From assembly GCA_020348305.1 (NCBI GenBank), contig CP070746.1, forward strand, positions 1,062,793-1,099,206: a stretch of DNA of 36,414 nucleotides. Direction: 5' to 3'. Shown here one piece after another: positions 1 through 36,414 of the stretch (within the stretch, counting starts at the first letter, position 1; the number at the start of each line of letters is the position of its first letter). This stretch comes from Desulfobacterales bacterium (GTDB taxonomy: Bacteria; Desulfobacterota; Desulfobacteria; Desulfobacterales; JAHEIW01). The notes under the pieces were generated by a model, which made no database searches, had not been told where the DNA came from, and saw nothing but the letters and a program-made list of their open reading frames with translations. The translations under genes and the position numbers were made by a program.

Positions 1-718
1 CAAGCGTCAGATCGGCACGCCGGATAGCCGCACAGGCGAGAATGGACAGAGCGTCGAAGTACGGCACGGAAAGGTGTTCTGGACGCAGGGCCAGAGGGAT
101 TTCCGTACAACCGGCAATGATGCCTTGAGCGCCTTTTGGCTTTTGAGTAATAAGACCTTCGGCCGCAGCGATGAAGTCAGCCGTGATGGCCTCACGGGGT
201 CGTTTTGATTGTACATTTTTAATATCGTAAATGGCTTCCATAATCCTGGCCTGAACAAGTTCATTCGGTACAATTGTTGTAATGCCATACTCAGCAAGAC
301 GTTTTTGAAACTTGTCTCCTTTTACCGTTCCGGTCGTTGCCATAAGACCAACTACCTTAATTTCAGGATAGTCCCGTACAATGGTTTCCGATACAGCGTC
401 AACTATCGACAAGATGGGAAGATTGCTTTGTTCCTGGATTTCGTTCAAAAAGAAGTGGGCCGAAACACACGGGATAATAATGAAATCAGCTCCGGCGCGC
501 TCAAGCGCCCGGCAACCTTCAACGATGGTTGGCACTGGAGATTCGCCGTCGCCAATGATAGCCGGTGTTCGGTCCGGAACTTTTGGATTGGAATCTATAA
601 TTACTCTGAGATGCTCTTGATCCTTTTTGGCCGGGGTGTTTTTGATGATTTTGGCAAAGCAGTCCAAGGTCGCTTCCGGACCCATACCGCCCAAGATACC
701 GATTATTTTCTCGTTCAT
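1..718 (-). CDS. Aspartate/glutamate racemase family protein (3' end cut by window edge)
   Basis: The frame opens with ATG at 716-718 and stays open to the left edge, so the C-terminus is missing. The protein begins MNEKIIGILGGMGPEAT, the nucleotide-independent Asp/Glu racemase signature. The two catalytic thiols expected for this cofactor-free family are visible: the first in PCVSAH (usually PCNTAH) and the second in GCTEIPL near residue 205. The family interconverts L- and D-Asp/Glu or acts on related amino-acid derivatives in the cytoplasm. The gene starts only 35 nt after the stop of the glutamate/aspartate transporter ATPase on the same strand, so it is probably the last known gene of that operon and may act on the imported amino acid. 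Substrate specificity cannot be read from sequence. No strong Shine-Dalgarno is seen before the ATG. Confidence 0.88.
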   Translation of the reverse strand, partial: MNEKIIGILGGMGPEATLDCFAKIIKNTPAKKDQEHLRVIIDSNPKVPDRTPAIIGDGESPVPTIVEGCRALERAGADFIIIPCVSAHFFLNEIQEQSNLPILSIVDAVSETIVRDYPEIKVVGLMATTGTVKGDKFQKRLAEYGITTIVPNELVQARIMEAIYDIKNVQSKRPREAITADFIAAAEGLITQKPKGAQGIIAGCTEIPLALRPEHLSVPYFDALSILACAAIRRADLTL

Positions 719-753
719 TTGTTTTTAGTGTTTGGTATTTGGTATTTCGTTTT

Positions 754-1476
754 TTATAGAATTTGTTTCAGGAACTCCTTGGCCCTCTCGCTTTTAGGAT
801 TCTTGAAGAATTCTTCATAGGTGCCCCGTTCGACGATCTTGCCAAAGTCCATAAAGATGATTTCGTCTGCTACTTCCCGGGCAAAGCCCATCTCATGCGT
901 TACGCACAGCATGGTCATTCCCTCTTTGGCAAGAGCAATCATGACATCGAGAACCTCCTGGATCATCTCCGGGTCCAGGGCGGAGGTCGGCTCATCAAAC
1001 ATCATATACTTAGGCTCCATGGCCAGGGAGCGGGCGATGGCCACCCGCTGTTGTTGACCACCGGACAGGTTGGCCGGATAGGCGTCGGCCTTGTCCGGTA
1101 TACCGACCCGCTCCAGCAGATCCATAGCTTTTTTTTCGGCCTTTTCTCTTGACAATTTGCGCACCTTCATTGGAGCCAGAGAAATGTTTTGCAGCGCGGT
1201 CATATGCGGGTAAAGCTCAAAACGCTGAAAGACCATACCGATATTTTCTCGAAGTTTATAGAGGTTCGTCCTGGGGTCGCTAAGGGAGACGCCATCGACG
1301 ATAATCTCGCCTTTCTGGTAGGGTTCCAGGCCGTTAATACAGCGAAGCAAAGTGCTTTTACCGGAACCGCTCGGACCGCAAATGACCACCGTCTGACCAC
1401 GCTCTATGGTTTCATGAATGTCGGTCAGTACCTGAAAATCGTCGAACCATTTGCTAACGGTTTTTATCTCAATCAT
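754..1476 (-). CDS. gltL: Glutamate/aspartate ABC transporter, ATP-binding subunit
   Basis: This 240-residue protein is full length for the polar amino acid (PAAT) ATPase family. It shows Walker [10 protein letters not shown], the ABC signature LSGGQQQR, Walker [14 protein letters not shown] and the H-loop THEMGF. It would energise import by binding the two permease subunits on the inner face of the membrane. The start codon overlaps the stop of the upstream permease (ATGA), which indicates translational coupling. The order substrate-binding protein, permease, permease, ATPase matches gltI-gltJ-gltK-gltL of E. coli. The symbol is therefore assigned from order plus resemblance of the binding protein to GltI. 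Another acidic or polar amino acid remains possible as substrate. Confidence 0.9.
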
Positions 1477-2129
1477 ATCATACCTAACTTTCTGCCTTTT
1501 TCTTCGAAATAGCGCGAAATTTTTGAACCGGTAAAACAGAAGATAAAGAACACAATAGCCACAAAGCCAAAGAGCTGGATGGAGCGCACTTCCAGGTTAT
1601 CCACGATGGAGGTTCTGCGGACAAACTCCTGCAGGCCAATGACAAAGGCCAGACTTGTATCCTGAAACGTGACGATTGATTGGGTAATCAAGCTTGGCAG
1701 CATGCGCCTGAAGGCGATGGGAATGAGAATGTGGCGGGCCGTCTGGGAATAGGTCAGGCCGGTGGAGTATGCAGCGCTGGTAAGGTCTTTGCTGATAGAC
1801 TGATAGCCGGCTCGGAAAATTTCTCCGAAATACGTGGCTTCAAAAATAATGAATGAAATTACCGCTGAAAGAAAAGGATTTAGCGGCCTTCCTGCGATGA
1901 TCGGCATCACGAAATAGAACCAGAATATGACCAGGATGAGGGGCATGTTGCGAAGAAAGTTGACGTATAAAGTGATCGGATGATAAATCCATTTATTGCG
2001 CGAGATCCGACCCAGGCCAACCAACGCACCGAGGGCTATGCCCCCAACCAGGGCGCAAATAGTCAACTGGAGAGTCACCCCAAAGCCACCGAGCAAGAAG
2101 TAGATATTGCGAGCAACCGCATTAAACAT
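1473..2129 (-). CDS. gltK: Glutamate/aspartate ABC transporter, permease subunit 2
   Basis: The protein has 218 residues and several hydrophobic membrane segments. It carries the HisM/GltK-type permease core, including the EAA-like cytoplasmic loop around [14 protein letters not shown], which contacts the ATPase. The start codon overlaps the previous stop by one base (TAATG), with a GGGAGGG ribosome site just upstream. Its own stop overlaps the ATPase start by four bases. It should pair with the other permease to form the heterodimeric inner-membrane channel for amino-acid uptake. The gltK symbol rests on operon order and length. Confidence 0.87.
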
Positions 2130-2848
2130 TATTCCCTCCCAATCATACCGGGTATCTTGAACTTGGCTTCAATGATGCCCATAATCCGAACCACGGTAAG
2201 ACCCAGGATCAGGTAAATGAACATCGCTCCGGTTGTCGCTTCCAGACCGTGAAAAGTTTCGGCGTCGATGCGATAACTCATGAATGTTATCTCGGCTACA
2301 CCAATGGTCATAGCGATTGACGAGTTTTTAAAAATGGTCAAAAACTCGGTTGTCAGAGGCGGCGTAATGATTCTCAGGGCGTACGGAATGATAACATAGC
2401 GGTACATTTGATATTGGGTCATGCCGGTAGACAGAACGGCCTGGTACTGATCGCGGCTGATGGAGGCAAACCCTGCCCGCATGTGTTCGGCCACCCGTGA
2501 GGCTGTGTATAACCCTAATGCAAAGATGGCCACGTAATAGTTGAGCCCCATGATCTGATTGATCTGACGACCCAGGTGTTGGCCGAACACCATGGGTCCG
2601 GCATAATACCAGAAGAACAGTTGAACCAGGAAAGGAATGTTGCGAAAGACCTCGGTATAAGCGGTAGCGATGAAGCGTAGCCAGCGCCAGGGGGTGACCC
2701 GCAAGGTGCCGATGAAAATGCCAAAGGACAGAGCAATGATCCAGGCCAGAAAACCGATTTTGATCGTCAGCCAGAGACCCTCAAGCAACCACATTCCATA
2801 TGGCTGTCGCCATAGAACTCCCCAGTCAAAATCATAAGCAAAGCCCAT
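2129..2848 (-). CDS. gltJ: Glutamate/aspartate ABC transporter, permease subunit 1
   Basis: The start is chosen as the ATG at 2846-2848, two bases after the stop of the binding protein and about 8 nt after GGAAG. An upstream GTG at 2866 in the same frame would overlap that gene and is less likely. The 239-residue product begins MGFAYDFDWGVLW and has the multi-span membrane pattern of HisM-type permeases. Segments such as YTEVFRNIPFLVQLFFWY and the EAA-loop region near HMRAGFASISRDQ resemble E. coli GltJ. With gltK it would form the membrane channel. Permease and binding-protein genes are essentially contiguous, so a single transcript is expected. Confidence 0.88.
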   Translation of the reverse strand: MGFAYDFDWGVLWRQPYGMWLLEGLWLTIKIGFLAWIIALSFGIFIGTLRVTPWRWLRFIATAYTEVFRNIPFLVQLFFWYYAGPMVFGQHLGRQINQIMGLNYYVAIFALGLYTASRVAEHMRAGFASISRDQYQAVLSTGMTQYQMYRYVIIPYALRIITPPLTTEFLTIFKNSSIAMTIGVAEITFMSYRIDAETFHGLEATTGAMFIYLILGLTVVRIMGIIEAKFKIPGMIGRE

Positions 2849-2850
2849 TT

Positions 2851-3747
2851 TTATTTCTTCCACCACTCATCCGAAATGGGATAGACCATCATGTTAAGGT
2901 AAGTGTTGTAAGCTTCCGACATCGGAATTGGGACAATGCCTTTGGGTCCCATCCACTTGTCATACAATTCAAAAAACTTGCCGTTTTTAATAGACCAGAT
3001 GATGGTATTGTTGACGAAATCACGGAAATCGGATTGACCTTCCCGGCAGATGTAAGCATAAGGCTCATAAGCGATGGCAAAGGGAACCGTCATCCATTTT
3101 TCCGGGTTTTGATCCTTCATACGCAACCCCTCCAAAAGGCTACGGTCAGTGGAGTAGGCCTCGATCTTGCCGCTTTTTAAAGCCAGCATGCCCTGGGGAT
3201 GGGTTTCGGTGACGATGATGTCCTTGGGTTTGAACTTTCCTTCTTTGGCCAGGGCTTCGACCGCCCTCAGGTTGGTCGTTCCGCGAGCAGCCCCGACGCG
3301 CTTTCCGTTAAGATCTTCCAAGACCTTGATTCCGCTGCTCTTATCCACTAAAAAGGTCGTTTCCGAGAAGAAGAAGATCATACTGAAGTCGGCCTGTTCT
3401 TCGCGTTTCTGGGTATATGTTGTCGAACCCATTTCAACGTCAACGGTACCGTTGACCACCATGGGAATGCGGGTTTTGGGTGTAACCGTAAACGGAACAA
3501 TCTCAATTTTTTTGCCGAAACGCATACCCAAATATTTGGCCAGCTCACCGGCCATATCTACCGAGAAGCCCACGTGTTTGCCCACCTTGGGGTCTACGAA
3601 GGCAAAGGGAATCGAGCCTTCCCTGAAACCCAGTTTGATTTTGCCGGTCTTCTGGATCTGATCCATAGTTTGGTCTGCCAGAACCGGGACCGTCAAAAGA
3701 CCAACTGCCATGATTATTGCCAATTCGATGGTTAATAATTTTTTCAT
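2851..3747 (-). CDS. gltI: Glutamate/aspartate-type periplasmic substrate-binding protein
   Basis: The start is the ATG at 3745-3747, five bases after a strong GGAGGG ribosome site. A longer in-frame reading to 3825 would put that site inside the gene. The 298-residue protein has a signal peptide (KK, then a hydrophobic run, cleavage near PVLA-DQT at residue 24), so the mature form is periplasmic. The body follows the SBP_bac_3 pattern: FREGSIPFAF near the start, NGTVDVEMGSTT for ligand contacts, then GAARGTTNLRA. This resembles GltI rather than HisJ or GlnH. It delivers the ligand to the GltJK channel and is the first gene of gltIJKL plus racemase. Ligand identity (Glu/Asp) is inferred from family resemblance. 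Confidence 0.88.
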   Translation of the reverse strand: MKKLLTIELAIIMAVGLLTVPVLADQTMDQIQKTGKIKLGFREGSIPFAFVDPKVGKHVGFSVDMAGELAKYLGMRFGKKIEIVPFTVTPKTRIPMVVNGTVDVEMGSTTYTQKREEQADFSMIFFFSETTFLVDKSSGIKVLEDLNGKRVGAARGTTNLRAVEALAKEGKFKPKDIIVTETHPQGMLALKSGKIEAYSTDRSLLEGLRMKDQNPEKWMTVPFAIAYEPYAYICREGQSDFRDFVNNTIIWSIKNGKFFELYDKWMGPKGIVPIPMSEAYNTYLNMMVYPISDEWWKK

Positions 3748-3816
3748 AACACCCTCCTCTTTTTTTGGCTGGTTAATGGAAAGCAAAATACTTAAGAAAT
3801 GGAAGATAATTTGAGG

Positions 3817-3831
3817 CAGGTACAAAACCTG
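3817..3831. promoter_or_regulatory. Inverted repeat upstream of gltI (candidate operator)
   Basis: CAGGT and ACCTG are perfectly complementary and separated by five bases (CAGGTACAAAACCTG), about 70 nt upstream of the gltI start. The 204-nt spacer 3748-3951 should hold the glt operon promoter, but no convincing -35/-10 pair could be picked. The function of the palindrome is a guess. The same spacer also holds ACAGCGTCATAA (3879-3890), which recurs at 11784-11795. Confidence 0.25.
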
Positions 3832-3951
3832 AGCGTAAAATAAATTTTCCTTAGAACAATGTCAAATCAAAACTATATACAGCGTCATAAATAATCGCGC
3901 ATAAATATATCACTATGAAACTGTAAATATTTAAATTCGTATTTCTGAACT

Positions 3952-5067
3952 TTAATGAATTACTTTATAAACTATTCTCTGGCGATAACCGGTAATGACG
4001 CGTATATAACCACTTAGCATTTTGTTCACGTCGTTGTCTCCGGTGTCGACTAAAAATGGCCTGCCGCTGAGGGAATTGATCTTATTTTGGGTAGACACAA
4101 CAATAATGTTATCCTTTCCAATTTGCTTTATAATACTGGGACTTATCTGTTGATTGCCTCTACCGAAAAGATACCCCTGCCCACCGATGGGTGTAACAAC
4201 AAGCTTAGCATTTTCTCTTTTTATTTGGTTGAGAAGTTCTTTTTCACTGAGATCTTTTCCAATAAGATTTTTATTTTTTATAAGATCCACGCCCAGCAAC
4301 GTAAAATCCAGGTTCAATTTTTGCAGGATAGGTGCGGTTGTCGTACCCGGGCCGATGATATAAAAGAGATCATCTACCATGTTTTCGACGACATCCGCTG
4401 CAATGGCTTCCTGGTAATAGTGTTCACTTGCAACGCTTCCGGCCTTCAGACCCTGCACATGTCTTTGATCAAAGGGTATATTCATATATCCATAAAGCTT
4501 TGCGGTTATGAACCCTTTTCTGAATGCCGCTTCATCTATGTCCATTACTTCCGCTTTTCTAATTTTTTGGATTTTATTCTGCAGGTACAAGGCGGCCAAG
4601 TCGCCGGCTCTCAATGGATTACAGGCAAATACTCCCGAATGCATCTTTACCCCGGTGGGTATGCCTAAAGCGGCGATTTCACCTCCTGCCGTTTTAAGTA
4701 TGTCCCTTGCGGTTCCATCACCACCGGCGAAGAGTAAAAGATCAATGTTCAAAATGGCTAAATCTTTAGCCGCCTGTTGCGTATCTTGCGCTCTCGTATT
4801 TCCTTCAACAATCCTTCCAATGATCTTTAATTCAAATCCGCCCTGCCTTGCGACGCTTTCTCCCATTTCTCCCGGATAAGTTATAATTTTTAAATTTTCT
4901 CTAAGTGTAATAAGTCGCTTTAATGCTTCGGCTGTGCGTGTGGCAGCCTGCGGTTTGGCTCCCCGGCGGATCGCCTCTGCTAAGATGTCTTTTCCATCCG
5001 TACCCTTAAGTCCGACTTTACCGCCCATTCCGGCGATGGGATTGATGATGAGACCGAGTTTCTTCAT
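3952..5067 (-). CDS. ATP-NAD kinase family protein (COG3199 type)
   Basis: The start is taken at the ATG 5065-5067 ([16 protein letters not shown]), which follows AGGA by about 8 nt and gives 371 residues. A longer frame to 5163 runs back into low-complexity repeat DNA and is unlikely to be translated. The protein has the NAD kinase/diacylglycerol kinase-like fold signatures: an N-terminal NPIAGMGG loop and the GGDGT motif at about residues 115-119. COG3199 members are predicted ATP- or polyphosphate-dependent NAD kinases, and some are annotated as AcoX-like. It lies between gcvPB and the glt operon on the same strand but with spacers of about 200 and 300 nt, so it is probably transcribed on its own. 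The substrate is uncertain. Confidence 0.8.
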
Positions 5068-5128
5068 CCGGAAATCCTTTTTGAAATCGTCATCGATACT
5101 GTGCTGGAGAGACACAGCCCGCTGGAGT

Positions 5129-5229
5129 GTCGTCATCGTATTCGTCCTCGATCCTTTTGGCATCGTGGTTCACAAACTTCATTTGTCGATTGTGAGAACG
5201 AGAACGAGGACGACGACGAGGACGAGAGA
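5129..5229. repeat. Hexamer tandem repeat with imperfect inverted partner
   Basis: On the plus strand 5194-5229 reads as consecutive six-base units GAGAAC GAGAAC GAGGAC GACGAC GAGGAC GAGAGA. About 45 nt to the left, 5129-5152 has the complementary trend (CGTCGTCATCG, then CGTCCTCG), so the two could fold into a long imperfect hairpin. It lies just upstream of the ATP-NAD kinase gene, in its likely leader. The regular composition and lack of codon-like variation argue against coding. Confidence 0.55.
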
Positions 5230-5370
5230 CAATCTTCAATCATCAGCATTCATTGGTGGACAATGCCTAACATACGATAAAGAATTTTTGCAACGTTAAG
5301 AGGGTTTATTATTTGTCCTTATTAATCTTTTGCGGCTTAGCGGCTTGGTGTGAGGCATTTTCGTTTACCA

Positions 5371-6936
5371 TCATTCTTTCTTGTGTCTGTGTTTTTTAAG
5401 ATAAGCTCTCCACGTCACGGCCCATTTTTGGGGATCATCCAACCAGGAGTTGTCGATTTTATGTACGACACTGTTATGGGGTGCGTTTTTTACTTTATCC
5501 GGATTTTCAAAGGCTTCTTGGGATACCTTTTGCAGTCCGGCAATGTATTCATCTAATTCAGCCTTGGCGTAAGATTCCGTGGGTTCAAGGGTGAAGGGCT
5601 CCGGTACGATAAACGGATGATGGCTCGACCACATGTGAAAACCAAAATCGATCATTCGGTTGGTGACATCTTCTGTGGTTACCCCGGTTTCTTGGGTAAG
5701 ATACTCCCAGCTATAGCGCACCTGTTCGATTCTATGCCTTCCTTTGGCATACGGCGCGCTGGCCCCACGGATTTGCAACACTTTTCTAAATAAATAATTG
5801 TTGTTGAGTACTGCCGTACACGCTACATCCTTCAGCCCCTGACTGCCCAGGCTCCTAATCCAGGCGTAGGCTTTCATTATAACCGGAATCGATCCATAAA
5901 AATCCCTGACCTTACCGATGCTTTCCGGCACCTTGAAATTGAGGGAGTATTTGTTTCCGTTGTATTCCACATGAGGGACCGGCAGAAACTTCACAAGTTG
6001 CTCTGTGACACCCAATGCGCCGGAAGCCGGTCCGCCGCATCCATGGGGCGCCGAAAATGTTTTATGTAAATTAAAGAAGCAAAGATCAAATCCCGCTTCG
6101 CGTGCACGCGTAATGCCCAATATGCCATTGGCGTTTGCTTGATCATATCCGCAAAGACCGCCGGCTTCGTGCACCGCCCGGGTAAATTCGGCAATCTGCG
6201 GATTAAAAATTCCGGTATCTTCCGGATTGGTGATAAACAATCCAGCGGTGCGATCCGAAACGGCGGCTTTTAACGCCTCAAGTTCGGGTAGTCCGTCTTC
6301 ATTCTGGTAGAGTGTAATGACTTTATACCCCTTTACGGCGGCGGCGGCGGCATCGGAAGGATGGGAAAATATGGTGGTAATCAGTTCATCCCGTTGCTCT
6401 GATTCACCACGGGAGGCATGATAGGCCTGAACGATGGATGCCATAGCTAAAATGGCCTGGGAGCCGCTGGCAGGTTGCAGGGAAAATTGGTCCATTCCGG
6501 AAATTTCCCTGAGAAACACATCGAGATTATACATAACCTCCAGGATTCCTTGGACGGTATCCTCATCCTGAAATGGATGCAATTCTGTCAATTTGGGAGA
6601 GGCGGCAAATTGTTCGTTAATTTTCGGGCTGTATTTCATGGTGCAGGTTCCCTGTCCCACATCGACATTCAAATCGGCGCCTAGATTTTGTTGAGACAGC
6701 CGCAAATAATGTTTGAGAACCTGCATCTGCCCCAGCTCCGGCAACGCCGGTGCCTTCTTTCTTTTCATGTTTTCTGGCAAGACCGACACGCCGTCACCGA
6801 CTGTCGCTTCTATTTCTTCTTCAATTTCGGGCACCAATATGCCTCGCTCACCCTTATTGCTCAATTCGAATATAATCGGCTCATCCCATTTTGCCTGATG
6901 AAAGGCACGTACTTTTGTCTTTTCCTTGATCCCCAT
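5371..6936 (-). CDS. gcvPB: Glycine dehydrogenase (aminomethyl-transferring) subunit 2
   Basis: The 521-residue protein is the C-terminal half of the two-gene P-protein of the glycine cleavage system. It carries the PLP-lysine motif NLHKTFSAPHGCGGP (Lys at about residue 292) and the upstream FSLQPASGSQ segment that helps bind the cofactor phosphate. With GcvPA it decarboxylates glycine and passes the aminomethyl group to lipoylated GcvH, acting in glycine breakdown or in reverse synthesis. The ATG follows AGGTG with good spacing. It lies 73 nt downstream of gcvPA on the same strand, so one transcript is likely. Neither gcvT nor gcvH is present in this window. Confidence 0.96.
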   Translation of the reverse strand: MGIKEKTKVRAFHQAKWDEPIIFELSNKGERGILVPEIEEEIEATVGDGVSVLPENMKRKKAPALPELGQMQVLKHYLRLSQQNLGADLNVDVGQGTCTMKYSPKINEQFAASPKLTELHPFQDEDTVQGILEVMYNLDVFLREISGMDQFSLQPASGSQAILAMASIVQAYHASRGESEQRDELITTIFSHPSDAAAAAVKGYKVITLYQNEDGLPELEALKAAVSDRTAGLFITNPEDTGIFNPQIAEFTRAVHEAGGLCGYDQANANGILGITRAREAGFDLCFFNLHKTFSAPHGCGGPASGALGVTEQLVKFLPVPHVEYNGNKYSLNFKVPESIGKVRDFYGSIPVIMKAYAWIRSLGSQGLKDVACTAVLNNNYLFRKVLQIRGASAPYAKGRHRIEQVRYSWEYLTQETGVTTEDVTNRMIDFGFHMWSSHHPFIVPEPFTLEPTESYAKAELDEYIAGLQKVSQEAFENPDKVKNAPHNSVVHKIDNSWLDDPQKWAVTWRAYLKKHRHKKE

Positions 6937-7009
6937 GTTTCACCTGATCCTTTTTTTGAGTTTTTAAGAAATTGTCAATGACGCTTTTATAGCTGCGATT
7001 GCATTACAA

Positions 7010-8410
7010 TTAATCATTCACAATTTCATTTAACGATTTTACAAGATGGTCAATATTCTCCTTTGAGTGAATTTCAGTCACACAATACAAGGCGCTGTTT
7101 CCAAGGTCAGAAAATTCAGTCGAAAGGTCTTTGCCACCAAAGATTCCCTTTTCCAGCAATGCGCGGTTTATTTCTCTGACGGTTTTACCGGTCGCATTAA
7201 AATCGACGACAAATTCTTTAAAATGGGCGGTTTGAAACAGTGGTGCTGAAATTCCGCCAATTTCTGATAAGCGCCTCATGGCATATTGAGTTTTTTGCAT
7301 AATAATTTGCCCCAGTTCCTGCATGCCCCCGGGTCCCATCAATGCCAGGTAGACGCCGGCGGTAATGCCCCACAGGGCGGCAGCCGTTCCGATAAATTCG
7401 TTTCCTTCTTCCCGGTGGGCAAAGGATGTGCGTTCGTAGGCCACATCGCCAAATCCCCATTCACCATCCACTGCTGTTTGGGTGATACCAAAAAGTCGTG
7501 ACGGATATTGCATCACAAAACGCTCTTCATCGTGTGTCGCAATGAAGCCGGCTTGCCCCCCGCCATATTGCATATGCATTCCCAATGGCTGGATGTCGCC
7601 GCAGACAATGTCGGCCCCATAATTGCTGGGCGGTGACAGAATCCCCAACGAAATCGGATCGACCCCAGCAATGCAGACGGAGCCGTTTTGATGGGTGATA
7701 TCAGCTATAATTTGGCATTGGTCTTCGATAAAGCCCAGATAGGATGGGTTTTCGAAGTAAACGGCGGCGGTGTTGGCAGACATTTTTGCTTTTAAATCGT
7801 CAACATCCATTTGTCCGGTTTTGGGACAAGACTTGACCGGATTTACAACCATAGCGGGGTGACAATAATTCTGGATAACCGCCAATCTGCCCGGAGATAT
7901 TGTCGAGCATACCAACACTTCGGAACGATCGGTAATTCGTTCAGCCATCCGGATAGACGTGCCGGCGGCCTGGGCCCAGTCAAACGTTGGTACATTGACC
8001 ACATCCATATCCAGGAGTTCACCCATCATGCTCTCGTATTCAAACAGCGCTTGAAACCGTCCCTGGTCTTCATAAGGTTCACCGGCATAAGCCGTTAAAA
8101 ACTCTGCGCGGTGATTGATTTCATCGCAGATGGCCGGTACATAATGTTGCCAGCAGCCGCCCCCTAAAAAACTGAGGCGTTCCTGGCAGGATTTATTCTT
8201 CGATAAAATACGATCTACATGGCATTTTAAGGCATATTCGGAAGAAAGCGGTTCCGGAAGATTCATTTTCCCTTTGAAGCGCAGATGTTGCGGAATATCG
8301 TTATAAAGTTCGTCGATATTCTTTACCCCAATTTCTTCAAGCATCTTTGCCTGTACATCCGGTACCAGGTTTGGAATGTAAGGATGAATTCTGGTTTGCT
8401 TTTTACTCAT
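7010..8410 (-). CDS. gcvPA: Glycine dehydrogenase (aminomethyl-transferring) subunit 1
   Basis: The 466-residue protein is full length for the N-terminal subunit of the split glycine decarboxylase. It opens with the typical HPYIPN segment, followed by the FLGGGCWQHYVPAICDEI region and the glycine-rich MQYGGGQAGF stretch. It lacks the catalytic lysine, which lies on GcvPB, and forms the alpha2beta2 enzyme with it. The ATG has AAGGAT about 6 nt upstream. The 262-nt spacer upstream (8411-8672) should contain the promoter. No glycine-riboswitch-like structure was recognised there, although it was judged only by eye. Confidence 0.96.
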   Translation of the reverse strand: MSKKQTRIHPYIPNLVPDVQAKMLEEIGVKNIDELYNDIPQHLRFKGKMNLPEPLSSEYALKCHVDRILSKNKSCQERLSFLGGGCWQHYVPAICDEINHRAEFLTAYAGEPYEDQGRFQALFEYESMMGELLDMDVVNVPTFDWAQAAGTSIRMAERITDRSEVLVCSTISPGRLAVIQNYCHPAMVVNPVKSCPKTGQMDVDDLKAKMSANTAAVYFENPSYLGFIEDQCQIIADITHQNGSVCIAGVDPISLGILSPPSNYGADIVCGDIQPLGMHMQYGGGQAGFIATHDEERFVMQYPSRLFGITQTAVDGEWGFGDVAYERTSFAHREEGNEFIGTAAALWGITAGVYLALMGPGGMQELGQIIMQKTQYAMRRLSEIGGISAPLFQTAHFKEFVVDFNATGKTVREINRALLEKGIFGGKDLSTEFSDLGNSALYCVTEIHSKENIDHLVKSLNEIVND

Positions 8411-8672
8411 GTTGTATCCTTTCTCAGATCATATTGCTAGAAACTGAAGTTTTCAGACGAAAGCGGAATTTTTAGAAGATCGTCAAAATTTCATCACCCA
8501 AGTTTCTTTTTGGATCAAACTGGCCACTTCGGCGGCCAGCGGCTGTGCTGAAACCTGAACTTAGAAACCTATAACTTTCTCAATTCGTAATTCCTCAATT
8601 ATGGTAAAAGCTTGCAGCCAGCTGTAAAAAGCTGATCTGGTGCAATTAATAAAGGTATCTGATAAAGGTGCC

Positions 8673-9464
8673 CTATGCCAACCTTCCACCATCAACCACA
8701 ATATGGGTGCCTGTCACCCAAGTGGATAAGTCGCTGGCGAGAAACAATACAGCCTTGGCAACGTCTTCGGGTGTTCCTACTCGGTTGATGGGACGATCGG
8801 CGGCTTCTTGCATGAAGTCTTCTTCGTTGATGCCCAGTTGATGAGCTTCACCGCGCAGCAGCGGGGTATCTATATCTCCCGGGCAAACACAATTGACGCG
8901 AATACCCTTTCTACCATGGTCAATGGCCATGGCGCGAGTCAAATTCGCAACACCGCCTTTAGCGGCGCAATACGCTGCTGCCTTTGGTCCGCCTTTCAGT
9001 CCCCAGCCGGAGCCGCAATTTATGATACTGCCGCCGCCGTTTCTAATCATCTTGGGAATTACATAACGAGATAGAAAAAATATAGCTTTTAAATTGACAT
9101 CAAGCTCAAGATCCCATTCCGGCTCTTCCAGCTCTACAACACTTTTACGGTGAATCAAACCGGCGTTGTTAAACAGCGTATCAATTCTGCCGAAATGGGT
9201 GTGGATATCCTCGACAACGCTTCTACAATCAAAATCTGAAATTACATTACAGTGAAAGAATTGCGATTTTCCCCCAGAATCATTTATATTTGCAGCTGTT
9301 TCTTTGCCACCGGATTCATCAATATCAATTAAAGCAACAGCAGCACCAACATCTGCCAGTAGTTTCGCAGTGGCTCTTCCGATTCCGGATGCTGCACCGG
9401 TAATGATGGCGACTTTGCCATCAAGGGAGAGAAGATTTTCAAATACACTTTGCTTGCTGGTCAT
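8673..9464 (-). CDS. Classical SDR-family oxidoreductase
   Basis: The protein has 263 residues with all classical short-chain dehydrogenase marks: cofactor loop TGAASGIG at 22-29, NNAG at 99-102, catalytic Ser152, and YCAAK with Tyr165 and Lys169. The Asp-containing LIDIDES at the end of the second strand suggests NAD(H) rather than NADP(H). The C-terminus ends WVTGTHIVVDGGRLA, as in enzymes resembling 2-keto-3-deoxygluconate or glucose dehydrogenases. The substrate cannot be assigned. It lies 45 nt downstream of a second SDR gene on the same strand and has a clear AAGGAGA ribosome site, so the two are probably co-transcribed and may act in sequence on one substrate. Confidence 0.88.
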   Translation of the reverse strand: MTSKQSVFENLLSLDGKVAIITGAASGIGRATAKLLADVGAAVALIDIDESGGKETAANINDSGGKSQFFHCNVISDFDCRSVVEDIHTHFGRIDTLFNNAGLIHRKSVVELEEPEWDLELDVNLKAIFFLSRYVIPKMIRNGGGSIINCGSGWGLKGGPKAAAYCAAKGGVANLTRAMAIDHGRKGIRVNCVCPGDIDTPLLRGEAHQLGINEEDFMQEAADRPINRVGTPEDVAKAVLFLASDLSTWVTGTHIVVDGGRLA

Positions 9465-9509
9465 AGGTTTAGTCTCCTTATTTTGCCAATTGATCTCAGT
9501 GAGGTGCTT

Positions 9510-10271
9510 TTACGAATCCATCGGAATAAACTGCCCGGCTGTCTCTCCACCGTCAATGGCTATGGTCGTTCCGGTAATGTATTTTGCTTCCGAAGATGCT
9601 AAAAAGACAAACAATGAAGCAATTTCTTCCGGTTTGGCATGACGGTTTAACGGAATCTTACGGTTGACTTCTTCCAGCATTTCCGCTGTGTACTCCGTTT
9701 TTTGCATCGGTGTCAGGACATAGCCGGGGCAAACAGCGTTTGCTCGCAGCCAAGGTGCGCATTCTAAGGCAATGGTCCTTGCCAGATTGATTACGCCTGC
9801 TTTAGATGCATTGTAATCAGTATAGAATGGGTGTCCGTCAAATCCGTTGGTTGAAGCCGTAAAAAGAATTACGCCCGAACGCTGCTTTTTCATTCGATCA
9901 ATTGCCTCTTTTGCGCATAGAAACATGCCATCCAAATTGACTCGCAGTACTTTTGACCATTGAGGGTAGTCAATTTCAATAAACGGCTTGCGCACACTGA
10001 TTCCGGCGTTTGATATTAAGATATCAATGCCTCCCATGGTATCATCGATTTTTTTAAATGCGACCTCAATATCATCCGGTATGCTCACATCCGCACATAC
10101 CCCACCTTTTAGTTCAGGCAATTCAGACAGAGCCTTGACCAGGGTCTCCTGATTACAATCAAGGATGACAACATTGGAGTCTTCAGCAATAAATCGTTTC
10201 GCAGTGGCATAGCCGATTCCGCTGGCACCGCCGGTAATAACCACCCGTTTATCTTTAAGATCATCATACAT
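9510..10271 (-). CDS. Classical SDR-family oxidoreductase
   Basis: The start is taken at the ATG 10269-10271 (MYDDLKDKRVVITGG), because the cofactor-binding fold begins at once and AAGGGG lies upstream. An in-frame reading to 10379 would cross a REP-like repeat. The 253-residue enzyme has TGGASGIG at 13-20, SNAG at 87-90, Ser140, and YNASK with Tyr153 and Lys157. The acidic residue in VILDCNQ favours NAD(H). The end, YITGTTIAIDGGETAGQFIP, is typical of sugar or hydroxyacid SDRs. It is first in the pair with the gene at 8673-9464. Substrate unknown. Confidence 0.86.
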   Translation of the reverse strand: MYDDLKDKRVVITGGASGIGYATAKRFIAEDSNVVILDCNQETLVKALSELPELKGGVCADVSIPDDIEVAFKKIDDTMGGIDILISNAGISVRKPFIEIDYPQWSKVLRVNLDGMFLCAKEAIDRMKKQRSGVILFTASTNGFDGHPFYTDYNASKAGVINLARTIALECAPWLRANAVCPGYVLTPMQKTEYTAEMLEEVNRKIPLNRHAKPEEIASLFVFLASSEAKYITGTTIAIDGGETAGQFIPMDS

Positions 10272-10355
10272 AGGTTTTTCTACCCCTTTTATTAGAATTG
10301 GCTTAAAAATCCCATCTTTTGACCGATGGCTGTGTTGCTCGTAGCCGAAAAAATA

Positions 10356-10383
10356 TCGCGGCTTGGAAGCCGCTCCCACCGGT
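10356..10383. repeat. REP-like palindromic element
   Basis: The core is a perfect stem GCGGCTT/AAGCCGC with a two-base GG loop (10358-10373). It is flanked by TC and TCCCACCGG, giving the look of Y-REP/REP sequences (TCGCGGC...GCCGCTCCCACC) that are dispersed in many proteobacterial genomes. It lies in the 5' region of the SDR pair, 85 nt before the chosen start. No other copy is in the window. Confidence 0.6.
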
Positions 10384-10470
10384 AATATAAATTAGATGTG
10401 AAGCGCCGCTTATTTTTAGTGTGTCCCTCAGACAAAATATACGGTTTTGAAACCAATACAAGCAAAATTA

Positions 10471-10671
10471 TCACGAATTAGGCACAATGCCTTCCTTGAA
10501 TGCTACGATATCCCGACACAACTCTTCTTTTGTGTTTTCTGTGAGTTTTGTCTTAAAATCATCCATATCAAGGGTGCATGAATTTACGTCAACGGCCACA
10601 TCTTCAACCACGATACCTTTTTCTTGCAGTTCAATCCATAAATTCAATATTTTAAGATTTTTTGATTCCAT
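10471..10671 (-). CDS. Small hypothetical protein
   Basis: This is a possible 66-residue acidic protein beginning MESKNLKILNLWIELQ, with a predicted mixed helix/strand character and no signal peptide or membrane segment. No ribosome site is visible before the ATG and no family was recognised. A similar-length frame runs on the opposite strand, so coding is uncertain. The amino-acid composition (alternating hydrophobic and charged residues, few rare residues) is more protein-like on this strand than on the other. Confidence 0.35.
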   Translation of the reverse strand: MESKNLKILNLWIELQEKGIVVEDVAVDVNSCTLDMDDFKTKLTENTKEELCRDIVAFKEGIVPNS

Positions 10672-10788
10672 ATGATCAAGCGGACACTCTTTATCAGAAA
10701 TTGACTCAGTTTTGCAATAAAACCCGCGTCTGTAATTATCGGTCTTGGGAACGCTTTACAAAACGAAAAAAAAGAAATATTTATCACA

Positions 10789-10881
10789 ATCTGGTTATCT
10801 ACAAAAGCCAAGTGAGCATAATAATATATAAGGTTATCCCACGATTAAAGAAGCCTACTTGGTCTTTCTGGATAACCAGAT
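10789..10881. repeat. Imperfect inverted repeat, MITE-like
   Basis: Two 25-nt arms (10789-10813 and 10857-10881) are reverse complements at 21 of 25 positions by eye. They share ATCTGGTTATC and CCAAGT and flank a 43-nt AT-rich centre. The element occupies the non-coding space upstream of the UbiG-like gene. It could be a miniature inverted-repeat element or a large transcript hairpin. No gene was seen inside it. Confidence 0.6.
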
Positions 10882-10941
10882 ATCACAAAGTTACACGAAA
10901 TTCCGAAACGTTTAATTAATCACTATGATATTAGGCGATAA

Positions 10942-11673
10942 ATGGAATTGAGGCCCAAATCAATGAGAAATAGCAATAACAATGTTGATGAAGCTGAACT
11001 TGCCAGGTTTGAATCTATGGCTTCGATCTGGTGGGATAAAAAAAGTGATTTCAAAGCGCTTCACGACATCAATGTCCTGCGCCTGAATTATATTAGCAAT
11101 CGCTCTTCTCTTGAGAGCAAACGGGTATTGGATGTGGGCTGCGGCGGTGGAATCCTTTCAGAAGCAATGGCAGCCAGGGGTGCTGATGTCACTGGGATTG
11201 ATATGGGGAAGCAGGCCCTGGCGGTTGCGAAACTGCATTTAAAAAAATCGAGTCTTCACGTCAACTATCAGCTTAGTACCGCTGAGGAATTTTCACATGC
11301 CCACCAGGACAGCTTTGATGTCATCACATGTCTCGAACTACTGGAACACGTGCCGGATCCGTCATCGGTTATTCTATCCTGCAAGAAATCGGTTAAACCA
11401 GGTGGCGATGTGTTTTTTGCCACCATTAATCGCAATCCGAAATCGTTTCTTTTTGCGATAATTGGTGCCGAATATATTCTTGGTTTAGTGCGCAAAGGAA
11501 CACACACTTATAGTAAATTCATCAAGCCAGTTGAACTTGAAAATTGGGCAAGCACCGCTGGTTTGAAGCTTAAGGACCTCACCGGCTTGCATTACAATCC
11601 ATTCATACGAAAATACTCTCTCGGTGGCAATGTACATGTGAACTATATGATGCACTACCGCCGAGAATCTTAA
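10942..11673 (+). CDS. ubiG: UbiG-like SAM-dependent O-methyltransferase
   Basis: The 243-residue protein resembles bifunctional 3-demethylubiquinol/2-polyprenyl-6-hydroxyphenol methylase. It has an N-terminal EAELARFESMASIWWD segment typical of UbiG, the SAM-binding motif VLDVGCGGG at 62-70, and the acidic GIDMG after strand 2. It would methylate a polyprenyl quinone precursor at the membrane surface. A second in-frame ATG at 10963 with GAGG upstream is an equally good start. The gene stands alone between repeat-bearing spacers. The organism may use it for a non-ubiquinone substrate, so the symbol is a family-level call. Confidence 0.75.
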   Translation: MELRPKSMRNSNNNVDEAELARFESMASIWWDKKSDFKALHDINVLRLNYISNRSSLESKRVLDVGCGGGILSEAMAARGADVTGIDMGKQALAVAKLHLKKSSLHVNYQLSTAEEFSHAHQDSFDVITCLELLEHVPDPSSVILSCKKSVKPGGDVFFATINRNPKSFLFAIIGAEYILGLVRKGTHTYSKFIKPVELENWASTAGLKLKDLTGLHYNPFIRKYSLGGNVHVNYMMHYRRES

Positions 11674-11779
11674 AGAATCCAAGCTTCATAAATTCCATTA
11701 TTATTCAAATTGGAATTGCTGATTGTATGTTCACTCCGAATTTAGACAATAAGTAAGTTTTTACAGAAGGTTAGGTTTT

Positions 11780-11870
11780 ATACACAGCGTCATAATAAAT
11801 GCCGTATTCGCCATTTGAATCGTTGGTTTTAAATTGCAATATCGGGGCAATCATGCAGAACGCTGTGTAT
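11780..11870. repeat. Short element with 11-bp terminal inverted repeats
   Basis: ATACACAGCGT at 11780-11790 and ACGCTGTGTAT at 11860-11870 are exact reverse complements and bound a 91-nt AT-rich segment with no open frame. The left end continues CATAA. The same ACAGCGTCATAA occurs at 3879-3890 in the glt promoter spacer. It could be a miniature element or a pair of regulator sites. Confidence 0.45.
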
Positions 11871-12229
11871 GTATGCGAAAGGATTTATGTCTTTCTGTAT
11901 AGGGGCAATGAAGCAATTTGCTCTAATCGAATATATTGGATATAATTGATTCCTAAGTTGAGCGGTTCAACGTTCACGGTTCCCAGTTAAAGTGCCCTAA
12001 CTGGTCTCTAACAATGGTATTACGCGTCAATCGGGTCGAATTCCATGTTTCACCTAATGGGTGAAAGAGGCCAATAAAAGCAATGGAATATAAAGTTATG
12101 GAAATCAGGATTTTATAACCTTTGAACCCTGAACCTGGAACCGATCACTTTAGGTGATAGTTTGTTACATGAAGACCTAAGCTTTTCTTTTGAAGTGAAT
12201 TTTAGGGTGTGCCAGCTTGGAGGTGCTCT
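11871..12229. other. Non-coding spacer
   Basis: No supported gene was found. The stretch holds degenerate GGTTCAACGTTCACGGTTCCC (about 11964-11984) and the roughly inverted TGAACCCTGAACCTGGAACC (about 12123-12142), which look like a decayed inverted repeat. The ribosome site of the following zinc-ribbon gene lies at its right end. Confidence 0.5.
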
Positions 12230-12397
12230 ATGGCTGAATACGAAATAGAATGTAATGAATGTGGCTGGCGAGGAATGGGGTCGGCACTTGATAAAGATAC
12301 GGATAAGTCCAGTGGGAAAACGCTTACCTTTTGTCCGGGTTGTGGCAGTACCGATTTTGAAAGCGTAACCGAGAAAAAACAAGGGGAAAGTTCCTAG
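12230..12397 (+). CDS. Small zinc-ribbon protein
   Basis: The start is fixed by GGAGGTG at 12219-12225, four bases before the ATG. An earlier in-frame ATG at 12209 lies before this site. The 55-residue protein has two CxxC knuckles, CNECGW near the N-terminus and CPGCGS near residue 40, spaced as in a rubredoxin-type or zinc-ribbon fold. It is acidic and has no membrane segment. Its function is unknown. Such proteins often bind nucleic acid or serve as assembly factors. It converges on the PHP-domain gene with only 15 nt between the stops. Confidence 0.75.
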   Translation: MAEYEIECNECGWRGMGSALDKDTDKSSGKTLTFCPGCGSTDFESVTEKKQGESS

Positions 12398-12412
12398 CGG
12401 CTGTTGAAGATT

Positions 12413-13333
12413 TTAAAGAGCCCTATATTTCTTTTGCCTTTCCTTGATCCTTCCATTTAAACTGCGCTTGAAATTGTCTTTGATCGCCTTTGATTTAGTA
12501 TTAATAACAGTGTAGCCGTATTTTATATTTTTTTCGACCAGATCCGGGTAATTTTTGATATTTGTCCGCAATTTAACCCCGTTTGATGTGACTTTTCGGA
12601 TAATGTCGATTTCCTTTCCAATGACCCTATTTTTCTTTTTTTTAATGGCGTTTAGAAATGCTTTTCGATTGGGTTTAGACTCAGCATAGCTGACCGCCTT
12701 GCCCATTTGAACCAATCGGTGTCCATCACTTCCAGCGGTAATACATTTATCCAAATTAAAACCCAATATTGCACTGCGCAAATTCCACTTATTCAAATTC
12801 TCCGAGTTGATAACCTCTACGCCATCAATTAAGTCGAAGATAGGGTTGAGTCTTTCTACCGGAAAATAGTGATTGGATATTCCTGTGTAAGCACCGGAAA
12901 AGGGATGAGGGAAAATAATGAGCGAATTAAAAAACCGAGCACGTCGAATGATTTCCTCCATATCAAGAGCGGTAGAGCTCATGATTTCGTGACCCATATG
13001 GGGCTCGATATCATTCTCGTAGAAAACCTTGAGGCTTTCAATATCATAGAAATAGACAAGGATATGGGTTCCTTCTAATGAGGTTATTTCAATTCCGGGG
13101 ATGCTGAGAATATCTTTATAGCCGTCGATTTCAACAGCCCCTTTAATTTCATTATGATCGGTAATGGCGATGCCTATATTTAATTCACGCGCTCTATTGG
13201 CAATCGCGTGTATCGTATTAAAGCCATCGGAATGATGGGAGTGAAAGTGCATATCGACCACTGTAAATTTTGGGGTCAGCTCTATGAGGTTTGGGCGCTC
13301 AAATAGGATTCGATGATGGTTATCGTTTTTCAT
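12413..13333 (-). CDS. PHP-domain phosphoesterase-like protein
   Basis: The protein has 306 residues. The metal-binding motif 1 MHFHSHHSDG (His29, His31, Asp36) and motif 2 ITDHNEIKG (Asp59, His60) are clear. Further PHP-type residues appear in FPHPFSG and in ITAGSDGHR toward the middle. This belongs to the PHP family related to 3',5'-nucleoside bisphosphate phosphatase and TrpH. It would hydrolyse a phosphoester using a di- or trinuclear metal site. The C-terminal ~80 residues are basic (KKKKNR, KERQKK) and not recognised. It appears monocistronic. The ribosome site is weak (AAAGATTAATAT before ATG). Confidence 0.82.
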   Translation of the reverse strand: MKNDNHHRILFERPNLIELTPKFTVVDMHFHSHHSDGFNTIHAIANRARELNIGIAITDHNEIKGAVEIDGYKDILSIPGIEITSLEGTHILVYFYDIESLKVFYENDIEPHMGHEIMSSTALDMEEIIRRARFFNSLIIFPHPFSGAYTGISNHYFPVERLNPIFDLIDGVEVINSENLNKWNLRSAILGFNLDKCITAGSDGHRLVQMGKAVSYAESKPNRKAFLNAIKKKKNRVIGKEIDIIRKVTSNGVKLRTNIKNYPDLVEKNIKYGYTVINTKSKAIKDNFKRSLNGRIKERQKKYRAL

Positions 13334-13703
13334 ATATTAATCTTTTAAAATATTTATTAAACGTTAGGTGATTAAAGGTCGGATATTTTCCTGCTATTAC
13401 ATTTGACGAACTTCTATGTTTCCGTAACATCAGACCCGAAATATTTTCTATCAATTTGTCTAATATATCAAATAAGCAATCTTTCTTCAAATTTTTCAAC
13501 ATTGTTTGTTTATCGGAAAAAATTCAGCAAAACTTAACCAAAAAATTTGATGGATCTGAATAAGATCGAAGAACATTAAACCACCAAAAAATAAGGTTCC
13601 TGCAAACAAATTCAAGTCTGGAGCACCAGGAAGGCGATTGAAAGCATTTGTTAAAATGAGGTTAAGTTACTAGATTCATAATCATTATGATGAGAATGGA
13701 ATG
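13334..13703. other. AT-rich non-coding spacer
   Basis: No gene was supported. A 60-codon frame on the minus strand (13320-13502) has no ribosome site and atypical composition. The promoter of the PHP gene should lie at the left end. The right end follows the stop of the glycosyltransferase fusion, without a clear terminator hairpin. Confidence 0.5.
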
Positions 13704-15056
13704 TCAAATTTTTGATTTTACTTTTTCACGACGGTACCAGTGAGCGAGGCTTTCAGGTGAGGCACCAAAGTGGTAAGCGATTATAATTATTTGATTTATC
13801 AGCCATGTTTTAAAGATACCCATATTTAACCATCGGCGGGGCGATGTTTTTAAGGCTTCGTTTAAAATGACGATCTTTCCTTTTCGTCTCAACCGGCGGA
13901 TAAGCTCGAAATCCTCCATAATCGGAATATCCGGATACCCGCCGATTTCATCAAAAAGCGCTTTGGTGACAAAAATCCCTTGATCTCCATAAGGTGCCTG
14001 TAGGTGACGAGATCGCCAATTTGCAACCCGCTCGATAAATCGAAGACCTCTTCCATCTGAGTCGATGCACAACTGAAAAGCACCGGCAGCCACACCGTTT
14101 TGACTGATCTTGTCCAAAATCGGTTTTTCAAAATTTTTGGGCAACCTGTTGTCGGCGTGCAGAAATAAAAGTATCTCACCGCTCGCTGCGGCGGCACCGG
14201 CATTCATTTGCCTGGCTTTTGAAGGCGTTGTCGTAAGCACTTTAGCACCTGAGGATCTGGCTATGTCTGCCGTATCGTCGCAGCTTCCGCCATCCACCAG
14301 AATAACTTCCACCTCGTCACGATTTTTGAGCGCAGACAGGGTGTTTATTATGTTATCCGCTTCGTTTAAGGCCGGAATAATAATTGAGATTTTTTTTTGG
14401 CTTGTGGGGATAGGATATGCTTCAGCACACTGTTGCCAGGCATAAAGGTCTTCAGGTTGATCCACATCATCTAGTGTTTCCAATAGGCTATAACCTAGAC
14501 CGAGCTTATCTGCAAGGTGCAGGGTCTGATTCAACACTTCTGCTGTTCCCCAGTTTATTCCCGAAAATAATTGAGGATTCGCTTCCGACCAGGAGACCTC
14601 TTTTATTCCAATTAGATAATAGCCGCCATCGCTGGCCGGACCAAAGATCAGATCATTCGTTTTGAGTTTCTCAAAAGCGTTTTTCAAACTGTCAATGGTG
14701 ATGCCCGGAATATCGGTTCCAATAATTATCGCTGCTTTGGTACCGGATTGAAATGCATCATCCAAGGCAAAGCACATCCGTTGGCCGATATCCCCCTCCT
14801 GCTGCGGATAGTAGCTAAATTCGGGACCAAGCCAGTTTTGCATTAAGCTTTTATTGCCCTCTTCATAGCGGATTTCTATTGTCAAAGAGCGGAATTTTAA
14901 AAGATTGCGGACTTTTGAAATCAGATGTTCGGTCATCTGGCGTTGAAGTTTTGCAGCACCTTGCTCACCCAAGACCGGAATCAGGCGGGTTTTGGTTTTC
15001 CCCGGCTCGGGATAACGGGTAAAAATTATTAGTCGCTCGCAAGCGCCTGCTGACAT
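13704..15056 (-). CDS. Fused TIGR04282/TIGR04283-type glycosyltransferase
   Basis: The start is the ATG at 15054-15056, about 8 nt after GGAG. A TTG six codons earlier is possible. The 450-residue protein is two modules. Residues about 1-215 are a DUF2064/TIGR04282 nucleotidyltransferase-like domain (RYPEPGKTKTRL, GTDIPG, ASDGGYYLIGI). Residues about 220-445 are a GT-A family 2 glycosyltransferase of TIGR04283 type (ISIIIPALNEADNI, VDGGSCDDT, ARQMNAGAA, FLHADNRLP). The two families usually occur as neighbouring genes and have been linked to arsenosugar-type or other glycolipid synthesis. Here they are one polypeptide, which supports acting on the same substrate. The sugar donor and acceptor are unknown. 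No arsenic-methylation gene is nearby. Confidence 0.85.
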   Translation of the reverse strand: MSAGACERLIIFTRYPEPGKTKTRLIPVLGEQGAAKLQRQMTEHLISKVRNLLKFRSLTIEIRYEEGNKSLMQNWLGPEFSYYPQQEGDIGQRMCFALDDAFQSGTKAAIIIGTDIPGITIDSLKNAFEKLKTNDLIFGPASDGGYYLIGIKEVSWSEANPQLFSGINWGTAEVLNQTLHLADKLGLGYSLLETLDDVDQPEDLYAWQQCAEAYPIPTSQKKISIIIPALNEADNIINTLSALKNRDEVEVILVDGGSCDDTADIARSSGAKVLTTTPSKARQMNAGAAAASGEILLFLHADNRLPKNFEKPILDKISQNGVAAGAFQLCIDSDGRGLRFIERVANWRSRHLQAPYGDQGIFVTKALFDEIGGYPDIPIMEDFELIRRLRRKGKIVILNEALKTSPRRWLNMGIFKTWLINQIIIIAYHFGASPESLAHWYRREKVKSKI

Positions 15057-15232
15057 CGCTTTGCTCCGAGTCAAGCACTGAACAGTGAAATTTTTTCCTG
15101 TACTGTTGGTATTAAAGGCTTGATAGAAAAAGGTTCGGTTCGTAACGCCTAAATTGAAATCATAACAGTAATAGGAAGGATAAACAAGAATGTTAGCAGA
15201 TTGGTTATTTTATGAGTCAGAAGATTTTTTCA

Positions 15233-15946
15233 TTACCGGAAAACCCTCAATGAGCTCATCCCCCCATCGACATGGATAATTTGTCCACTGATCCACGCGC
15301 CGGTATCAGAAAGCAAATGCGCCGCCAGCTGAGCTATATCTTGAGGCGCCCCGATGCGTTTTAGCGGATGCCGTTGAGCCGATGCCTGGCGTTTTTCCTC
15401 ACTGGATAAAAGATTCTGCGCCAGAGGTGTATCCGTTAGAGAAGGGGCGATTGCATTCACCCGAATGCGGGGAGCGAATTCGGCAGCCAACGACCGGGTG
15501 AGTCCTTCGACGGCCGCTTTGGCGCTGGCCACTGATGCATGAAACGCCATGCCGGTTTTTACCGCCACCGTACTGAACAGAACAATGGAGGCGCCGGCCA
15601 GGGATTTCTTCAAGCGTTTTAAACAGCCTTGGATTGTTTTTACCGCTCCGAGAAGATTGATGTTAAAGTCCTCCAGAAAATCATCGATGGTAAGACGCTG
15701 AAATGGTTTTAGCACTATCGTGCCCGGACAATATACCAGTCCATGTAAGATTTCCGGCAAAGCTTCGAGGTCAAAGAATTCGGCTTTTACATCAAGTGCA
15801 AGATGATGAACATGCGACATTTCCGCCAAGGTGTTGTTGGTTCTGGATCCAACGTAAATTTCGTGATGATTATTGCTAAGAACTTTTACCAGTTCTAATC
15901 CGATGCCTGAACTTCCGCCCACAATGAATATGTTTTTTTTGTCCAT
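15233..15946 (-). CDS. Divergent SDR-family protein lacking the catalytic Tyr
   Basis: The start is the ATG 15944-15946, seven bases after AAGGAC. The longer frame to 16006 has no ribosome site. The 237-residue protein has the cofactor loop GGSSGIG at 10-16, a CPG in place of NNAG (about 73-75), Ser125, and HASVASAK. Lys143 is kept, but the position four residues before it, normally Tyr, is Val139. The C-terminus GAWISGQIIHVDGGMSSLR is SDR-like. Proteins of this look often accompany Cfa/DUF1365/flavin-oxidoreductase lipid clusters. It may bind NAD(P)H without classic SDR chemistry. It is divergent from the DUF2062-MFS-DUF1295 genes. Confidence 0.82.
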   Translation of the reverse strand: MDKKNIFIVGGSSGIGLELVKVLSNNHHEIYVGSRTNNTLAEMSHVHHLALDVKAEFFDLEALPEILHGLVYCPGTIVLKPFQRLTIDDFLEDFNINLLGAVKTIQGCLKRLKKSLAGASIVLFSTVAVKTGMAFHASVASAKAAVEGLTRSLAAEFAPRIRVNAIAPSLTDTPLAQNLLSSEEKRQASAQRHPLKRIGAPQDIAQLAAHLLSDTGAWISGQIIHVDGGMSSLRVFR

Positions 15947-16285
15947 GACGAGTCCTTTCTTTATTGATTTTCTTCGATCGCCACTATCGTTTCCTGCAAA
16001 AATCACAAACTTAATCGAAGTTGCTGCATCTTTGTCAGCATTCAGATCGATTTCGTGGCCATTTGATCTGAATCATAATCATCCTCGATCTAAGATCAAG
16101 CTGAGTTCGGCGAGCGACAACATCATCTGTCTGATAGTTTCTGCCTATCACTATCCTGCATATATTTCCTTATTGATTTGGCGATTCGAATGCTAACATT
16201 ACTTTTTTTAATCAATATTTAATTCCACTGAAATATTCAGCGTTTGATCCTTAATTTCGACGAATCTTAAAAAGTAATTTAATCG
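15947..16285. other. Divergent promoter region
   Basis: This 339-nt AT-rich spacer separates the SDR gene (minus) from the DUF2062 gene (plus), so it should hold both promoters. No gene, hairpin or repeat of note was seen. No -10/-35 assignment is offered. Confidence 0.4.
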
Positions 16286-16792
16286 ATGACAATGCGAAAC
16301 AAAACGTTGCAAAGGTTCTGGAGAAGAAGAATTACTGAGCCTTTTGTTGATTTTCTGACGCAGGGTCTGAGTAACCAAAAATTAGCGCTAAGCCTTGCTT
16401 TTGGGATCACCCTCGGCACCTTTCCGGTGCTCGGTATAACGACACTTTTATGCTTGCTGGCAGCGCTTACCCTTAAGCTTAATCTGCCTGTGATTCAATT
16501 TGCAAATTTCTTGGTATATCCCCTGCAGATCCTGCTTCTGGTACCCTATTACTATTTGGGTAATTTGCTCTTTAACGCTCAGAAACACTTAGACTTTGAC
16601 ACCCTCAATAATATACTGGCAGAAATTACGAACAAGAAGGCGATAAATATGTTATTAGAATCAACATTTTATGCCATCGGCGCTTGGCTCTTAATCAGTC
16701 CACTGGTGCTTGTACTGCTCTACACAGGCCTTAAACCGGCCTTGGTAAAATTAAATTCTGAATCGTCGCGATTTAAATTATTCCGGCGTTAA
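16286..16792 (+). CDS. DUF2062 membrane protein
   Basis: The 168-residue protein has a basic N-terminus (FWRRRITEPFVDFLTQGLSNQKLALSLAFG) leading into three to four hydrophobic segments, ending TGLKPALVKL. The segment GITLGTFPVLGITTLLCLLAAL is the recognisable DUF2062 core. Function is unknown. The family is often found beside glycosyltransferases, lipid enzymes or tetratricopeptide proteins. It is the first gene of a plus-strand unit (13 nt before the MFS gene). A second ATG two codons in is equally possible because no strong ribosome site is visible. Confidence 0.8.
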   Translation: MTMRNKTLQRFWRRRITEPFVDFLTQGLSNQKLALSLAFGITLGTFPVLGITTLLCLLAALTLKLNLPVIQFANFLVYPLQILLLVPYYYLGNLLFNAQKHLDFDTLNNILAEITNKKAINMLLESTFYAIGAWLLISPLVLVLLYTGLKPALVKLNSESSRFKLFRR

Positions 16793-16805
16793 ATGAAGGT
16801 GTATT

Positions 16806-18209
16806 ATGCCAGACCATGCTACATACCGGGTTCCGATACTCAAAAAAATCGTCTACGCGCTGCCGGCCTTTTTCTTAGCCGTGGTGGGCATCCCTGTTTA
16901 TGTCTACATTCCAAAATTTTACACTGATGTAGTCGGCGTTAACATCGCCCTGCTGGGTTATATCCTATTTAGTGTTCGCATTTTCGATGCCGTGACGGAT
17001 CCGGCACTTGGTTATTTATCCGATCGAACACGAACCCGCATGGGTCGACGACGACCCTATATCGCCGTGGGTTCCGTGTTTGTTGCCCTGACGATGTTCT
17101 TGCTGTTTAATCCGCCTCGAGTTTCCGCGTCACTCGAGACGGCCTGGTTCGCAGGGTGTATCTATGCCCTTTTTTTATGCTGGACGGCCGTTGTAGTTCC
17201 TTACGAATCATTGGGGCCTGAAATTACCTTCGATTACAACGAGCGCACGAGTCTATTCGGCATGCGCGACGGGTTTCTTATCGCCGGAACGCTGGCAGCT
17301 GCAAGTTCCCCGGCACTCGTACAGTGGCTTTTCGGCCTTGCGGGAGACGCAGACGGCGAGCGGGCCAAGTTTTTCTGGATCGCCGTGATCTACGCGCCAC
17401 TACTGATCGGATCCTGTTGGTGGTGTGTGCTGGTAATTAAAGAGCATCCGCAGGGGCCTAAGTTTCAAACATCCAGCATCCGGCGCGGGCTTCGCGAGAT
17501 AGGCCGCAACCGGCCTTTTCTAATTCTTCTGATTGCCTACACCATAAGCGCCATTGGGAACAACCTGCCGGCAACGCTGATCCTCTATTACGTCGAGTAC
17601 GTGCTGCACTCCAAAATGGCCGATGCCTTCCTGCTGCTCTACTTTATCACCGGAATACTCTTTTTGCCGGGCTGGATCATCATTGCGCGCCGAACCGGGA
17701 AAAAGGCAGCCTGGCTGGCTTCCATGGCCATTAACACCGGTGCCTTTATCGGTGTTTTTTTTCTAGGTCCTGGCGATGCGGCTATTTACGGCGTCCTGGT
17801 ATTTTTGTCCGGAATTGGTTTTGGTGCAACCCTGGCAATCCCATCCGCGATCCAGGCCGATGTCATCGATTACGACGAATTGTTGACCGGCGAACGACGG
17901 GAGGGCCAGTACATCGGGTTGTGGTCGATTGCAAAAAAGCTCGCTGCCGCGGTCGGGGTTGGCGCCGGCTTGTCTATTTTAGGTCTTGTGGGCTATACTC
18001 CCAACGTTGAGCAATCCGAGCAAGTCCGGCTGACGCTGCGAGCGCTTTATGCGTTGGTCCCCTCGCTATGCAACATCATCGCATTCTTCATTGCATTGGC
18101 GTATCCGATTAGCAGCAGTATCCATAAGGATATACGAACGGCAATTGCCCAACGGCAAAAAGGCCGTCCGGTTACCAACCCCTTAAAACCGGCTCAAACT
18201 CTGGCATAA
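16806..18209 (+). CDS. MFS transporter, GPH (sodium:galactoside symporter-like) family
   Basis: The 467-residue protein has about 12 hydrophobic segments. The GPH-type loop between segments 2 and 3, FDAVTDPALGYLSDRTRTRMGRRRPYI, is a strong family mark. The related LVVFLSGIGFGATLAIPSAIQADVIDYDE is in the second half. GAAGG lies 5-9 nt before the ATG. Classical members move glycosides or hexuronides with cations. Members encoded with Cfa/DUF1295-type genes, as here, are of unproven substrate and may move a lipid precursor. Base composition is more GC-rich than the flanking spacers. Confidence 0.88.
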   Translation: MPDHATYRVPILKKIVYALPAFFLAVVGIPVYVYIPKFYTDVVGVNIALLGYILFSVRIFDAVTDPALGYLSDRTRTRMGRRRPYIAVGSVFVALTMFLLFNPPRVSASLETAWFAGCIYALFLCWTAVVVPYESLGPEITFDYNERTSLFGMRDGFLIAGTLAAASSPALVQWLFGLAGDADGERAKFFWIAVIYAPLLIGSCWWCVLVIKEHPQGPKFQTSSIRRGLREIGRNRPFLILLIAYTISAIGNNLPATLILYYVEYVLHSKMADAFLLLYFITGILFLPGWIIIARRTGKKAAWLASMAINTGAFIGVFFLGPGDAAIYGVLVFLSGIGFGATLAIPSAIQADVIDYDELLTGERREGQYIGLWSIAKKLAAAVGVGAGLSILGLVGYTPNVEQSEQVRLTLRALYALVPSLCNIIAFFIALAYPISSSIHKDIRTAIAQRQKGRPVTNPLKPAQTLA

Positions 18210-18231
18210 ACATTTATTTGGAGGAAACGTC

Positions 18232-19026
18232 ATGCAATCCGCAGTTACGATTATGGGATTTAATCTTGCCGCCGTCTTCGCCATGATGATCATCGGATGG
18301 TTCATCAGCCTTTGGTACCGGAATGTCACCATCGTGGACAGTTTGTGGGGACTCGGTTTTGTGTTGATTGTCTGGATTACATTTTCTCTCTCAGAAGGTT
18401 TTCCGGGCCGCAAGACACTCATTGCCGTCCTGGTAACAGTTTGGGGCCTGAGACTGAGTATTTATCTTAGCACACGCAACTGGGGAGCCGGTGAAGATCC
18501 CCGTTATGGCGAATGGCGCAAAAAAAGTGGTAAACGATTCTGGATTGTGAGCTTATTCAAAGTTTTTCTTTTACAGGCCATTTTCATGTGGGTCATTTCC
18601 ATTGTCCTGCAGGTTGGCCAGCTTGCACCGACACCCGACACAATTGGCTGGCTCGATATACTGGGAGTGTTCGCATGGGCAATCGGTTTTTTCTTCGAAG
18701 CGGTCGGAGACTGGCAACTTGCGCGGTTTAAAGCAGATCCGGCTAATAAGGGTAGCGTGATGGACCGGGGACTGTGGGCATACTCCCGCCATCCGAATTA
18801 CTTCGGCGAATTTCTCATCTGGTGGGGACTTTTTCTGATAACCCTGTCAACTCCCAACAGCTGGTGGACGGTGATCAGTCCGTTGATCATTACTGCCGTG
18901 CTGCTGAAAATGACCGGCATTCCGTTAACGGAATATACCATTGTGAAAACCCGCCCGGGATATAAGGACTACATCAAGCGCACAAGCGCATTTGTACCTT
19001 GGTTTCCCAGAAAGGAGAACTCATGA
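18232..19026 (+). CDS. DUF1295 (steroid 5-alpha-reductase-like) membrane protein
   Basis: The 264-residue integral membrane protein has six or so hydrophobic segments and the DUF1295 C-terminal pattern: DRGLWAYSRHPNYFGEFLIWWG (about 180-200) and RPGYKDYIKRTSAFVPWFP near the end. This matches the NADPH-binding region of the isoprenylcysteine methyltransferase/steroid reductase superfamily. It is proposed to reduce or modify a lipid double bond. A GGAGG site lies 7 nt before the ATG. Its stop overlaps the next methyltransferase start by 4 nt (ATGA), so the two products probably act on one substrate. The actual reaction is not known from sequence. Confidence 0.87.
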   Translation: MQSAVTIMGFNLAAVFAMMIIGWFISLWYRNVTIVDSLWGLGFVLIVWITFSLSEGFPGRKTLIAVLVTVWGLRLSIYLSTRNWGAGEDPRYGEWRKKSGKRFWIVSLFKVFLLQAIFMWVISIVLQVGQLAPTPDTIGWLDILGVFAWAIGFFFEAVGDWQLARFKADPANKGSVMDRGLWAYSRHPNYFGEFLIWWGLFLITLSTPNSWWTVISPLIITAVLLKMTGIPLTEYTIVKTRPGYKDYIKRTSAFVPWFPRKENS

Positions 19027-20054
19027 TCACATTGGCTGATCTTTCAGATCGGGGTATCTTGCCGGACAGACTGATTCGATTCGGCATCCGCAGACTCGAT
19101 AAAAAACGGCTGCAGGCTGAAAAACGCAGAAATATCGAAGATCAAGGCAAAGCGCTTTTCAAGTTCATTGATAGCATGCGCAACAGCCCCATCGCCATTC
19201 GCCCGGAAAAACCCAATGAACAGCATTATGAGATTCCCCCGGCCTTTTTTCAAAATATCCTCGGTAAGCATCTCAAATACAGCGGATGCTACTGGCCGGC
19301 AGGGGTCACGAACCTGGATGAGGCAGAAGAACAAATGCTCATGCTAACCTGTAAAAGAGCAGAATTGGAAGATGGCATGGAGATCCTCGAACTTGGCTGC
19401 GGATGGGGTTCACTAACCCTATGGATGGCTGAACGCTATCCGGAGAGCCGGGTGGTGGCCGTATCAAACTCAAGACTCCAGGCGGATTTTATCAGAGCCA
19501 GATGTGTCGAACGAAATCTGAAAAATATTACTGTTATCACGGAGGATATGAATAGTTTCAGCATCGATCGGCAGTTCGACCGGGTTGTGAGCGTTGAAAT
19601 GTTCGAACATATGCGCAACTGGCCGCTTCTGCTGCAAAATATCAGCCAGTGGCTGAAACCGGAAGGTAAGTTATTTATGCACATCTTCTGTCACCGGAAG
19701 TTTGCCTACACCTATGACGACGAGGGCGACAAAAATTGGATGGGAAAATACTTTTTCAGCGGGGGCGTGATGCCCTCATATAAGCTTTTATTTTATTTTC
19801 AGTGCCACCTGATGGTCGAAAACCACTGGTACGTCAATGGCCTGCATTACAGCAAAACTGCCGAGGCCTGGTTGGCAAATCTGGATAGAAATCGTAACGA
19901 CATCATGCCGATTCTGCAGGGTGTTTATGAGCCCAAAGAGGCTGAACGCTGGTTGCAGCGCTGGCGCATTTTTTTTATGGCCTGCGCGGAGCTGTGGGGC
20001 TATCGTAATGGCCAGGAATGGCTGGTGTCCCACTATCTATTGCGAAAGAAGTAA
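19023..20054 (+). CDS. Cyclopropane-synthase-family SAM methyltransferase (coclaurine N-methyltransferase-like)
   Basis: The start is the ATG at 19023, overlapping the DUF1295 stop, with AGGAGA just upstream. An in-frame GTG at 18999 is less likely. The 343-residue protein has NEQHYEIPPAFFQNILG, where Cfa enzymes have HYDLGN, the SAM motif LELGCGWGS at 123-131, and SVEMFEHMRN in place of the Cfa SIEMIEAVG. It is closer to the coclaurine N-methyltransferase-like branch than to true Cfa, so a lipid or amine methyl acceptor other than a cis-alkene is possible. Coupling to DUF1295 suggests methylation followed by or paired with reduction. Confidence 0.85.
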   Translation: MITLADLSDRGILPDRLIRFGIRRLDKKRLQAEKRRNIEDQGKALFKFIDSMRNSPIAIRPEKPNEQHYEIPPAFFQNILGKHLKYSGCYWPAGVTNLDEAEEQMLMLTCKRAELEDGMEILELGCGWGSLTLWMAERYPESRVVAVSNSRLQADFIRARCVERNLKNITVITEDMNSFSIDRQFDRVVSVEMFEHMRNWPLLLQNISQWLKPEGKLFMHIFCHRKFAYTYDDEGDKNWMGKYFFSGGVMPSYKLLFYFQCHLMVENHWYVNGLHYSKTAEAWLANLDRNRNDIMPILQGVYEPKEAERWLQRWRIFFMACAELWGYRNGQEWLVSHYLLRKK

Positions 20055-20090
20055 AGAATTTGGTCCAAACCCACGTGGAGGTGATCATAG

Positions 20091-20426
20091 ATGACGAATA
20101 ATTTGAGCGAAACATTAGCTAAAATAGGCGAAGAATATAAGGAAAATATTCAAGATGATTCGCGCTATTACATTGAAATTAGTATCGCCCAAAAGGCGGC
20201 CGAATTAGGTTTTCCAGAAGTTGAAGAGAGTTACCGGAATGTTTACGCAATTGTACCTTTAAGGCGTCCAGTAAACGGAATGAAAGTCCGGGTGGACGGC
20301 AGAACCTTTGCCAATTATGCCCAGTTTGAATCCGGGATCGTCGTGCCGAATTACGTGGCCAGGGATGCTGGTTTACTCCACGAGACCTTTGTACCAAATG
20401 ACAGCATGATACGGAATTTTGCCTGA
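20091..20426 (+). CDS. Conserved-looking hypothetical protein
   Basis: The protein has 111 residues, with a strong GGAGGTGATCATAG ribosome site and ATG start. It is not recognised. The N-terminal half is acidic and helical (TLAKIGEEYKENIQDDSRYY), and the second half has beta-like segments (YAIVPLRRPVNGMKVRVDG). There is no membrane segment, no signal peptide and no cysteine. It follows the methyltransferase by 36 nt on the same strand, so it may be the last gene of the DUF2062-MFS-DUF1295-methyltransferase unit. It converges with a PAS-domain gene. Confidence 0.7.
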   Translation: MTNNLSETLAKIGEEYKENIQDDSRYYIEISIAQKAAELGFPEVEESYRNVYAIVPLRRPVNGMKVRVDGRTFANYAQFESGIVVPNYVARDAGLLHETFVPNDSMIRNFA

Positions 20427-20469
20427 TAGCTGCAATGGATTTATATAAAGCCAATCATCTGCAATAAGG

Positions 20470-20883
20470 TCAAGAGACATCCCGTTGGATCGCCAGATAG
20501 TGCGTGATTTCATCATTTTCATTGCGAATGGGTGCGATTTTCCATTCCATCATAAATTCGGATCTGTCTTTACGATAATTAATCGCCTGGCCGTGAAACA
20601 ATCTTCCTTCCGAAATGTCTTTGTTCAAGCGCTCAAGAACAGCTTCGTCTGTATTGGGTCCTTGCAGAATGGATGGCGACTTACCGATGACTTCATGGGG
20701 TCCGTAGCCGGTTAGTTCGCAGAACGCTGGATTAACATAAACAATTGGATATCCTGGACCGGCCTCGGTAATAACGACTGAATTAAAAGACTCTTCTATG
20801 GAGACTTCCAGCAGGCGTTTCATGATGTATTTGAAGCTCTCGTCATGTTCAAAAATATCAAAAATATCCTTTTTCGTTTCCAT
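20470..20883 (-). CDS. Stand-alone PAS domain protein, LOV-like but without the photoactive Cys
   Basis: The 137-residue protein is almost only one PAS domain (about 33-137). The stretch PIVYVNPAFCELTGYGPHEVIGKSPSILQGPNTDEAVLERL closely follows LOV-type PAS sequences, but in the flavin-adduct motif GxNCRFLQ it reads GKSPSILQ, with Pro70 where the reactive Cys should be. There is no output domain, so it probably acts by protein contact or as a redox or ligand sensor. The ribosome site is weak. It lies alone between the plus-strand lipid unit and a 476-nt spacer. Confidence 0.82.
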   Translation of the reverse strand: METKKDIFDIFEHDESFKYIMKRLLEVSIEESFNSVVITEAGPGYPIVYVNPAFCELTGYGPHEVIGKSPSILQGPNTDEAVLERLNKDISEGRLFHGQAINYRKDRSEFMMEWKIAPIRNENDEITHYLAIQRDVS

Positions 20884-21359
20884 TTTGTTCTACCATTTTT
20901 AATCAATGAGTTGTTATGTACCAAAATATGTTCTCACAATAAGCATTAGTGGTTCAACATCAAGTCCTGTTGGAGGTCCAGATTTGAAGCACAACTGGTA
21001 AAGCATAAGTATTGGCTTTTTCGAGGTCATCGATGATATGCGCTCATCAGCGAAACGGGCATGATCATTTGACTACCGTATTTCTAAACTCGGTTTAGAT
21101 CATTGTTTAAAAATGCTTTTAGTTTAATACGTGTATTCATGTATTAATGGTCCTGAATCCGGGGTTGGCCTAGTAAATGGTTTTTAGGAAGAACTAATTT
21201 TCAATCAATAAAGTTATAATTTTAGGATGTCCCTCTTTTCTTACGGTTATCGCAGATCATCCGCTGGTTGCGTAGCAGACAGACCCCGAAATTTTTTCAG
21301 CGCTGCTCGAGACCTTTAGATAGACAAACTGCCGTCTCATTCTTTTGGAGAGATTCACT
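20884..21359. other. Non-coding spacer with one small palindrome
   Basis: No gene was supported in 476 nt. TTAATAC (21124-21130) and GTATTAA (21141-21147) form a perfect inverted repeat with a 10-nt loop. The region should contain the PAS-gene promoter and the end of the site-2 protease transcript. No poly-T terminator was recognised. Confidence 0.4.
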
Positions 21360-22436
21360 TCAACTTTTCAAAGCGGCCTGAATTCGGATGTACTCACCAA
21401 GATTATCCATGGTTAACAACCCCACCAATTTGCCCTTTAGCGTTACAGGTAGTGTGTGGCAATTACAGTCTTTCAGCCTGGCGAAAGCAGTTTCTAGCAT
21501 TTCCAGGGAATCCACCGTGACGAAATTGTTCTGCATGGCCGATTTGACTGTAGTATGTTGATCTCGCGCCGACAATGCTTTCAGTAAGTCCGTTTGAGTC
21601 AGGATGCCTTCGATGTGGCCGTTATCCACCACCGGAAAATCCTTTTGAGAGCCAGCCAGCGTCAGTTCGACTGCACGATCCAGACTATCGCTTTTATGAA
21701 GTGACCTAAAATCAGTCAACATGGCCTGCTGAACCGGGATGCCGCCAATGGCAGATTTCATCTGGGCCATACTGGCCTCCTGGGCTGCACCGATCCAAAC
21801 AAAAAATGCGATAAACAGCAGCAAGGGGTTGTAGAATAATCCGATGACGCCAAAAAAAACGGCAATTCCCTGTCCGATAGTCGCCGCAATTTGGGTCGCC
21901 CGGCTGTACTCTATACGCGTGGCTAAAACTGCGCGCAGCACGCGCCCGCCATCCATCGGAAAGGCCGGTATCATGTTAAATACAACGAGAAACAGGTTCA
22001 CCGCCATGATTCGTTCTAGGAAAGGTCCGGTAGTTAGCGTCAGTTTCTGGATCGGCTCGAAAGATGCGGTGAAATTCAGCCAGACGAAAATGCCGACGGC
22101 GATCACAACATTTACAGCCGGTCCGGCCAACGCGACCCATAACTCCTGCAACGGATTGGTCGGCAGTCTTTCCAGACGTGCCACACCGCCTATCGGCAGC
22201 AAAATGATGTCGCGTGTTTTGATACCATAACGTCTGGCTGTCAGCGCATGGCCGAATTCGTGCAGAACCACACAAAGGAATATAGCCAGAATAAAGGTTA
22301 CCCCTGCAATGGCAGCCATAATGCTCTGTCCCTGCCGCCAATGCAGCAGGGCCACCCAGCTGATGAGCAGCAGAAACGTGACATGCATATACACATCGAT
22401 ACCGGCAAAACGACCTATTTTAATTGACCATTTCAT
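21360..22436 (-). CDS. Site-2 protease family (M50) membrane protein with two CBS domains
   Basis: The 358-residue protein has four to six membrane segments in its first 220 residues. The zinc-binding active site HEFGH is at 59-63, and the third ligand motif NMIPAFPMDGGR is at 154-165. Two CBS repeats follow (about 230-285 and 295-350), as in the SpoIVFB/M50B-CBS subgroup. CBS domains usually bind adenine nucleotides and tune activity. Such proteases cleave membrane-bound anti-sigma factors or similar substrates. No target gene is adjacent. GGGGAGG lies before the ATG. A 17-bp palindrome upstream (22602-22618) may be an operator. Confidence 0.9.
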   Translation of the reverse strand: MKWSIKIGRFAGIDVYMHVTFLLLISWVALLHWRQGQSIMAAIAGVTFILAIFLCVVLHEFGHALTARRYGIKTRDIILLPIGGVARLERLPTNPLQELWVALAGPAVNVVIAVGIFVWLNFTASFEPIQKLTLTTGPFLERIMAVNLFLVVFNMIPAFPMDGGRVLRAVLATRIEYSRATQIAATIGQGIAVFFGVIGLFYNPLLLFIAFFVWIGAAQEASMAQMKSAIGGIPVQQAMLTDFRSLHKSDSLDRAVELTLAGSQKDFPVVDNGHIEGILTQTDLLKALSARDQHTTVKSAMQNNFVTVDSLEMLETAFARLKDCNCHTLPVTLKGKLVGLLTMDNLGEYIRIQAALKS

Positions 22437-22601
22437 CTTTCAAAACCTCCCCAACTAATTTCCCTACTAAAGGCCTTACGAGCTATATATTAATCTTCAC
22501 TCTTTGTATTTCAACTTCTTAGCTAATGATCGACTTCTTATTTTAAGGAGAATGTAATACATTTCTAAAGCAATTAAATGGGAAAGGTATAATGGGGATA
22601 T

Positions 22602-22618
22602 GGTAGGTAAAACCTACC
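22602..22618. promoter_or_regulatory. Perfect 17-bp palindrome upstream of the site-2 protease gene
   Basis: GGTAGGT, AAA, ACCTACC form an exact dyad with a three-base centre, 166 nt upstream of the protease start and downstream of the cfa terminator hairpin. The size and symmetry suit a dimeric repressor site or a small RNA hairpin. No protein is assigned. The rest of the 371-nt spacer 22437-22807 shows no gene. Confidence 0.35.
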
Positions 22619-22686
22619 GGTAATTTGTAAGATATCAACTTTCTTAACAAGTGCGCAAAACAGGCTGATGGGTCTGAGTATATGCA

Positions 22687-22727
22687 AAATATAAAATAAA
22701 TCGGGCAGAGCAAAAATTTGCTCTGCC
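22687..22727 (-). terminator. Rho-independent-like terminator after cfa
   Basis: GGCAGAGCAAA (22704-22714) and TTTGCTCTGCC (22717-22727) form a perfect 11-bp stem. On the minus strand it is followed by the T-rich tail CGATTTATTTTATATTTTGC. It sits 80 nt beyond the stop of cfa and would end the desaturase-FAD-DUF1365-cfa transcript. Confidence 0.7.
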
Positions 22728-22807
22728 TCACTTATTTCGTTCTTTATCCGTAAGCTCTTTCACAGAAGATAAACACCCCATTTAATTCACTGCATCCAAT
22801 TCTTCGA

Positions 22808-24084
<1,277 letters not shown>

Positions 24085-24088
<4 letters not shown>

Positions 24089-24867
24089 TTAGTGACCCTC
24101 TCCACCATGGATTCTCTTTTTTTCGGATGGGTAAAAAATGGTGTCCTTTTTGTAATCAGACGCAATGCCTGCCAGTAAATCATGGTAATCACTTTGCCGG
24201 TCATTATCGGATATCGAATAAGCACCCGCGTCAGCGAACGTTGAGTAATTTCCTGGCGCTGAAGTTTCAAGCTGGCGTCGAAAAGCTTTTCGCCTCCCTG
24301 GTAATCTATCATGTGCACCTGCAGGGAATCATCCGGCTCGCGAAAGCGCCAATCGTAGTGAATGTCCATATCGATAAACGGCGACACATGAAATGACTTG
24401 GCTAACTGATGACGCCGCCAATATTTAACGGGATGCTCATTCTGTTCGCGGCCTAGTACATAACAATAGCGCTCTCCCCAAGGGGTATTATGAATTTCGA
24501 CCACAATGATCTCAACCCCGCTATCCGCCGGATCGTAGCAGTAATAAAAACTGGCCGGGTTGAAACAATGGCCGAAATACCTCAAATGGGTCAGCAGGCG
24601 AATCGGACCTTTCGGTCGACTGCCGAGACGCTCCTCAACAAGATCTCGAACTGCCTGCTCCAATGGAATCGTCGGGTCTCCGAAATGATCCCGTCGGCGA
24701 AAACAGGCAATATTGAAACGTTCATAAGACCACAAAGGATGAATATTAAACAGGGTCGGCAATTCGGCTAAATCAAGAAACATAAAAAAAATGCGGTATT
24801 CAAACATGTTCGGTCGTGGTCTGAACCGCCGGTGCCGAATGCTCCCTTCGTATATACAACTATGCAT
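24085..24867 (-). CDS. DUF1365 family protein
   Basis: The 260-residue protein has the typical DUF1365 opening MHSCIYEGSIRHRRFRPRPNMFEYRIFFMFLDL, the RLLTHLRYFGHCFNPASFYYCYD core at about 105-127, and the FHVSPFIDMDIHYDWRF segment. The family has no assigned biochemical function but is nearly always encoded between a flavin amine-oxidase-like gene and a cfa gene. It is therefore thought to take part in the same acyl-chain modification. It is translationally coupled to cfa. It is separated from the upstream FAD gene by a 279-nt spacer that holds a large palindromic repeat. Confidence 0.9.
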
Positions 24868-25025
24868 GGCTCATTTCGCGATAAATGCTCAACCAGTCCA
24901 TTCGTTAAATGCGTATCTTAAACATAACCATTAAGCTCCAAACGTCAGCACGCAATCGTCGCTTTAAAACGAACTATTATTCGATTGGCCCAATATGATT
25001 GCTAAACCGGCTACCAAAGCCTAGA

Positions 25026-25124
25026 TTTTACTCGAGGGCAAGGCTCGTGGCGGTTCCAAAGCGCAGCGTACACGTGAGTACGTGAGCATTTGGAATCGCC
25101 GCGAAACGCTGCCGTCGGGTAAAA
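25026..25124. repeat. 99-bp imperfect palindrome (MITE/REP-like) inside the lipid operon
   Basis: The two ends TTTTAC (25026-25031) and GTAAAA (25119-25124) start arms that pair over about 35 nt with a few mismatches. They include GGCGGTTCCAAA (25049-25060) against TTTGGAATCGCCGC (25089-25102), then CGTAC and GTACG around a six-base ACGTGA loop. It would fold into one long hairpin in RNA. It lies 22 nt past the stop of the FAD oxidoreductase gene, between it and DUF1365. Sequences with the CACGTGAGTACGTGAGC look are dispersed repeats in some bacterial genomes. Confidence 0.75.
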
Positions 25125-25146
25125 TATGATACTTTGGAAGCCGGTT

Positions 25147-26391
25147 TTAGAGGGTTATACCAAAGTGCTTACTAACCTCCAGCGCACTATTCACACCATC
25201 TTCATGGAAACCATAGCCCCAGTAGGCTCCGGCGTAATAGGTGCGATTTACCCCATTTATTTCTCGGTGACTGTGTCTTGCCGCCAGACTTTCGGGATTA
25301 TACACCGGATGATGATAAATCATCTCCCGGAAGATTTTGGCCGGGTCAATGACTTTCGCCAGATTCAGTGAAACACAAAGTTCCTTAGGTGCACCGATAC
25401 TCTGCAAAATGTTCATATCGTAGGTGACGGCGACCCGTCCGAGATCTTCTTGCGGGATGTGGTAGTTCCAGCTGGCCCAGGCCGCTTTTTTGCTGGGAAG
25501 CAAAGATACATCGCAATGCAACACCGCCTGATTTTCCTGGTAGGGGATAACACTCAAAATATTTTTTTCGGTATCTGTCGGATCCTCTAGCAGAGCTAAG
25601 GCCTGGTCGCTGTGCGTGGCAATTACCACCTGATCGAACTTTTCCGTCACCTCGTTTTGCGGTTGAATTTCCACATGGTCCGGAAACCGTCGAACCGCTG
25701 CGACCGGACAATTCCGGCGGATTTGATCGACATAGGGTTGCGTTATGGGTTTTATATATTGCCTTGATCGACCTTTTATGGTGAGCCACTGGGGCTGATC
25801 TTTAACGTTTAGAAACCCGTGGTTTTTAAAAAACTGAGCAAAATAACGCGCCGGAAATTTATTAAATTCAACCGGATCCGCCGACCAAATGGCCTCACCC
25901 ATGGGAATAATAAAATGCTGCACAAATGCTCGCGAATAACCTTTACCGTCAAGAAATGCAGCCAGCGTTAAGTCATAATCATCTGATTCCAATAGCGTTT
26001 CCGAATCTTGCTTGAAGCGCATGACATCCCACAGCATGCGATAAAAGGACAGCCGCAGCAGGTTGCGACGCTGGATGAAAAGGGAATTAAGCGTGCTGGG
26101 GCTGAATTCCAGGCCGGTTTTCTCACATTGCACACTGAAGCTCATCACCGAGTTTTGCCAGCCCACACCCAGGCGCTTCATCAGCTTTACGAAATTCGGA
26201 TAGGTCTTCTCATTGAAAACAATAAACCCCGTATCCACCGCATATTGCTGCCCGTTTAGGGTCACGTCCACGGTATTGGTGTGCCCGCCGACATAGTTAT
26301 TGGCTTCGTAGACGACGACCTCGTGATCTTCATTGAGCAAATAGGCCGCCGTCATACCTGAAATTCCGGTACCGATAATGGCAATTCGCAT
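25147..26391 (-). CDS. FAD-dependent oxidoreductase, flavin amine-oxidase-like
   Basis: The 414-residue protein begins MRIAIIGTGISGMTAAYLL, a Rossmann FAD-binding loop. The EANNYVGGHTNTVDV second part of the ADP-binding fold follows, and the C-terminus GAYWGYGFHEDGVNSALEVS carries the closing FAD motif. GGAGGT lies 7 nt before the ATG. The family is related to amine oxidases and phytoene/fatty-acid desaturating flavoproteins. In Cfa/DUF1365 clusters it is believed to oxidise or reduce the modified acyl chain. In Rhodobacter the equivalent cluster takes part in furan fatty acid formation. It is 38 nt downstream of the desaturase gene. The precise reaction is unknown here. Confidence 0.88.
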   Translation of the reverse strand: MRIAIIGTGISGMTAAYLLNEDHEVVVYEANNYVGGHTNTVDVTLNGQQYAVDTGFIVFNEKTYPNFVKLMKRLGVGWQNSVMSFSVQCEKTGLEFSPSTLNSLFIQRRNLLRLSFYRMLWDVMRFKQDSETLLESDDYDLTLAAFLDGKGYSRAFVQHFIIPMGEAIWSADPVEFNKFPARYFAQFFKNHGFLNVKDQPQWLTIKGRSRQYIKPITQPYVDQIRRNCPVAAVRRFPDHVEIQPQNEVTEKFDQVVIATHSDQALALLEDPTDTEKNILSVIPYQENQAVLHCDVSLLPSKKAAWASWNYHIPQEDLGRVAVTYDMNILQSIGAPKELCVSLNLAKVIDPAKIFREMIYHHPVYNPESLAARHSHREINGVNRTYYAGAYWGYGFHEDGVNSALEVSKHFGITL

Positions 26392-26429
26392 TGCATGACC
26401 TCCAGCTGGGTCCTCAAATGTCGTTCAAT

Positions 26430-27404
26430 CTACTTTTGGGTTGATGATTCAGCGCTTATACGGTTCTTATGGAGCACCTGCGCGGGAACGGGACGCAGAT
26501 CCCTGACGATACCCAGCCAGGACATAAAAACCAGCAAATAATAGGTAATGTCAATTTCCCACCAGAAAAAACCCTGGCGCGTGGAAACGGCATACTGATG
26601 ATGATTGTTGTGCCAGCCTTCGCCGAGCGTAATCAAAGCCAGAAGTGCATTATTTCGACTGGTGTCCGGGGTGTCGTATCTACGAGTACCATACATATGG
26701 TCAAAGGAGTTGATCGTCACCGTACCGTGAAACAAGGCGACGGTGGAAATAAAAAATCCCCAAATAAGCAGCTGCGGTCCGTTGGTTTCAAGACCGGGGG
26801 CGTATCGCTCAAGAACATTTCCAAGGACATAAAGCGCAATGGCCAACAAAATTGGGATCACTGTATCAAACCGGTTAATCCAGTGTAGTTCCGGAAACTG
26901 CATCCATTCCTTAACGTATTTCGTTTTGGTAGCAAAATTTGACCTGGACGTTAACCAGCCAATGTGACTCCACCAGAATCCATGGCGACTGGGTGAGTGA
27001 ACATCCTGCTCTTGATCTGTGTAGCGGTGATGATGGCGATGATGGGAAGCCCACCAAAGGGGGCCGCGTTGGACCGACGCATTGCCCAAAACCCCGAAGA
27101 CAAACTGCCAGAAACGATTGGTCTTGAAAGTTTTATGGGAAAAGTAGCGGTGATAAAAGCCGGTGATGGCAAACATGCGGATGACGTAGAGCAGAAGTGC
27201 AACGATGACCGCTGTCCAGCTCCAACCGACCCAGACGACTAAGAGGCACATGGCGTGGAGAAACACAAACGGGATAATCCTGAACCAGTCCACTCTCTTT
27301 TGGTCATCTGCTGCAATGGACTCAAGGCCCGCCTCTGAATCAAACCATCGGATAAGCGAGAGAGCCGGCTGAAAAGATAAGATTGATTTTATAAAGCTGG
27401 TCAT
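26430..27404 (-). CDS. Acyl-CoA desaturase-type membrane di-iron protein
   Basis: The start is taken at the ATG 27402-27404 (MTSFIKSIL), giving 324 residues. A TTG 24 codons earlier is open but improbable. The three histidine boxes of the stearoyl-CoA delta-9 desaturase family are intact: HRYFSH at 85-90, HRHHH at 122-126 and HNNHH at 265-269. Hydrophobic pairs lie between them, and GEGWHNNHH is clear. Members use O2 and an electron carrier to insert a cis double bond in acyl chains. That would make the substrate for Cfa two genes downstream. No ferredoxin or reductase partner is adjacent. The promoter faces the divergent PAS-LuxR gene. Confidence 0.9.
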   Translation of the reverse strand: MTSFIKSILSFQPALSLIRWFDSEAGLESIAADDQKRVDWFRIIPFVFLHAMCLLVVWVGWSWTAVIVALLLYVIRMFAITGFYHRYFSHKTFKTNRFWQFVFGVLGNASVQRGPLWWASHHRHHHRYTDQEQDVHSPSRHGFWWSHIGWLTSRSNFATKTKYVKEWMQFPELHWINRFDTVIPILLAIALYVLGNVLERYAPGLETNGPQLLIWGFFISTVALFHGTVTINSFDHMYGTRRYDTPDTSRNNALLALITLGEGWHNNHHQYAVSTRQGFFWWEIDITYYLLVFMSWLGIVRDLRPVPAQVLHKNRISAESSTQK

Positions 27405-27426
27405 TTTACGCTGCGTGCAAATTGTA

Positions 27427-27439
27427 AAAGATGATCTTT
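27427..27439. promoter_or_regulatory. 13-bp palindrome upstream of the desaturase gene
   Basis: AAAGAT, G, ATCTTT is an exact dyad 23 nt before the desaturase start. Beside it TCAGCTAAG and TCAGCTTAA form a direct repeat about 16 nt apart (27439-27463). The 217-nt intergenic space is shared with the divergent LuxR-type gene, so this is a natural operator candidate. No protein binding is shown. Confidence 0.35.
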
Positions 27440-27621
27440 CAGCTAAGCATGAAATCAGCTTAAAATCAATCGCCAATTCAGCATGGATTATTCAAGGGTC
27501 GCAAAACAGTTCATTCAAACACAAATGTCATGCATTGTTTTCTGAACGAAACTTATTGCAACCTTCCTGCAGATGTAATATTTTTTGGTATCTCAAATAC
27601 CAGTAACCGGAGATCAAATCT

Positions 27622-28524
27622 ATGAAAACGAATGCCGAAGATTCAACCCTCACTATCGAACCGCTGAGTTTTTCAGATGAGCTGGCCCGAACCGTGCTCA
27701 ATTCGTTATCGGCTCATATCGCGATATTAGACGAAAACGGGGTTATTCTCGAGACCAACAAAGCATGGCAAACGTATGCCCTGAAAAGCGGCATGCTAGA
27801 GGGCTACGACCACAGAGGGGTTAATTATCTTGAACTCTGCGACGCGACCACCGGCAGTGAGGCCGCAGATGCCGGCAAAGTCGCCGAGGGTATTCGGGCA
27901 GTGGTACGAGGTGACCTGGGGGAGTTTTTATATGACTATCCCTGCCATTCAGAAGACGGCCCGCACTGGTATTACATGCGAACCATGCGCATGGCGGGTC
28001 CGGGCCCCATCCGAGTGGTGATCAGTCACGAGGAAATTACGGCCCTCAAGCTGGCTGAAGAAGCCTTGAAAAAAAGTCAGGAAGAACTCTTCGAACAAAA
28101 ACAAAGCCTGGAAGAAGCCAACATTGCCTTGAAAGTCCTGCTAAAACAGCGCGAAGAGGACAAGCTGGAGCTGGAAAAGAAATTCCTCAACAATGTCAAA
28201 GATCTTGTGCTGCCGTATGTTGAAAAATTAAAGAATTCCAGACTGAAACCCAAGGACAAGACTCTGGTAGAGATCGTTGAGACGCACCTGAATGATGTGA
28301 TATCCCCGTTGCTGCAACGCTTTGCTAATGCCAAAATTTTGTTGACGCCCCAGGAGATGCAGGTGGCCAGTCTGGTCAAAGACGGCAAAACCAGCAAGGA
28401 AATCGCCAACATCCTGAACGTTTCCGAAACCACGGTCAATTTTCATCGCAAAAACTTGCGCGTTAAATTCGGCTTGACCAATCAACGGACCAACCTGCGG
28501 TCTTATCTACTTTCCATTTCCTGA
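27622..28524 (+). CDS. PAS-domain LuxR-family transcriptional regulator
   Basis: The 300-residue protein has a PAS domain at about 20-145 (NSLSAHIAILDENGVILETN, HWYYMRTMRM), a charged coiled coil at about 142-190 (EEALKKSQEELFEQKQSLEE) and a C-terminal LuxR/GerE helix-turn-helix at about 240-298 (LTPQEMQVASLVKDGKTSKE, then IANILNVSETTVNFHRKNLR). It has no receiver domain, so the signal probably enters through the PAS fold. It is divergent from the desaturase-FAD-DUF1365-cfa operon across 217 nt, which suggests it controls that operon and perhaps itself. Sensory ligand unknown. Confidence 0.9.
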   Translation: MKTNAEDSTLTIEPLSFSDELARTVLNSLSAHIAILDENGVILETNKAWQTYALKSGMLEGYDHRGVNYLELCDATTGSEAADAGKVAEGIRAVVRGDLGEFLYDYPCHSEDGPHWYYMRTMRMAGPGPIRVVISHEEITALKLAEEALKKSQEELFEQKQSLEEANIALKVLLKQREEDKLELEKKFLNNVKDLVLPYVEKLKNSRLKPKDKTLVEIVETHLNDVISPLLQRFANAKILLTPQEMQVASLVKDGKTSKEIANILNVSETTVNFHRKNLRVKFGLTNQRTNLRSYLLSIS

Positions 28525-28908
28525 AAGCGCCAATTTTGCGTCCCGGAACTTCTAGAAGAGGATATCATTACAATATTATGGGGTTTGATTCTTTTTTTCT
28601 TTAACCCCTTCATAACATTGATCCAGTACCCATGATTCTACCATTCCAGCATTCCAACATTCCCCGTCTCCGGTGGATGAGCGAAGCGAACTAAGTTCTT
28701 AATACCCTTTTCGCTCAATGAGGATAGTAGTTTTTTCCTACCATTAGACTCCGAAATCTCTCCCATTGCGCTTTACGCTTTTGTGTATAATTTCCAAGTG
28801 TTATCAATTATGCTCTGAATATAAAATCGATTTCAATGAAACAATGGCTTTCAGCAGCCAGAGGGGTTTAGGCTCGAAGTTGATAGTTAAACTTCAGGGA
28901 GAATAGCA
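28525..28908. other. Non-coding spacer
   Basis: No gene was found in 384 nt. It contains the 8-bp tandem repeat at 28635-28666. It also has TGAGCGAA (28678-28685) with its complement TTCGCTCA (28710-28717), an 8-bp stem with a 24-nt loop. The right end should hold the promoter of the four-gene peroxiredoxin unit. Confidence 0.45.
28635..28666. repeat. Four-unit 8-bp tandem repeat (ATTCYANC)
   Basis: ATTCTACC, ATTCCAGC, ATTCCAAC and ATTCCCCG follow each other without a gap. Similar ATTCCAGC/ATTCCAAC strings are known as intergenic repeats in some deltaproteobacterial genomes, and they look non-coding here. Confidence 0.55.
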
Positions 28909-30126
28909 ATGGCGATAATTAATCGAATCAGTTCGGAAAGCGTAGTCGATTTAATCTTCTACCTGAAATGGAAAAGCAGTATTGCAGTCCACACCGACGG
29001 CTTTCAGGCCAGCAAAGTAAACATCTGGCGCGACTATCTGCCGCCGCGATTGTTGGATGCGCTGATGAACAAGGAGGCAGGCGAACGGTTGCAAGTGTCA
29101 CTCAAGGATAGGGATATTGTTGCGGCCTTCACCGACCAAAACCTCTTCGATATCAAGAGTTCCCAGTTCGACCGCCGTTTTATGCAGGGGGCGGTTACCG
29201 AACCGCGCCTAGGCCGTTTTTATCTTAAAGGCATGTTGAAGGGAATTGCAGGAGTTTTCAGGGCCAATGTCCAGCCATTCCGGTGCGTTGGATTGGGCAA
29301 CGGCCATATAACGGTCGATTTTAATCATGCGCTGGCCGGCAAGGACATAACGGTTTCTGTCGTCATCGGAAAGGTCGGACGCAAACGGGCCGAGCGGGGC
29401 GTAACCAGCTTCGACTGGATGGATTCCCTAACGACCGGCCCCGGAATGCAGGCCCGCTGGCAAAATCAGCAGACCGATTATTTCTCTGACGACGCCTTTA
29501 CGCGCGATGATGCTCATTCCGATACAGAATTTTACCGAAAACCAAGATTTGTCCATCACATCGATGACACCGCACGTGAGATGGTGAGTAACACCTACGG
29601 ACGATTTTTGGCCGATGGAATGCAGGTTCTCGATCTAATGAGCAGTTGGCACTCGCATATTCCCACCAATTTGCATCTGGAACGTCTCGTCGGCATAGGG
29701 CTCAATGAAGACGAGCTCAAAAGAAATTCGCAATTGAGTGACTTCCTGGTTCAAGATCTGAATGCCGACTTCAGGTTGCCGTTCGAATCCAACACTTTTG
29801 ATGTCGTTGTCAATACGGCGTCTGTTGAATATCTAACTGATCCCTTGGCTAACTTCAGAGAGATATCTAGAATTTTACGACCGGACGGTTATTTCATCGT
29901 CACATTTTCAAATCGGTGGTTTCCGACCAAAGCTATCAAGATCTGGCAGGAACTGCACGAGTTTGAGCGCATGGGGCTGGTGCTGGAATACTTCTCACGC
30001 GCCGGTGGTTTCAAAGACTTGCAAACCTATTCAATAAGGGGACTGCCCCGGCCGCACGATGACAAATATTTCCCCGAGTTGTCGTATTCCGATCCGGTCT
30101 ATGCCGTATGGGGAAGGAATCAATAA
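28909..30126 (+). CDS. FKBP/SlyD-like domain fused to a degenerate class I methyltransferase
   Basis: The 405-residue protein has two parts. Residues about 60-155 end in ITVDFNHALAGKDITVSVVIGKV, the hallmark tail of SlyD-type FKBP prolyl isomerases. Residues about 215-370 form a methyltransferase-11-like domain with PFESNTFDVVVNTASVEYL and LRPDGYFIVTFSN. The first SAM motif is weak, reading MQVLDLMSSWHSHIP instead of a glycine-rich loop. It may bind SAM poorly or act on another ligand. GGGAGAATAGCA precedes the ATG. It leads a tight unit with DUF1499, the peroxiredoxin and a small Cys protein. Function unknown. Confidence 0.75.
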   Translation: MAIINRISSESVVDLIFYLKWKSSIAVHTDGFQASKVNIWRDYLPPRLLDALMNKEAGERLQVSLKDRDIVAAFTDQNLFDIKSSQFDRRFMQGAVTEPRLGRFYLKGMLKGIAGVFRANVQPFRCVGLGNGHITVDFNHALAGKDITVSVVIGKVGRKRAERGVTSFDWMDSLTTGPGMQARWQNQQTDYFSDDAFTRDDAHSDTEFYRKPRFVHHIDDTAREMVSNTYGRFLADGMQVLDLMSSWHSHIPTNLHLERLVGIGLNEDELKRNSQLSDFLVQDLNADFRLPFESNTFDVVVNTASVEYLTDPLANFREISRILRPDGYFIVTFSNRWFPTKAIKIWQELHEFERMGLVLEYFSRAGGFKDLQTYSIRGLPRPHDDKYFPELSYSDPVYAVWGRNQ

Positions 30127-30159
30127 AAAATAAATACAGCCTTAAGGAATCATATAAAC

Positions 30160-30549
30160 GTGAATATGAATGAACATACAAAAACGATGGAACCATGCCC
30201 GAAAACGCCCAATTGCGTGTCTTCAGTGGACACTGATCGGAGGCATTCTGTTAATCCATTGCGATTTGCGGGCAGCGCCAAGGATGCGCAGTACATGCTG
30301 CTGAGAATCCTCAATGAAATAGAAGGAGCTCGGGTGGTGACTTTTGAAAAAAATTATATCCAGGTCGAATTTATCTCTTCTGTTTTTCGCTTCACCGATG
30401 ATGTCCATTTTTACTTTGATGATCACAAGAAAATCATTCACGTAAAATCGACTTCTCGACTAGGATTTTACGATCTGGGGGTCAACCGTCGAAGAATTGA
30501 GAAAATACGAAGACGATTCGATCAAGGTGAAAAAAGTTACAGTAATTAA
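30160..30549 (+). CDS. DUF1499 family protein
   Basis: The 129-residue protein carries the two marks of DUF1499: PCPKTPNCVSS near the N-terminus and STSRLGFYDLGVNRRRIEKIRRRF at the C-terminus. A GTG start is chosen because AAGGA ends about 11 nt before it. An ATG two codons later is possible. There is no signal peptide in this form, although many homologues are lipoproteins or have one. Biochemical role unknown. It lies 33 nt after the methyltransferase fusion and 18 nt before the peroxiredoxin, so co-expression is likely. Confidence 0.86.
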   Translation: MNMNEHTKTMEPCPKTPNCVSSVDTDRRHSVNPLRFAGSAKDAQYMLLRILNEIEGARVVTFEKNYIQVEFISSVFRFTDDVHFYFDDHKKIIHVKSTSRLGFYDLGVNRRRIEKIRRRFDQGEKSYSN

Positions 30550-30567
30550 GCTGAAAGGGGGGTAACA

Positions 30568-31035
30568 ATGGTTGAGATCGGAAAGAAGGCAAAAGATTTT
30601 TGCGTTGCATCAGCAAACGCAGAACAGATCTGTCTAAAAGACTACGCCGGTAAATGGGTGGTCCTGTTTTTTTATGTCAAGGACAACACGAGTGGCTGAA
30701 CGGCTGAAGCTCTGGAGTTCTCAGAGTTAAATCCGCAGTTTAAGGCCCTGAATGCAAAGGTTTTGGGAGTGAGTCCCGATTCCGTCTCGTCTCATCAAAA
30801 GTTTATTCAAAAACACAACCTTTCGATAGATTTGCTCAGTGATCCGGATCATAAAATTGTAAAAAGCTACAACGCCTGGGGCAAGAAAAAGATGTATGGG
30901 AAAGAATATGAAGGTGTTATTCGCAGTACGGTTATAATTGATCCGGATGGCATGGTTCGGCTTATATGGCCCAAAGCCAAGGCAAAGGGGCATGCTTTAG
31001 AGGTGTTGAACGAACTGAAAAGCATAGTTGGATGA
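30568..31035 (+). CDS. Selenocysteine-containing peroxiredoxin (Bcp/PrxQ type), UGA read-through
   Basis: The frame starts at the ATG 30568 (AGGGGGG upstream) and runs to the TGA at 31033-31035, broken only by TGA at 30697-30699. Read as selenocysteine (U), it gives a 155-residue Bcp/PrxQ peroxiredoxin. VVLFFYVKDNTSGUTAEAL places U44 exactly on the peroxidatic Cys of PKDNTPGCTTEAC. The rest is typical: VLGVSPDS, then LLSDPDHKIVKSYNAWG, GVIRSTVIIDPDG. The second (resolving) Cys position five residues later is Leu, so it would be a 1-Cys type enzyme. It would reduce hydroperoxides, probably with thioredoxin-like donors. Ordinary gene callers will split or truncate this gene. Recognised selenoprotein peroxiredoxins exist in other anaerobes. 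Confidence 0.9.
30708..30728 (+). promoter_or_regulatory. Candidate bacterial SECIS hairpin after the Sec UGA
   Basis: AGCTCTG and CAGAGTT pair over seven positions (one G-U) around the seven-base loop GAGTTCT. The apical loop starts 15 nt after the UGA, close to the spacing known for bacterial SECIS elements, and a G opens the loop. Outer pairing of GGCTGAAC with GTTTAAGGCC downstream can lengthen the stem. SelB binding is inferred, not shown. Confidence 0.55.
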
Positions 31036-31166
31036 GTATGAGGACTAAACTTACAAATACAGAGGAATTCAAGAAACTGATTCAGCCGGCCCGGTTTTTT
31101 TGTAAAAACTGTGGGCGCAGCGCGGTGAGCGAGAATAATTTGTGTAACCCTGAAAAACTTAAATAA
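31032..31166 (+). CDS. Small Cys-rich (zinc-binding-like) protein
   Basis: The ATG at 31032 overlaps the peroxiredoxin stop (ATGA), so translation is probably coupled. The 44-residue product MSMRTKLTNTEEFKKLIQPA is followed by FFCKNCGRSAVSENNLCNPEKLK. The CKNCGR, then NLCNP pattern is a recurring small domain in sulfate-reducer-type genomes. It has three cysteines in a metal-knuckle arrangement. It may help the peroxiredoxin (redox partner or metal sensor), but this is only context. A longer in-frame ORF starting inside the peroxiredoxin gene is not favoured. Confidence 0.7.
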   Translation: MSMRTKLTNTEEFKKLIQPARFFCKNCGRSAVSENNLCNPEKLK

Positions 31167-31185
31167 AACATAGACCTTAAAACGG

Positions 31186-31225
31186 ACACCCCGAGTCAAG
31201 TATAATTCTGTTTGTCTCGGGGTGT
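31186..31225. terminator. Bidirectional terminator-like hairpin
   Basis: ACACCCCGAG (31186-31195) and CTCGGGGTGT (31216-31225) form a perfect 10-bp GC-rich stem with a 20-nt loop, followed by TTAAT. It lies between the convergent peroxiredoxin unit and the DUF4174 gene and could end both transcripts. The tails are short, so efficiency is uncertain. Confidence 0.65.
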
Positions 31226-31284
31226 TTAATATCTGGGTTTGCTTATTTATTATCCAGTCTGCATAAACACGGTGACAAAAGAGA

Positions 31285-31749
31285 CTATTTGGCCTTACGG
31301 CGCATTTCTTCCTGGCGCATGGGCATGGAATCGATCAATGCAAAGATATCCTTTAATTTGACCATAGCGTTTCGTGTTAGCTTAACTCCGCCATCTTTTC
31401 CTACCAGGATGACGGTGAATCGTCCCGGGGGTACATCAAATTGCTTACGGATGACTTCGGCGGTCGTATGACCGATTTGTGTCGTGTTCTTAAACGACGG
31501 GCCGGTTTCAAAAATTTTAAAAACGACCAAGTCCCGATCCAACACCTCGCCTCTTTGGGTTGAAATTTCGTTTTGTAGGGCACTAAAGAACGGGTCGCTG
31601 TTCTGAGGGGCAAAAATAAAAAGCAGACGATTTTTCCATTTAAACTGATTTAAATCCATAGACCAGGCTTTCTTATTCCAAAATACCGATAAAGCGAAAA
31701 CAGTAATCGATACGAGCGTAATTATTTTTGTAGCTTTAAGTAAAGTCAT
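31285..31749 (-). CDS. DUF4174 family protein, exported
   Basis: The 154-residue protein has an N-terminal hydrophobic segment (about 10-28, LLKATKIITLVSITVFALSV), probably a signal peptide or anchor, so it is periplasmic. The DUF4174 core LNQFKWKNRLLFIFAPQNSDPFFSALQNEI is followed by FTVILVGKDGGVKLT, a thioredoxin-fold-like layout without CxxC. Function unknown. The family often sits near stress or envelope genes. No clear ribosome site. It converges on the peroxiredoxin unit. Confidence 0.83.
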   Translation of the reverse strand: MTLLKATKIITLVSITVFALSVFWNKKAWSMDLNQFKWKNRLLFIFAPQNSDPFFSALQNEISTQRGEVLDRDLVVFKIFETGPSFKNTTQIGHTTAEVIRKQFDVPPGRFTVILVGKDGGVKLTRNAMVKLKDIFALIDSMPMRQEEMRRKAK

Positions 31750-31797
31750 TTAGAGTCCATGAACTTTGAAGGATTCTTTTAATTTGATTGAAAAATG

Positions 31798-32253
31798 TCA
31801 ATTGCAAAACTGTTTTACATACCCATTCACTTGACATATTCTAATACAATTTTGACATCGGTAAAGATGCTTCTTATTTGAAAGTACTGGAAAATGAGGT
31901 TGATTAAAAATTATGCAACAGGTTACTTTAGGGCTTTCAGTACATAGACCGGAGATGATCCCGATCATTTCCGAGCAAATGCAAAAGCATGCCGCCATTT
32001 TTCTGGAAGAACCGCCGGCTTCTTGGTTTGTATAGCCGTTTTGCTGAGCTAATGCCTTAGTCCCATGTGAGTTTCTATATGTTGCGGCCATCTGCCACAG
32101 GGTTTGATGTTGGATGTGCTTTAGTTCTTTGTCAGCCAAGTCAAGCGATGCTGCCAAGTGGGCAGCCCTCGTAAAATTTTTACGTTCAATTTCGGTTTCG
32201 AGTAAAATATTTTCGTTGATCCGATATTCTTCAAAATATTCCTGTCTTTCCAT
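31798..32253 (-). CDS. Hypothetical protein
   Basis: A 151-codon frame. The first ~85 residues (MERQEYFEEYRINENILLETEI, then KNFTRAAHLAASLDLADKELKH) look like a genuine soluble helical protein. The C-terminal third is rich in Cys and less protein-like, so the true gene could be shorter or frameshifted. No family recognised and no good ribosome site. It lies 48 nt upstream of the DUF4174 gene on the same strand. Confidence 0.42.
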   Translation of the reverse strand: MERQEYFEEYRINENILLETEIERKNFTRAAHLAASLDLADKELKHIQHQTLWQMAATYRNSHGTKALAQQNGYTNQEAGGSSRKMAACFCICSEMIGIISGLCTESPKVTCCIIFNQPHFPVLSNKKHLYRCQNCIRICQVNGYVKQFCN

Positions 32254-32590
32254 AAGATTTTCGAACTTCGGCTTTAAATGAACCTATTAATGATGTACCT
32301 GTCTATTAAATAAGCAATCCGACAGCAAAGCTCATCGCACTGTTGGATAATTGATAGGAGTCTAAGGAAATCGGGCACTTCTTATTGAGGATGGAAAAGC
32401 TCGGGACGCAATACCCTTACAATTTTTTTTATACTACTGTGCTCACAGTCGCTTCTCTGAATTGGATGAGTCTTTTTTGAATGGAAAAGTTTTTGGGTCT
32501 CAAAATCCTTGCAGGCATGAAGTCGCAAGCCTTGATAAAACCGCCAACTATCATTTTCTCTGGAAAATAAGCGAAATTTCAAAAAAATTG
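32254..32590. other. Non-coding spacer
   Basis: 337 nt with no supported gene. A 66-codon minus-strand frame (32382-32582) has no ribosome site and an unusual His/Lys/Ser-rich product, and is treated as chance. The promoter of the hypothetical gene to the left may lie here. No strong hairpin seen. Confidence 0.4.
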
Positions 32591-33289
32591 TCAGACTGAA
32601 TTACTGCCTGTTGGCCGAAATAAGACGGTAATATGAACGTTTCGTATGCCGAATCGATCCAAAGGGATCATCACAGCATGGTCTTTTGTTAGACCCGGCG
32701 GAAATGAAACCGAAACTGGCATTTCACCGGAAATAACACCCTCACCGGCACATCGTGTGCATTCATAAAATCCCACGCCTCCCTGACCGCGACATGTCGG
32801 ACAAACAGCTTGGGCGGGGACCATAATCCTGGCATTTCCGCCTCGGCGCGCCTGCTCCGGCGTGAGCGTCACCTCAAGCGTCAGGTTTTTAGCGCGACCG
32901 GATTTTGGCTGAGCAAGATCGGAAAAATTACTCCACAGCCAGTCAAAGATTTCGTCAAACGATGGGGTGAATGACTGAAACGATCTCACAGGTGACACTT
33001 CACCCACATCGACAGGGCTTTCCTCGGTAATAAGCGGTTCGGGTTCAGAGTAAGCGGTAGGTCTCAACGGTGTTTTTGGCGACACTTTTCGGATGTTCTG
33101 CTCATATCTACGTCGTCTTCGGTTATTTCCAAGCACCGAGTAGGCCTCCTGAATATCCCGGAATCTCTCGCTGCCACCGGCATAATGATCCGGGTGATAT
33201 TCCTTGGCAAGTCGCCGATACGCACTTTTAATTTCATCCGCTGTGGCATTTGACGAAATACCCAAAATTACAAAATAGCTTTTTGCCAT
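32591..33289 (-). CDS. J-domain co-chaperone (short DnaJ-like)
   Basis: The 232-residue protein begins with a J domain (1-66) holding HPD at 32-34. A linker rich in Pro/Glu follows. Then comes a reduced zinc-finger region with only two CxxCxGxG repeats, CPTCRGQGG and CTRCAGEG, instead of four, and a short C-terminal substrate domain with FPPGLTKDHAVMIPL. It would stimulate a DnaK-type Hsp70. It is shorter than DnaJ (about 370) and has a simplified zinc centre. It has a good AAGGAG site, 8 nt before the ATG. Located in a block of three hsp20 genes, it is likely stress-induced. No dnaK here. Confidence 0.85.
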   Translation of the reverse strand: MAKSYFVILGISSNATADEIKSAYRRLAKEYHPDHYAGGSERFRDIQEAYSVLGNNRRRRRYEQNIRKVSPKTPLRPTAYSEPEPLITEESPVDVGEVSPVRSFQSFTPSFDEIFDWLWSNFSDLAQPKSGRAKNLTLEVTLTPEQARRGGNARIMVPAQAVCPTCRGQGGVGFYECTRCAGEGVISGEMPVSVSFPPGLTKDHAVMIPLDRFGIRNVHITVLFRPTGSNSV

Positions 33290-33382
33290 GCTAAAGCTCC
33301 TTAGGTAATATTAATGATCTGTACACGCGTTTTTTTGTCGATGCCGAATACAATCTGTATTATTTAAATCAGATAATTAACA

Positions 33383-33979
33383 TTACTCTTTTATACTTGC
33401 AATTGCCATGCTTTCTGTCTTTTGAGTGGTAAAGGGAGCACTAATATGTATACCGTGTCTGTTTAATAACCATAGCTCCGGTAGAATCTCTGTGACAATT
33501 TCTCCTCGATCGAAAATGCGGACCACCGAGCTCTCTGAAACCACAACCGCAATGGATTTGGTTTGTTTGGTAATGGAAGCGGTTGCTACATGACGACTAC
33601 CAAGTCCCAATGAAAGTTTTATACCACGGGAAGAAGCATTGATATAACGTCATGCAGAAAGCACAACCCCTTCATCAGAGATTATGAAAGCACCGTCGAG
33701 TTGTGATAATTCCTTTACGGTTTCCCGAAGATCCGGATTATCAATATGTTTAGCTTCAGCAGGATGTAAGATGAGAGGGTCGAGAATAAGGCATTTGGAT
33801 TTTCTCATCACATTATCGGAATCAGATACGATAAACATCGTACCGATCTTTTTGCCCTCTCTTCCTTCCCGTGCAATTTCGACGGCAAGTATAATTGCGC
33901 TTTCCAAGGTGTTAAAGTTAAAACCTTTTCTTCTCTTACATACCTTAGTAATGAGATTTTTTTCTTTGGTTTTTGTCAT
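33383..33979 (-). CDS. Diadenylate cyclase (DisA_N/DAC) domain protein interrupted by one in-frame UGA
   Basis: The frame runs from the ATG 33979 through 198 codons, broken once by TGA at 33650-33652 (codon 110). Before it the DAC motif LDGAFII (Asp95-Gly96-Ala97) is intact. After it lie GLGSRHVATAS (GSRH 127-130, the DGA/RHR partner motif) and SIAVVVSESSVVRIFDRGEI. So both halves are conserved, and the UGA lies between the two catalytic motifs in VVLSA-UGA-RYINAS. It would make c-di-AMP from two ATP. The UGA may be selenocysteine (the organism decodes UGA in the peroxiredoxin), a recent nonsense change of a Cys, Arg or Gly codon, or a sequencing error. It lies 4 nt after a small zinc-ribbon gene. 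Confidence 0.72.
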
Positions 33980-33983
33980 TTTA

Positions 33984-34160
33984 TTAAAATCTGAGCAATC
34001 GATTTTGGTATAATTCTTTCGAATCAGGATATGATTGATCGTTTTCTACCTTGAAAGAATAGCTGTACTGATCAGAATTTTCATCCCAGTCACAAAAGGG
34101 GCAAATGCCTCGGCTTATCGATAACAAGTGGCCACATTCAGGGCAACATTTTCTAAACAT
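33984..34160 (-). CDS. Small zinc-ribbon protein
   Basis: A 58-residue frame from the ATG 34160, with GGAGGG about 7 nt upstream, to the TAA at 33984. The N-terminal half is a classic two-knuckle metal site: CCPECGHLLS and CPFCDWDE (four ligand Cys). The rest is acidic and Tyr/Ser-rich. It is the gene just before the DAC-domain gene (4-nt gap), so they are probably translated together. Function unknown. It is too short for many automatic callers. Confidence 0.75.
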   Translation of the reverse strand: MFRKCCPECGHLLSISRGICPFCDWDENSDQYSYSFKVENDQSYPDSKELYQNRLLRF

Positions 34161-34193
34161 TTTTACCCTCCTTTGAAATATTTAAACTAAGAA

Positions 34194-34598
34194 TTATTGA
34201 CACAGTTCAAAATATTCAATGGCTATCCGATAACAAGGTCTTTCATCCGGGCTGAATATCTCATCGCACCGCACCACCCGAGCATGTATGCCGTCGTTCA
34301 ATTCATCTTCGGCATCCTTTTCCGAGAAATGTTTGAGCCGAACCAAAATTGGCATTCCAATTTCCAATGGTTCGTTTGTTGTGAGCAATAGGCCTGCTTC
34401 ACTTTTGTTTTCCACTTTGGCACTCACAATTTCAAAATCATTTTTTAGATTATCGTAGAATGTACAGGTGACTTCCAGTTGAGCTTGATATCGAGGATAT
34501 CGTCTTTTCTCAGCTTCAAATGCAGAGAGCTTATCATGATGATTTATCCAACCTAAACTGGCATTAGTTGAACCATTTAATGATAAGTTCGCATTCAT
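34194..34598 (-). CDS. PilZ-domain protein
   Basis: The 134-residue protein has the c-di-GMP-binding signature: EKRRYPRYQAQLEV (RxxxR-like arginines) at about 30-43 and ENKSEAGLLLTTNEPL (D/NxSxxG) at about 63-78. The rest is the PilZ beta barrel. There is no output domain. AAGGAAG lies upstream of the ATG. It is next to a DAC-domain (c-di-AMP) gene and the hsp20 genes, so nucleotide second messengers and stress may be linked here, but this is inference from position. Confidence 0.85.
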   Translation of the reverse strand: MNANLSLNGSTNASLGWINHHDKLSAFEAEKRRYPRYQAQLEVTCTFYDNLKNDFEIVSAKVENKSEAGLLLTTNEPLEIGMPILVRLKHFSEKDAEDELNDGIHARVVRCDEIFSPDERPCYRIAIEYFELCQ

Positions 34599-34685
34599 AG
34601 CAGCCGGCTTCCTTTCTGGTATAAAATTTTTATAGTCAAATTAATATTCGTTCATTATCATGCATGTCAGTCCGCATATTTGACC

Positions 34686-35147
34686 TTAACCTGTTGTAAC
34701 TTTAATTCTTTTCGTTTCATAATCTTTAGCTTTTCGTAATTTGATTTTCAGGATACCCCGTTTATAGCTTGCGTCCACTTTATCAGGATCAACTTCTGCA
34801 GGCAACTCAATGGTTCTGTTGAAATATCCATATGATCTTTCGACACGATAATAGGTTTCCTCTTTTTCTTTTTGCTCCTGCTTTTTTTCACCCCTAATGG
34901 TTAGGAGTCGACCATCTATGGAGATATCGAAATCTTTGGCTTCAATTCCAGGGATTTCAGCCTTGACCGTGATATCTTTTCTTCCCTCGCTGATGTCTAC
35001 AGTTGGATCCCATTTTCCTTTGCCAAAAAGATATGATGACGGTAGAAAATTTGGCTCAAAAAAGCGGTCATACATGTTGTCAATTTCTCGACGTAATTCA
35101 TTTGCATGGTTTTCCTTTTTTCTTTTCCACGGTAACATGTCAAACAT
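34686..35147 (-). CDS. Small heat shock protein (Hsp20/alpha-crystallin)
   Basis: The start is the ATG 35145-35147, which has GGAGGTGATACAA before it. A reading to 35171 would swallow that site. The 153-residue protein has an N-terminal arm (RREIDNMYDRFFEPNF), an alpha-crystallin domain from about 47 (DPTVDISEGRKDITVKAEIPGIEAKDF) and ends RGILKIKLRKAKDYETKRIKV, with the GILxIxL element. It is an ATP-independent holdase forming oligomers. It is one of three hsp20 genes in tandem, separated from the next by about 310 nt, so it may have its own promoter. Confidence 0.93.
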   Translation of the reverse strand: MFDMLPWKRKKENHANELRREIDNMYDRFFEPNFLPSSYLFGKGKWDPTVDISEGRKDITVKAEIPGIEAKDFDISIDGRLLTIRGEKKQEQKEKEETYYRVERSYGYFNRTIELPAEVDPDKVDASYKRGILKIKLRKAKDYETKRIKVTTG

Positions 35148-35415
35148 TTGTATCACCTCCCTGATAGACAAAAGTGCGCTTCTTTTTTCTGAGAAAATCT
35201 CAGAAAATATTGCTATTGTTTTCTACTTCTAGGTCTAAATTAGTTTAATCAGATAGAGCCGATTGGCCAATGAAAGTGTAGGCGATCTGGGGAAAGTTTA
35301 TACATTATCTCACCTCCTATTTTATCAGCCTGGCCCAGCACCAATTAAACAAAAGGCGAATGTATGTGAAATCTGTTGAACGAAATCTAAATTTATTTAT
35401 ATACAGAGATTATGC

Positions 35416-35446
35416 GGAGCCGGAATCCCGCAAATCATCCGGCTCC
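35416..35446 (-). terminator. Hairpin after the middle hsp20 gene
   Basis: GGAGCCGGA (35416-35424) and TCCGGCTCC (35438-35446) form a perfect 9-bp GC-rich stem with a 13-nt loop, 10 nt downstream of the stop of the hsp20 gene to its right. No poly-U run follows directly, so it may terminate or stabilise the mRNA. The rest of 35148-35455 has no gene and should include the promoter of the left hsp20 gene. Confidence 0.55.
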
Positions 35447-35455
35447 TTAGTGCGC

Positions 35456-35866
35456 TTAGCCTGTTTTAACCGTAATCTTTTTCGGAGTTGCCTTTTCAAC
35501 CTTTGGAAGTGAAAGGCGAAGTACGCCATCGTTTAGCTTCGCATCAATGTTTTCCTGGTTGATTAATTCACCGAGCGTAAACTGTCGATAATACCTCCCG
35601 GATTCATACTCCACCAGGATGTCTTGTTCTGCGGTGGTATCAACGGGAGCGATGTCCGCCGACAAAGTCAAGGTGTTGTCACGAAGATCGATGATTAAAT
35701 CATCGGACTTGACACCCGGCATATCGGCAAGCAGCGTAATCTCTTTTTCGGTCTCAAATATGTCGACAGCAGGAGTGAATACCAATCCCGGCGTGGTTTG
35801 CTCGGCTGGACTGGTCACCTCTTGCTTTTCTCGAACCTTAAGCTCTTTGCTTTCTGTATCAGCCAT
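35456..35866 (-). CDS. Small heat shock protein (Hsp20/alpha-crystallin)
   Basis: The 136-residue protein has an acidic N-terminus (MADTESKELKVREKQEVTSP) and an alpha-crystallin domain from about 28 (FTPAVDIFETEKEITLLADMPGVKSDDLIIDL), ending DGVLRLSLPKVEKATPKKITVKTG. It lacks the long aromatic N-terminal arm of the other two, so it may be a specialised or class-2 type partner that co-assembles. AGGAGGG precedes the ATG. It follows the next hsp20 gene by 31 nt and is likely on the same transcript. Confidence 0.93.
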   Translation of the reverse strand: MADTESKELKVREKQEVTSPAEQTTPGLVFTPAVDIFETEKEITLLADMPGVKSDDLIIDLRDNTLTLSADIAPVDTTAEQDILVEYESGRYYRQFTLGELINQENIDAKLNDGVLRLSLPKVEKATPKKITVKTG

Positions 35867-35897
35867 TTCTTAATCCCTCCTTTGTGAAATTCTTTTT

Positions 35898-36356
35898 TCA
35901 GGAACTTACAGAAATTTGTTTGGGCTTTGCGATCTCGGCTTTTGATATCACAATAGTTAATATCCCGTTTTCGAGGTTGGCATCCACTTTATCAGAGTCG
36001 ATTTCACCGGGAAGTGCGATCATCCTGGAAAATGTCCCGGCCTCGCGTTCCCTTCGGTGATACCTGGCGCCTTCTTCTTCCGCAGCGATCTTTCTTTCAC
36101 CGGAAATGGCAAGATTGTTAGCGGTAACCTGAATGTCAAGCTCATCTGCCTTAACACCCGGTAATTCGGCACGAACATAATAATTGTCTTTGTCCTCAGT
36201 CAGATTGATCAGCGGAAATACACCGGTTTGGGGTCGTTGGTAAGGCGTCATGGCATCTTCAAACAAGCGGTCCATTTGCCGTCTCATGCGTTCCAACTCC
36301 CCAAACGGACTTCTTAATCTCAATGTCGGAAAGTCAAACAATCTGCGGTAAATCAT
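35898..36356 (-). CDS. Small heat shock protein (Hsp20/alpha-crystallin)
   Basis: The 152-residue protein begins MIYRRLFDFPTLRLRSPFGELERMRRQMDRLFEDA, a typical N-terminal arm. The alpha-crystallin domain is at about 45-140 (FPLINLTEDKDNYYVRAELPGVKADELDIQV), with GEIDSDKVDANLENGILTIVI near the end. It is a complete holdase chaperone. GGAGGTGTTAAA precedes the ATG. It is the first hsp20 gene of the minus-strand pair. The short upstream stretch 36357-36414 holds an inverted repeat that may be a control site. Confidence 0.94.
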   Translation of the reverse strand: MIYRRLFDFPTLRLRSPFGELERMRRQMDRLFEDAMTPYQRPQTGVFPLINLTEDKDNYYVRAELPGVKADELDIQVTANNLAISGERKIAAEEEGARYHRREREAGTFSRMIALPGEIDSDKVDANLENGILTIVISKAEIAKPKQISVSS

Positions 36357-36372
36357 TTTAACACCTCCTCAA

Positions 36373-36396
36373 TTTTAAGGGTTATTGACCTTTAAG
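36373..36396. promoter_or_regulatory. Inverted repeat upstream of the first hsp20 gene
   Basis: TTAAGGG (36375-36381) and CCTTTAA (36389-36395) pair at six of seven positions around a seven-base spacer, about 20 nt before the hsp20 start. It may be a heat-shock operator or part of the leader. It is not a HrcA CIRCE element (TTAGCACTC-N9-GAGTGCTAA). Confidence 0.3.
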
Positions 36397-36414
36397 TTGC
36401 TTGAATGTAAGCTC

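Follow-up and report, generated by a model that had tools for sequence, protein, structure and literature searches.

A Bcp/PrxQ-type peroxiredoxin with a predicted peroxidatic selenocysteine in a Desulfobacterales genome

Introduction

Peroxiredoxins containing selenocysteine (Sec) have already been described in bacteria. One selenoprotein family list includes the entry "Peroxiredoxin (Prx), COG1225 (Bcp), TxxU" (PMC9312934), and Sec peroxiredoxin is elsewhere placed under PF00578 with the motif PxxxTxxU (PMC13188914). In Desulfococcus multivorans DSM 2059, dmul_C20060/70 is reported as a Sec peroxiredoxin in which a SECIS follows the UGA, and is among five genes of this type named there (PMC5109826). 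A first-pass annotation of the locus studied here likewise states that such proteins are known from other anaerobes. Sec peroxiredoxins have also been reported in Syntrophobacter, Syntrophus, Anaeromyxobacter and Geobacter metallireducens, with 12 Sec forms and, as counted in 2006, five Cys-to-Sec events (PMC1794560). For the peroxiredoxin superfamily, the Pxxx(T/S)xxC motif has been called definitive, and the resolving Cys was found to have no constant place among four PrxQ structures, so that this residue is not defining for the PrxQ group as described there (PMC5302317). A literature search combining Sec peroxiredoxins with resolving Cys or 1-Cys found no paper.

Given the entries and the example in PMC9312934, PMC13188914 and PMC5109826, Sec peroxiredoxins are a known kind of protein, of which the gene presented here is one more. 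It lies in a stretch of 36,414 nucleotides from a Desulfobacterales bacterium (GCA_020348305.1, contig CP070746.1, positions 1,062,793 to 1,099,206), hereafter the window, to which all coordinates below refer.

Materials and methods

The order-wide search covered 194 Desulfobacterales genomes, with a match threshold of E<=1e-30. The alignment comprised 109 rows, namely the window gene, 80 loci retained out of 89 relatives, and the order-wide loci except the window's own copy and a duplicate of L025, which left 28 of 30 (L numbers denote individual loci). The tree was inferred from these rows with residue 44 masked. The protein was modelled with AlphaFold2 from 41 sequences, C being put for U. 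In synonymous shuffles the protein was kept fixed and codons were drawn according to the gene's own usage. The rule used to recognise hairpins was modelled on the description of the bacterial SECIS.

Results

The gene and its neighbours are listed in Table 1. A single frame runs from ATG 30568 to TGA 31035; apart from the terminal codon (31033-31035), its one TGA is codon 44, as first annotated. Its predicted product reads MVEIGKKAKDFC...NTSG-U-TAEALEF...KSIVG, and the Pfam domain AhpC-TSA (PF00578) covers residues 4-132, spanning codon 44 (E 8.8e-40; 135.9 bits against a cut-off of 26).

Table 1. Features at and around the predicted selenoprotein gene, in window coordinates.
Feature	Position	Strand	Basis or remark
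Putative SAM-dependent methyltransferase	28909..30126	+	Pfam Methyltransf_11, 2.7e-12; 61% identical gene upstream in L025
DUF1499 gene	30160..30549	+	Pfam PF07386, E 1.3e-33; gene of 60% identity next to the L025 peroxiredoxin
Ribosome-binding-site-like purine-rich AGGGGGG	30556..30562	+	5 bases 5' of the ATG; direct sequence reading
Peroxiredoxin of Bcp/PrxQ type, predicted selenoprotein	30568..31035	+	155 residues if UGA44 is read
In-frame UGA, codon 44, predicted Sec codon at the peroxidatic position	30697..30699	+	Alignment, relatives
Predicted bacterial SECIS hairpin	30708..30728	+	7-8 bp stem; folding and comparison
Cys-rich (CxxC...C) mini-gene, 42 codons	31038..31166	+	13-14 residues below most family members
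DUF4174 gene, convergent	31285..31749	-	Pfam PF13778, 2.6e-32

The top solved homologue in the sequence search was the Burkholderia AhpC/TSA protein 5enu (E 2.7e-35), followed by Xanthomonas Bcp. U44 stands opposite the Cys of the solved homologues (NTSG-U-TAEALEF versus NTPG-C-TTEGLQF), so that the equation of TSG-U-TAEAL with the Bcp/PrxQ active site proved exact. The AlphaFold2 model was confident (pLDDT 95.5, pTM 0.90), its best Foldseek matches being of Bcp/PrxQ type (9a4d_B, TM 0.97; 5enu_B, 0.92; 5iiz, 0.90). The active-site Thr41 occurs in all 109 rows and Arg119 in 108, with one gap. Val37 takes the place of the Pro of the superfamily motif, as it does in 17 of the 109 rows, Cys relatives included, and in 5 of the 24 Sec rows; since the Sec rows L112-L114, which have Pro at this position, fall in the window gene's clade, Val37 is read as a tolerated change, and on account of its AhpC-TSA domain, fold and active-site Thr and Arg the protein is filed as a peroxiredoxin despite it. 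Its scores lay below the cut-offs of the NCBIfam PrxQ equivalogs NF053650 (136.7 against 260 bits) and NF006960 (123.8 against 140 bits), and it is therefore termed Bcp/PrxQ-type, an equivalog of neither; nor is it a member of the PrxU equivalog NF040737 (63.9 against 270 bits). A search of plasmids with the gene yielded 381 records, none reaching 60% identity, and the five rows displayed were annotated bcp.

Across the 109 rows, codon 44 is TGA in 24 (window included) and Cys in the remaining 85, with nothing else found, so that every homologue aligned has Cys or TGA at position 44 and a random nonsense change, called unlikely in the first-pass annotation, is very improbable. Matches at the threshold used were obtained in 30 of the 194 genomes of the order, with TGA in 19 and Cys in 11. 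Both copies in a genome of the same genus (G151, CP070694.1, Desulfobacterales bacterium bin60) have TGA (L025 at 82% and L026 at 79%), and with them the other nearest relatives, L112, L113, L114 and L127. Against L025, dN/dS was 0.117 before the UGA and 0.096 after it, which indicates purifying selection on both sides and agrees with the peroxiredoxin conservation noted earlier on both flanks; against L026, synonymous sites were saturated and no ratio was formed.

These data bear on the alternative that survives best, namely that the gene is a pseudogene in which the Cys codon of a normal peroxiredoxin was struck by a nonsense change. TGA is one base away from TGC and TGT, and 11 of the 30 genomes do have Cys at this codon, although selA is found in all 30; the recurrence of TGA in the 19 others, including two divergent copies within a single genome of the genus, the low dN/dS downstream of the TGA (about 0.1 against L025) and a hairpin common to the window gene's clade nevertheless make this history highly improbable. 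Misreading or misassembly of a Cys-type gene at 30697-30699, which had been named at the outset as a result that would overturn the Sec reading, would likewise take only a single base, but the same-codon TGA and the shared hairpin in L025, L026, L112, L113, L114 and L127 leave it next to no credibility.

On the tree, at least eight Sec/Cys changes are needed, five of them forced by supported branches, the count being rough owing to long branches and unsettled bootstrap; such repeated switching fits the five events of the earlier count (PMC1794560). The window gene's clade consists of seven Sec rows (support 84/84); it lies within a group of ten rows (99/91), the others being L028 and Cys genes of Syntrophobacteraceae. 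Whether a genome has the Sec trait was considered as the reason for the Sec form and was ruled out, selA being above the cut-off in 30 of 30 matching genomes, whether Sec or Cys. In L122, a Sec-type relative, an additional TAG is present close to the C-terminal end, reflecting a decayed gene, an error or something else.

The window's genome is a single contig of 6.97 Mb, which contains selA (612 bits), selB (387 bits, above cut-off), tRNA-Sec or selC (75.2 bits, above cut-off; anticodon TCA) and three selD genes above cut-off (L010, L011 and L012). Every component of the Sec machinery that had been proposed as a check is thus present. Two of the three selD genes carry one in-frame TGA, as GU-ASK near their N-termini, and two further peroxiredoxin-like genes (L106, L107) have an in-frame TGA in the UxxC motifs GKWUPYC and RHGUPPC. 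Given the machinery together with TGA in selD and in the UxxC peroxiredoxin-like genes, the use of Sec in several genes of this genome is very likely. A changed code, in which UGA would stand for an ordinary amino acid throughout the genome, would also leave the frame open; set against the full Sec set, and against TGA as the terminator of 12 of 33 selected long window frames, the peroxiredoxin included, it hardly merits consideration. Just as implausible is a shorter product alone, started after the UGA, such as the 90-aa frame from TTG 30763 among the listed frames, which would miss the active site; constraint on codons 1-43 is about the same as past the UGA, and a ribosome-binding-site-like stretch lies 5' of ATG 30568.

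The hairpin predicted downstream of the UGA (AGCUCUG-GAGUUCU-CAGAGUU) has, in its 7-base loop form, a loop that opens with G, 15 bases past the UGA. The 36 bases after the UGA gave a fold z of -2.18, equalled by 3 of 200 shuffles, this stretch having been selected after the fold of a 56-base stretch had proved unremarkable (z -0.71); the stretch from the gene's terminal TGA onward gave +1.51. Measured against synonymous shuffles, z was -2.08 for the window and averaged -1.35 in the Sec rows (14 of 24 below -1), compared with -0.05 in the Cys rows (9 of 85 below -1). Hairpins conforming to the rule were found in 20 of the 24 Sec rows, where 8.8 were expected, and in 32 of the 85 Cys rows, where 29.9 were expected; four Sec rows had none, and the rule is loose, because it accepts 56.5% of the synonymous shuffles of the window gene itself. 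Base pairing was counted in the 8 of 24 Sec rows that share the window's hairpin register (the seven of the clade and the distant L093, with 16 rows omitted): 71 of 72 cells pair, and four pairs are changed on both sides, all four coming from L093, in which the stem is made of different bases and the GUU loop is unchanged. When these eight rows are joined by four Cys rows, 90.7% of cells pair. No Rfam family matched anywhere in the window at gathering scores. As judged from folding and comparison, the hairpin after the UGA resembles a bacterial SECIS. The Cys-type sister gene L028 (4001-4462) keeps a SECIS-like hairpin of 8 pairs, again with the GUU loop, which may reflect a recent Sec-to-Cys change or a hairpin forced by the amino acids.

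The resolving Cys of Bcp/PrxQ proteins usually lies at Cp+5 or in helix 3. In the window protein the Cp+5 position is Leu49, residues 75-88 and the modelled helix 73-83 are without Cys, and the only Cys besides the U44 position are Cys12 and Cys22. The label of 1-Cys selenoenzyme given at first thus holds for the usual resolving places, and falls short in that these two further Cys exist. At +5, Cys occurs in none of the 24 Sec rows and in 39 of the 85 Cys rows (46 without it; naive Fisher p 5e-6). That Sec goes together with the loss of a resolving Cys was nevertheless not borne out: +5 differs in one or two of five independent tree pairs on supported branches, and with just these five pairs the association is not significant.

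Cys12 and Cys22 sit in strands 12-15 and 20-22 of an N-terminal hairpin predicted by the AlphaFold2 model. Among the 106 rows with letters at these positions, drawn from several phyla, both Cys are present in 32, neither in 74 and never one singly. Eight of the 24 Sec rows carry the pair, and so do 17 Cys rows that lack Cys at +5 and 7 that have it, a spread that argues against its being a mere stand-in for the resolving Cys. Each of the two requires four changes on the tree, with one independent pair on supported branches, and their apparent coupling is for this reason striking but statistically unproven. For L057, a protein with Cys12 and Cys22, the alignments to 5 of 10 solved sequences at E 1e-25 (four from Xanthomonas, one from Burkholderia) miss the first Cys, and the second is absent from those structures.

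The DUF1499 stop and the peroxiredoxin start are separated by 18 bases, so that the two genes likely share a transcript. Relatives of the Cys-rich mini-gene are present in 27 of the 194 genomes of the order; the family's proteins are mostly 55-56 aa long (judged from the 120 listed of 130 matches; six sequences inspected), with the pattern DKTLCALQEEGYIE...FCKNCGRSAVxxxNLCNP and no Pfam domain given; the window's mini-gene is shortened at its 5' end and lacks the N-terminal DKTLCALQEEGYIE stretch of the family. In G151, one peroxiredoxin copy has desaturase, LuxR-type, methyltransferase and DUF1499 genes upstream, an arrangement shared with the window, and the genome as a whole gave no match to the mini-gene; conversely, the peroxiredoxin was absent from 14 of 14 mini-gene loci of other genomes, within about 1.5 kb on each side. 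A conserved operon with the mini-protein was rejected on these grounds, and a functional unit of peroxiredoxin, DUF1499 and mini-gene is not supported: where the first-pass annotation spoke of coupling, the neighbours are present as described, and the conserved unit is not.

Other mini-gene loci have similar surroundings, in that DUF1499 precedes the mini-gene at L145 and DUF4174 follows it at about 1.1 kb, and a methyltransferase lies upstream at L141. In both, a small frame stands directly before the mini-gene (in L145 ...DDCIEEAVVGRYAGN...), the two being similar by eye. On the simplest reading, the peroxiredoxin would have replaced the small frame and the start of the mini-gene. Downstream of L026 position 4465, a frame piece with NLCNPKKL is like the mini-gene's end (0 of 20,000 shuffles; BLASTN E 0.018; spotted by eye and tested afterwards), possibly a mini-gene relic.

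Discussion

The Sec machinery, the TGA of the relatives, the similar constraint on both sides and the SECIS-like hairpin together make it very probable that UGA44 is Sec. We are accordingly highly confident in reading 30568-31035 as a Bcp/PrxQ-type peroxiredoxin whose peroxidatic UGA is predicted, from sequence comparison, to be decoded as Sec via the candidate SECIS hairpin; the central claim of the original annotation, Sec at the peroxidatic position of such a protein, is upheld by the machinery, the alignment and the TGA of relatives.

By analogy with known peroxiredoxin chemistry, the U44 selenolate, positioned by Thr41 together with the conserved Arg119, would attack the O-O bond of a peroxide and become a selenenic acid. 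Since Cys is missing from either usual resolving place, this selenenic acid would probably be reduced by an external thiol, for example thioredoxin, reduction by Cys12/Cys22 being less likely. A more specific proposal, that these two residues form a cross-strand dithiol passing electrons to the peroxidatic selenenic acid, a self-resolving route unused by other Bcp/PrxQ proteins, appears improbable to us. The host, as a member of the Desulfobacterales, is probably an anaerobe, in which the enzyme may clear peroxide or alkyl hydroperoxides on oxygen exposure.

The locus adds a well-supported selenoenzyme whose frame breaks under the standard code. Sec and Cys sister genes coexist in the order, with Sec in 19 and Cys in 11 of 30 genomes that all have selA, and offer a natural comparison for the benefit of selenium to a peroxiredoxin that lacks a resolving Cys at the usual places, and the Cys12/Cys22 pair poses a concrete question of enzymology.

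Compared with the Cys-type Bcp/PrxQ proteins of Burkholderia (5enu) and Xanthomonas (5iiz), the window protein has the same fold, the same Thr and Arg and similarity over the whole length, and differs in having a predicted Sec where they have Cys. According to structure entry titles, Xanthomonas PrxQ has C84, which we take to be its resolving Cys; a counterpart is absent in the window protein. PrxU (NF040737), a name presumably tied to a Sec protein, is a peroxiredoxin family too, and the window protein falls below its cut-off. With the TxxU Sec peroxiredoxins, as they are described, it shares the domain family and, by prediction, the peroxidatic Sec, and its TSGU fits TxxU (PMC9312934, PMC13188914). 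It departs from the longer motif PxxxTxxU in having Val37 for Pro (PMC13188914), and it is set apart, as far as those descriptions allow comparison, by its Cys12/Cys22 pair (PMC9312934, PMC13188914). The alternation of Sec and Cys in its family parallels that described for the peroxiredoxins of PMC1794560, and the Sec peroxiredoxin of Desulfococcus multivorans, a sulfate reducer of the Desulfobacteraceae, is by its description alike in combining a UGA with a SECIS (PMC5109826).
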